Positions 1 to 48,247 of a DNA stretch of 48,247 bases are shown one piece after another. Both the position numbers and the translations under genes were made by a program. How positions within the stretch are numbered: position 1 is the first letter of the stretch; each line of letters opens with the position of its first letter. Where the stretch lies: positions 1-48,247 of the forward strand of contig JAUIKM010000043.1 in assembly GCA_030430495.1 (NCBI GenBank). The letters are read 5' to 3'. Below the pieces are notes generated by a model. It searched no databases. It was given only the letters and a program-made list of their open reading frames with translations, and was not told where the DNA came from. Origin of the DNA: a bacterium. GTDB taxonomy: Bacteria; Bacteroidota; Ignavibacteria; Kapaibacteriales; UBA7675.

Positions 1-638
1 CACTTGCTCATGCACTGACAAAACCGAAAAAAGTGGAAGAGTGCTGAATGCAGGCGAATTCCGTTTTGGTGTCAAAAAACAATCGCGCCGGTTGGGTCAA
101 AGCGGTTGGCAGCGCGAGATTTTATGCCGTCTGACAAAGACTTTGCGACCGTTTACCTACGATTCCCCCTACGGTTGATCGCAAAAACGGACCACTCAGT
201 TTTTTGTGGTTGTGCCCATCCTTATGCGGTCGTATGCTTGTCAGGAAACCCGGCCGGGAATCTATAACCAACAGATGTGGAACAATTACGCACTGGAAGC
301 TTCGCCCACGGGGCGAGGCCGGCCGCGGCGTGGGAGGTGGCGGAGGTCGAAGGGCCCAGGCAGGTCTGGCAGGCGGGTACGGGTGGGCCCTTTGATCTTC
401 ACACAAAGAACTGCCCACAGCTATCCGGCTGCCAGACGACGGAACGATTCCCGCCCCACGTCCGCGCTCTCCGCTTTCGAGCTCAGTTCCTCATAAAACG
501 CCATAACCGAAATAGCGTGCGCACCTCCTGGATTGATTCGCTCTACGCCTTTGAACTCATTTACTCTCAAAACGCCAAATTTGAACCAGCGTGTGCGTTC
601 ATGTAGTTTGAATCTATCCGCACATTGCAGCCGGCATC
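1..638. other. Non-coding left flank, no gene seen
   Basis: I see no convincing gene here. The open frames on both strands have arginine/proline-rich low-complexity composition and no recognisable domain, signal peptide or start context, so I treat them as chance. The stretch leads directly into a 15-bp tandem repeat. An upstream gene may lie just outside the window. Confidence 0.5.
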
Positions 639-803
639 GTGACGACAAACTACGTGACGACAAACCACGTGACGACAAACTACGTGACGACAAACTACGT
701 GACGACAAACTACGTGACGACAAACTACGTGACGACAAACTACGTGACGACAAACTACGTGACGACAAACTACGTGACGACAAACCACGTGATGTCAAAC
801 CAG
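639..803. repeat. 15-bp tandem repeat, about 11 copies
   Basis: Ten consecutive copies of the unit GTGACGACAAACTAC begin at 639, 654, 669, 684, 699, 714, 729, 744, 759 and 774. The second and tenth differ by one base (CCAC for CTAC). A degenerate eleventh copy lies at 789-803. The unit is in phase with codons and would give pentapeptide repeats in any frame, but no frame has a credible gene around it. The array lies about 75 bp before a Bacteroidota-type promoter and 150 bp before a lipoprotein start. It is either a minisatellite or an array of protein-binding sites. Confidence 0.95.
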
Positions 804-837
804 TCGCTGAATGACGAGCAAAAACGTCAGAAGAGCC

Positions 838-857
838 TGACCTGCCGCGGCAGGTCA
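838..857. promoter_or_regulatory. Perfect 20-bp palindrome, possible operator
   Basis: TGACCTGCCGCGGCAGGTCA is identical to its reverse complement. It lies between the tandem repeat and the promoter at 876-907, centred about 65 bp upstream of the expected transcription start. That is a usual place for an activator site. No T-run follows it, so it is less likely to be a terminator. Confidence 0.5.
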
Positions 858-875
858 AAGCGATCGGGCAAACAG

Positions 876-907
876 TTGCGCAGCCTGCCCCGTTTTGTGT
901 ATTTTTG
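876..907 (+). promoter_or_regulatory. Bacteroidota-type promoter for the lipoprotein gene
   Basis: TTG (876-878), a 21-nt spacer and TATTTTTG (900-907) fit the -33/-7 consensus TTG-N19-21-TAnnTTTG of the primary sigma factor in Bacteroidota. Transcription would begin near 914, leaving a leader of about 35 nt before the ATG at 950. Confidence 0.55.
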
Positions 908-949
908 CGGAACAGCAGAAGAGAACCTAATCCAAGAGTACCAGCTTTT

Positions 950-1441
950 ATGAAGAAGAGAATGTGGCGCCGTGAGCGTCTGACCATCGCGGCAACGTGC
1001 CTGGCCGCCTGTGGACTGATGATTCTGGCCGCCTGCGATGACGACTCAACCGGCTTTGACTGTACCGAAGTCGATGCGAGCACCGTGACGCGCATCGCAC
1101 CCAACGGCGATACCATCGGCAATGTGGACGCACGTGACTGGCTGTGTACACCGCTGGAAACACTCTGCCCGATGCCCGCCAAACCCAACCCCGCCGACGG
1201 CGGCACCATGATAAGTTTTACGCTGGAAGATTCTTCCGCCGTTACTATCGAGCTGCGCGACCGCTGCGGCGAACTCGTTAAAAACGTTCTCGACCGCAAG
1301 GGTACCCCCGCCGGTGAGCACGAAATAACGATCGACACACGCGAAGAACGCGCCGGCATGTACCGCGTCCACATTATCGCCTGGACCTCGGGCGGCGTTG
1401 TTTCGGATGAGACAACCGGCGAACTGATTATTTCGCACTGA
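950..1441 (+). CDS. Lipoprotein with FlgD/T9SS-like Ig domain
   Basis: This 163-residue protein starts with a basic, hydrophobic signal (MKKRMWRRERL...) ending in the lipobox LAAC, with the lipidated cysteine at residue 29. The aspartates just after the cysteine (CDDD) are common in Bacteroidota lipoproteins. The C-terminal two thirds contain the pattern NPADGGTMISFTLEDSSAVTIEL...AGMYRVHI. This is the FlgD-like Ig fold that is related to secretion sorting domains. I chose the ATG at 950 because an in-frame TTG at 905 would put 15 polar residues before the signal and overlaps the promoter. Its role is unknown. It is probably an outer-membrane-anchored surface protein. Confidence 0.75.
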   Translation: MKKRMWRRERLTIAATCLAACGLMILAACDDDSTGFDCTEVDASTVTRIAPNGDTIGNVDARDWLCTPLETLCPMPAKPNPADGGTMISFTLEDSSAVTIELRDRCGELVKNVLDRKGTPAGEHEITIDTREERAGMYRVHIIAWTSGGVVSDETTGELIISH

Positions 1442-1456
1442 TCTCTGACGAAATAT

Positions 1457-1491
1457 TTCGGGGAAGGGGCCGCGAGCGGTTCCTCCCCGAA
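1457..1491 (+). terminator. Strong hairpin after the lipoprotein gene
   Basis: TTCGGGGA pairs with TCCCCGAA, and within it GGGGCCGC pairs with GCGGTTCC through two G-T wobbles. This gives a 16-bp stem with one bulged A. It begins 15 nt after the stop codon. There is no clear T-tract, so termination is inferred from the stem and its position. Confidence 0.5.
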
Positions 1492-1873
1492 TACCTCAAT
1501 CGACGACATCGTCCTCCCCGCCCCGCCGACGCCGGCATCTACGTTCCTGCACTCAGACAGCCGCGATTTGTGACGCCTCCGCCTTTGGCTGCATCATTGT
1601 AACTGTACAGGAAAGTCCGTCTTTTCTCCCCGTGCGTGTGACTGCTCTACAAAGCGCACATACCCGACAACCGGACGCCTGAACCGGCAAAATTCCAACC
1701 AGTGAATCCCTGCGGGCACATTCGGGATGATCGTGCTCGACCACAGCAATCCGGTACGGAGGCATGTGTGTCATGTATATCTGTGCACCGGTTCCACTGT
1801 GGGCTGACGCTTTGCACTGCATTATCTGATTGGTACTCAACGATCACGAGATCAACTGCGAGAGAGGGAACGA
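1492..1873. other. Intergenic region, no gene seen
   Basis: No protein-coding frame with a recognisable domain and no RNA gene is seen. It must hold the promoter of the regulator gene that starts at 1874, but I cannot identify a good match to the Bacteroidota consensus. A purine-rich GAGAGGGA just before the ATG at 1874 may serve as a ribosome binding site. Confidence 0.4.
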
Positions 1874-3538
1874 ATGACAAGGGAACAGGAAGTATCACAA
1901 TTGATGAAGGAAGCCGAAGCGCTGCACCGCAGCAAACCTCAGGCGGCGATGGAATTACTCCAGGAAGCGCTCAGCAAGTTGAACGACGGAAACCAACCGG
2001 AACTCTTCTGCCGCGTGAAACTGGCAATGGCCGAAATACTGCGGCAGCAGCACAACCCGGAATGTGAAGCAATTTTACAGGAAGTCCTGGAAATCACACG
2101 CCGGCATTCTATGCGCTCAATACTGGCGGGCGCACATCACGTTCTGGGAGTGATGGCATATGAGAAGGACAATGCCGCGCAGGCATATTACCATCTGAAC
2201 GAAGCACTGGAAATTGCGAGAACGGACAAAACGGAGCGCATGACAGCGATTGTGTTGAACAGCCTGGGCATCATGTACGCTTACTTCGGCGAGCTGGAGC
2301 GTTCGATGCGCTATTTCATGGACTCGCTTAAACAACAGGAAAAACTGAACGACACGCGCGGCATCGGCGCCGCATACGGCAATATCGGCGCACTCTACGT
2401 GGAAATGGCGGAACGCGACCTGGCGATCGAGTATTCGGAACGCGGACTGCGCTACCGCATCAAGGCCAACGACATCATCGGCGTCGTCAACACCTACCTG
2501 AACCTCTCGACCTGTTATACCCAGAAGTCCGAGCCGCGGCAGGCGCTGAAGTATCTGCACGACGCGGAAATGCACGCGCGCAACAGCGCTCCAGGCTACC
2601 TTGCGACAATCTCCGGCCGCCTGGCGGTGCTCTATGCGCGGCTGGACGAAAAACAAACCGCACAACGCTACCTGACTGAAGCGATGAGATCCGTTCAGCC
2701 GGGCGACAGAACGGAGACCGCTTCGGCGGTTATCTACTATTCCTCGCTCGCGCTGCAGAAGCTTGGCCGCCATGCCGAAGCGCTGGAATACCTGGGCAAT
2801 CACCTGAAACTCATCGGCTCACAGGCACAATTAAGCGTCCTGGAAAACATGAATCGTTTGATGGCCGACTTGCTGTCCGAACTGAACCGCCACGAAGAAG
2901 CAGCGCGTTTCACCAAATCGGCCGACAGGTACTACACACAGTTGCGCGATCTCTCGGTCGTGCGCGAAATCCGAAACCTGGATTTGCGGCGTCAGCTTAT
3001 GTACGCAGAGAACATTCAACAAGTCGACGAACAGGACGCAAACAGCTCCGAGGACGAACATCTGCCGGGCGTGGCACTTAAACACGCAGCCGGAACGACG
3101 CTTGGCACGGTGCGAAACCGGCTGGAGCTTCACCGACGCAGCAATGCGCGGGGGACTTCGCTGCTGGATACGATCCGCACAGATATTAAACAACTCGTGG
3201 GCCGACTTGACAATGAAGCCAAAACACTGGCACAGTCCACGATTCACAAAATCGACGAGGCCCTGGGACGCGAGCCGGGATCTCTACTTTCGGAAAAACA
3301 ACTCAACGAACACTTTCAGCTTTTCAGCGAAAGTCTGCGCCAGACGGCCCCCAATCTAACTCCGACTGAACTGCGCGTCTGTTTGCTGGTCCGTCTGGAA
3401 TTCCGAAGCAAAGAAATTGCCGAGTTGCTGTTTTGCAGCACGCAGACCATCTCGGTCCACCGCAAGAACATCCGCAAAAAACTCAGCCTGCCACCCCGCA
3501 GTAATCTTACAGGATATTTAAACACACTGCCGATATAG
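1874..3538 (+). CDS. TPR protein with C-terminal LuxR-type HTH
   Basis: This 554-residue protein has no signal peptide or membrane segment. Residues 10 to about 370 form tetratricopeptide repeats, with alternating A/L/Y/G positions in helices such as MTAIVLNSLGIMYAYFGELE. A variable linker of about 100 residues follows. The last 60 residues are a LuxR-type helix-turn-helix: LTPTELRVCLLVRLEFRSKE, then IAELLFCSTQTISVHRKNIR. It is likely a cytoplasmic transcription regulator whose TPR part senses a protein partner, like the TPR-HTH regulators common in Bacteroidota. Many relatives also carry a membrane helix between the TPR and the HTH, but I see none here. It stands alone, 180 bp before a large secreted-protein gene that it might control. 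Confidence 0.85.
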   Translation: MTREQEVSQLMKEAEALHRSKPQAAMELLQEALSKLNDGNQPELFCRVKLAMAEILRQQHNPECEAILQEVLEITRRHSMRSILAGAHHVLGVMAYEKDNAAQAYYHLNEALEIARTDKTERMTAIVLNSLGIMYAYFGELERSMRYFMDSLKQQEKLNDTRGIGAAYGNIGALYVEMAERDLAIEYSERGLRYRIKANDIIGVVNTYLNLSTCYTQKSEPRQALKYLHDAEMHARNSAPGYLATISGRLAVLYARLDEKQTAQRYLTEAMRSVQPGDRTETASAVIYYSSLALQKLGRHAEALEYLGNHLKLIGSQAQLSVLENMNRLMADLLSELNRHEEAARFTKSADRYYTQLRDLSVVREIRNLDLRRQLMYAENIQQVDEQDANSSEDEHLPGVALKHAAGTTLGTVRNRLELHRRSNARGTSLLDTIRTDIKQLVGRLDNEAKTLAQSTIHKIDEALGREPGSLLSEKQLNEHFQLFSESLRQTAPNLTPTELRVCLLVRLEFRSKEIAELLFCSTQTISVHRKNIRKKLSLPPRSNLTGYLNTLPI

Positions 3539-3718
3539 TCAATCTACCTATTTACTACCCAATTTAAGTTTTTGATCGGCGACGCCGCGCCTGCATCTTC
3601 ACCTCCGACAGCATCAACTGTCAACTTAACAGTTTAACGAGATCGCATTCCGCAGCGGATCGGGCAGAAGAGTCCGATGCGGGCATGATTCATCTCTTTT
3701 TCACATTGAGGAAATCAC

Positions 3719-6700
3719 ATGTTCAGACAATTAACTTTCAGGCGGTACATTTCCGCATCGACATTCAGCACACTACTACTGGCTGTATTTTTGCTTCAGA
3801 CTACAAGTTCAAAGGCCCAACCGGAGTTGTTTGATCTGGGAATTTATGAGGCTAATCCGAATCCCGAGGATGCACAGGGCCGGGCCATCCATCAAACCCG
3901 GGACGGCGGTTTTGCCTGCATAGCCAAGTGGTATGAAGAGGAAGGCGCACAGTTTACAAAACTGGACATGTTCGGCAACGTCCAGGAGCATATGTACTAT
4001 TTTGAAGATCCGGGGCTTGATCCCTGGTCAATTCACCAGAACAACCCGAATGACGCAGGTTACGTCTTTGTTGGCGCAAATACGCGTATTCGGAGAATGG
4101 TTCTGGTTAAAATCAACGATGCTGGACTGTTAACCTGGTATAAACGCATGGGGACTCCCGGCGAAAGCGAAGCGCGCTGCGTTGAAGTGTTGAACGACGA
4201 CAATTACGCAATGGTAGGATTTGAACACGATCCCGTCAATCCCAATCTTACCCACCTGCTGATGGTGTGTTTTGATCCCTCCGAAGCAATAGTGTGGTCT
4301 GCGCGATTTAATGTAGCAGGTTACCTGAATTGCCAGATCGCTGATATGCGCGGATTTTCCATTCGCCAGGTCGGAACGCAGAGCATCGTCGTTGTAGGCA
4401 GCGTCGATTTCGATTGTTCCCCAAATCTGCCGCAACAAGGCGCTGTTTTGCTGGAATTCAGCATTGCCGGCGGGAGCCTGAGTTTCACAAAAGGCTGCCT
4501 GTACCAGACTCCTGACTACGCACTTGCGGGTATGGATGTGCGCAAGACCTGCGACAGAGGTTACCTGATTACCGGTATCGCAGAGAGTTTGCTCAATCCG
4601 GGAGACAGCGATGGATTTGCCATACGCACCGACGATTCAGGCAACATCAAATGGTCGCAGATAGTCGGGAATGTTAACAATGTTGAGGAATTGTACGCAG
4701 GAGAAGCATCGCCCGACAAAGGAGCCATGCTTGTTGGACGTTCAACCGATGCATTCTCAGGCGCCAGCCGCATCCTGGCCGTCCGACTGTCCGAACAGGG
4801 CAATCCGGCATGGGCTACCCGTGCAATGCATCCAAACTGGCCTGCGGGAAGCAATCAGGCGGCCTTTGATATGGAGCGTACCGTCGAAGGTACATACGCA
4901 ATTGCCGGATACAAAGACAATGACGGCACGAACATTATTCACCCACATACATATATCATGCACATGGACGACTTATTCTGCTTCAACGAAGCAGCGTGTC
5001 AGTTCAGTCCATCGACCGACTTCATCTACCAGAAAAACATCATCACTAAAACCAATCTGCTTCAAACTGATGTTGTTAAGTTTCCGGGACCCGACACGAC
5101 GTTTGTTAACTATCTGGACTATGACTTTGACAGGGTAGAAAACCACGAGTGCTCCAGGCACGAGATTCACCCGCCATTGTTTCAGTTCCACTTCAACGAC
5201 CATGTTGATCGCGGTTACGGCGGAGTTCCGCTGGTTAAAAACCTGAGCGGCACAAACTACCCGATGTATGCCCTGACAGGGGTTGCCGGCAACAGCGTCA
5301 ATTCTCCCAGCTCCGAAATGCCGCTGGTACTTCACTACGAAAACGGAGGCTTCTACAGTCACTATTTCATCCAGTTTGAGAAATCACCCGGTGTCAACTA
5401 CGGTGCTGAAGGACATGATGTCCAACTCACAAGTAGCGATGGCTTTGTTGTCGGGGGACGGCTGATTAACGACCTCGGTGGCGGCTCAGAAGAACGCAAT
5501 GCGGTATTGGTCAAGGCAGACGGCAGCAGCAACCCACTATGGGAAATCTCTGTGGGACAAAAATTGGCAAACTACGACGAATTGTTTACCGAGGTCCGTC
5601 CGGTTCCCACTGCTGGTGCAACTGATGGAAATGGATATGTGGCCGCCGGATTCGCAACAAATAACGGCAGCAATCGCCAGGCTCTGGTCACACATGTCAA
5701 CCAGTCAGGTGCAGTGCAGTTTGCCAACACCTACGAAGTACAGATGCGCTCCTATACCGAAGCAAGCAGCATCCAACCGGTCGACAGCGACGGCGATGGT
5801 CTGGCCGACAACGGATTCATTGTGGCCGGAAGTACACAAGATGCCGCCGGAAATCCCGGCAACAACGGATTCACCAACCGTGACGTATTCGTCATGCGCC
5901 TGGACAACAGCGGCAATGTGTTATGGGCCAACTCCTACTCAGTGGGCGATTGCTGGGCAACGTCGATTGTCCCGACTGACGATGACGCAGATGGCGCGAA
6001 CGACGATGGATTTATCCTGTGCGGTGTGGTCAAGGACGGAACGAATTTTGATGCGCTTGTCATCAAACTGGATGACGTCGGGACGGTGCAGTGGCGCAAA
6101 CAGTACGACCGCAGTGAGAACGACCGCGCCATGTCCATAGTCCAGCGAGAAGACGGTACGTTTGCCTTCACAGGCGTTACGTATTACAACGATGTGGTTA
6201 ACGGCGTTAATTATCAAGAGCAAGTATATTTGGTACTGTTAAACACTTCGGGCGGCGTCGAAAAATCACAGGCAGCACCGGCATTCGAAGCTCCGTTCAC
6301 CGCGCTTGAGGCGGCTCAGGAAGATTGCGCCAACGACATCGACGCCATGTCTGATGGTTCACTTTTCATTACCGGCAGCCTCTGCTCTTTTACTCAGGGG
6401 TATAAAGGTGACATGTATTCGGCCAAAACCATCTGCGACAGCGACTGCCGCATGCAACCGCTCAATGACGAGTCTGTCAGCACGCCCACAGTCGACAAAT
6501 TCCTGCACGTCATCGGAGTGTGCGGCGGCGCTACAACTGTATGCACAACAGATGTCGACAATGTGGACTGGATACACACAGAGGATGCGCAACGCAGCAA
6601 CGATGACTTCTTTGAAGAAGTGATCTGCCACATAGGTGAACTTTGTGCTGTACCTGTGAACCTTGCGACCTCAGTTCACGAACGGGAAGCAATTCCAGGT

Positions 6701-6952
6701 ATTCAGGTAAAGGCAAACCCCAGTCCGGTACGCGCCAACTCATTGCTGGTTGTTACTACGGATGAAGACATCGACAAGCATACGATGTTCAGGATCCACG
6801 ACCTCAGCGGCCGCCTCATGCTGGAAGCGCCGGCTGCGGTCGCTCAACCCGAACACCTTCTCCCGATCGGCGACTGGCCCGCAGGCGTTTATATTCTGAC
6901 GCTTCAGGCGCCGGATGGACGCGGCAGCGCCATCAAGTTCGTGGTTGAATAA
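3719..6952 (+). CDS. Large secreted protein with T9SS sorting domain
   Basis: This 1077-residue protein has an N-terminal signal peptide with likely cleavage after SSKA (about residue 34). The body contains many repeats of about 50 residues with the pattern DGG-[FY]-x-[IV]-x-G ... D-x-x-G-[NT]-x-x-W. This is typical of delta-60-repeat-like beta-propeller blades. Two calcium-binding-like loops, DSDGDGLADNGF and DDDADGANDDGF, sit between blades at nucleotides 5790-5990. The last 85 residues (from IQVKANPSPVRANSLLV, including DLSGRLMLEA and PAGVYILTLQ) form a type A sorting domain, so the protein is exported by the type IX system to the cell surface or medium. The substrate or role is not evident. 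It is a single-gene unit with a terminator downstream. Confidence 0.85.
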   Translation: MFRQLTFRRYISASTFSTLLLAVFLLQTTSSKAQPELFDLGIYEANPNPEDAQGRAIHQTRDGGFACIAKWYEEEGAQFTKLDMFGNVQEHMYYFEDPGLDPWSIHQNNPNDAGYVFVGANTRIRRMVLVKINDAGLLTWYKRMGTPGESEARCVEVLNDDNYAMVGFEHDPVNPNLTHLLMVCFDPSEAIVWSARFNVAGYLNCQIADMRGFSIRQVGTQSIVVVGSVDFDCSPNLPQQGAVLLEFSIAGGSLSFTKGCLYQTPDYALAGMDVRKTCDRGYLITGIAESLLNPGDSDGFAIRTDDSGNIKWSQIVGNVNNVEELYAGEASPDKGAMLVGRSTDAFSGASRILAVRLSEQGNPAWATRAMHPNWPAGSNQAAFDMERTVEGTYAIAGYKDNDGTNIIHPHTYIMHMDDLFCFNEAACQFSPSTDFIYQKNIITKTNLLQTDVVKFPGPDTTFVNYLDYDFDRVENHECSRHEIHPPLFQFHFNDHVDRGYGGVPLVKNLSGTNYPMYALTGVAGNSVNSPSSEMPLVLHYENGGFYSHYFIQFEKSPGVNYGAEGHDVQLTSSDGFVVGGRLINDLGGGSEERNAVLVKADGSSNPLWEISVGQKLANYDELFTEVRPVPTAGATDGNGYVAAGFATNNGSNRQALVTHVNQSGAVQFANTYEVQMRSYTEASSIQPVDSDGDGLADNGFIVAGSTQDAAGNPGNNGFTNRDVFVMRLDNSGNVLWANSYSVGDCWATSIVPTDDDADGANDDGFILCGVVKDGTNFDALVIKLDDVGTVQWRKQYDRSENDRAMSIVQREDGTFAFTGVTYYNDVVNGVNYQEQVYLVLLNTSGGVEKSQAAPAFEAPFTALEAAQEDCANDIDAMSDGSLFITGSLCSFTQGYKGDMYSAKTICDSDCRMQPLNDESVSTPTVDKFLHVIGVCGGATTVCTTDVDNVDWIHTEDAQRSNDDFFEEVICHIGELCAVPVNLATSVHEREAIPGIQVKANPSPVRANSLLVVTTDEDIDKHTMFRIHDLSGRLMLEAPAAVAQPEHLLPIGDWPAGVYILTLQAPDGRGSAIKFVVE

Positions 6953-6982
6953 ACACTATTGATCTCAGCACGACCAGGTCGT

Positions 6983-7032
6983 ACGCCCGGAACAGCGCTT
7001 GTACACGCGCCCGTTCCGGGCGTTCTTTGTTT
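6983..7032 (+). terminator. Intrinsic terminator of the secreted-protein gene
   Basis: ACGCCCGGAAC (6983-6993) pairs perfectly with GTTCCGGGCGT (7013-7023) across a 19-nt loop and is followed by the T-rich tail TCTTTGTTT. It lies 30 nt after the stop at 6952. Confidence 0.8.
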
Positions 7033-7262
7033 AAACAGGCTGTATGTTAAACCTGAATCCGGCGCTGCGCCGCAATCACCCGCCGCCCTTCAGCCTGGTC
7101 CACCACCCGGAGTAAAACAGCGCGAAGTATCATTACCCGGCATGAGAAAGATCATGGGCCGGCTGCGCCGTAGTAATTACTTTAAATACAATGGCTGTTC
7201 TATACAACAGCGCCTCGAAATAAACCCGACGCTTTCCAGCTCGCTGCCGTAAAAAGGTGGAA

Positions 7263-7841
7263 ATGACAACTCTGCTGATCGTCCTCCTCTGTGTTCTGAT
7301 CCTGTCGACAGCCATGCTGCTGGCGCCGATTGAACTTGAGGTCCATACAACCGAGCGCCGTCTCTCCCTGCGCCTTTTTGCAATCGCACGACTCACGTTT
7401 CAAGCCGGCCGCAAGTCATCGAGCGCCGGACCCCAAGTCCAGATCCTGTCCAAAACCATCGAGTTAAAAACTTCGAAGCCGGCCGCGAAGTCCAAAGACA
7501 ACAATGACAAAACTGTTAAAAAGCGACGACGCCCCGACCTTAAACGCCTGCTGCCCGCGCTGCCGGACCTGCTCGCCGGAGTGTGGCGGGCCGTGCACAT
7601 CAAAGAATTCCGCGCGGCGCTCGACAGCCGCGACTTTGTCCTGAACGCCCAACTCTTTGCGCTGCAGCCATGGCTGGCAGCGCACGGTGTACCGATCCAC
7701 GTCAACTTTAACAATCACACAATGCTTCACGCCAGAATTGTGCTGTCGACAAGACGACTGCTGCCGACCGCACTGAAGTTTGCCTGGCGCGTTTTCCTCG
7801 TGTCCCCTTCACTTAAACATCAAACGGAAAGTATCTCATGA
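7263..7841 (+). CDS. DUF2953-like membrane-anchored protein (YtfI-like)
   Basis: This 192-residue protein starts with a single hydrophobic helix (TTLLIVLLCVLILSTAMLL). A short beta-rich segment (PIELEVHTTERRLSLRLFAI) follows, then a basic linker (KKRRRPDLKRLL) and an alpha/beta C-terminal part. The architecture is that of DUF2953 proteins such as Bacillus YtfI. The assignment leans on the next gene, which encodes a GerW/YtfJ protein, because ytfI and ytfJ are neighbours in Bacillus. The ATG at 7263 is preceded by AAGGTGG, a good ribosome binding site; a GTG at 7257 lies inside that site. The stop overlaps the next start (ATGA), so the two are probably translationally coupled. Confidence 0.6.
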   Translation: MTTLLIVLLCVLILSTAMLLAPIELEVHTTERRLSLRLFAIARLTFQAGRKSSSAGPQVQILSKTIELKTSKPAAKSKDNNDKTVKKRRRPDLKRLLPALPDLLAGVWRAVHIKEFRAALDSRDFVLNAQLFALQPWLAAHGVPIHVNFNNHTMLHARIVLSTRRLLPTALKFAWRVFLVSPSLKHQTESIS

Positions 7842-8239
7842 CTCCCAATTTTGAAACCCTGATGAAAGACGTGACCGAACAGGTCAAAAGCATGGCTAAA
7901 ACCGAGACGGTGATCGGCGAAGCATTTACGCTGGGCGAATTCACCTGTGTTCCGATCATTCGCATCGGCGTCGGATTCGGCGGCGGCGGCGGAACCGGTG
8001 AAGACAGCAAAAAAGGACAGGGAAGCGGCGGCGGCGCAGGTGCCGGCATCGGCATGGAACCGCTCGGTTTCCTCGTGGCGCACGGCGATTCAATCCAGAT
8101 TCTCGACGTCGGGCATCGCGGCGGCCTGGGCGCGGCACTGGAAAAACTTCCCGACGTGCTGTCCAAAGCCTTTACGCTCAAGAAGTCGACCGACGACAAA
8201 CAGAAAAAGAACGAAGCGCCGGACGAATCACAATCCTGA
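7838..8239 (+). CDS. ytfJ: GerW/YtfJ family protein
   Basis: This 133-residue protein shows the GerW hallmarks: an N-terminal segment (LMKDVTEQVKSMAKTETVIG), the core GEAFTLGEFTCVPIIRIGVG, a glycine-rich loop (FGGGGGTGEDSKKGQGSGGG), and GMEPLGFLVAHGDSIQILDV. In spore formers this family is needed for germination, but homologues occur in many non-spore-forming bacteria, where the function is unknown. The C-terminal tail is charged and probably disordered. It overlaps the DUF2953-like gene by 4 nt and would work with it, perhaps at the membrane. The gene symbol denotes the family only. Confidence 0.85.
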   Translation: MTPNFETLMKDVTEQVKSMAKTETVIGEAFTLGEFTCVPIIRIGVGFGGGGGTGEDSKKGQGSGGGAGAGIGMEPLGFLVAHGDSIQILDVGHRGGLGAALEKLPDVLSKAFTLKKSTDDKQKKNEAPDESQS

Positions 8240-8252
8240 GCGCACGACAAGT

Positions 8253-8286
8253 CTCGGTTCGGACGCCACACCGGCCCCGAACCGAG
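8253..8286. terminator. Bidirectional hairpin between convergent genes
   Basis: CTCGGTTCGG (8253-8262) pairs perfectly with CCGAACCGAG (8277-8286). The hairpin sits between the ends of the GerW gene (plus) and the oxidase gene (minus). T-tracts are poor on both sides, so it may slow or stop transcription from either side. Confidence 0.55.
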
Positions 8287-8317
8287 CGCTCTGCTCCTGA
8301 GCCGCCATCCCGCGTGT

Positions 8318-9532
8318 TTAAGCGCTCAGGTGCTGCGAGGCGCGCGAGGCTATCTCTTCGCCAATCGCACAAGCCGCCGTGGCGGCGGGCGAAGGGGCGT
8401 TCACTACGTGAATCTGACCGGCCTGCTCCAGAATCAGAAAATCGTTAAACAAACGACCGTGTTTATCCACCGCCTGGGCGCGGATACCGGCTGTGCGCGG
8501 CGTCAGATCCGCGGCAGCGATATCCGGCACAAGCCGTCGCACCGAATCAACAAAGCGCGCTTTATCGTGCGAGCGGCGCAGTTCATCCAGGCCGCTGCGC
8601 CAGTGTCGTTTGAACAATCGCCAGGAACCGCCGAACAGAAACGTCGACGCCGCATCGCGCATATTTAACACATTTGCGTCGTAACTCTCGCGCCCGAACG
8701 ACAACACCGCATTCGGCCCGCACTCGGCTCCGCCGCCGGCCAGCCGATGCAGGTGCACACCCAGAAAAGGCAGCGCCGGATCCGGTGCGGGATATATCAA
8801 TCCGTTAACAAGCTGCGCGGCGCGCGAGTTTAATCGAAAGTACTCGCCGCGGAAGGGCAGAATGCGCACCGCCGGATTCAGTCCGGCGAGCACCGCCAGG
8901 CGGTCCGCCTGAAGCCCGCCGCAGAAAATGATCAGATCACTTGTCAACTCACGGCCGGACCCGCAGCGTATCCGCTGCGCGGCGGCGGACTGTTCAACTC
9001 CTACAACCGTTTCATTCCAGATGGCCGCATGGCCGCCGCGCAGCAGCTTCTCACTGATGCGCCGCGCCACCGCGCCGAAATCTACGACCGCGGCATCGGG
9101 GACGTGCAGCGCGGCGCGGCCGGCGCAGTGCGGTTCAAGTTCGCGCAGGTGCTCTCCACCTATCATTGCACAACTAACAAGATGGCTGTTGTTGTCATGC
9201 AGGCGCCGCAGCCGCGCAGTTTCGTCATCACCAAAAGCGACGATGACTTTGCCGCAGGTTTCGAGTGGAATGTTTTCGCGCAGGCAGAATTCGCGCAGCA
9301 GCACATTGCCGCGCAGACAAAAACGGGATTTAAGGGAATCGGACTGGTAGTAGATGCCGGAGTGAACAACGCCGGAGTTGCGACCGCTCTGATGCAGGGC
9401 CGGGCCGCTCTCTTTGTCGAGAATGGTAAGATCCAGATCGGGGAATCGCCGCGTCAGGTTCCAGGCCGTCGCCAGGCCTACGATGCCCGCGCCGACGATC
9501 AGAACTCGTTTGCGTGACGAATGAGCTTTCAC
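8318..9532 (-). CDS. lhgO: L-2-hydroxyglutarate oxidase (LhgO family)
   Basis: This 404-residue FAD-dependent oxidoreductase has the Rossmann motif VLIVGAGIVGLATAWNLTRR near the N-terminus. It also has the family signature SGRNSGVVHSGIYY, which follows the FAD-contacting LDKESGPALHQ. It oxidises L-2-hydroxyglutarate to 2-oxoglutarate, passing electrons to oxygen or quinones, at the inner face of the membrane. The C-terminal APSPAATAACAIGEEIA is also typical. Length matches the family (about 400). The start is a GTG at 9532; the next in-frame options would cut into the FAD motif. It lies 56 nt downstream of a small conserved gene on the same strand and may be cotranscribed with it. Its TAA stop is part of a GCTTAAACA motif seen at other gene ends here. 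Confidence 0.9.
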   Translation of the reverse strand: MKAHSSRKRVLIVGAGIVGLATAWNLTRRFPDLDLTILDKESGPALHQSGRNSGVVHSGIYYQSDSLKSRFCLRGNVLLREFCLRENIPLETCGKVIVAFGDDETARLRRLHDNNSHLVSCAMIGGEHLRELEPHCAGRAALHVPDAAVVDFGAVARRISEKLLRGGHAAIWNETVVGVEQSAAAQRIRCGSGRELTSDLIIFCGGLQADRLAVLAGLNPAVRILPFRGEYFRLNSRAAQLVNGLIYPAPDPALPFLGVHLHRLAGGGAECGPNAVLSFGRESYDANVLNMRDAASTFLFGGSWRLFKRHWRSGLDELRRSHDKARFVDSVRRLVPDIAAADLTPRTAGIRAQAVDKHGRLFNDFLILEQAGQIHVVNAPSPAATAACAIGEEIASRASQHLSA

Positions 9533-9588
9533 TGAGGAGTAGTGCGCGGAAACAGTCGCCGCGCGGTCGCCGGATGTTGGTGCGGCGC

Positions 9589-9954
9589 TCAGGCCGCCAT
9601 CGGGGCGTTGTGGTCTGTTTCCTGCTCCTGCGCCGTTTCGTCGGAGTCGCGGCGCTCGCGGCGGACGGCATCACGCTCGCGCTGGACGCGGTGCATTTTT
9701 TCCTTGGCGCGTTCTTCCTCGATGTAGTCGCGCACGGCCGGCTGGATGAAGACATCGTCCAGGGGCAGAGTGGCGAGGCTCTTGGCGAGAACCGCCACTT
9801 TGACTTCCACGGGCAGGCGTTTGTTGATGACGATCAATCGATCTTCATTGAGAATGCAATAGCCGCCGGTGAATTTACCGGTTTCAAAACGGACGTTCAG
9901 ATCGAGCTGGCGGGCCAGTTCGCGCAGGCCTTCAAGCAATGCTTCTGCTTTCAT
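9589..9954 (-). CDS. Small conserved hypothetical protein
   Basis: This 121-residue cytoplasmic protein has a compact N-terminal 80 residues (MKAEALLEGLRELARQLDLN, then GGYCILNEDRLIVINKRLPV and IQPAVRDYIEEERA). A highly charged, coiled-coil or disordered tail rich in R, E and D follows. I chose the ATG at 9954. The frame stays open upstream to 10311, but that part is proline/arginine-rich low complexity and crosses a probable terminator. I do not recognise a named family. The alternation of helix and strand suggests a small alpha/beta fold. It precedes lhgO on the same strand. Confidence 0.65.
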   Translation of the reverse strand: MKAEALLEGLRELARQLDLNVRFETGKFTGGYCILNEDRLIVINKRLPVEVKVAVLAKSLATLPLDDVFIQPAVRDYIEEERAKEKMHRVQRERDAVRRERRDSDETAQEQETDHNAPMAA

Positions 9955-10085
9955 ACACCAGAACCGATGCAGGTTGTGAGAGAAAATTTCGACTGTTCCG
10001 ATTGTGGCGGAGCAAACGTGTCCAGTGCCGCGGCGCTCTTCCCGCACCGGCGCTGAACGCCCCTCCATGCTGCAAGCGCGAAGAT

Positions 10086-10126
10086 AAAAAAAAGCCGGCA
10101 CTTTTCCAGCGCGGGGAGCTTCCGGC
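10086..10126 (-). terminator. Terminator-like hairpin on the minus strand
   Basis: Read on the minus strand, GCCGG pairs with CCGGC around an interrupted inner stem (TCC/GGA), and eight T residues follow (the A-run at 10086-10093). It lies 130 nt upstream of the start of the small gene at 9954. It would therefore end a transcript coming from the right, for which no gene is seen. Confidence 0.45.
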
Positions 10127-10382
10127 AGAGGCGGAATCCGCCCCCCCGAGGCCGCGCCGTACACGAAGAGCGCGCGCGGACCGTCGAAGCAATCATTCTC
10201 AGCAGCGCCGTCGCCGGCTTGCAATCTTACCCCTGGCGATATCCAACTTTGGCGGCGCTCACCTGTACTACGCGTCGGTGGGTCGGCTCCTGGCCCGCAC
10301 CCGGACTGCAAGCCGACTTGATGTTGAAAACTTTTGCACTTCCTGGTCCGCCGTAGTATTTTTTTACGTTCCCGGCGACAGC

Positions 10383-10427
10383 GGTGCAGGTGGATAATCA
10401 GCCACCCTGCCGCCGCACCTTTCAGGG
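10383..10427 (+). other. Complex inverted repeat, possible structured RNA
   Basis: GGTGC (10383-10387) can pair with GCACC (10415-10419), and inside it AGGTGG (10388-10393) can pair with CCACCCT (10402-10408) with one bulge. A competing pairing is possible between CCCTG (10405-10409) and CAGGG (10423-10427). It lies about 310 nt before the lipoprotein start. It matches no riboswitch class that I know, and the RNA character is inferred only from base pairing. Confidence 0.3.
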
Positions 10428-10574
10428 GGACGGCCGGAAAACGGGCCCCGTATCGGCACTCTGCGACCGAAAGGGCGACCAGTTCCTCCGTTCCCGATTC
10501 ATTGACATACCCGGCTTACTGACATTCGACAATCGAAGAGATTGGACGTTCGGAAATTCCACGAAAAAATTCGG

Positions 10575-10582
10575 TAAATTTG
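10575..10582 (+). promoter_or_regulatory. Possible -7 box of the FN3 lipoprotein gene
   Basis: TAAATTTG fits the TAnnTTTG box of Bacteroidota promoters. No TTG stands at the usual 19-21 nt upstream (TTC at 10549 is the nearest, at 23 nt), so the match is weak. Confidence 0.3.
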
Positions 10583-10739
10583 CGTGTTTCACTGCAATCC
10601 TGCCCCGGAGTGGTGCGCGGGTTGCCTGTGCGGCCGTCTCAACAATTCCGTTGTTCGGATCGAAAATTTACAAAGCAATAAACACGGTTTTTTATTCCGC
10701 TTGAACACTTCTTGTTCATCCTTTTGGAGAGTTTGATTT

Positions 10740-11677
10740 ATGATGACGAAAAACACTTGGAAAGCCTTTGCGCTTTTGCTTTGCTTCAGCTTTACGCTCA
10801 TCGCCTGCGACGACGATGATCCCGTGACGCCGGACCCGACCACGCCGCCGGCCGCCCCGACGAATGTTGAGGCGACCTCGCTCAGCGCCACCGGTATTGC
10901 CATCCGCTGGACGGCCAGCGTCGATGAGAGCAACGCCGACTTTGCCGGCTATACGATCACGATTGCCGATGGAACCGGCGCCCAGGTGGGCGACGAGCAG
11001 GAAGTTGCCGCGCGGGCATCAACCAACTCAACGTCGACGGTCTGACCGCCGGTACGGTCTACACCTTCTCCATCGTCGCACGCACGGATGACGACACGGA
11101 AAGCACGACGCCGGCCACGGTCAGCTGGTCTCCGGCGGAGCGCTATACCATGACGCTCGGCGGCTCGATCGACCTGCACGAGTTCGCTTCCTCGCTGGCC
11201 AGCGGTCTGCAGGTGTACAGCGAAGCCGACGGCGAACCGGCTACCTTCCGCGTGGCCAGCCCGGGCAACGTCAACATCGACATCGTCTTCGACTACCGCA
11301 ATACCGATCAGAAACTGCTGATCGGATCGCCGAACGCATCCAGCTTCGTGGAAAACGGCATCTACACCTCGCCGCAAAACCAGAACGCCGCCAAAACCAC
11401 GATGATCGGCAAAGTCTGGGACGACGTGACCGGTTTTGACGAAGTCTTCGACTCCGAGGCGCTGGACGCAACGGCGATGACGGACTCGATGATTGACTTC
11501 ACGAACAAAAGCGGCAACTTCGTTTTTGCCTGCAAAACGTCCGACAACCACTATGCCAAAATCATGGTGCACGAATCCAACGGCGAATACCTGCAGGGTT
11601 CCGAGCCCAACCGCAATATCACGGTGACCGTCTCCTACCAGCCGGTGGCCAACGTCGCCTTCGCCAAAGGCAGCTGA
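10740..11677 (+). pseudogene. FN3-domain lipoprotein interrupted by a frameshift
   Basis: The frame from the ATG at 10740 gives a lipoprotein signal (lipobox LIAC, cysteine 23), an Asp-rich linker and the first half of a fibronectin type III domain. It then ends at a TGA (11043-11045). The second half of the FN3 domain, with VDGLTAGTVYTFSIVARTDD, continues in another frame from about 11014 to the stop at 11677. It adds about 190 residues of a beta-rich domain that includes SPGNVNIDIVFDYRN. Loss of a single base near 11010-11017, where GCGCGGGC would be GCGCGCGGC, joins them perfectly into a protein of about 312 residues. Both halves keep good coding character, so the break is recent or a sequencing error. 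There is no slippery sequence. Function unknown, outer-membrane lipoprotein. Confidence 0.75.
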
Positions 11678-11802
11678 TCCGGAGCAGATCCAGAATGTCG
11701 GGCGCCGTCTGAACGGCGGCGTCCATCTGGTACCGACCGGCGGCGCTCAAAGCCGCACGATCTTTTCCCCAACATCTATCATTGAATCCGGAGAATTTTC
11801 CG

Positions 11803-12357
11803 ATGAAAAAACTGACCATTCTGCTGGCGCTGAACTGCGTCTTTGCAATGACGGTCATGTGCTCGAGCGACTCCAAAGAGGCGGATCCCGCCGACGCCCA
11901 TCAGAACACTGAGATGAGCAACATGGACGCCGCCACGAGCGAGGCAACCAACGACGAACCGGCCGTAACCCAGGACGACCCCGTCGCTTCCGGCGAAGTA
12001 ACCGCCGACGAACCGATGGCCGCCAACACACCCGCTCCGACGCCCGACCTGCCGCCGAACGGCTCCGGCAAACCCGTCGTCGGTAAAGTTGTCGACGTTA
12101 TCGCTCTCGCCCTGGGCGGCGACGGCATGGTCGACAAAGCCGGCGCTGAAGCCGCCGTGGCCAAGGGCCATCCCCTGGCGCTGCTCGTCGACGCCGGCGG
12201 CAAAAAAATGGTCTTCTACGTTGTGCACAGCAACGGTCAGATGGCCACGGACGAACTTGTCAATCGCGCCAACTACGACGTAGCCGTCATCGGCAAACGC
12301 GTCAACAACGGCGGCGTCAGCGCCATCGTGGCCGACAAGATCGAATCCATGCGTTGA
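11803..12357 (+). CDS. Lipoprotein with acidic linker and small C-terminal domain
   Basis: This 184-residue protein has a signal peptide ending in TVMC (lipidated cysteine 20). A linker of about 70 residues follows, rich in D, E, A, T and P and likely disordered, then a C-terminal domain of about 90 residues (GKPVVGKVVDVIALALGGDG ... DVAVIGKRVNNGGVSAIVAD). The short beta strands with a final VIGKRV segment suggest an OB-like or similar small beta fold, but I do not recognise the family. The ATG at 11803 follows a GGAG. An in-frame TTG at 11782 is less likely because it weakens the signal. It lies 125 nt after the broken FN3 lipoprotein gene and ends at a clear terminator. Confidence 0.75.
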   Translation: MKKLTILLALNCVFAMTVMCSSDSKEADPADAHQNTEMSNMDAATSEATNDEPAVTQDDPVASGEVTADEPMAANTPAPTPDLPPNGSGKPVVGKVVDVIALALGGDGMVDKAGAEAAVAKGHPLALLVDAGGKKMVFYVVHSNGQMATDELVNRANYDVAVIGKRVNNGGVSAIVADKIESMR

Positions 12358-12398
12358 TGCACGCGCCCCGCGCGCAGGCTCAACATCGACATCCCAAA

Positions 12399-12432
12399 AA
12401 CGTCGCACCCACTCCGGATGCGGCGTTTTTTT
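12399..12432 (+). terminator. Intrinsic terminator of the lipoprotein gene
   Basis: AACGTCGCA (12399-12407) pairs with TGCGGCGTT (12419-12427) with one G-T wobble, followed by a run of seven T. It is 41 nt after the stop. Confidence 0.8.
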
Positions 12433-12535
12433 GTATTATTGCCGACGCGAGGCTTCCGGCTGCGCGACAAACATAAAAAGGCTGTTGAGGCTGCTTCAGG
12501 GCAGTTCCGGCAGTGCTGGTAAAACGGGGTAAACA

Positions 12536-13849
12536 ATGTTCCGGACGGGAATCAGAATGCGGCTGAAAGGCTTAAACAAATCAATGGCGCCTGCGCCCTG
12601 GTCGGGCTGGCTTGTCGTGATTTTTTTGCTTGTCGCCGCGCCCAAAATGTCGTACGCCGACTGCGGATGTGCGGACCACCGTCCGCTGCTGCTGGCGTCA
12701 ATCGACGAGGGCGACATTCCCAAAGCCAGTGCAAGCTGGGGACCAAAAGAAGCACTTGAGTTTATGGGCGACGCCTGGGGTTACGGCTACGGCGACCTGC
12801 TGCACGACCTCTCGCACTGGAGCCAAAGCCCCTATGTTAACATCGACTCCATCGGCCATTCGGTGGAAGGGCGCGCCATCTGGGTGATGCGCATCACCTC
12901 CGACCAGCCGGAAACGGAGCCGCGCCGCACGATAACAATTCACGCGCGTACGCACCCGGGTGAAGTTCAGTCCTGGCACGTGACGCACGAAATGATTAAA
13001 CTCATTCTGTCCGAAACGCCCTTTGGACGCCACCTGCGCAATGCCGTCGTCTGGCACATCGTGCCGATGTTAAATCCCGACGGCGTGGAAAACGATATAC
13101 CGCGGCACAATGCCAACGATGTGGACCTGGAACGCGAGTGGGACAAAAGCGATCCGCAGCCCGAAGCCGCGGCACTTAAACAGTATTTCACCGACCTGAT
13201 GGCCTCCGACGCGCCGATCCGCCTGGCGCTTAACATGCACTCGGCCTACGCCTGCAAGCGCTACTTTGTCTACCACGACGAAGCCGGCACCTCACCTCAG
13301 TTTGCGGCCGACCAGCGCGATTTTATCAACGCCGTACGCACGCACGACCCCGAAGGCATCGAGGCCTGGGACTATCTGGTCAGCTGGAAAGACAACACGC
13401 CGACGCATTTTCCCGAAAGCTGGTTCTGGTTAAACTTCAACGAAAATGTGATGGCGCTGACGTACGAAGACATGAACTGCGCCACCGCCGGCAATTACGA
13501 CCGCACGGCCGAGGCGCTGCTGCGCGGCATCCGCGACTACCTGAAGCTGCCGGCCGTCACCGACGTCGACGTGGAAACGGCGGCGGAACCGCAGCTGCGC
13601 GTCTTCCCCAACCCGGTGATTGCGCAGGCGTCGATCCGTTTCACGACGGCGCAGGCGGGCATGACAACGCTCAATCTTTACAACAACAGCGGCATTCAGG
13701 TGCGCCAGTTAAACAGTCAATATCTCGCTGCCGGCAATCACACCATCCGCGCCGACTTCGCCGAACTTCCGGCCGGAGCCTATACCTGTGAGTTAAACAG
13801 CCCGGACGGACGCGCCATCGTCCGCGTGATATTAATCGGCGGCAAGTAG
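12536..13849 (+). CDS. Secreted M14 zinc carboxypeptidase with T9SS sorting domain
   Basis: This 437-residue protein has an N-terminal signal anchor (WLVVIFLLVAAPKMSYA), with cleavage likely after about residue 41. The catalytic domain is of the M14 carboxypeptidase family. The zinc ligands are HPGE (His140, Glu143) and His235 in LALNMHSA. The NPDG motif is at 180-183, DLEREW replaces the usual DLNRxW, and the general base is probably Glu311 in ALTYED. It would release C-terminal residues from proteins or peptides outside the cell. The last 85 residues (PQLRVFPNPVIAQASIRFTT, LYNNSGIQVRQL, PAGAYTCEL) are a type A sorting domain, so export is by the type IX system. It is a lone gene after a terminator and converges on the next, minus-strand gene. 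Confidence 0.9.
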   Translation: MFRTGIRMRLKGLNKSMAPAPWSGWLVVIFLLVAAPKMSYADCGCADHRPLLLASIDEGDIPKASASWGPKEALEFMGDAWGYGYGDLLHDLSHWSQSPYVNIDSIGHSVEGRAIWVMRITSDQPETEPRRTITIHARTHPGEVQSWHVTHEMIKLILSETPFGRHLRNAVVWHIVPMLNPDGVENDIPRHNANDVDLEREWDKSDPQPEAAALKQYFTDLMASDAPIRLALNMHSAYACKRYFVYHDEAGTSPQFAADQRDFINAVRTHDPEGIEAWDYLVSWKDNTPTHFPESWFWLNFNENVMALTYEDMNCATAGNYDRTAEALLRGIRDYLKLPAVTDVDVETAAEPQLRVFPNPVIAQASIRFTTAQAGMTTLNLYNNSGIQVRQLNSQYLAAGNHTIRADFAELPAGAYTCELNSPDGRAIVRVILIGGK

Positions 13850-13876
13850 TTAAACAAAGGACGGTCAAGGGTCGAG

Positions 13877-14437
13877 TTATTCCGCGGCGGGATCAGTATC
13901 CGTCGCCGGCCGTGGACCCCATACAAGCAGCAGTGCCGAACTCAGATACGCAAGCCCCGCCAGCGCGGCCAGCATGCCGCCATAGCCGTTCCAGAATTGC
14001 AGGCGTTGCAGCAGCAGCCTGCGGCACATCGCCACCGTTGGTGTGACGGCTTCATCAAACCAGAGCGGAAACCACAGACGCGTCAGCTCGGCATCGTAGA
14101 TAAACTGCGCAATTTCAACGGGCACGTAGAGGAAAAACAGTACGCCGGCCATGAACAGCCGGCTTTCGCCGCGCCACAAGCGGCGCTTGCGGATAAAGAG
14201 CAGGAGGGCGCTCAGGGCGGTCACCACGTAAGCAGACAGCACCAACGTGCCGCTCAGCGCTACCAGCCGGAAACTCTGCAGTTCCGCCGCGGCCTCAAAG
14301 TTGCCGTGAAAATTCAGCGTGCCGGGAGTAAACAGGTCGTAGAACATCTGCGCGCGCAGCAACGAGCCGCCCAGCCAGACGGCCGCGCCGCAGACGAGAA
14401 GTACAAGCAGAATTCGATCAAAGGTGCCGGATATCAT
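13877..14437 (-). CDS. Four-helix membrane protein
   Basis: This 186-residue protein has about four transmembrane helices (ILLVLLVCGAAVWLGGSLL, a second at VALSGTLVLSAYVVTALSAL, a third at LFMAGVLFFLYVPVEIAQFI, the last at GGMLAALAGLAYLSSALLLV). A polar loop lies between helices 3 and 4. The family is not recognised. I chose the ATG at 14437; the frame stays open upstream, but that part is basic and overlaps the spacer. It is the third gene of a minus-strand set (GH113-like lipoprotein, nadC, this), 69 nt after nadC, and probably cotranscribed with it. Confidence 0.7.
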   Translation of the reverse strand: MISGTFDRILLVLLVCGAAVWLGGSLLRAQMFYDLFTPGTLNFHGNFEAAAELQSFRLVALSGTLVLSAYVVTALSALLLFIRKRRLWRGESRLFMAGVLFFLYVPVEIAQFIYDAELTRLWFPLWFDEAVTPTVAMCRRLLLQRLQFWNGYGGMLAALAGLAYLSSALLLVWGPRPATDTDPAAE

Positions 14438-14506
14438 GAGCGCCAAATTAGCACTATTGCGACACAGAAACAGCAGGCGGCGGAAATTGCGGGCGCGGCG
14501 CGGCAA

Positions 14507-15355
14507 TCAACCGATGTTCATCGAGATGTCGAGCGCGGTGGCCGAGTGCGTCAATGCGCCGACGGACAGATACTTGACGCCCGTTTCCGCGTACATGCGC
14601 GCCGTCTGCAGGTTGATGCCTCCGGAGGCTTCCGTCTCGAGTTTGTCGCCGACGAGTTCGACGGCTTCGCGCATCAGATCGGGCGTAAAGTTGTCGAACA
14701 TGATGCGGTGGACGCCTTCGCACTCCAGGACGGTGCGCACCTGATCCATGTCCGCCGCTTCGACTTCAATCTTGATGTCGCGGTCGCCGATGGCGTCAAG
14801 ACAGCGCTCCACGGCGATTTTGATGCCGCCGGCCGCGGCGATGTGATTGTCCTTGATCAGCACCATGTCGTGCAGTCCAAAGCGGTGATTTTTCGCGCCG
14901 CCGGTGCGCACGGCGTATTTGTCCAGAATGCGCCAGCCGGGGATTGTCTTGCGCGTGTCCAGGATCGTCGCGCCCGTGCCTTCAATCGCCTCAACGTATG
15001 AGCGCGTCAGCGTGGCCACGCCGCTCATGCGCTGCATGAAGTTGAGCGCCACGCGTTCGCCCTTGAGGATATCGATGGCCGGCCCTTTGACTTTGGCGGC
15101 CACCGTGCCGGCCTCAATGCGCGCGCCTTCCTTCACCGATGTGTTGAAATCGATCGAGCTGTTGATGGACGCAAACACCAGACGCGCTATCGGCAGGCCA
15201 CAGACGATGCCGTCCTGTTTGTAGAGAATCGTCGCTTTGGCGGGATCTTCGGAATCGATCGTGCTTTCGGACGTGATATCGCCGGTCTGAATGTCTTCTA
15301 TCAGGGCAATCTCGATCAGGCGGGCTACCGATGCGTCGTTCAAGGAATTCATCAT
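14507..15355 (-). CDS. nadC: Nicotinate-nucleotide pyrophosphorylase (quinolinate PRTase)
   Basis: This 282-residue cytoplasmic enzyme converts quinolinate and PRPP to nicotinate mononucleotide, CO2 and pyrophosphate in de novo NAD synthesis. All family motifs are present: EDIQTGDITSE near the N-terminus, LNFMQRMSGVAT, the catalytic DTRKTIPGWR, GGAKNHRFGLHDMVLIKDNH, and EASGGINL near the end. Length and order match NadC. The start could be either of two adjacent ATG codons (15355 or 15352). No nadA or nadB is in the window. It lies 87 nt after the GH113-like gene. Confidence 0.97.
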   Translation of the reverse strand: MMNSLNDASVARLIEIALIEDIQTGDITSESTIDSEDPAKATILYKQDGIVCGLPIARLVFASINSSIDFNTSVKEGARIEAGTVAAKVKGPAIDILKGERVALNFMQRMSGVATLTRSYVEAIEGTGATILDTRKTIPGWRILDKYAVRTGGAKNHRFGLHDMVLIKDNHIAAAGGIKIAVERCLDAIGDRDIKIEVEAADMDQVRTVLECEGVHRIMFDNFTPDLMREAVELVGDKLETEASGGINLQTARMYAETGVKYLSVGALTHSATALDISMNIG

Positions 15356-15442
15356 AGTGCAGTGTTGTTCCCTTCAGCCAAAAATGTGGAAACATGAGCC
15401 GTCAAAGGCGCTGAGTTAAGGACGCCGCCACGTGCGCCGTCG

Positions 15443-16645
15443 TCAATTTTCCATTGGTACAGCCGGCACGCGATGTCCGTTCGCGAACATGCCGTGCAAT
15501 TTGGCAAAACCGCGCTGCAAATCATCAAAAGCCGGTTTGCCCTGCGGCGTGAACGTGTCGTCGCGCGGGCCGCCGGCGCTCTGGTTGGTAAAGACTTTCC
15601 ACCAGAAAATACCGGCAAACCAGGACTGCGGGTAGAGCTCATCCGCCAGAATGCGGTAGGCCTGCGACTGGTGCGACATGCTCACGGGACGCTCCTCGTG
15701 TTCGGGCCACTCCCAGGGTTTGTGGGCCGCCGCCACGACGCTGCGGAAGCCCGCTTCCGTCAGAATGATCTCGCGCCGATGCTGTTCGGCTATGCGCGCG
15801 CAGTTGTCAATGATCGGTCCCCAGCCGTTGCGCAGCGAGGCGTCGTCGGGATCCACGTCGCCGCTCAGGTTCGGGTAGAGATTGATGCCGATAAACTGAA
15901 GTTTGTCCCAGAAACCGATCCGGTCCGCCTCTTCCGTCCCATGTGCGGCATACGTCAGCGGACCCGTGTAAATAATGCGGATGGAATCGATCAGCGCGCG
16001 CCATTCGGCTTCGTAGGGCGTCAGCTGCGGCAGCTCCAGCCCGATGCACAGCATGTCCGCGCCGCCGTCGCGCGCGTAGCGCGCATTGTCCATCATGAAA
16101 CGCGTATACGACGCAAACCAGCCTGCGCGGTCGGACGAATCCGCAAAGCGAATGTCTCCGGTCCACTTTTTGTGCGTCCAGAATTCATTGCACCAGATAT
16201 AGGGTTTGAGCAGCACGCGCACGCCGTGGCTGCGCATGCGTCGGATCGCGCCGACGTAGTCGCGCTCGGCCCAGCGCGACCAGAATACATTGCGGGAATT
16301 CATTGAGGACATCGCGCCGCAGGGCGTCACCGCCGCCCAGGTGGCGCCGCGTTTTTTGAGCGTATCACACAGAACCAGCGCCTGATCCGAGGCGTAGTCG
16401 GGAAAATTATCGGCAATGGTCATGCCCGCCATCGGACGGTACGGCGGCAGACCCGGAATGTCGTCGGGCGGGATGTGTGCGTCGGCGCCCTGCGACGCTT
16501 CGCCCTTGTCGACCACGGCCACGGCGCTGCTTTCGGCGGGGCGCTCGCGGCCGCCTGATCCGTCGCAGGCGGAAAGGACGGCGCTCCACATGCCGGCACA
16601 AGCCAGGAGGCGCAGGAAGAAGCGGACGTGGATGGGCGCTTTCAT
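15443..16645 (-). CDS. Lipoprotein, GH113-like glycoside hydrolase
   Basis: This protein of about 400 residues has a lipoprotein signal (lipobox LSAC, cysteine 27). A disordered linker follows, then a TIM-barrel domain that resembles glycoside hydrolase family 113 (beta-mannanase type, clan GH-A). GMTIADNFPDYASDQAL starts the barrel. VRVLLKPYIWCNEF, LCIGLELPQL (probable acid/base Glu) and IILTEAGFRS (probable nucleophile Glu) mark strands 2, 4 and 7. GIFWWKVFT is the last strand. It would cut mannan-like or related beta-linked glycans at the cell surface; the true substrate is not shown. I chose the ATG at 16645 because it gives a compact lipoprotein signal; an earlier in-frame ATG at 16711 is possible. 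It heads the operon with nadC. Confidence 0.75.
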   Translation of the reverse strand: MKAPIHVRFFLRLLACAGMWSAVLSACDGSGGRERPAESSAVAVVDKGEASQGADAHIPPDDIPGLPPYRPMAGMTIADNFPDYASDQALVLCDTLKKRGATWAAVTPCGAMSSMNSRNVFWSRWAERDYVGAIRRMRSHGVRVLLKPYIWCNEFWTHKKWTGDIRFADSSDRAGWFASYTRFMMDNARYARDGGADMLCIGLELPQLTPYEAEWRALIDSIRIIYTGPLTYAAHGTEEADRIGFWDKLQFIGINLYPNLSGDVDPDDASLRNGWGPIIDNCARIAEQHRREIILTEAGFRSVVAAAHKPWEWPEHEERPVSMSHQSQAYRILADELYPQSWFAGIFWWKVFTNQSAGGPRDDTFTPQGKPAFDDLQRGFAKLHGMFANGHRVPAVPMEN

Positions 16646-16818
16646 AGGCGGCATGACGCAGACGGCGCGCGGCGCGTGTCCAAATCCTGCTGAAAGATGC
16701 GCTTTTATCATTATTTTGGCGGCCCGTCCCGCCCGACGCCGCGGGGCGCAGGTAACCAGGCGCCGCCGGCCGTGCCCGGATCTCCAACCGGCGCTTTCAA
16801 CAATTCGATGCGCAATCC

Positions 16819-18531
16819 ATGAAAGAAGACCTGGTCCGACTGCTCAAAGACAGCGCCGTGCTGATGGAACTGAACGGCGAAAACGCCTTCAAATCGCGCG
16901 CCTACGCCAACGCCGCCCGCGCCGTCGACCGCAGCGACTTCGACCCCGCTGTGAGTTCCGAAAACGACATAGCCGGCATTCCCGGCGTCGGCAAAGGCAT
17001 CGCCGAATCCATTCGCGAATTCATGCGCAGCGGCGCGATTGCGGCGCATGACGAGCTCCGGCAGGCGGTACCCGCCGGACTGTTTGAGATGACGCAGCTC
17101 AAAGGCGTCGGACCAAAGAAAATTCTGGCCATCAACGAAGCGCTCGGCATTGAAAACATCGGCGAGCTGGAGTACGCCTGCCGCGAAAACCGCCTGGTCG
17201 ATCTCAAGGGATTCGGCGACAAAACGCAGGCAAAAATCCTCGAGTCGATTGAGCAGTGGAACCTGCGCAAAGACAACTTCCACCTGGGCCGCGCCGTGGA
17301 AAACGCCGAGGAAATTCTGGCGGCGCTGCGCGCCCTGGCCGGCGTGCAACGCGCCGAGCTGAGCGGCGAACTGCGCCTGATCGACGAGACGATCAGCGCC
17401 GTCGACATTCTGGTGGCCGGCCCGGGTCCGGAGGCGCTGCAACAGGTGTTGGCCGATCATCTGGACGACATTGAACGCAGCGACGCCGGCATCCGCGGCC
17501 GCGGTCACTCCGGCCTGCCGGTCAACGTTCAAATCGCACCCGCGGGCCTGTTTGTCTGGCGGCGGCATCAGGACAGCGCCGCCCCGGACTACGCCGAGCG
17601 TTTCGCGCAGATTGCGGCTGAAAACAGGCTGACAATCGGCGGTGAAGGACTTAAACTCGACGGCCGGGATTTTAATCCGGCCGACGACGACGAACTCTAC
17701 GCCGCACTCGGCCTGCAAACGGTCCCGGCGGAACTGCGCGACGACGCGGTCAACTTAAACAACAACAAGAATGTGAAATTCCCACCGCGCGTGAACGATA
17801 CTGAAATGCGCGGAATGCTGCATATTCACAGCACCTGGAGCGACGGGCGCGACAGCCTGCCGGACATGGCGCTGGCGGCCAGGGATCTGGGCAGCAGCTA
17901 CATTTGTTTCTGCGACCACAGCCGCAGCGCCTTCTACGCCAACGGGCTCGACGCGGCGCGACTTAAACAGCAGCACGCCGAGATTGACGAGTTTAACAAC
18001 CAGGGCCACGGCATCGCGGTGTTAAAAGGCATTGAATCCGACATTCTGCCCGACGGCTCGCTCGACTACCCCGATGATGTGCTGGAAACCTTCGACATGA
18101 TCGTCGCTTCCGTGCACAGCGTGTTAAACATGGCGCGCGACGCCATGACCGCGCGACTGCTGCGCGCCGTGGAAAACCCCTACACGACAATTCTGGGGCA
18201 TCCGACGGGCCGTCTGCTGCTGGCGCGCAAAGCCAGCGACTTTGACATGGACGCCGTGCTGAAACGCGCCGCGGAGTGCGGCACGGTGATTGAAATCAAC
18301 GCCAACCCGCATCGCCTGGACCTGTCCTGGCGCAATGTGCGCCGCGCGCGCGACATGGGAATCAAGTTTGCCGTTAATCCCGACGCGCACCGGCGCGACG
18401 ACCTGCGCTACGTCCGCTACGGACTGATGATAGCGCGCAAAGGCGGCCTGGGCCCCGACGACATTATCAATACCATGGACGAAGCGCAATTCCGCGACTT
18501 CCTGGCGCAGCAGAAAAAACGCCGCGCCTGA
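16819..18531 (+). CDS. polX: PolX/PHP protein with degraded polymerase site
   Basis: This 570-residue protein has the layout of bacterial PolX: helix-hairpin-helix segments (GIPGVGKG at 53-60, LKGVGPKK at about 94-101), a pol-beta-like core, and a C-terminal PHP domain. The PHP domain is intact: HIHSTWSDG (His335, His337), FCDHSRSAF, GIESDILPDG, VASVHS, ILGHPTGRL, NANPHRLDLSW and NPDAHR. It should have metal-dependent 3'-5' exonuclease or phosphoesterase activity. The polymerase site looks lost. The usual GS-x-RR...GDLD segment reads SGELRLIDETISAVD (182-196), with Ala194 in place of the first Asp. The third catalytic Asp position is Asn236 (PVNVQIA). So this is probably a nuclease rather than a gap-filling polymerase. 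It is divergent from the GH113-like gene. Confidence 0.85.
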   Translation: MKEDLVRLLKDSAVLMELNGENAFKSRAYANAARAVDRSDFDPAVSSENDIAGIPGVGKGIAESIREFMRSGAIAAHDELRQAVPAGLFEMTQLKGVGPKKILAINEALGIENIGELEYACRENRLVDLKGFGDKTQAKILESIEQWNLRKDNFHLGRAVENAEEILAALRALAGVQRAELSGELRLIDETISAVDILVAGPGPEALQQVLADHLDDIERSDAGIRGRGHSGLPVNVQIAPAGLFVWRRHQDSAAPDYAERFAQIAAENRLTIGGEGLKLDGRDFNPADDDELYAALGLQTVPAELRDDAVNLNNNKNVKFPPRVNDTEMRGMLHIHSTWSDGRDSLPDMALAARDLGSSYICFCDHSRSAFYANGLDAARLKQQHAEIDEFNNQGHGIAVLKGIESDILPDGSLDYPDDVLETFDMIVASVHSVLNMARDAMTARLLRAVENPYTTILGHPTGRLLLARKASDFDMDAVLKRAAECGTVIEINANPHRLDLSWRNVRRARDMGIKFAVNPDAHRRDDLRYVRYGLMIARKGGLGPDDIINTMDEAQFRDFLAQQKKRRA

Positions 18532-18605
18532 GGGCGCTTAAACAACAGTTTTTTAACGGACTGTTAAACAACACTCTTCACTGTACTTCCGGGCGCTTAA
18601 ACAAC
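18532..18605. repeat. 15-bp direct repeat abutting stop and start codons
   Basis: GGGCGCTTAAACAAC occurs at 18532-18546, immediately after the polX stop. It occurs again at 18591-18605, ending right before the next ATG. A third, shorter copy (CTGTTAAACAACA) lies between them near 18561. The copies are 59 bp apart, centre to centre. Confidence 0.85.
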
Positions 18606-19721
18606 ATGAACATCGGCACATCTGCTGTACGTCCTTCCCTGGCGCATTTCCTGATTTGCCTGAGCGCCTGCGGCGTATTTTTGTTAGCCTGCGGGACGGA
18701 AACCGGTCAGTCCCAAACCGGTCAGAAGGCCCTCAGTGACACGTCGATCGGCCAAAACGCGCAGCCGCGCTCGCTGGTGCTCGCTGCAAGCGAAAGCGGC
18801 AACGGCGCGCCGAATATCTCCGAGGCGCACGTCGATGCGGCGCTGAACCTCTGCCTGCAACTCGTCGACACGTGGGACTACCGCTACCTGCCGCAGCGCA
18901 ATGCCGCGCTCGACTCCATCCAGGCGCTGGGTGAGTCGCCCACGGCCGCTGCGATTGGCGCGGCGCTGCGGGCCGACGCGCTGGCGTTTGTGCGCGTCGA
19001 CCGCGTCCAGAACCTGCTGCGCGTGGAAGTGACGCTGCGCAGCGGCGCGCAGTACAACAAGAGCTCGCAGGGCCTCGGCTGGGACGTCATCCGCTACCGC
19101 CGCGACGAGGACAACGCCCAGGTGACGGATCTGGCGCTGACGACGGCGCTGCAACGCGCCCTGGCCGCCGCGAGCGGCGACAGCCTCCTCTTTGCCGCGG
19201 TGGAAAAACCCTACAATGTGCGGCCGGCCGCGCCGCTGGTGGTGACGGGACTGAGCATCGCCGAAAACGCCGCGTCGGGCTGGAGTATCTTCAACGATCA
19301 CATCGTCAACTCCTATCACGCGGTGGTGGCTATCGGCGAGGAAGCGCGCAGGCACGAGCAGTTTGTTGCGGTCGACATCGACACGCGCGACACGATGTAC
19401 GCAATGAACGGCTTTTACCTGGTGGAGAATTACCGCCCGCCGACCGACATTGAAATCCAGACGCTGCAGTTCTTCGGCGTTGAATACGTGTTGGGCGGAG
19501 CTCTTGATCCCATCACGGTTGAGCACAAACCACAGGAAGAAGCCGGCGGCAATGCGGCTGAAATCCGCCTGGACCTGGCGCGTCTGACGCCGGATAGATT
19601 GATCCCCGTCGCCAATGTGTCGGGCCGCCTGCACGTCGATAGCCGCGATTCGCTGACGGCGCGGCTGCACGAACTGACGGCCGAGTTGCTCGACAAAGCC
19701 GTGACGCCGCCAACCCGTTGA
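18606..19721 (+). CDS. Lipoprotein of unknown function
   Basis: This 371-residue protein has a signal peptide with lipobox LLAC (cysteine 29). A short T/Q/S-rich linker containing TGQSQTGQ follows, then a mixed alpha/beta body (HVDAALNLCLQLVDTWDYRY; LRADALAFVRVDRVQNLLRV). The stretch resembles proteins with a periplasmic or outer-membrane role, with regular amphipathic strands such as LLRVEVTLRSG. I do not recognise the family. It starts directly after a 15-bp direct repeat. It heads a plus-strand run of four closely spaced genes (this, a small protein, sirtuin, acpS), 76 nt before the next. Confidence 0.75.
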   Translation: MNIGTSAVRPSLAHFLICLSACGVFLLACGTETGQSQTGQKALSDTSIGQNAQPRSLVLAASESGNGAPNISEAHVDAALNLCLQLVDTWDYRYLPQRNAALDSIQALGESPTAAAIGAALRADALAFVRVDRVQNLLRVEVTLRSGAQYNKSSQGLGWDVIRYRRDEDNAQVTDLALTTALQRALAAASGDSLLFAAVEKPYNVRPAAPLVVTGLSIAENAASGWSIFNDHIVNSYHAVVAIGEEARRHEQFVAVDIDTRDTMYAMNGFYLVENYRPPTDIEIQTLQFFGVEYVLGGALDPITVEHKPQEEAGGNAAEIRLDLARLTPDRLIPVANVSGRLHVDSRDSLTARLHELTAELLDKAVTPPTR

Positions 19722-19797
19722 CAAACAAAAAAATAGCAGGCCGTGACGCGAGTGGCATCGCCCACGCCCCTCATCCAATCAAGCCGGTGAACTTTCC

Positions 19798-20052
19798 ATG
19801 CAGATATTTGTGTGCCGCGGATATTCCGGGCAAATTTTCCGCCTCGACGCCGCCGACATCATGCCGATGACGGAGCTGCTGCCGGTGATGGCCAACTCGA
19901 TCGGGCTGTATTCCAGCCACGAGGAACGCCTGGGCGTCTACAACCTGACGCAGGATTTTGAGTACCGCGACGGCGACACGCTGGAAGGGCGCGGCACCTG
20001 CGAAGGCGATCTGCTGATCGTTGCGGACGGCGGAGTTTGCCACAAACGGTAA
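19798..20052 (+). CDS. Small protein, possible beta-grasp fold
   Basis: This 84-residue protein has no signal or membrane segment. The pattern IFVCRGYSGQIFRL ... GVYNLTQDFEYRDGDTLEGR ... GDLLIVADGG has the strand-turn-strand spacing and the final GDLLIVADGG of ubiquitin-like beta-grasp proteins such as YukD. The resemblance is weak and no function can be given. The coding frame is regular and sits 38 nt before the sirtuin gene on the same strand, which supports its reality. Confidence 0.6.
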   Translation: MQIFVCRGYSGQIFRLDAADIMPMTELLPVMANSIGLYSSHEERLGVYNLTQDFEYRDGDTLEGRGTCEGDLLIVADGGVCHKR

Positions 20053-20090
20053 AAAAGAAGCAGCCGTATTCTGATCCCAACAGACCAACC

Positions 20091-20852
20091 ATGACGATAA
20101 CCGACACAAATTTCCCCACCGAAACCATCGAACTGCTCGCAGGCATGGAGTCCATCGCCGTGCTCACCGGCGCGGGTATCTCCGCCGAGAGCGGCGTGGC
20201 CACCTTCCGCGACAAAGACGGGTTGTGGTCGCGCTTCAACCCGGCGGAGCTGGCCAGCATGGACGGATTCCTGGCCAATCCACAGCTCGTGTGGGACTGG
20301 TACCAGTACCGACGCGGAATTATCGATTCGGTGCAGCCCAACCCCGGGCACCGCGCCCTGGCGGAAATGGAAGAACTTTTTCCGCGTTTTACGCTTTCGA
20401 CGCAGAACGTGGACCGCCTGCACCAGTCCGCCGGCAGCCGCAAGGTCCTGGAGCTGCACGGCAACATCATCGACAATTTCTGTGTGGACTGCCGCAAGTC
20501 CTTTGAGTTTCCAACCGGCGATGTCGAAAAAATTCCGCGCTGCGAGTGCGGCGGCCTGATACGACCGAGTGTGGTCTGGTTCGGGGAGATGCTGCCGGAG
20601 GAAGTGCTGCGGGCATCCGACATGGCGGCGCGGCAGGCCCAGGTCTACTTCAGTATCGGCACCTCGGCCGAGGTGTTTCCGGCGGCGCAGCTGCCGCTGA
20701 TAGCGCAGAGTCACGGCGCGGTGCTGGTGGAAATCAATCCGCACGAAACACAACTGAGTTCGGTGGCGGACTTTTCGCTGCGCATGCCGGCGGGCGAAGC
20801 GCTGCCGGTGCTGGTGGAGCGCATCAAACACGTCAGAGCGAGCGCCGGATGA
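20091..20852 (+). CDS. cobB: NAD-dependent protein deacylase, sirtuin
   Basis: This 253-residue sirtuin removes acyl groups from lysines, using NAD+ and releasing nicotinamide. The motifs GAGISAESGVATFRDKDGLW, TQNVDRLHQSAG, LHGNI (catalytic His) and GTSAEVFPAAQLP are all there. Four zinc cysteines are seen (CVDC and CECG). WYQYRR carries the Tyr and Arg that bind malonyl or succinyl groups in class III sirtuins, so desuccinylation or demalonylation is likely. The ATG at 20091 is chosen because it gives the normal N-terminus; the frame is open upstream. Its TGA stop overlaps the ATG of acpS. Confidence 0.93.
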   Translation: MTITDTNFPTETIELLAGMESIAVLTGAGISAESGVATFRDKDGLWSRFNPAELASMDGFLANPQLVWDWYQYRRGIIDSVQPNPGHRALAEMEELFPRFTLSTQNVDRLHQSAGSRKVLELHGNIIDNFCVDCRKSFEFPTGDVEKIPRCECGGLIRPSVVWFGEMLPEEVLRASDMAARQAQVYFSIGTSAEVFPAAQLPLIAQSHGAVLVEINPHETQLSSVADFSLRMPAGEALPVLVERIKHVRASAG

Positions 20853-21229
20853 TCATCGGCATCGGCACTGATATCGTGGAGATTTCTCGCATCGAGCAGA
20901 CGCTGGAGCGCTTCGGCGAGCAGTTCATGAACAAGATTTTTGCCGAACACGAACGCGACTACTGTCTGAGCCGCTCGCGGCCGGCGGAGGGTTTTGCGGT
21001 GCGTTTTGCAGCCAAGGAAGCCTTTGCCAAGGCCATCGGCACAGGCTGGACGGATATGTTTTCCTGGCGCGACATCAGCGTGGGCCGCGCCACGGGTGAA
21101 CAGGACGGCCGCCCCTACCTGATTCTCAACGGCACGCTGGCCGAGCGCTGGAACCACGCGCGTTTCCACGTCTCCCTCTCACACACGCATCGCTACGCCA
21201 CGGCGACTGTGATCATCGAGTCCGACTGA
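20849..21229 (+). CDS. acpS: Holo-[acyl-carrier-protein] synthase
   Basis: This 126-residue enzyme transfers phosphopantetheine from CoA to acyl carrier protein, needed for fatty acid synthesis. The family motifs IIGIGTDIVEISRIEQTL (with the Mg-binding Asp) and RFAAKEAFAKAIGTG are clear, and FHVSLSHTHRYATATVI is the C-terminal strand. The start ATG overlaps the sirtuin stop by 4 nt (ATGA), so the two are probably translationally coupled. The next gene is on the other strand and converges on it. Confidence 0.95.
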   Translation: MIIGIGTDIVEISRIEQTLERFGEQFMNKIFAEHERDYCLSRSRPAEGFAVRFAAKEAFAKAIGTGWTDMFSWRDISVGRATGEQDGRPYLILNGTLAERWNHARFHVSLSHTHRYATATVIIESD

Positions 21230-21262
21230 AAATCCGCTTCCCGGCTTCGCAAAATTCCTCAC

Positions 21263-23524
21263 TCAGGGACGCAGCAGCAGATGAGCCGCGGCGACGCCCG
21301 CCCGGTGATTCAGCTGCACAAAATACATCCCGGCCGGAAGACCTCGCAGGTCCAGCAGGTACTTCGTCGCATCGTGCACGTCGACGCTGAATTGCAGCGC
21401 GCCGGTGATGTTGTAAACCCGCACTTGTCCGCTGCGCGGCTGCGCAAAGTACGCGGCAAATACGCCGGATTCGACTTCGCGCAGATCGAGCGGTCTTGTT
21501 TCAGCGGGCGCGGACTCTTCATCCGGCAAGCCCAAAATCGCATCGTCTATCGTATTCAGCACTGTATTCGTGATCACCGGGGCGTTGAAGTCAAAGTAAA
21601 TCCCCGCGCGGTTCTTGATTTCTGTGCCGTTCTCCAGCCCGCGCTTCAGGAACAGGTGAAAGTTGATTGCGCCCATGCTGGCGGCTTCGTTCTGGGCTTT
21701 GCCCGGCAGCTCTATATCGTCAAATCGTATTTCGAGCACCCCGTCGGCGTCCAGCGCCGCGCTGAACTCGTGCGTCGCCGCACCAAAGCGCATAACCTCC
21801 AGATTCAGATCGGTGTCCAGCGTGTCGCGAATCACTACCGTACGCGCGGGCGCCGTGCCGATGTTCTGGAATCGCAGCGTATAGGTCAGGCCGCTCACCT
21901 CGGGTGAAATCAGACCGCGCGGTCCGACGCCGGCGGGCGCTACGGCTTTGTCATTGGGATCAAAGGACGCCAGGATTTCCGTGCAGCTCTCCGCATTGCT
22001 GCCCAAAGACGCGTTGCCCGTGTCCGCATACTCAACTTCGGCCTTTGCACAGATCGTCGTTCCGCGCAGTTCCTCACGCCCCGGCACCTGCAGCCGGACC
22101 GTCAACTCCACCGTCGATCCGACAGACAGGTTTTCAAAATTCCATTCGGCAATGCCGGGCTGCACAAGATCTGCAGCCGGATCTGAGGAAAAATTCTCAA
22201 GGACGGCGTCGTATTCAAAGTGCAATACGCCGCTGAACGGCAGCGTGCCGGCGTTGAAACAACTCAGGTAATACGTCATGCCGCGGCCGGCTTGCGCGCG
22301 CGAAGACGTAATATCAACCGCAAACAGCTCCACCTCGATTTCCGGGACCAGACCGATCTCCAGATCGCCTTCCACCAGCCCCATTTCGTCAACCACGACG
22401 CGGCGCGCCGGTACGGGACATGAGACGCGCCAGGGGAACTCTACCGACGGCGTGATGTCAAACTCCCCCTGATCGTACTTCAGATTGAAAAATCCACCGC
22501 TGAGGCTGCGGGCAATTGCTCCCGGCGGATGCAATTGAACAAGAAAACTGCTCAAATACTCTTCCATCGTGTCCCGAACACAATTTTCATTGCGGTCGGC
22601 ATACAGGCGGCCGCCGATGCGCGGTCGCGTCAATGGCGAGCGGTTGTACGTGGCCGCGCCCGTAAAATACACCGGACTGATCTCGTGATTGACCACCTGC
22701 GAAGGATCGTCCAGATCGATGACGAGCATTCCCGCGCTATGCCCAAACCACAGCTTTTTACCGGCCGCGTGAATGCCGCGCGCACAGCGCACCAGATCCG
22801 GCGCGCCGTTGATATTTAACTGGCGCGGCGCGGATTCAGCGCCGTCCTCGGGGTCTACGCCAAACAACGCCGTTCCGGCGACAACGCTGTCCGTCAGCAT
22901 GTACAGGCGGCCGTCTTCGATGTTGAACATCGGCAGCAGGCCTGGCTGTGGCAGGAAGTTGCTGACCAATTCACGCGTGGCGACATCGTAGGTGAATATC
23001 CCGTTGCCGAAAGACTGAAAAATGTACCAGCCGCGCTGCCGGTCAATAAAAGCGCCGCAGTTGGCAAAACCCGACAGACCGCTCGTCATCGCGACAAGCT
23101 CGCTTTTGCCCGTCTCGGGATGGATTGAGACAATGCGCCCGCCCGCCAGCAAGATGCAGTAAAAACGATCGGTAACCGGGTCGTAGGTCAACCCTTCAAT
23201 CAGATTGTCCTCCAGCTCAAAAGTCCGGAGGAACGTGCCGTCGGCCAGATCGATCTGCGCCAGCCCCTCATCGTTGTACCAGGTGTAGTAGCCGCGCAGC
23301 AGGTCGATGGCGGCGATGCCGCGGCGCACGGTCACGAATTCCGCCACGCCCGGATTGAGGACTTCGACTTCACCGCTGCTGATGCTCGTGCGCCCGAATG
23401 CCGCGCCCGGATTGCCGTTTGCGAAACCATAGACGTAACCGTCCCTGGCGGCGGCGGAGCTGCAAAACAGAAGAAAAACAAGACTCAGACTCAGCGCCCG
23501 GAGGCGATTGTGATGTGCGCTCAT
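21263..23524 (-). CDS. Secreted DUF11-type protein with T9SS sorting domain
   Basis: This 753-residue protein has a signal peptide (LSLVFLLFCSSAAA). Residues 27 to about 295 form a beta-propeller-like part (VRRGIAAIDLLRGYYTWYND, LTYDPVTDRFYCILLAGG). Next is an SdrD-B-like segment (GRLYADRNENCVRDTMEEYL), then DUF11-type domains, including SFDPNDKAVAPAGVG, LTYTLRFQNIGTAPARTVVI and NRAGIYFDFNAPVITNTVLN. The last 80 residues (GVFAAYFAQPRSGQVRVYNI, LPAGMYFVQLN) are a type IX sorting domain. It is likely a surface or released protein; no enzymatic motif is seen. It is convergent with acpS, and its start region faces tRNA-Ser across 270 bp. Confidence 0.85.
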   Translation of the reverse strand: MSAHHNRLRALSLSLVFLLFCSSAAARDGYVYGFANGNPGAAFGRTSISSGEVEVLNPGVAEFVTVRRGIAAIDLLRGYYTWYNDEGLAQIDLADGTFLRTFELEDNLIEGLTYDPVTDRFYCILLAGGRIVSIHPETGKSELVAMTSGLSGFANCGAFIDRQRGWYIFQSFGNGIFTYDVATRELVSNFLPQPGLLPMFNIEDGRLYMLTDSVVAGTALFGVDPEDGAESAPRQLNINGAPDLVRCARGIHAAGKKLWFGHSAGMLVIDLDDPSQVVNHEISPVYFTGAATYNRSPLTRPRIGGRLYADRNENCVRDTMEEYLSSFLVQLHPPGAIARSLSGGFFNLKYDQGEFDITPSVEFPWRVSCPVPARRVVVDEMGLVEGDLEIGLVPEIEVELFAVDITSSRAQAGRGMTYYLSCFNAGTLPFSGVLHFEYDAVLENFSSDPAADLVQPGIAEWNFENLSVGSTVELTVRLQVPGREELRGTTICAKAEVEYADTGNASLGSNAESCTEILASFDPNDKAVAPAGVGPRGLISPEVSGLTYTLRFQNIGTAPARTVVIRDTLDTDLNLEVMRFGAATHEFSAALDADGVLEIRFDDIELPGKAQNEAASMGAINFHLFLKRGLENGTEIKNRAGIYFDFNAPVITNTVLNTIDDAILGLPDEESAPAETRPLDLREVESGVFAAYFAQPRSGQVRVYNITGALQFSVDVHDATKYLLDLRGLPAGMYFVQLNHRAGVAAAHLLLRP

Positions 23525-23747
23525 CGTACTGTTCCCGTCGCACGCGTCGACGGCGACCTATTGTTTTACAAGGTGGTTTCGCGGCACGGTCTTTGCTGCA
23601 GGCGGCCTCGAAGGAACGCTGCAGGGGCCGGTCCGGGCGGATCGTGGCTGGGGGGAACGCGGAATCTAGCAAAAAGCCCAATGACATCCGAATGTCAGGC
23701 GCGGACCACAAGTATGCAGCTTTGCTCCGCTTCGGATAAAAAAATTT

Positions 23748-23777
23748 TTGCCGGTTACGGCGCGCGCCGTATCTTTG
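23748..23777 (+). promoter_or_regulatory. Bacteroidota-type promoter of tRNA-Ser
   Basis: TTG (23748-23750), a spacer of exactly 19 nt, and TATCTTTG (23770-23777) match the TTG-N19-TAnnTTTG consensus. Transcription should begin near 23784, about 15 nt before the mature tRNA. Confidence 0.75.
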
Positions 23778-23798
23778 CACTCTTCGAGAAATCGAAAA

Positions 23799-23886
23799 GG
23801 AGAGGTGGCCGAGTGGCTGAAGGCACAGGTTTGCTAAACCTGCGTAGGGTCCTGCTCTACCGAGGGTTCGAATCCCTCTCTCTCCG
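23799..23886 (+). tRNA. tRNA-Ser (anticodon GCT)
   Basis: This 88-nt tRNA reads serine codons AGC/AGU. The acceptor arms GGAGAGG (23799-23805) and TCTCTCC (23879-23885) pair fully, with one G-T. The anticodon arm is CAGGT-TTGCTAA-ACCTG, with GCT at 23833-23835. A long variable arm (class II) precedes the T arm GAGGG-TTCGAAT-CCCTC. The discriminator is G at 23886, and CCA is not encoded. A promoter and a terminator flank it tightly. Confidence 0.97.
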
Positions 23887-23904
23887 CACCGTCTGAAACA
23901 CCCG

Positions 23905-23937
23905 AATGGCCCGATTTTGTCGGGCCATTGTTATTTT
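23905..23937 (+). terminator. Intrinsic terminator after tRNA-Ser
   Basis: AATGGCCCGA (23905-23914) pairs perfectly with TCGGGCCATT (23920-23929) around a TTTTG loop, followed by GTTATTTT. Confidence 0.85.
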
Positions 23938-23979
23938 CCGCGCAACCAACGTACTACGCACACATTCACGGAGGTCCGC

Positions 23980-24615
23980 ATGAAACGCACGCCCATACCC
24001 CGCAACAGCGGTCTGATTTCCGACAAACGCGTACTTGAAAAAACCGGCCGCAGTTGGGAGGAGTGGTTTGCGCTGCTCGACGAGGGCAACGTGCTTTCCC
24101 TTTCCCACGCCGACGCCGTCAAGTGGCTGGAGGAACAAAATCTGATTTCACACGCCTGGTGGCAACAAACCATCATCGGCGAATACGAAATTGCGCGCAG
24201 CAAACGCGAGGTCGGCGAAAACGAGAAGAAGGAATTCCAGGCGAGCACGCAAAAAATATTCCCGATGGATATTAAACGCACCTGGGAATTTTTAATCACC
24301 CACCCGGCGCGCACGCAGTGGCTGGGCACTGTTAACGAATTGCCGCTTGTTAAAGGAGCGACCTTCACGACCGAGGAAGGTTTAGAATGCGAGGTGCGCG
24401 GCGTCAAAGAGGAGAATTACATCCGCCTGCGCCTGATCGAGACAAACGATCCCCATCCGACCACGTTAACGGTTTCACTTATTGCGAACGGCGACCGAAC
24501 TTCGATTCGTTTCATGCATCAAAAGCTGCGCAGCCAGCGCGAGCGCCTGGAAAAAATCGGACACTGGTCCTCCATGCTGTCGCGCCTGTTCGACCTGTTT
24601 GAGCGCCTCGCTTAA
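23980..24615 (+). CDS. DUF4287-like plus SRPBCC (AHSA1) domain protein
   Basis: This 211-residue cytoplasmic protein has an N-terminal helical part (residues 10-70) with SWEEWFALLDEGNVLSLSHA, which resembles the DUF4287 helical domain. An SRPBCC/AHSA1-type domain follows (FPMDIKRTWEFLITHPARTQ, WLGTVNELPLVKGATFTTEE, IRLRLIE, LTVSLIANGDRTSIRF, GHWSSMLSRLF). SRPBCC domains bind hydrophobic ligands or act as chaperone-like modules; the ligand is unknown. The ATG at 23980 follows a strong GGAGG. The TAA stop is part of a GCTTAAACA motif. It is a single gene after tRNA-Ser. Confidence 0.75.
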   Translation: MKRTPIPRNSGLISDKRVLEKTGRSWEEWFALLDEGNVLSLSHADAVKWLEEQNLISHAWWQQTIIGEYEIARSKREVGENEKKEFQASTQKIFPMDIKRTWEFLITHPARTQWLGTVNELPLVKGATFTTEEGLECEVRGVKEENYIRLRLIETNDPHPTTLTVSLIANGDRTSIRFMHQKLRSQRERLEKIGHWSSMLSRLFDLFERLA

Positions 24616-25200
24616 ACAAACGCACCTGGCACTTCCGGCTCTTTTTCACCGGCCGACTTAAACAGCCTCTCTTGTTAGTCGCTCAGAGCGGAGCGACGCA
24701 TCGGCGGGTTGGGAGCTTTTTTGTTAAAAGACCTGAAGCGAGACGTCGCACAGTCGGCGAGGAGACTTGAAACGAACTCAGGGGCATTTGCATACCGTTG
24801 TGCAGACTCTCCACTAACGCTGCCCTGCATACATTCCTCTGGATAGAACATCCATAAAAAAATGCACCGTTTTTCAGCTTTAGTGCGTGAAAGAACTGCG
24901 CGGCAGCATCTCCGCAATCAACGCAATATCAGTCTTCAACTGCGGACAATTTGGCTGGATTGAGTGCAACCGGGGAATTTGCGCAGTAAAGTCGAACGTC
25001 AATCACCACAGAACAAAAAAGCCGAATCCCCCTTGTATAATGAATTTTCCGAGCTTAGATTTAATGGTCACGTGCAAATAAATAACCACACTACCCAGAC
25101 ATAGTACGCGAGACCGGCTGCCGGGATGGTGTTTGGGCACACAAAACTTCATCGCTTCAGTTCGCTGAAGGTCTGTTGTTTCTGCTCACATGGAGTATCT
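24616..25200. other. 585-nt intergenic region, no gene seen
   Basis: No convincing gene is seen on either strand. It has a 7-bp perfect hairpin, GTCGCTC (24678-24684) with GAGCGAC (24691-24697), followed at a distance by GCTTTTTTG, which could act as a weak terminator. It is more A+T-rich in the second half and must contain the promoter of the secreted protein gene that starts at 25201. A TATAAT at 25036-25041 is the only -10-like match I note, without a clear -35. Confidence 0.4.
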
Positions 25201-25860
25201 ATGCAAATATTTCGTTTGCTGCTTGCGGCAGCATTTACCCTTACAGTCATTTCCGCAACGGCGGCGGCTCAATGCCCGCCGGTGAGCGGTACCGGCTGTG
25301 ACAACGTAGCCTGGCAAACCAGCGGCGCCTGGTACCAGCTTGAGGTCGGCGCGAACATATGCGACGCAATCGTTCGCTACTGCTATCGCACCAACGGTTG
25401 CGGCAAGCATGAAATTTTCATGTATGAAATTGAATTCCAGGACCCCGCATGTGTGGCGGGACAGGATCTGCTTAGCACGGACATTTTCGACCAAATCATG
25501 GAAAAACTCACGATATCCAATCCCTGGCCGGTAAATCCGAGCGGCATTCCCGATTGCCCCGATCAATCGCCGCCCTACATCCAATTGGTCCTGGCGACCT
25601 GTTTCCAGGCTTACTACACTCCTTCCAACACAATTCTCATGACGGTATGTGAGTCCGCCTTCGGTTGTATTCGGACTTATACTGTCTGTTATGCAATAGA
25701 TCCGGAAGGTCAGGATCCGCCCAAACTGGTTACAACATATTACGATTCAACGCCAACGCTGATACTCTGTCAAGAACCGCAGGAGCCGAACGACGTGATA
25801 TCCTGGGAACCCAATTTCGGAACCAGTTGGATATCCAATTGTGTGGGCGGCTGTGAGTAA
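25201..25860 (+). CDS. Secreted cysteine-rich protein
   Basis: This 219-residue protein has a signal peptide (MQIFRLLLAAAFTLTVISAT) with cleavage after AAA. The mature part has about 16 cysteines, spaced widely (CPPVSGTGCDNVAW, DAIVRYCYRTNGCGKHEIFM, CFQAYY, CESAFGCIRTYTVCY, CVGGC at the end), so it is probably disulfide-bonded. No type IX sorting domain is seen. It may be periplasmic or secreted through an unknown route. The ATG at 25201 follows GGAGTATCT; an earlier in-frame ATG at 25126 would place 25 residues before the signal. I do not recognise the family. Confidence 0.7.
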   Translation: MQIFRLLLAAAFTLTVISATAAAQCPPVSGTGCDNVAWQTSGAWYQLEVGANICDAIVRYCYRTNGCGKHEIFMYEIEFQDPACVAGQDLLSTDIFDQIMEKLTISNPWPVNPSGIPDCPDQSPPYIQLVLATCFQAYYTPSNTILMTVCESAFGCIRTYTVCYAIDPEGQDPPKLVTTYYDSTPTLILCQEPQEPNDVISWEPNFGTSWISNCVGGCE

Positions 25861-25957
25861 CATTCGAATTGGCCGAGGTGTTTGCGGCAAAATACCTCAC
25901 ACACATCTGTCTGGTGGTATTTAGATGCAAACCGTTCAGCAATAATGATGTGAATTC

Positions 25958-26007
25958 AGAGCAGGTGCGTTTTACAACTTGCCTGCTCTGGTTTGATTGG
26001 GTATAAT
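25958..26007 (+). promoter_or_regulatory. Promoter with overlapping inverted repeat
   Basis: TTGCCT (25979-25984), a 17-nt spacer and TATAAT (26002-26007) look like a sigma-70-type promoter for the gene at 26057. The inverted repeat AGAGCAGG (25958-25965) and CCTGCTCT (25982-25989) overlaps the -35 box. It could be an operator, or the terminator of the preceding gene. Confidence 0.4.
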
Positions 26008-26056
26008 AACTCAAAATGAGTAACACTCTTCATTTATTTATTCACTCACAACCTCC

Positions 26057-28330
26057 ATGCGAAACTCCACTACAACAGCGGCTTTCCAAAACACATCCCT
26101 GTGGGCTCTTGCGATCATTCTCTTGTTGCCTGTGCAGAAGCTGCCGGCACAATCCACGTTCGAAATTCTGCAACGCCTCGATGCAACCTTTCTGGAAATC
26201 GAATTTGCGGCGCAGGACAAGGCCTTTATTGTGGGAACAAACGGCACGATCCTGCGCAGTGAAGACAATGGCGAGACCTGGGAACGACAGTTTGCCGGCA
26301 CGCTTGCAGATCTGTACTCGATTGATTTTGTCGATGACAAAAGAGCGACGATCGTCGGTGCAAACGGTACAATTTTGCGCAGCCGCGACGGCGGCGAATC
26401 CTGGACGTTACAGGAAAACGGCGGCAACAGGGCCATTCGTTCAGTCAGTTTTGGAAATGACGAAGTCGGAGTCCTGGTCGGCGACGAAGGCCTGGTGAGA
26501 CGCACGAACGACGGCGGTGAAAGCTGGCGAACGGTGCCTGCGCCGACCGACAGCATCCTGCAAAAAGTATTGATGTTGAGTGAGAATATAGCCGTGGCTA
26601 TCGGCGGTAACGGCAGTATTATCCGCAGTGAAGACGGCGGGCGCAGCTGGGAACGAGTTTATCACGATGCTCCCAACTGCGTTGATTGTCAGCTTGCAGA
26701 CCTTGGCAGCGACAGTTTCGGAACGATTTACGCCCTTTTTGCCGGGCATCTGTTGCATTCAGAAGATCTGGGGAAAAGCTGGCAGGTGGAGCGGTCGCCG
26801 CGCAATCTGCAGGGCGCTCCGGTCATGTATGCAATTGACTTTGTGCGTCCGGGCCACGGCATCCTGGTGGGCGAGGTGTTCTCGCGGATGTTAATGACTG
26901 AAGACAAGGGACGTACATATCGCACAACAGAGTTGGCGGACAGGGAAGTGACGCGCAGTATTCTGGTTGACGTTAAGTTTCGTGATCTGCGCCACGGCAT
27001 TGCCGTCGGCGCCTTAAACAGCATCTATACCACGGAGGACGGCGGCGCAAACTGGAAACTGCAGTCGCACTATACTCAGTTTCAGTTCAATTTGACAACC
27101 ATGCAATTTGTGAATAAAGACGTTGGTTTTATCGGTGGAACAAATGAAAGGATATTCCGCACCGACAATGGCGGCGCGACCTGGATATGGCAGGAGGAAA
27201 ATCCGGAAGATACATTCTATCATTCGTCCGCCCGGATTGTTGATTTGCATTTCTTCAACGAAAACGAAGGACTTGCTTTTTCAAGCAATATCCGCGGTTA
27301 CCTTCGAACAAACGACGGTGGAAAGCGGTTTGAACGGGAATACCTTGTAAAGTATTCTCGACAAACAGTGGATTTCTGCAATGATCAGTTTGGATTTTTT
27401 GCGGGGGAGTTCGGTGGCGACATCGGGTTCACGATCAGAACGACAAACAATGGCGGACAAGACTGGAAATCAATAGAAAGTATTGACAGTGTCTTCGTTT
27501 CCGGTGTTGAATGTGTTTCCAGCGATCTCATGCTGGTCTGCGGTCAAACACGCGGGGACGGTGTCGGTAGGGCCGTGATTTGTCGCTCGGGTCTGCCGGG
27601 AGAAGACTGGGAGAAGATATCAATCCCCGACGCCAATGTTGTTTCGGATATTGAATTTATCAGTGAAACGGAAGGTTTTGCCATCGTCGGCTACGATGTT
27701 CCGGGATTGGAGTTCAGTCGCTCCGTCATTTACCGGACTCAGGACGCCGGCAAGACCTGGCGGGCAAGCGCAATCGACACGGTTTACCGACTGCAGAGCA
27801 TTTCCTTCAGCACGCCGCAAGTCGGCTACGCAACAGGCGATTATGGAGCATTTGTTAAAACGGTCGACGGCGGACTGAGCTGGCACAAAATTGAGACCGG
27901 GACGGAGAGTTTTCTGCAGGTCGTCAACGCCTTCCCCGACGGCACGGCATACATACAGGGAAATTACGGCTCGCTGTTTCGCGTATTGCCGGACGACGAG
28001 GTCGTTTCCGTGGCTGAAAACAATCAGTCAAAAGTGGAAGAGTTAAAACTGCCTACTTTGTGGACGGAGGAAGCTTTTCCAAATCCCTTCGCCGCATCTA
28101 TCAGAATCCCCCTGGTGTGGTTTGATGATTTTGCGCCCCGGGAAATGTCGATAAAAGTTTTTGATGTTCTTGGTCGCCAGGTTGATGATTTAAGCGGGCA
28201 GATCCGCAACATCGGCGGACGGACAGCAACCATTGAATGGACGCCTCGGGGCTTGCCGGGCGGCGTGTACATCATCAATTTTGAATACGATGGTTACAGC
28301 CGAACAGAAAACATCTTCCTCACGCGTTAA
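26057..28330 (+). CDS. Ycf48-like propeller protein with T9SS sorting domain
   Basis: This 757-residue protein has a signal peptide (LWALAIILLLPVQKLPA). Residues 40 to about 650 are many blades of the photosystem assembly factor Ycf48/BNR type, each with the pattern GTNGTILRSEDNGETWERQ (AFIVGTNG, ATIVGANGTILRSRDGGESW, VAIGGNGSIIRSEDGGRSWE and others), about 14 in all. The last 90 residues (EAFPNPFAASIRIPLVWFDD, KVFDVLGRQVDDL, LPGGVYIINFEYDGYSRTEN) form the sorting domain, so it is exported by the type IX system. It is probably a surface protein with a protein-binding or carbohydrate-binding role. No catalytic motif is seen. Confidence 0.88.
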   Translation: MRNSTTTAAFQNTSLWALAIILLLPVQKLPAQSTFEILQRLDATFLEIEFAAQDKAFIVGTNGTILRSEDNGETWERQFAGTLADLYSIDFVDDKRATIVGANGTILRSRDGGESWTLQENGGNRAIRSVSFGNDEVGVLVGDEGLVRRTNDGGESWRTVPAPTDSILQKVLMLSENIAVAIGGNGSIIRSEDGGRSWERVYHDAPNCVDCQLADLGSDSFGTIYALFAGHLLHSEDLGKSWQVERSPRNLQGAPVMYAIDFVRPGHGILVGEVFSRMLMTEDKGRTYRTTELADREVTRSILVDVKFRDLRHGIAVGALNSIYTTEDGGANWKLQSHYTQFQFNLTTMQFVNKDVGFIGGTNERIFRTDNGGATWIWQEENPEDTFYHSSARIVDLHFFNENEGLAFSSNIRGYLRTNDGGKRFEREYLVKYSRQTVDFCNDQFGFFAGEFGGDIGFTIRTTNNGGQDWKSIESIDSVFVSGVECVSSDLMLVCGQTRGDGVGRAVICRSGLPGEDWEKISIPDANVVSDIEFISETEGFAIVGYDVPGLEFSRSVIYRTQDAGKTWRASAIDTVYRLQSISFSTPQVGYATGDYGAFVKTVDGGLSWHKIETGTESFLQVVNAFPDGTAYIQGNYGSLFRVLPDDEVVSVAENNQSKVEELKLPTLWTEEAFPNPFAASIRIPLVWFDDFAPREMSIKVFDVLGRQVDDLSGQIRNIGGRTATIEWTPRGLPGGVYIINFEYDGYSRTENIFLTR

Positions 28331-28762
28331 GTCTGCCAAACTTCACTGTTGCCGCGGCAGTGTTAAGTTATCTCCGCAGAGATTTCGAACTTTGTCTTTG
28401 CGCGGCGGTATTCTACCTCATACATCGGCCGGAGCAACTCCCCCTGTCAAATAGCGCGATCGATGGCAGAAACTCGGCGGAATACAGTCGATTCAAGGAA
28501 TCAGAACCAGACTTCACAGCGTCTGAGCGAAGCCGGTCAGCACCCCCACTTGCAGCCGGAGACTGGGCTGCCGATACAGAACACAAAACATACTCGTCGG
28601 CAACCGACTCCACACCTGAAGGTCAGAGTAAAACGGCCAAAAACCACCGCACGCTGGCGCCGCCGTTCAGCGAGTCAGACCGCAGTCAAACAGTGACCGC
28701 CGTGTGCCGGGCGCCGGCCACCGGGCGCCGGCCGCTGAAACAGAAGGTCAAAACCACGGATG
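28331..28762. other. Intergenic region, no gene seen
   Basis: No gene is supported. The two open frames on the plus strand have a random, polar, Arg/Gln-rich composition. The stretch ends in the terminator of the minus-strand membrane-protein gene. Confidence 0.4.
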
Positions 28763-28819
28763 AAAAAAGCAGCCGACGGCCACGACGTCAAGGGGACGAA
28801 GTTTCGGGCTGTCGGCTGC
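28763..28819 (-). terminator. Terminator of module A membrane-protein gene
   Basis: Read on the minus strand, GCAGCCGAC and GTCGGCTGC form a perfect 9-bp stem followed by TTTTTT (the A-run at 28763-28768). The terminator of module B (31407-31463) shares the GCAGCCGAC stem, which supports duplication of the whole unit. Confidence 0.75.
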
Positions 28820-28868
28820 ACAAGCGCGGACGATTGAACTTTCGCAAACAATTGATCTTACGACGGGA

Positions 28869-29189
28869 TTACTCGCGACGCCCCTGGACAACATTCAGAT
28901 AGGTTTTTTCATTGTGCCGCCAGGTAAACGCGCCAAAGGCGTATCCGGCCGCAACGACCATGGTCACAAATGTCAACAAGAGGTATGTGGCGTCGGCTAT
29001 CTCAAGTCCTGCGGCGTCGAGTATCGAACGATCGTTTTGGATATTTGACCAGGCGGCGTTGAGCAAGACAAAAATGACCGCCGCCAGACCGCCGTAAATC
29101 AACATTCCTCTGAGTACGATATAGCGAAGTCGCCCCTGGTTGCGTACCTGGCCCCAGGTCCGGATAAACTGGTCCGATGGTTTATCCAT
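28869..29189 (-). CDS. Two-helix membrane protein, module A
   Basis: This 106-residue protein has two hydrophobic helices (LRGMLIYGGLAAVIFVLLNA and ADATYLLLTFVTMVVAAGYA) with short polar ends. Both ends carry motifs shared with the paralogues at 31503 and 33434: WGQVRNQGRLRYIVLRG before helix 1 and WRHNEKTYL after helix 2. It is predicted in the inner membrane. The gene follows the module A lipoprotein gene on the same strand (87 nt) and precedes a clear terminator. Position and pairing suggest that it could protect the cell from the lipoprotein or help to place it; this is not shown by the sequence. Confidence 0.75.
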   Translation of the reverse strand: MDKPSDQFIRTWGQVRNQGRLRYIVLRGMLIYGGLAAVIFVLLNAAWSNIQNDRSILDAAGLEIADATYLLLTFVTMVVAAGYAFGAFTWRHNEKTYLNVVQGRRE

Positions 29190-29275
29190 ACCGCAACTCC
29201 GACGAGTTGTTTAAACCGTGCTCCGGTCCCGGCCATTGCAGATCATACGTTAAATTGTTGTTCATAGTATTGCTC

Positions 29276-30184
29276 TCAACTTGGTTTAATGATTGCATTT
29301 GCAGAATTAACAACCGCGCCGCCGACCGCGCCCACGGCGGAAGCCGTCATCGCGCCGGCAGCCGCGCCGGGAATGCCGCCGACGGGGCCGCCGAGGATGG
29401 ATCCGCCGATTGCGCCGCCGACCAGACCGGAAACAAATCCACCGAGAGCGCCGGTAATTGCACCAACCAGATCAGCTTCGACCACCTGACGGAAACGCTT
29501 TTTCTTTTTGTCCGGATCGTCGGCGAGGATTGTGCCGGACGGATGTTTAATCGCCGCTGTCGGCAGGTCGAGATAGTCGGCATGATAGGCCGCACTGTGT
29601 TTTGCCACGGCGACAACAACAAGCGGCAACTCTTTCTGATGTTCGGGTATGGCAGAATCAATTATCTCGGTTTCGACTGCGTTCAAGGCGTCGAGCATCT
29701 CCTGCAGCGTGGCAATCTCTTCATCGACGGCGGCGGCGTGGACGTCGCGGCAGAATTGAATCTGCTCTTCACTGATCGGCAGATCGCTGTAGGCGTCCTC
29801 AACGCTGAGATTGACGACGACGTTGTCCAACATGGCTTCAACTTCGGCCTGATCGGAGGACTCGAGCAATTCGGCGATGCTGATCACATAGCCCGCCGCG
29901 GCTGTTTTAATCTGCGCATAATCCAACTCTTCAAATGTCTGCGCGCCGGTGGATGTTAAAATATAGTCGAGACCGGCATTGTGCAGAATGCCGAAATCGT
30001 TGCAGGGATTATCAGGATTCTGAATGGAAGAATAATCGCTGAGTTCGAGCGCGCCGCCGGGCGGCGTCAACGCCTCCTCGGGTGACGAGAGAACGGCGGT
30101 CTCGTTGCAGCCCGTCAGGACAGCAGCGCACACAAGCATCGCGCAGAAAAATACACCGACATAGTTCTTTTTGGTAAACAACAT
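29276..30184 (-). CDS. Glycine-zipper lipoprotein, module A
   Basis: This 302-residue protein begins with a lipoprotein signal (lipobox LTGC, cysteine 26). The middle has NPDNPCNDFGILHNAGLDYI, a motif repeated almost unchanged in the paralogue, followed by helical regions of about 150 residues. Next is a short basic stretch (DPDKKKKRFRQVVEAD). The last 65 residues are a glycine zipper: VGAITGALGGFVSGLVGGAI, GGSILGGPVGG, then alternating A and G. Such zippers are seen in class II bacteriocins and in membrane-inserting toxins. The family is not one I can name. The ATG at 30184 is chosen because it gives a normal signal; the frame stays open upstream to 30277. Confidence 0.78.
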   Translation of the reverse strand: MLFTKKNYVGVFFCAMLVCAAVLTGCNETAVLSSPEEALTPPGGALELSDYSSIQNPDNPCNDFGILHNAGLDYILTSTGAQTFEELDYAQIKTAAAGYVISIAELLESSDQAEVEAMLDNVVVNLSVEDAYSDLPISEEQIQFCRDVHAAAVDEEIATLQEMLDALNAVETEIIDSAIPEHQKELPLVVVAVAKHSAAYHADYLDLPTAAIKHPSGTILADDPDKKKKRFRQVVEADLVGAITGALGGFVSGLVGGAIGGSILGGPVGGIPGAAAGAMTASAVGAVGGAVVNSANAIIKPS

Positions 30185-31406
30185 TTCAACCTCATACTTT
30201 TTTATATACCCGAAGAAAAACTTGCTTTGATTGGTATTCGGCTTTCCTCCGGGTGAAACGTTAATTAACATTGACATCTGTTTCGACCTGACAGGCGGCT
30301 ACAGTCGCAATCGCGGTTGCGCAAAGCGCAGCGCGTGAAATACATCCCGAGCGTCCGGGGACATGCGGGATTAAATTCCAGGTGACTGCGTCAATGCAAT
30401 CAGGTGTTGTGTAGTCCGGGTTTCAGCGGTCTTGGTGCAGATTGATTTCAGGCGTCGGTATCTGCCGATCAATCTGATTGCCGTATTTGGTGCGGGCGGC
30501 TTGTGTGTTTATGTCTTTATTCGCGACTCTCGGCCTCATCCTTTATGAGTAAAATCAGTGAGTTCAGTACAGTTGCCGCTCGCGTGTATTGATCGCGAAT
30601 ACACAGCCCGCAGCCGGACAAGTCGATGGTATAGGTTCCGCGAATCCACCTTTAATGGCCCCAATGTAACAAATCGACAGCGACAAATCCAAAGAAAAAC
30701 AGCTCCATTGGTCGGATTTTTAACACATCACGTGAATGAATGGAAACACAATTCGGTCGCCAGACGGCGCTTTTGCCACATGCTTATGGTTAATGATCTT
30801 ACCCGCACGAGTTCATCCGCACTGAAACAGCGATATATGTGTGTGCTTCAGCATCCGCACGCGTGCAATTCGCTCCAATGTCCTCACTTCCGGTCTGTGC
30901 GCCATATTTCCTCGCAAATGAATGATTCTAAACAAGTTCCGCCGGCAGCAGCCGTCGAGTGTTTAACAATAATAGCCAGTTTTTAAACGGACTACGTAGA
31001 CAACGGCGGCTATTACGTATGTGCACAATTGCGTTACCGCTTCCGACGGCGGAAGTTAAAACTGCACATCTGTGCAGCGCAGGTATTCAGACCCGTTTCA
31101 ACAGAAAAAACATCCACGCACTCGCCGCCAGTCTCAAAGCAAGCGCGGGTCGGCCCGCCGCAGATCGGGGCTGTTATGAGTCGGCAGGCGACTGACAACG
31201 CGTTGACCAAATGACATCAAACTACATTCAGACAGGCCGCCGGGAAACCCGAGACAGACTCAACGACTTCGAATTTGAGTCTCCGTGGTTAACAAAAGAG
31301 GATTTAAAGTGGCGCACGCAGGCGCCGCAAGTCAACGAAAACGGCCACTGCGCAACAACGGCCAATGCACAACAACGGACAAAGGAAGTATGAGCAGCGG
31401 ATATTC
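30185..31406. other. 1.2-kb region without a gene, between modules A and B
   Basis: I see no supported gene. Open frames here have random composition and no signal or domain. Just upstream of the module A lipoprotein (minus strand), the sequence around 30245-30280 weakly resembles the corresponding position upstream of module B (around 32880-32910). Each has a similar AACGTTAATT / AACGTGAATT block and an A+T-rich stretch. It may hold the promoter of module A. The region is unusually long for this window. Confidence 0.45.
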
Positions 31407-31463
31407 AAAACGCAGCCGACGTCACCTGCTCAGTGGCAGTACTGTGCCGGGCCGTCGGCCGCG
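31407..31463 (-). terminator. Terminator of module B membrane-protein gene
   Basis: Read on the minus strand, CGCGGCCGACG pairs with CGTCGGCTGCG (one G-T wobble, 11 bp), followed by TTTTG. Its stem is nearly the same as that of the module A terminator. Confidence 0.65.
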
Positions 31464-31502
31464 TTTGGTCGGACGTGAACCTCAATACAGAAGGAAATGT
31501 CG

Positions 31503-31823
31503 CTACCCGTCTTTGTCCTGCACGAATTTCAACCACGTTTTCTCGTTGTGCCGCCAGGTAAACGCGCCCCAGGCGTATCCGGCCGCAACGACTACGAAGG
31601 TGAAAATCAGGACCATATAGGCGAGGTCGAATATCGCAAGCCCATCGGCAGCCAGAACGGGACGATCGTTGTTGACATTGGCCCACGCGGCGTTAAGCAG
31701 GATAAAAAACATTGCCGTCATGCCGCCGTAGAACACGATTCCTCTGAACAGGATGTAGCGACGTCGACCGAGCCTGCGCATCCGGCCCCAGCTTTGAATG
31801 AATTGTTCAGTTGTTCGAGTCAT
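31503..31823 (-). CDS. Two-helix membrane protein, module B
   Basis: This 106-residue protein is clearly a paralogue of the module A protein at 28869. It shares RYILFRGIVFYGG, LLNAAWANVNNDR, VVVAAGYAWGAFTWRHNEKT and the same order of helices. Two helices are predicted (FRGIVFYGGMTAMFFILLNA and DLAYMVLIFTFVVVAAGYAW). I chose the ATG at 31823 because it aligns with the module A start; an in-frame ATG at 31841 is possible. It lies 82 nt after the module B lipoprotein gene and ends at a similar terminator. Function unknown; see the module A entry. Confidence 0.75.
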   Translation of the reverse strand: MTRTTEQFIQSWGRMRRLGRRRYILFRGIVFYGGMTAMFFILLNAAWANVNNDRPVLAADGLAIFDLAYMVLIFTFVVVAAGYAWGAFTWRHNEKTWLKFVQDKDG

Positions 31824-31905
31824 GCAAAAACCTCGAGGCAAATGTTAAACAATGCGGGCGCATGCTCTGAAAACGAGCCGCACACAATTTGTTCATTACG
31901 GCTTC

Positions 31906-32808
31906 TCAACCGGGTTTGATGATTGCATTTGCCGAACTCGCAACCGCGCCGCCGACCGCGCCCAGAGCCGACGCCGCGAGAGCGCCCGAGGCCGCACCCG
32001 GTATACCGCCGACAGGACCGCCGAGCAGGGAACCGCCGATAGCGCCGCCGACCAATCCCGAGAAAAAGCCGCCGACAGCGCCGGTTATTGCGCCGACGAG
32101 ATCGGCCTCAACCACCTGACGGAAGCGCTTTTTATTTTTCTTCGGATCGTCGACCAGAAAATCGTCGGACGTCTGTTTAAGATCGGCGGGCGGCAGTTGC
32201 AGGTAGTCGGCGTGATAGACCGCACTGTGTTTGGCGACGGCGACAACTGCAAGCGGCAGGCGCTTCTGATGTTCGGGAATGGTCGAATTGATAACGTCGA
32301 GTTCAACAGCATTGAGCGCCGCGAGCATTTCCTCCAGACTGCCGATATGTTCATCCACGGCGGCCCTGTGGATTAAACGGCACATGCGGATCTGCTCCGA
32401 ACTCAGGGGCAGGCGGGCATAAGCGTCTTCAGCCGTCAGGTTAACAAGAACATTGTCCAGCATCGATTCAACGGCGGCCCGATCTCCCGGCTCCAGCAGC
32501 TCGGAGATACTGATGACAAACTCGGCACTTGCGGACTTGACCCGCGCAAAATCCAGCTCCTCAAAACGGGCCGCACCGCTCGCGGTTAACACATAATCCA
32601 GACCGGCATTGTGCAACACGCCGTAATCATTGCAGGGATTATCGGGGTTTTGAATTGCGGAATAGTCGAAGCGCTGCGGCAATCGTCCGCGCTGTGAAAC
32701 ATCCTGTGAGTCGAGCAGACCGTTTTCGCTGCAAGCCGCCAGTGCGCACACACACAGGAGGCAGACACATAAAAGCGTTCTAACGCGATTTTCTTTGTAC
32801 AACATCAT
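31906..32808 (-). CDS. Glycine-zipper lipoprotein, module B
   Basis: This 300-residue protein is a paralogue of the module A lipoprotein, alike along the whole length, more so at the zipper. The lipobox is LAAC (cysteine 26, same as in A). It shares YSAIQNPDNPCNDYGVLHNA, AIPEHQK-like (TIPEHQK) in the middle, VVAVAKHSAVYHADYL, KKRFRQVVEADLVGAITGAV, and the C-terminal GGFFSGLVGGAIGGSLLGGP. The repeated preservation of the motif and the zipper suggests selection on both copies. It is the first gene of module B on the minus strand. Confidence 0.78.
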   Translation of the reverse strand: MMLYKENRVRTLLCVCLLCVCALAACSENGLLDSQDVSQRGRLPQRFDYSAIQNPDNPCNDYGVLHNAGLDYVLTASGAARFEELDFARVKSASAEFVISISELLEPGDRAAVESMLDNVLVNLTAEDAYARLPLSSEQIRMCRLIHRAAVDEHIGSLEEMLAALNAVELDVINSTIPEHQKRLPLAVVAVAKHSAVYHADYLQLPPADLKQTSDDFLVDDPKKNKKRFRQVVEADLVGAITGAVGGFFSGLVGGAIGGSLLGGPVGGIPGAASGALAASALGAVGGAVASSANAIIKPG

Positions 32809-33433
32809 TTTAACCTCGCAAATCCAGGTGATCCAAAGGTTGAGCCCGAACTGTGATTATTGGCTGCCTTTGGATAAAAACGTGAATTGATGTTAATGTC
32901 GGTATCACACCGGCGCGTGTAAGTCGCTCGAAGCGTCGGCAACCCGGCCCCCGCCGACCGGGAACGATCAACAGGGGAAGATTGCGGGCGTCCGCAGAAT
33001 AGCGGGCGAGCGACGCAAGGGACATCCGAAGCGCTGGAATCAGGCGGCACGATACCCGGCCGCTTTTGTTAAAGCCGGAGATTCACTTGCCGCTACCGGT
33101 GCGTGAGGAGCGAATCCACGCTGCCGTGGTTTCGCCCGGAGTTGATGAATAAAACAGTGATTTTCCGTGATTTTTCGCCCGCGCGTTTTTTGTGGATTAA
33201 ACACAGAGCGAGCGTCGGGTCAATGGTGTGTTTCCGCCCTACACCTTTAACATGACAAAGGTACGGCGGGAAGGGCCAGTGTTCCAAGGGAAAAAACCGC
33301 GGCGGCAATCTTTTGAAGAAACGTTGCACGAACGTCCCGCGACAGCTCCCAAGCGGCGGTTTTCGGCCGTTAATCGAAGTACTTAACAATGACTCTGACG
33401 AAGCGATCCGATTGGCGTCGCGGCATGCGGCGT
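32809..33433. other. 625-nt region without a gene, upstream of module B
   Basis: No gene is supported. It probably holds the promoter of the module B lipoprotein gene (minus strand). It also separates the module from the orphan paralogue at 33434. No clear TTG-N19-TAnnTTTG match is seen. Confidence 0.4.
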
Positions 33434-33787
33434 TTATTCAACCCGCCTTTCGGGGCTGTACATCGACTCGTTTATGCGCCACATCGCCAGGCCCCAGATG
33501 ACGCCGGCCACGAGGGCAAAGACGAGGATGTTAACCAGCGCTTCGCTGAGCGAAAATGAGCTGAAGCCGTGGCCGTGGTGCAGCGGCAGGCCGTGTTCAA
33601 GGTTGCGGACGACGGCCATGACGATGAGATAAAGCATGCCGTTCAGCAGCCCAAAACCGGCGATGCCGTGGAAGAGTACAAAACGCAACTTGCCTTCGGC
33701 GCGCGTGGATTCCCAGGCTTCCCTGTTTTTCTCTGTTTTACCGACTTTTTGTTGGTCGGCCTGCGACGATCCGGAATTGCTGGTCAT
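33434..33787 (-). CDS. Two-helix membrane protein, orphan paralogue C
   Basis: This 117-residue protein is a more distant paralogue of the module A and B membrane proteins. It keeps W-x3-R-x2-G-x2-R-F at the first helix (WESTRAEGKLRFVLFHGIAG) and WRINESMY after the second helix (VIWGLAMWRINESMY). The loop between helices is histidine-rich (HGLPLHHGHG). A longer polar N-terminal tail (about 25 residues) precedes helix 1. There is no glycine-zipper lipoprotein gene next to it; the upstream 340 bp have no coding frame. The ATG at 33787 is chosen for composition; the frame is open further upstream. Confidence 0.65.
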   Translation of the reverse strand: MTSNSGSSQADQQKVGKTEKNREAWESTRAEGKLRFVLFHGIAGFGLLNGMLYLIVMAVVRNLEHGLPLHHGHGFSSFSLSEALVNILVFALVAGVIWGLAMWRINESMYSPERRVE

Positions 33788-34125
33788 GGCTGATTCCCAC
33801 AGACTGAATGACATGTCAAGTGCAGTGCGGACGCGCGAGCGGCAGGCGGAGACCTGCGAGAAGGAGAGCGGCGGCGCGTCGACGAGCGGAAATATAGACG
33901 GCGGGACGCGGAATGTCAAGCGGGAAAACATCCACATAGCCGAGCTGCGAAGCAGTCCCGCCAAGTGTACATCCCAGGCTGCGACTGAGTTGAGGCGAAG
34001 GAGCGCGCCCGTTATCCGGCAAAAATGACGTAATATTGCGTTCCGACGGTTTTCATGCCCGTTGAGGTGTGGATGTGGGCCGTTGGGGAGACTTGATGGA
34101 ACAATAGGGATTCGACGAACCGACG
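33788..34125. other. Intergenic region between paralogue C and hsdM
   Basis: No gene is supported. It contains the start regions of the divergent paralogue C gene and of hsdM. No convincing promoter match is seen. Confidence 0.4.
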
Positions 34126-35703
34126 ATGGCAAAACGCACAAAAAAGAGTAAAAACGACGGCAACGGCGCAAACCTCGGTTTTGAGGCAAAACTGTGGACC
34201 ATGGCCGATAAAATGCGCGGGCACATGGACTCCGGCGAGTACAAACACGTCGTGCTCGGCCTGATCTTCCTCAAGTACATCTCCGACGCCTTCCAGGAAA
34301 AGTACGAAGCGCTGAAAGCCACACAGGCGACGGAATACACCGATCCGGAGGATCGCGACGAGTACATCAGCGAGCGCATTTTTTACGTGCCGCCCGAAGC
34401 GCGCTGGAGCCACATTCAGAACAGCGCCAAACAGCCGGAAATCGGCGGAATTATCGATACCGCCATGACGTCGCTTGAACGCGAGAACGCGGCGCTGAAA
34501 GGCGTGCTCAACAAAAATTACGCGCGGCCGGCGCTCGACAAACGACGTCTGGGCGAGCTGATCGACGTGATCAGCGACATCGGACTGGGCGGCGCGGCGG
34601 CGCAATCGCAGGATCTGCTGGGCCGCGTTTACGAGTATTTTCTGGGTCGTTTTGCGGCGGCCGAGGGCAAAGGCGGCGGCGAGTTCTACACGCCGCAGTG
34701 TATTGTCAAACTGCTGGTCGAAATGCTGGAACCCTACCACGGCCGCATCTTCGACCCCTGCTGCGGCTCGGGCGGCATGTTTGTGCAATCCGAAAAATTC
34801 GTGGAAGAACACGGCGGCAAACGCGACGACGTATCGATCTACGGTCAGGAATCCAACCCAACGACCTGGCGACTGGCAAAGATGAATCTGGCGATCCGCG
34901 CAATCGACGCCAATCTGGGCAAGACTTTTGCCGACAGTTTCCACGACGACCAACACGCCGATCTGAAAGCCGACTTTATCATTGCCAATCCGCCGTTCAA
35001 CATGTCGGACTGGGGCGGCGCGCTGTTACAGGAAGACGCCCGCTGGAAATACGGCAAACCGCCGGCCAACAATGCCAACTACGCCTGGATTCAGCACTTT
35101 GTGCACCACCTGGCGGCGGACGGCACGGCCGGTTTTGTGATGGCCAACGGCTCGATGTCGACCAACACCAGCGGCGAAGGCGAGATCCGCCGCAGTTTAA
35201 TCGACAACGACATGATCGACTGCATGGTGGCGCTGCCGGGCCAGTTGTTTTACACAACCCAGATTCCCGTCTGCCTCTGGTTTATCACGCGCTCCAAAAA
35301 GGCGCAGCGCAGGAAAGGTTTCCGCGAGCGCAAGGGCGAGACATTGTTTATCGACGCACGACGCATGGGCGCGCTGATCGACCGCGTGCACCGCGAGCTC
35401 TCCGCAGAGGACATTACAACAATCGCAGGAGTCTACCACAACTGGCGCAATGAAAAAGGCGCGTACGAGGACAAAGCGGGCTGGTGGAAAAGCGCTACGC
35501 TGGACGACATTAAAAAACACGACTACGTGCTGACGCCGGGCCGTTACGTCGGCGCGGAAGAAGTTGAAGACGACGGCGAACCCTTTGAAGAAAAGATGCA
35601 GCGTTTAACCACAACGCTCTACGCGCAGTTTAAGGAGTCGGCCAAACTGGAAAAGACCATTCGCAAAAACCTGGAGTTCCTGGGATTCGATGGCAAAGAA
35701 TAA
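34126..35703 (+). CDS. hsdM: Type I restriction-modification methyltransferase subunit
   Basis: This 525-residue protein is the N6-adenine methyltransferase subunit of a type I restriction system. The N-terminal helical domain has [20 protein letters not shown]. The catalytic domain follows, with the SAM-binding motif [17 protein letters not shown] (from about residue 208) and the catalytic NPPF in [11 protein letters not shown] (from about 287). The C-terminal part has FMVANGS-like and RRMGALID segments typical of HsdM. It methylates the site recognised by HsdS and is needed for cleavage by HsdR. It overlaps hsdS by 14 nt. Confidence 0.97.
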
Positions 35704-37300
35704 ACCACATACAACAGAAGTCGACGACGGCATTCCGGCCGAGCTGAAACAGTCGATCATCGACGTGTTGAGCGCACATCCGCACGTGGAGGAGATTTAC
35801 CTGACGGGTGAGCGCGCGCGCGGCGAACACCACGCGCAGTCGGATATTCAGCTTTTGTTAAAAGGCGAGAAGTTAACAGAGTCGGATCTGGATGAGTTGC
35901 GGGAGAAGTTGGAAGGAGTGGAGTGTGAGTGGTATATAGATATTCAACGTAGCAGAGCACGACTTTTCAACGAAAACATGTTGTTGCTAACTGTAAAGGT
36001 CGATGGGCAAGTTCAAGATGCCCAATTCGACAAAATCTCCGAGTTCATTGACATCAATCCTAAAAGGACAGTCAAAAAAGGTACTAATTCTAAGTATGTC
36101 TCAATGCAATGTCTTGCAGAGAATCAACGCGAGATCACTGCTATTGAAAAACGAGAGTTCAAAGGGTCTGGCAGCAAGTTTCAAAATGGCGACACGCTAT
36201 TGGCGCGGATTACACCCTGCCTGGAAAATGGAAAGACTGCATTTGTTGACAACCTTTCAGCTAATGAGATAGCACATGGATCTACTGAATTCATTGTAAT
36301 GTCGTCAATCGAAAACAAGTCCGACAATAAATTCATCTACTACCTGGCCAGATCACCTCGATTTCGTGCCTATGCGATCGCAAGAATGGAAGGTTCCTCG
36401 GGAAGACAGCGAGTGCCTGCTTCTACATTAAATGCCTACCGATTCAAATTCCCCTCGTTAAAAGACCAACGCGCCATCGCCCACATCCTCGGTAGCCTCG
36501 ACGACAAAATCGAGTTAAACAGGAAGATCAACAAAACACTGGAAGAAATGGCGCAGGCCATTTTCAAGAGTTGGTTTATCGACTTTGATCCGGTGGTCTG
36601 GAAGGCCGTACAGGCGGGCAAAGACGTGCCGGAGCAGTTTCACAAGGCGGCGCAGCGCTACCGCGAACAGCCGGAGCGCATGACGCTCAATGCGGAGACT
36701 CTCGACCTGTTTCCCGATGAGTTTGTGGAGTCGGAGCTGGGTTGGGTGCCGCGGGGGTGGGAGGTGAAAAAACTGGGAACCATCTTTCAACTCCGTTATG
36801 GCAAGAGCTTAAAAAGAAGTAGTAGGGTTAACGGCCCTTTCCCGGTTTACGGGTCTGGTGGAATTACAGGCTATCACAATACATTCTTGTCGGAAGGACC
36901 GGGGGTCATTGTTGGTCGAAAAGGAACTGTCGGTTCTTTGTACTGGGAAGACAAACCATTCTATCCTATTGATACCGTATTCTACGTAGATGTATCTAAT
37001 CCTCAGCAATTGCCCTGGATTTATTACACTTTACAGACAATTGATATCAAAAGCCTTGCGGCAGATTCGGCTGTTCCAGGTGTAAATCGTCACTTTATAC
37101 TTGGCCAGAAAAGTGCTTCGCCATCCAGTCAAATCCTCAATAAATTTTTTACTATTGTCAATACGATCCGAAAGAACATCAACTCTCAATCCAAAACATC
37201 TGAAGATCTGGTAATCCTCCGCGACACCCTCCTCCCCAAACTCATTTCCGGCGAACTGCGGATACAGGACGTCGACAAAGTATTGGAGAATGCATTATGA
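35690..37300 (+). CDS. hsdS: HsdS specificity subunit with N-terminal MNT-like domain
   Basis: This 536-residue protein has two parts. Residues 1 to about 100 look like a minimal nucleotidyltransferase (MNT) domain. The segment [20 protein letters not shown] aligns with the GS-RARG-x-SD-x-D motif of this family, but the usual Ser is Glu41 and the second Asp is Gln54 (SDIQ), so it may be inactive. A third acidic site may be Asp84 in WYIDI. From about residue 110 it is a normal type I specificity subunit with two target recognition domains (about 115-260 and 350-500) around the central helix [20 protein letters not shown]. It ends with the second conserved helix ([13 protein letters not shown]). 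The target sequence is set by the two TRDs. Both TRD regions are A+T-richer than the rest, a sign of domain exchange. Confidence 0.85.
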
Positions 37301-38286
37301 GCGCAACCCTAAAACCCTGGGTTAAAGGTCCGCTGGAGATCATTGTCAATGCCGAATTGCAGTATCGCAGCGGCGAGGACTACGATCGCCGTCAGGCTTT
37401 GATCAGTTTTGACAATGCAATTGAAGTTGCCATCTCGGTGTATCTTTCGCTCAATCCCAAACAACGCAACAACACAAAGTATACAAAAGAAGATGTTGCG
37501 CGCTGGAAGGTTAACTTCCACAGTCGTTTAGAGTTTCTGGCTGAAGAGATAAAACGCCGCGGAGTTGTCGCGCCTATTGACGTTGATGAACTGATCTGGT
37601 ATCACGATCACCGCAATGAATTTTACCACGGTAAAATGCGCGGCGTGCCGGACAGAGAGACGCTGGAAGGAATTCGGGCGGCGGCAGTTTGGATTGTCAG
37701 TTTCCTGTTTTACACACCCGACGTATTCCAGCAGGTTGAATTTGCCATCAATGCCAGAGCGCAGCGCCGGTCCCGATGGTCTAATGTGCGAACTGACCAG
37801 CTTATCGACAATGTGCTGGGAAAAGTAGAAATCGCCGATAGGAAATATCGAGCAAGCACGCTGCTGTTCCTGGCAGACCCCCAATATTACGAGTTCTTTC
37901 AGAGTAAACTAATTGAGGAACAGTATGGCTCGCCCAATATCTCAAAGGAAATGTATCCGGAATTGCAGGAGATCTACCAAAATGCACTAAAAGCCGAAAT
38001 TAGCTCGGTCAGGATAGAACATTTTGGTGAAAAAGTTTGCGTTAACATTTACCACAAGAACCAGGATGAAACTACAACATGTGTACGACATCCTGTCAGT
38101 GAGTGGTACGAGGACATTGAAGAACCAACATTCGACCTGGGTTGGGACCCGGATAGAAATGCACGAACAATTTTAATCCGGTCTGAAGTAGAGATTCTTA
38201 ACAGACTTGGAATAATTGACGACGAGAATATGGATCTCGCCTACACAAACAGGCATAACAATTATTTGCACAATGATATGGAATGA
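37297..38286 (+). CDS. HEPN-like protein inside the type I restriction operon
   Basis: This 329-residue protein overlaps hsdS by 4 nt (ATGA) and lies before hsdR. Its first 115 residues are helical: IVNAELQYRSGEDYDRRQAL, ISFDNAIEVAISVYLSL, then DELIWYHDHRNEFYHG. R106-N-E-F-Y-H111 is the R-x4-H motif that marks the HEPN superfamily of RNases. The tyrosine found two residues after the His in HepT toxins is missing here (HGK). The C-terminal 200 residues show no family that I recognise. I infer that it may be an RNase acting in defence, perhaps restrained by the MNT domain on HsdS. Base composition is A+T-richer than hsdM or hsdR, which suggests transfer. Confidence 0.7.
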   Translation: MSATLKPWVKGPLEIIVNAELQYRSGEDYDRRQALISFDNAIEVAISVYLSLNPKQRNNTKYTKEDVARWKVNFHSRLEFLAEEIKRRGVVAPIDVDELIWYHDHRNEFYHGKMRGVPDRETLEGIRAAAVWIVSFLFYTPDVFQQVEFAINARAQRRSRWSNVRTDQLIDNVLGKVEIADRKYRASTLLFLADPQYYEFFQSKLIEEQYGSPNISKEMYPELQEIYQNALKAEISSVRIEHFGEKVCVNIYHKNQDETTTCVRHPVSEWYEDIEEPTFDLGWDPDRNARTILIRSEVEILNRLGIIDDENMDLAYTNRHNNYLHNDME

Positions 38287-38358
38287 GAGCAAGAACTTGA
38301 AATTCCTGTTCAATTCGATCTGAACGAGTATGTCAACTTTAGTCTGGAGGCGCGTTCC

Positions 38359-41300
38359 ATGGCAAAGTCAGATGAAGATGTCGTCGAACAAATGGCGATG
38401 GGATTCCTTGACGATCTCCACTACGAGACCGCCAAAGGAGCCGAGATCGCCCACGACGGCGAGAAAGCGGAACGCAGTGAAAAAGCAGCGTTCAGAGACG
38501 TCGTGCTGGAAGAACGCCTGCGCGACGCCCTGTTTAATATCAATCCCGACACACCGCGGGAAGCGGTCGACGACGCCGTGCGTCAGATTCTGAATCTTCC
38601 CTCGCCCGATCTGACAGGCGCGAACCGCGCGTTCCAGAAAATGTTAACCGACGGCGTCGACGTGTCCTGGCGCGGCGAAGAAGGCGAAAAACACGGACGC
38701 ATTGAATTGCTTGATCTGGAAACGCTCAGCAATAATTCCTGGCTGGCGGTCAATCAGTTCACGGTGGTGGATGATCGCCGCGAGCGGCGACCGGACGTGG
38801 TGGTCTTTGTCAACGGCCTGCCGCTGGTTGTCATTGAACTCAAAAGCGCCGCGAGCGAAAACGCGACGCTGCGCCATGCCTTCAACCAACTGCAAACCTA
38901 TAAACAGCAGATACCGAATCTGTTTGTCTACAATGTGCTGCTGATCATTTCCGACGGCATGTACGCACGCACGGGCACGCTGACCTCGGGCTGGGATCGC
39001 TTCATGCCCTGGCGCACCATCGACGGCAGTGACCTCTTTCGCGAACCGGGCGAAACAAAACAGACGGGCGGAAAACTGCAGCCGGGTTTAAAAACCACGC
39101 TCTTCGGCATGTTGCAGCACAAGCGCCTGCTGGACTATGCACTTAACTTTGTGACCTTTGAAGACAGCGGCGGACACAGCAGGGACATCCGCAAAAAAGC
39201 GGCGGCCTACCACCAGTTTCACGCTGTAAACAAAGCGCTGGAATGCACGCTCTTCGCCTGCGGTATCAATGCGCCGGCCGACAAACTCTACAGCCGCTTC
39301 CGCGAGGCCGAAGCCACCGACCCCAACACGTTGCGAGAAGAACGGGAGCGTCACTTGATGCGCCAGTTCGGCGATCGCAAGATCGGCGTCGTCTGGCACA
39401 CGCAGGGCTCCGGCAAAAGCCTCTCGATGCTCTTCTACGCCGCCAAGGTGATTCGCCATCCGGCGATGAAAAACCCGACGATTGTGGTTATCACCGACCG
39501 CAACGACCTCGACGAGCAGTTGTTTAACACCTTTGCCAACAATCATTTACTGCTGCGGCAGCGGCCGGTGCAGATAACAAGCCGCGCCGACCTGCGCAGC
39601 AAGTTAACGACCAGCGGCGGCGGCGTCTACTTTACAACGATCCAGAAATTTCTCTCGGAAAATCGTGAACAAGCGCTGTCCGACCGCAAAAACATCGTGG
39701 TGATTGCCGATGAGGCGCACCGCAGCCAATACGGTTTTACGGACGGTTTTGCACTCAGAGTGCACGAAGCGCTGCCGCGGGCATCCTTCATTGGTTTTAC
39801 CGGCACGCCGGTGGAGTCGGACGACAAAAACACCCGAAATGTGTTCGGCGATTACATCGACACCTACGATATTCAGCGAGCGGTGGAAGACGGCGCAACC
39901 GTGCCGATTTACTACGAAAGTCGGGTGGCGCAAATTGAACTCAATGCCGACGCTCTGCCGCAAATTGACGCGGATATTGAAGATTTGACGGAAGCCGATG
40001 AAGACGACGAGGCCAAACAGAAACAGCGCGCCAAATGGGCCTCGCTGGAAGCGCTGGTCGGTTCGGAGCAGCGCCTTGAACTGATTGCCGCGGATCTGCT
40101 TGAACACTTTGACGCGCGCCTGCAAACGCTGGACGGCAAAGCGATGATTGTCTGCATGAGCCGGCGCATCTGCGTGGAGATGTACAATCTGATTGTTAAA
40201 CAGCGCCCCGATTGGCACAGCGAGGATGACGACAAAGGGAACATCAAAATCGTCATGTCCGGCAGCGCTTCCGACGAGCCGGAGTGGCAGACGCATATCC
40301 GCTCAAAGTCGGCGCGCGAAGCGATTGCGCAGCGCTTCAAAAACCCGGAGGATGATCTGAATATCGTGATTGTGCGCGATATGTGGTTAACGGGATTCGA
40401 CTGCCCCAGCCTGCACACGATGTATCTGGATAAACCCATGAGCGGGCACAACCTGATGCAGGCGATAGCGAGAGTTAACAGGGTGTTCCGCGACAAACCA
40501 GGCGGACGCGTGGTGGATTATATCGGCATTGCCGATTCGCTGCGCAAGGCGCTCATCACCTATTCGGAGGGCAGCAGCAGCAATGCCGAGACCGTACACT
40601 TTGCGGAAGAAGCCGTTGCGTTTTTCGAGGAAAAACTCAAAGATATTCGATCGCTGCTCGAGGGAATCGACTACCGCGCTCTGATCTCGCTGACCGGCGA
40701 CAAACGGCTGCAAGGCATTGCCGATGTAATGGAATTTATTCTGCACAGAAACGACACCAACACTAAGGGCGAAAGCGACAGCGAGAAAGCCGACGTACAT
40801 GACGGCAATGAAGACGGCAAAAAGAGCCGCAAAAAACCCTTCCTGCAAGGTGTTGCCGAATTGACAAAAGCTTACGCGCTGGCAGCGCCGGATCAGACGG
40901 TATTACAGTATGCGGACGAAGTGGCTCTGCTGCAGGAAATCCGCCACCTGCTGAACAAATCCACCGGCAGCGGCGAACGATCGCCGCAGGATGTGGAAAT
41001 GGCGGTGCGACAGATGATATCGAACGCCGTTTCCGGCACGGGCGTCAAAGACATCTTTGCCGCGGCGGGTTTAAACAATCCGGATCTCTCGGTGATCTCG
41101 GAAGAATTCATGGAGGAAGTTCGGCACACGGATAAACCCAACCTGGCATTTGAAACACTGCGCAAACTGTTAAACGACGAGATCAAAGTGCGTCTGCGCA
41201 AGAACGTCGTTCAGGCGCGACTGTTCAGCGAAATGCTGGAAGACGCGGTGCGCCGCTATCAGATTCGCGGCGTCGCCAGCGCCGAGTTAATCCAGGAATT

Positions 41301-41643
41301 ATTTGAGATGGCGCGCAATATGCGCGACGCGCGCAGTCGCGGTGAAAATCTGGGCCTCAACGACGACGAACTGGCGTTCTACGACGCGCTGGCCGACAAC
41401 GACAGCGCGGTGAAAATCATGCAGCAGGACGACCTGAAGATGATCGCGCAGGAGCTGGTAACGGCGGTTAAACGCAATGTCTCGATCGACTGGACGATCC
41501 GCGAAAGCGCACGTGCCGGCATTCGCGTGATTGTTAAACGCCTGCTGCGCAAATACGGTTATCCGCCCGACAAACAGGAAAAAGCGGCGGAGCTGGTGCT
41601 GGATCAGGCGGCGGTGCTGTGCGAAGACTGGGCGCTGGAATGA
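38359..41643 (+). CDS. hsdR: Type I restriction endonuclease subunit R
   Basis: This 1094-residue protein is the ATP-dependent motor and nuclease of a type I system. The N-terminal PD-(D/E)XK nuclease is seen as Asp146, Glu160 and Lys162 ([20 protein letters not shown]). The helicase motor has Walker A ([11 protein letters not shown], about 346-356), motif Ia ([13 protein letters not shown]), DEAH ([10 protein letters not shown], from about 448), GFTGTPV and the C-terminal RecA lobe ([11 protein letters not shown]). The C-terminal helical part may bind HsdM/HsdS. The ATG at 38359 is preceded by GGAGG. It lies 72 nt after the HEPN gene, so one transcript is likely for hsdM-hsdS-HEPN-hsdR. Confidence 0.97.
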
Positions 41644-41791
41644 CGCTCCCAGCTCTCAGACTTTCAACAGCCTCAAAAACTCGAAACTCCAAACCCGGTG
41701 ACAAACAAATGGGCCTTTAAAGCGGCGCACGCAGTAGCCGCAATCGGAAGTCCGTGACGGACAACATTTCAACCAAGCGACCGAAGCGCCC

Positions 41792-41835
41792 AAAAAGCAA
41801 CAGGGCCCCGGCGCCGAAACGCCGAGACCCCGTTG
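41792..41835 (-). terminator. Terminator of gdhA
   Basis: Read on the minus strand, 41820-41835 pairs with 41798-41813 over 16 positions, three of them G-T wobbles, around a short loop. It is followed by CTTTTTG. It begins 30 nt after the gdhA stop. Confidence 0.75.
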
Positions 41836-41864
41836 ACGGTACTCGAGTTCTTTACTGACCCGAC

Positions 41865-43196
41865 TTAAACTACACCGTACGCCAGCATGGCGTTGGCGAC
41901 TTTCACAAATCCGGCGATGTTTGCGCCGGCGACGTAGTTGACGTGACCATTTTCCCTGCCGTATTCAACACAGGATTCGTGCACGTCCGACATGATTTTC
42001 TTGAGTCGGCGGTCGACTTCCTCGCTGTCCCAGGAAAGACGCTGCGAGTTCTGCGACATTTCGAGACCGGAGACGGCGACGCCGCCCGCGTTGGCCGCCT
42101 TGCCGGGAGCGTACATGATCTTCGATCCCTCGAAGACCTCCACCGCGCCGGGCGTCGAAGGCATGTTGGCGCCTTCACTTACCAGCATGCAGCCGTTTTC
42201 AACCAGCGTGCGCGCGTCGTTTTCGTCCAGTTCGTTCTGCGTGGCGCAGGGGTATGCCATGTCGCAGTTGATCGACCAGGGGTTTTGTCCTTCGCGGAAT
42301 TCCGCTTCAAAACTGTCGCAGAAAACGCTGAGCGGCGCGCGCTCCTCGTTTTTGATCTGCATCACGCGCGCGAGACCTTCTTCCGTTAACCCGCCGGGAA
42401 TATACAGCGTTCCCTGACGATCTGACAAAGATAAAACTTTTGCGCCCAACTGTATCAGCTTTTCGGCGGCGTATTGCGCCACATTGCCCGAACCGCTGAT
42501 CGTGGCCGACTTGCCCTCAATGCCGTCGTTGTTGCGCTTCAGCATCTCCTCGGCAAAGTAGACCGCGCCGTAGCCGGTGGCCTCGGGACGAATTTTGCTG
42601 CCGCCGTATTCGGCGCCCTTGCCCGTCAGCACGCCCTCAAATTTGTTGCGGAGGCGTTTGTACTGACCAAAGAGATAACCGACTTCGCGCGCGCCGACGC
42701 CGATGTCGCCCGCGGGAACGTCGACATTTGCACCGATATGACGGGCCAGTTCGGTCATAAAGGACTGGCAGAAACGCATGACTTCCATGTCCGACTTGCC
42801 CTTGGGGCTGAAGTCTGACCCGCCTTTGCCGCCGCCCATCGGCAGCGTGGTCAGGCTGTTCTTGAAAATCTGCTCAAAAGCCAGGAATTTGAGAATGCTG
42901 AGGCTGACGCTCCCGTCAAAACGCAGGCCGCCTTTGTAGGGGCCGATGGCATTGTTGAACTGGATGCGATAGCCGCGGTTGACCTGAACGTTGTTGTTGT
43001 CGTCCAGCCAGGCCACGCGGAACATGACTACCCGGTCCGGTTCGACCAGGCGCTCCAGGATGGCCATCTTGCGATATTTGGGATTGCGGGCGGCGAAGGG
43101 CGCCACGTGCTGAACGACTTCCGTTACCGCCTGATGAAATTCCAGCTCGCCGGGGTTTTTGCGCTTGACGTTGTCAAGAAGCACATCGACTTCCAT
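41865..43196 (-). CDS. gdhA: NADP-type glutamate dehydrogenase
   Basis: This 443-residue enzyme interconverts glutamate and 2-oxoglutarate plus ammonia, and is the usual biosynthetic form. The family motifs are all present: IGPYKGGLRFDGSVSLSILK, LPMGGGKGGSDFSPKGKSDM (with the catalytic Lys), DVPAGDIGVGAREVGYLFGQ, the nucleotide-binding GSGNVAQYAAEKL, and PGKAANAGGVAVSGLEMSQN. The ATG at 43196 gives the normal length (about 445). An upstream ATG in frame at 43340 would add 48 residues that look random. A terminator follows. It diverges from the arsR gene. Confidence 0.96.
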   Translation of the reverse strand: MEVDVLLDNVKRKNPGELEFHQAVTEVVQHVAPFAARNPKYRKMAILERLVEPDRVVMFRVAWLDDNNNVQVNRGYRIQFNNAIGPYKGGLRFDGSVSLSILKFLAFEQIFKNSLTTLPMGGGKGGSDFSPKGKSDMEVMRFCQSFMTELARHIGANVDVPAGDIGVGAREVGYLFGQYKRLRNKFEGVLTGKGAEYGGSKIRPEATGYGAVYFAEEMLKRNNDGIEGKSATISGSGNVAQYAAEKLIQLGAKVLSLSDRQGTLYIPGGLTEEGLARVMQIKNEERAPLSVFCDSFEAEFREGQNPWSINCDMAYPCATQNELDENDARTLVENGCMLVSEGANMPSTPGAVEVFEGSKIMYAPGKAANAGGVAVSGLEMSQNSQRLSWDSEEVDRRLKKIMSDVHESCVEYGRENGHVNYVAGANIAGFVKVANAMLAYGVV

Positions 43197-43458
43197 ACCG
43201 ATTACCGTTCCTGAAATGTGTAGTTGTACAAACATCGGGTTTCGATGAAGCGCAGTACGGCGGCCCGCCGCAGCTCCCCCGCGCAGCATGCCATGGTACG
43301 TACAAGGCATGCGTGCAACTCTGCAATTTGGCAAATGCACCGTCCAAAGTCCAAATAATTATGCATTCAGGCGCAAATGTCCGCCGCCGCTGTCCGCTTT
43401 TCGACCCGCCGCCATGCATACAATATCGGCCGAGATTGAGAGTCAACGCATCAAGGAT

Positions 43459-43488
43459 TTGACATATGATGAAAATTACATATATTTG
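43459..43488 (+). promoter_or_regulatory. arsR-operon promoter with an inverted repeat
   Basis: TTG (43459-43461), exactly 19 nt, and TATATTTG (43481-43488) fit the Bacteroidota promoter consensus. Between and overlapping them is ATATG (43464-43468) and CATAT (43479-43483), an inverted repeat with a 10-nt gap. This is a likely operator for the ArsR-family protein encoded next; binding there would block RNA polymerase. Transcription should start near 43495. Confidence 0.65.
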
Positions 43489-43526
43489 CAGCCGATCAAT
43501 CGAACAAACGCAAAGGGACAGGTACG

Positions 43527-43862
43527 ATGGTAACAGGAACGGACAAAACGAGGGCGGGAGCGGACCGCAGGCTCGACGCCGACAGCCTGGAAAAAGCGGC
43601 GTACATCCTCAAATGCGTCGCTCATCCGCTGCGCCTGGCCATCGTGGACCTGCTCGGACGGCACGACTCGCTGAGCGTCGGCGACATCTGCGCGGAGCTG
43701 GACAGCGAACAATCGCTCGTCTCACATCATCTCAGTACGATGAAAAACAGCGGACTGATCGGCGCGCAGCGCAGCGGCAAACACATGATGTACTTCCTGC
43801 GCGAGCGCGACATCCTCAAAATTTTCGACTGCCTTGAAAACTGCAAGTGCAACATACTCTGA
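43527..43862 (+). CDS. ArsR-family regulator, probable persulfide sensor
   Basis: This 111-residue winged-helix repressor has the ArsR fold: AYILKCVAHPLRLAIVDLLG, SVGDICAELDSEQSLVSHHL, STMKNSGLIGAQRSGKHMMY. Cysteines are at 30, 55, 102, 106 and 108. Cys30 and Cys102 are near the positions of the two reactive cysteines in BigR/SqrR-type persulfide sensors, and the genes that follow are those of a bigR operon, so a sulfide-responsive role is likely. The metal-binding CxC motif of classic ArsR proteins is absent. It has its own promoter and probable operator upstream and heads the operon. Confidence 0.85.
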   Translation: MVTGTDKTRAGADRRLDADSLEKAAYILKCVAHPLRLAIVDLLGRHDSLSVGDICAELDSEQSLVSHHLSTMKNSGLIGAQRSGKHMMYFLRERDILKIFDCLENCKCNIL

Positions 43863-43918
43863 ACCGGATATGCACCGGATACACACAGCCGCGCGCGGCT
43901 GAGGAGCCAACGACAACA

Positions 43919-44734
43919 ATGGAAGATATTTTTGGATACCTGGCATCGATTCTGATCGGACTCTCGCTCGGCCTCATCGGCGGCGGCGGCTCGATCCTTA
44001 CCTTGCCGGTCCTGACATACCTGTTTTACCTGGACGCCGTCACGGCGACGTCGTACTCGCTGTTTATCGTCGGCGCCACGGCGCTGTTCGGCGCGGCGCA
44101 GTACTTTCGGCGCGGCCAGGTGGACCTGCGCACGGGCGTGATTTTTGCCATTCCGGCGCTGATCTCCGTCTATCTGACGCGGCGCTACCTGATGCCGGCC
44201 ATCCCGGAATCGCTGCTGACAATCGGCGGCTACGAGCTGACGCGGGACATGGCGATTCTGATCTGGTTTGCGATCATCATGCTCTTTGCCGGCATTTCGA
44301 TGATCCGCAAGCGCAAAACGCCGGCCGGCGGCGCGGCAGCCGAAGTCGAGGCCGGGGCGAGCAGCTCGCTGCCGATTCACTGGATCGCGCTGGAGGGACT
44401 GCTCGTGGGCGTGCTGACGGGCGTCGTCGGCGCGGGCGGCGGCTTCCTGATTATTCCGGCGCTGGTGCTGCTGGCCAAACTGCCGATGAAAACGGCGGTG
44501 GGCACCTCGCTGATGATTATCGCCGCCAAATCGCTGATCGGTTTCAGCGGCGACGTCATGGCGGGACTGCCGATCGACATGGGTTTTCTCTTGCTCGTCA
44601 CCGGGTTGGCAATTCTCGGTCTCTTCGTCGGCGTCGCGGCTTCGCACTACATAGCCGGGCAGCGCCTCAAGACGGGCTTCGGCTGGTTTGTGCTGGTGAT
44701 GGCGGCCTACATCCTGCTGCGCGAACTTCTCTAG
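43919..44734 (+). CDS. TauE/SafE-family sulfur-compound exporter
   Basis: This 271-residue membrane protein has about eight transmembrane helices. The two halves have the TauE/SafE glycine motifs [20 protein letters not shown] and [21 protein letters not shown] polar loop between them is acidic ([16 protein letters not shown]). It is likely to export sulfite or a similar sulfur compound. The ATG at 43919 is chosen; the frame is open upstream into the arsR gene. It lies 56 nt after arsR and 76 nt before the persulfide dioxygenase gene. Confidence 0.88.
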
Positions 44735-44810
44735 TTAACAAGTGATTCAACTGCAACTGACAAATTTTTTGACTGAATACCTCTTCACAGTTTAACAAAG
44801 GGTAGACATC

Positions 44811-46160
44811 ATGACTATCGAACAATTCTTCGACGCCGGCCTTGCGCACAGTTCCTACGCGGTCATCAGCAATGGGCAGATGGCGCTCGTCGATCCGGCG
44901 CGCAATCCGCAGCCCTACTACGATTTTGCCGCCAAACACAACGCCAGAATCACGGCTGTGATCGAAACACACCCGCACGCCGACTTCGTCAGCTCACACG
45001 CGCAGATTAAACAGGACACGGGCGCGACAATTTACGCCAGCTCGCTCATCGGCGCGGCGTACGACCACGAACACGTGGACGAGGGCGACACTGTGGCGCT
45101 CGGCGACGTCAAACTCGAGATCCTGCACACGCCGGGTCACTCGCCCGACAGCATCAGCATTCTGCTGCGCGACGAAAACGGCAAACAGCGCGCCGTTTTC
45201 ACAGGCGACACCCTGTTCGTCGGCGATGTAGGACGCCCGGACCTGCGCGAAGGCGTCGGCAACCTGAAAGCCAAACGCGAAGAGCTGGCGCGCCAGATGT
45301 ACCATTCGACGCGCGACAAACTGATGACGCTCGACAAAGAAACGCTCGTTTACCCGGCACACGGCGCGGGCTCGCTCTGCGGCAAAAGTTTAAGCGAGGA
45401 CCTGCACAGCACGATCGGCCGCGAGCTGCTGGAAAACTACGCGCTGCAACCGATGAGCGAGGAGGAATTCGTCAAGGTGTTAACCGCCGATCAGCCCTTC
45501 ATTCCCAAGTACTTCGGCCACGACGTCGAAGTCAACCGCAAGGGCGCGCGCAGCTACGGCGAGAGTCTCAAGGCCGTGCCGCGCCTGAATAAAGGCGAAA
45601 AACTTGAAGCCGGCGCCGTCGTGGTCGACGCGCGTCCCGACGATGAATTCAAGCGCGGCCATGCCGACGGCGCGTTTAACATTCAGAACGGCGGCAAGTT
45701 CGAAACCTGGCTGGGATCGATCGTCGGCCCGAACGAGAAGTTTTATCTCATCGCCGACGACGAGGCGACGCTGAGCGAACTGATCGAAAAAAGCGCCAAA
45801 ATCGGCTACGAAACGAATATCAAAGCCGCGGGCCTGTTTAACGAACTCAATGCCGCCGACCGCGCTACGACGTCGCCGGCCATGGCCCTGAACGAGTTCA
45901 AGACACAGCCGGACAAGTTTACCATTGTGGACGTGCGCAACACCGGTGAAATCGCCGGCGGCAAACTGTTTGCCCAGGCCGTCGCAGCGCCGCTGCCCGA
46001 CCTGCGCGAGCTGGCGTCCACGCTGCCGCGCGACAAGGACATCGTGGTGCACTGCGCCGCGGGTTATCGCTCTGCGGCCGGAGCGAGCATTCTGCAGGCG
46101 CAGCTCGGCAGTGAAGTCAAAGTGATGGACCTCGGAACCGCCATTCAATCTTTCGCATAA
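44811..46160 (+). CDS. cstB: CstB-like persulfide dioxygenase-rhodanese
   Basis: This 449-residue protein has three domains. The first (about 1-245) is a metallo-beta-lactamase of the ETHE1/persulfide dioxygenase type, with THPHADF (His54, His56, Asp58), GHSPDSISI, TGDTLFVGDVGRPDL and YPAHGAGSLCG. The second (about 265-345) is a rhodanese-like domain (AGAVVVDARPDDEFKRGHAD) without an active cysteine. The third (about 360-449) is a rhodanese with VVHCAAGYRSAAGA, whose cysteine is catalytic. The same three-domain order is known from CstB, which oxidises persulfides to sulfite and thiosulfate. It removes sulfane sulfur in the cytoplasm. Confidence 0.92.
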   Translation: MTIEQFFDAGLAHSSYAVISNGQMALVDPARNPQPYYDFAAKHNARITAVIETHPHADFVSSHAQIKQDTGATIYASSLIGAAYDHEHVDEGDTVALGDVKLEILHTPGHSPDSISILLRDENGKQRAVFTGDTLFVGDVGRPDLREGVGNLKAKREELARQMYHSTRDKLMTLDKETLVYPAHGAGSLCGKSLSEDLHSTIGRELLENYALQPMSEEEFVKVLTADQPFIPKYFGHDVEVNRKGARSYGESLKAVPRLNKGEKLEAGAVVVDARPDDEFKRGHADGAFNIQNGGKFETWLGSIVGPNEKFYLIADDEATLSELIEKSAKIGYETNIKAAGLFNELNAADRATTSPAMALNEFKTQPDKFTIVDVRNTGEIAGGKLFAQAVAAPLPDLRELASTLPRDKDIVVHCAAGYRSAAGASILQAQLGSEVKVMDLGTAIQSFA

Positions 46161-46306
46161 TTCCAACGGCGACCGGCGGGCGCACTTAAACACTTTGCGC
46201 CCGCCGACATCCCGCCCGCGTTGACGCGCTGTTAAACAGCCGCAACACCAACACAACAACAAAAACATTAAACACATATTCAGTCCGCGTTTTTAACGTG
46301 GAAGCA

Positions 46307-46894
46307 ATGGATCTTGCCATGAACGCACTTCTTGACATTGTTTCACAACCCTGGGCCTGGTACGTGGCCGGGCCGATGATCGCCCTGGTGATGTTCACCC
46401 TGTTTTACCTGGGGCGCACCTTCGGCGTATCGTCGACGATGCGCACGGCCTGCAGCCTGGCCGGCGGCGGGCGCTGCAACGCCTTTTTTGATCTGGACCT
46501 GCGCGAACACCGCTGGAATCTGGTTTTCATTCTCGGCGCGGTCGTCGGCGGCCTGCTGGCTTCGACATTCCTGAGCAACCCCGAGCCGCTGGCCCTTGCG
46601 GTTAAAACGCAGGCCGAACTGGCCTCGCTGGGAGTTATCGGCGCGGACGAAACGCTGGGTCTGATGCCCACGAGCCTGTTTTCCTGGGACGCGCTCTTTT
46701 CACTGCCCGGCCTGATGGCGATGGTCGTCGGCGGATTCCTGGTCGGTTTCGGCGCGCGCTACGCGGGCGGTTGCACGTCCGGGCACGGCATCACGGGCCT
46801 GAGCACGATGCAGTGGCCCTCCCTGCTGGCCGTCAGCGGCTTCTTCGTCGGCGGCTTGTTAACTACTCACTTTGTTTTACCAATAATCTTTTGA
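46307..46894 (+). CDS. YeeE/YedE-family transporter, first half (PmpA-like)
   Basis: This 195-residue membrane protein has about five helices. It carries [12 protein letters not shown] after helix 2 and the family motif [14 protein letters not shown] near the end, whose cysteine is at the transport path in YeeE proteins. It probably moves thiosulfate or another sulfur compound. Three starts are possible (GTG 46298, ATG 46307, ATG 46319). I chose 46307, which follows GTGGAAG. It is adjacent, 3 nt, to its second half. Confidence 0.85.
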
Positions 46895-46897
46895 GCC

Positions 46898-47317
46898 ATG
46901 CTGAAACGTTGTTTAAAATTCGGCCTGACAGGCGTTCTGTTCGGCATTGTGTTAACCAAGGCGGAGGTGATCTCCTGGTTCCGCATTCAGGAGATGTTTC
47001 GCTTTGACTCTTTCCACATGTACGGCATCCTCGGTTCGGCGGTCCTCGTCGGCGCGGGCATCGTCATGTTAATTAAACGCCTCAAGCTGACCTCCGCCGA
47101 GGGCGATCCGATCAGTTTTGCGGACAAGGCCCAGAGCATTCCGCGCTACCTGCTGGGCGGCTCGATCTTCGGCGCGGGCTGGGCGCTGAGCGGCGCGTGC
47201 CCGGGGCCGATGTACACCTTGCTGGGCAACGGCATCGGCGTGGCGGGCATCATGATCCTCTCGGCAATAGCCGGAACGTGGACTTACGGCATGCTGCGTG
47301 CAAGGCTGCCGCATTGA
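46898..47317 (+). CDS. YeeE/YedE-family transporter, second half (PmpB-like)
   Basis: This 139-residue membrane protein has about four helices and the motif SGACPGPMYTLLGNG, the counterpart of the CTSGHG motif in the first half. Together with the gene before it, it forms a split YeeE/YedE transporter, as in bigR operons. The last gene of the operon, it ends shortly before a terminator. A GCTTAAACA motif follows its stop directly. Confidence 0.85.
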   Translation: MLKRCLKFGLTGVLFGIVLTKAEVISWFRIQEMFRFDSFHMYGILGSAVLVGAGIVMLIKRLKLTSAEGDPISFADKAQSIPRYLLGGSIFGAGWALSGACPGPMYTLLGNGIGVAGIMILSAIAGTWTYGMLRARLPH

Positions 47318-47379
47318 GGACGCTTAAACACGCCCTTACCAAACCCGATAAATCCGCTTTTGTTCGTCATCGGGATTGA

Positions 47380-47411
47380 AGGCTCCGGTTGTTGAACGCG
47401 GAGTCTTTTTT
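47380..47411 (+). terminator. Intrinsic terminator of the sulfur operon
   Basis: AGGCTCCG (47380-47387) pairs with CGGAGTCT (47399-47406) with one G-T wobble, and TTTTTT follows. Confidence 0.75.
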
Positions 47412-47468
47412 GTTTAAGGTTCCCGAATGCGCAGCATGAAGCCGGGTGAAAGAAATTGACGCTCAACC

Positions 47469-48247
47469 TCAGGGCGTCTTGACAAACATCTGCGACTCGG
47501 CGTACCCCGCCGCGCCGAAGCGCAGGTAGTACGGGCCCGCCGGCAGGTCGGCAATGTCGAGCGTGATCGTGTTTAAATGTCCGTCATTTGGGATTACTTC
47601 GTTGCGGCGCGTGCGGCCCAGCGCATCGATGATCGCAATGGTCGGAATGATGCCGCCCAGGTTAAACACGCGCATGTCCAGCGTCGCGCCCGCCGGGTTC
47701 GGCGCGATGATAAATCCCGGACGGCCGCCGATTGCCAGACCGTAAGTCAGACAGGCGTCGCGCAGGATCAGGCTGCCGTCGCGTGTGTCGTTCTGCAGCG
47801 TCGCGCCGGTCCATTCAAAGTCGATGATCTCCAGCGCGGTGACGGTGTCGAGACTCATCAGCGCCACGCCTTCCAATGTAGTTAAACGCGCGCCGGCGTT
47901 CAGTGCGCCGCTGAACGACGCCTCTATGTCGACGATGCGCAGATCGTCTGCGGCGGCCGGGCGCAGCGACCAGGTGGCATTCTCCACGGCGCGCAGATCA
48001 AAAACCGCGCGATTGTAGCGGATGCTGGCGCGCCAGCCGTCCGGCATGCTGAATTCCGCGTCCCGCGCCTCCTCCAGCGTAAGATCTATCCCGATCTTTT
48101 CGCCGATGCCCGCCGTCACATCCGGCAGACTCACCAGCGTACGCGCCGCGCTGCGGCCTTCGCCGTTCAGGCTGACCGTCCAGATGTTCTCGCAGGGCGC
48201 GTCGGATTCGATGTTTAACTGTGCGTTTACTTCGCCCGACACGTGCG
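47469..48247 (-). CDS. Partial secreted protein with T9SS sorting domain
   Basis: The reading frame is open from the stop at 47469 to the right edge of the window, so the 5' part is missing. At least 257 residues are visible. The first part (DAPCENIWTVSLNGEGRSAA) looks like the end of an Ig-like choice-of-anchor domain, followed by a beta-rich domain (SLPDVTAGIGEKIGIDLTLE). The C-terminal 85 residues (GFIIAPNPAGATLDMRVFNL, IIDALGRTRRNEV, LPAGPYYLRFG) form a type A sorting domain, so the whole protein is probably exported by the type IX system. A GTG at 48242 could start translation, but there is no reason to prefer it. Confidence 0.8.
   Translation of the reverse strand, partial: HVSGEVNAQLNIESDAPCENIWTVSLNGEGRSAARTLVSLPDVTAGIGEKIGIDLTLEEARDAEFSMPDGWRASIRYNRAVFDLRAVENATWSLRPAAADDLRIVDIEASFSGALNAGARLTTLEGVALMSLDTVTALEIIDFEWTGATLQNDTRDGSLILRDACLTYGLAIGGRPGFIIAPNPAGATLDMRVFNLGGIIPTIAIIDALGRTRRNEVIPNDGHLNTITLDIADLPAGPYYLRFGAAGYAESQMFVKTP

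Follow-up and report, generated by a model that had tools for sequence, protein, structure and literature searches.

Lipoproteins with variable tails and small membrane partners in Bacteroidota: a candidate polymorphic toxin–immunity family

A duplicated pair of genes, encoding a lipoprotein with a glycine-zipper tail and a small membrane protein, raises the question of whether the two products form a toxin–immunity system, a structural complex of the envelope or something else again. The genes lie in a Kapaibacteriales genome (GenBank assembly GCA_030430495.1, contig JAUIKM010000043.1, positions 1 to 48,247), and this whole stretch of 48,247 nucleotides is referred to here as the window. An earlier note, made from the letters of the window alone, proposed that the pair could be an undescribed toxin and immunity system.

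The tandem array and further copies in the source genome

The open reading frames of the window place a two-gene unit twice in tandem on the minus strand (32808-28769), each unit consisting of a lipoprotein of about 300 aa, then, 82-86 nt further on, a protein of 106 aa for which two transmembrane (TM) segments are predicted, and finally a strong hairpin. Lipoprotein 1 (31906-32808, minus strand; 300 aa) carries the lipobox LAAC with Cys 26, and its assignment draws on the ORF, its identity to copy 2, the superfamily alignment and a structure model. Its NPDNPCNDYGVLHNAGLDY motif (32593-32649, minus strand) is in the alignments the local form of a family motif, NPxDxxGxxHN, and the copy alignment places its C-terminal zipper tail, with many small-residue xxx repeats, at approximately residues 235-299 (31912-32106, minus strand). 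The partner that follows, a candidate immunity protein, occupies 31503-31823 on the same strand, with 106 aa from the ATG at 31823, which was adopted in place of the mechanical ORF start, TTG 31841; the terminator hairpin of this unit lies at 31408-31466 (minus strand; MFE -35.1, z -3.7). In the second unit, also on the minus strand, lipoprotein 2 (29276-30184) has 302 aa from a Met at 30184, chosen within a frame open from 30277 as it gives a proper signal peptide, and has its zipper tail at 29282-29476, again from the copy alignment. Partner 2, the second candidate immunity protein (28869-29189; 106 aa, two TM segments), was assigned from its ORF and its similarity to partner 1, and the unit ends in a hairpin at 28769-28819 (MFE -32.2, z -5.5).

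The two units are copies of one another far beyond chance, the lipoproteins showing 66% identity in 301 aligned columns (E 8e-132) and the partners 57% (E 3e-41). Both lipoproteins have the motif NPDNPCND[YF]G[VI]LHNAGLDY and the C-terminal zipper, and WRHNEKT is found in both partners, so that the tandem arrangement and the sequence features described in the earlier note are all present. Its claim of terminators with a shared stem needs some adjustment, since hairpins do end both units and the second stem is close to the first without being identical: the stem of unit 1 is GCGGCCGACG/CGTCGGCTGC and that of unit 2 GCAGCCGAC, while GTCGGCTGC occurs in the window in these two hairpins only. The argument that preservation of both copies speaks for function agrees with the dN/dS ratios between them (Nei-Gojobori), which at 0.20 for the lipoproteins and 0.40 for the partners indicate that both pairs are under purifying selection and both copies are maintained. 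The best-kept parts of the lipoproteins are the zipper tail (87% identity), the VAKHS block (83%) and the motif block (78%); the signal peptide and the linker have diverged. Among the ORFs neighbouring the array, no dedicated secretion or transporter genes were seen.

Two features of the source genome go beyond the account in the earlier note. A third, divergent unit is present on another contig of the 5.6-Mb assembly (L009:8799-10161, minus strand), its lipoprotein 51% and its partner 29% identical, and its G+C of 0.45-0.46 in surrounding DNA of about 0.57 suggests a recent acquisition; it adjoins SbcCD-like genes. A fourth copy of the partner, a two-TM paralogue of 117 aa (33434-33787, minus strand; 23% identity, E 6e-11), stands just upstream of the array without a lipoprotein of its own and is a candidate orphan immunity gene. 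Upstream of it, at 33919-33891 (minus strand), there is an 11/12 match to the sigma-70 promoter consensus, in a scan whose sites were overall no more numerous than in shuffles. Every lipoprotein of the source genome (3/3 units) thus has a same-family partner, with one partner an orphan, and in two further genomes of the source's family the lipoprotein gene is absent.

A lipoprotein superfamily with changing tails and partners

A profile of the three copies retrieved one true weak relative, and the profile with that relative added found a superfamily in the sample of the phylum; weak profile matches at L118, L119 and L067 were dropped as unrelated. Members share a lipobox Cys, the motif NPxDxxGxxHN, a helical middle that ends in VA(K/R)HSxxYW, then ADxxGA and a variable hydrophobic tail. 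The G and H of GxxHN are invariant in the alignment, the N is found in at least 90% and HSxxYW is conserved; the motif that had been called nearly invariant in the window is thus present, as a local form only of this wider one. The spread is patchy, with members in 5 of 23 genomes of one family in the source's order and in 44 of 199 Flavobacterium genomes, and among named genomes 49 loci were located, almost all labelled Flavobacterium or Flavobacteriaceae, which points to Bacteroidota as the phylum. When 101 non-identical members were clustered with phmmer, 99 N-terminal domains fell into one cluster, the C-termini into 11 and the partners into 22.

Searches of Pfam, NCBIfam, PHROGs and PDB sequences gave sub-threshold matches only, among them one of C19orf12 to the zipper, which was ascribed to composition. 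Single-sequence scans of genome contigs and of plasmids returned no matches, a search of viral contigs with the Flavobacterium alignment returned no relative, and no paper describing the lipoprotein family was found in the open-licence literature searched. On this evidence from sequence, the family appears to be undescribed, and Bacteroidota-wide but patchy in its occurrence.

The AlphaFold2 model of window lipoprotein 1 (m51f012d3a6d3) has a confident helical N-terminal domain, with pLDDT 80-97 over most of it, a mean of 72 over the whole chain and low confidence at the end of the zipper tail. A Flavobacterium relative was modelled with a pLDDT of 82 and a pTM of 0.80 over the whole chain, which ends in two hydrophobic C-terminal helices. 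A fold search of the PDB with the helical domain gave no outstanding chain, all Foldseek E values being above 0.4 and VIA Z reaching at most 5, and weak rows such as those for MCL-1 and diphtheria toxin are not taken as evidence. As to location, the earlier note had suggested a lipid anchor at the outer membrane. The lipobox supports the predicted lipid anchoring of the window lipoproteins; for a place at the outer membrane or on the surface there is no more than a hint, given the single acidic residue that the window copies have shortly after the Cys. Acidic residues after the Cys resemble the lipoprotein export signal of Bacteroidetes (PMC5080379), and at least two within six positions are present in 58 of 79 relatives, a count with no background rate beside it.

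A partner with at least two TM segments and at most 150 aa, as counted with a simple hydropathy window, comes directly after the lipoprotein in 63 of 101 members (62%) vs 2 of 195 control genes (1%), the controls being genes of similar size put through the same procedure; an earlier background on called genes only gave 9 of 401. Without the short-tail Flavobacterium group the count is 17 of 39 (Fisher p about 2e-13), and as the relatives are statistically non-independent these p-values are a guide only. The pairing is not built in by the search, as the profile that finds the lipoproteins contains no partner sequence. Gaps between the two genes are mostly -4 to +8 nt and the frames often overlap, which is also common in the short-tail Flavobacterium lipoproteins, most of which have a two-TM protein of 69-93 aa as the next gene. 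In other members the place is taken by some other small membrane protein, of 54-140 aa with one to four TM segments, and some members with other tails have secreted or OMP-like partners instead of TM proteins. Profile-profile comparison of the main partner families found no clear similarity between them, and they were not joined. The window's own two-TM family is also found on its own, among unrelated neighbours.

Counting all types, a partner is evident for 76 of the 101 lipoproteins, so that the consistent pairing across genomes looked for in the earlier note holds for most members and is not evident for 25. These 25 include the f55 family group (L055, L059, L061-L063) and Flavobacterium forms with KKNTD tails, among them L189, L192, L194-L196, L198 and L199, where the position directly downstream lacks a small TM gene on the same strand. 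At one further locus (L120:4846-5547) the lipoprotein frame is apparently broken and the downstream partner intact.

Within Flavobacterium, the type of tail goes with the type of partner. Short KDKDW tails are found with a two-TM partner of 81-93 aa, zipper tails of the GYGQVAYG type with two-TM partners of 54-69 aa, WWKW/RWWS tails with secreted partners of 183-198 aa, and GALTGIQSG tails with a partner of 230-235 aa that has three to four TM segments; the rarer types are represented by two to four loci each. As read from these sequences, this matching is the feature that would best separate a toxin–immunity system from a structural complex or chance neighbours.

Candidate functions of the pair

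Considering the question posed at the outset, a constant N-terminus joined to a swappable tail and followed by a swappable partner appears to match the way in which polymorphic toxin–immunity systems are organised. Such systems have a shared N-terminal domain, found here in 99 of 101 members with a presumed role in trafficking, a variable C-terminus, of which there are 11 clusters, and a diverse, cognate immunity gene directly downstream, in whose place most members here have a gene for a small membrane protein matched to the tail and 25 of 101 have no evident partner. We lean towards the view that each unit of the array pairs a toxin with its immunity protein, the toxin belonging to a lipid-anchored, polymorphic family in Bacteroidota. 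The broader proposal, that undescribed lipid-anchored polymorphic toxins occur scattered across the phylum, sharing one helical domain for delivery and combining it with many membrane-active tails that can be exchanged and with some 20 small immunity families unrelated to one another, seems to us evenly poised between right and wrong.

The lipobox would have the lipoprotein exported and anchored to the envelope, where the conserved helical domain may serve in delivery or recognition, and from display on the envelope or surface the protein would be transferred to neighbouring cells. By analogy with EsxX, TelE and CdzC/D, the variable hydrophobic C-terminus, here a zipper, might then insert into the neighbour's inner membrane and depolarise it, and the two-TM partner in the producer's own inner membrane would block insertion or channel formation by the cognate tail. 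On this view, duplication could have given units of different specificity, and the orphan could act as immunity in reserve.

Several observations favour the toxin–immunity reading. The pairing is kept in 3/3 units of the source genome despite partner divergence to 29%, an orphan lies beside the array, the spread is patchy, AraC-type regulators flank the pair at the Flavobacterium locus tested, and EsxX and CdzC/D set a precedent for glycine-zipper toxins countered by immunity proteins in the membrane (PMC12744356, PMC5380434). Against it stand the 25 of 101 lipoproteins with no evident partner, the secreted or OMP-like partners, the solitary occurrence of the partner family elsewhere, the lack of visible secretion genes nearby, the weak surface export signal of the window copies and the lack of plasmid or viral matches. 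The proposal of the earlier note gains strong though indirect support from small membrane proteins that follow the lipoprotein far above controls, from partner families that are mutually unrelated and from the matching of tail to partner; it is narrowed in that tails other than the zipper exist and the WRHNEKT-type partner is only one of about 22 families, with a wider family also in unrelated contexts.

The likeliest alternative, though we think it unlikely, is an envelope complex in place of a weapon: the two proteins would jointly link the inner membrane to the outer one, or adjust the physiology of the envelope, and the zipper would serve only to oligomerise. The lipobox and hydrophobic tail would suit bridging, the purifying selection on both genes and the occurrence of the partner's wider family without the lipoprotein agree with it, and AraC regulators at the Flavobacterium locus would fit an envelope function induced by stress. 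Such a complex should keep its partner family, yet about 22 unrelated partner families accompany a single N-terminal family, and the genes are patchily distributed.

Lipoproteins that act as phage exclusion factors are known, and the array adjoins hsdM/hsdS/hsdR, the genes of a type I restriction-modification operon; the lipoprotein might instead stop phage entry at the envelope, under the control of the membrane partner. The patchy spread would fit, but the proximity to defence genes that the earlier note suggested looking for is not systematic in the other units and relatives, the pair has no PADLOC or informative PHROG match, and no viral contig has a relative of the Flavobacterium form, and we judge such a role improbable. 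The operon has two features of its own: the HsdS-type specificity subunit (35690-37297, plus strand) has a nucleotidyltransferase-like domain added at its N-terminus (Pfam Polbeta; taken by itself the domain gives E 7e-6, slightly short of the curated cut-off), and a 329-aa ORF between hsdS and hsdR (37297-38283, plus strand) has no PADLOC match and in Pfam only a weak one, LlaJI-endonuclease-like (E 0.006).

That the lipoprotein works alone, for instance as a surface adhesin or binding protein, beside unrelated neighbours or lineage-specific accessories, would accommodate the quarter of relatives with no evident partner (25/101) and the secreted and OMP-like partner types, and has little chance of being right given the small TM neighbour in 62% vs 1% of controls, the often overlapping frames and a tail type that tracks partner type.

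If the toxin–immunity reading is true, a large unannotated class of antibacterial toxins would exist in a phylum dominant in many soils, waters and guts, a lipoprotein anchor would be able to carry membrane-active tails with matched immunity proteins, and many 'hypothetical' small membrane proteins of Flavobacterium and its relatives would acquire a testable function.

Comparison with known systems

Four known systems resemble the pair in part, and none is a demonstrated relative. In Phocaeicola, BcpT is an antibacterial lipoprotein of 499 aa, plasmid-borne and activated by proteolysis, and its immunity protein BcpI, a 57-aa lipoprotein, is encoded downstream (PMC9308784). The likeness lies in a Bacteroidota lipoprotein with a small gene downstream; a direct relationship was set aside on size and partner type, as taken from the description of BcpT.

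CdzC and CdzD of Caulobacter are zipper proteins of 84-86 aa, encoded beside cdzAB, served by a type I secretion system and held at the producer surface, with a small inner-membrane immunity protein of three predicted TM segments, CdzI (PMC5380434). They share with our units a zipper protein and a small membrane partner, and differ in that the units encode one lipoprotein of about 300 aa with a lipobox and have no transporter genes among the neighbouring ORFs.

Similarly, the LXG toxins EsxX and TelE of Bacillota, which depend on type VII secretion, have a C-terminal glycine zipper (PMC12744356, PMC10434224), and EsxX, which depolarises membranes, is counteracted from the outside by ExiC/ExiD, immunity proteins integrated in the membrane of which orphans are also known (PMC12744356). 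The extended zipper at approximately residues 235-299 is a works-alike feature only, and unlike these toxins the lipoproteins belong to Bacteroidota, begin with a signal peptide and lipobox and give no LXG match in Pfam or NCBIfam.

In myxobacteria, the lipoprotein toxin SitA joins a part for delivery to an exchangeable toxic C-terminus, is encoded in an operon with its cognate immunity gene sitI, in several cassettes per genome, and is delivered by TraAB outer-membrane exchange (PMC8546572). A search of NCBIfam up to E 1 gave no match pointing to SitA or SitI, the coverage there of all SitA families being uncertain. The tails of the family described here differ from those of SitA in looking membrane-active, and the likeness to SitA/SitI lies in the lipid-anchored modular plan, the adjacent candidate immunity gene and the presence of several units in one genome.
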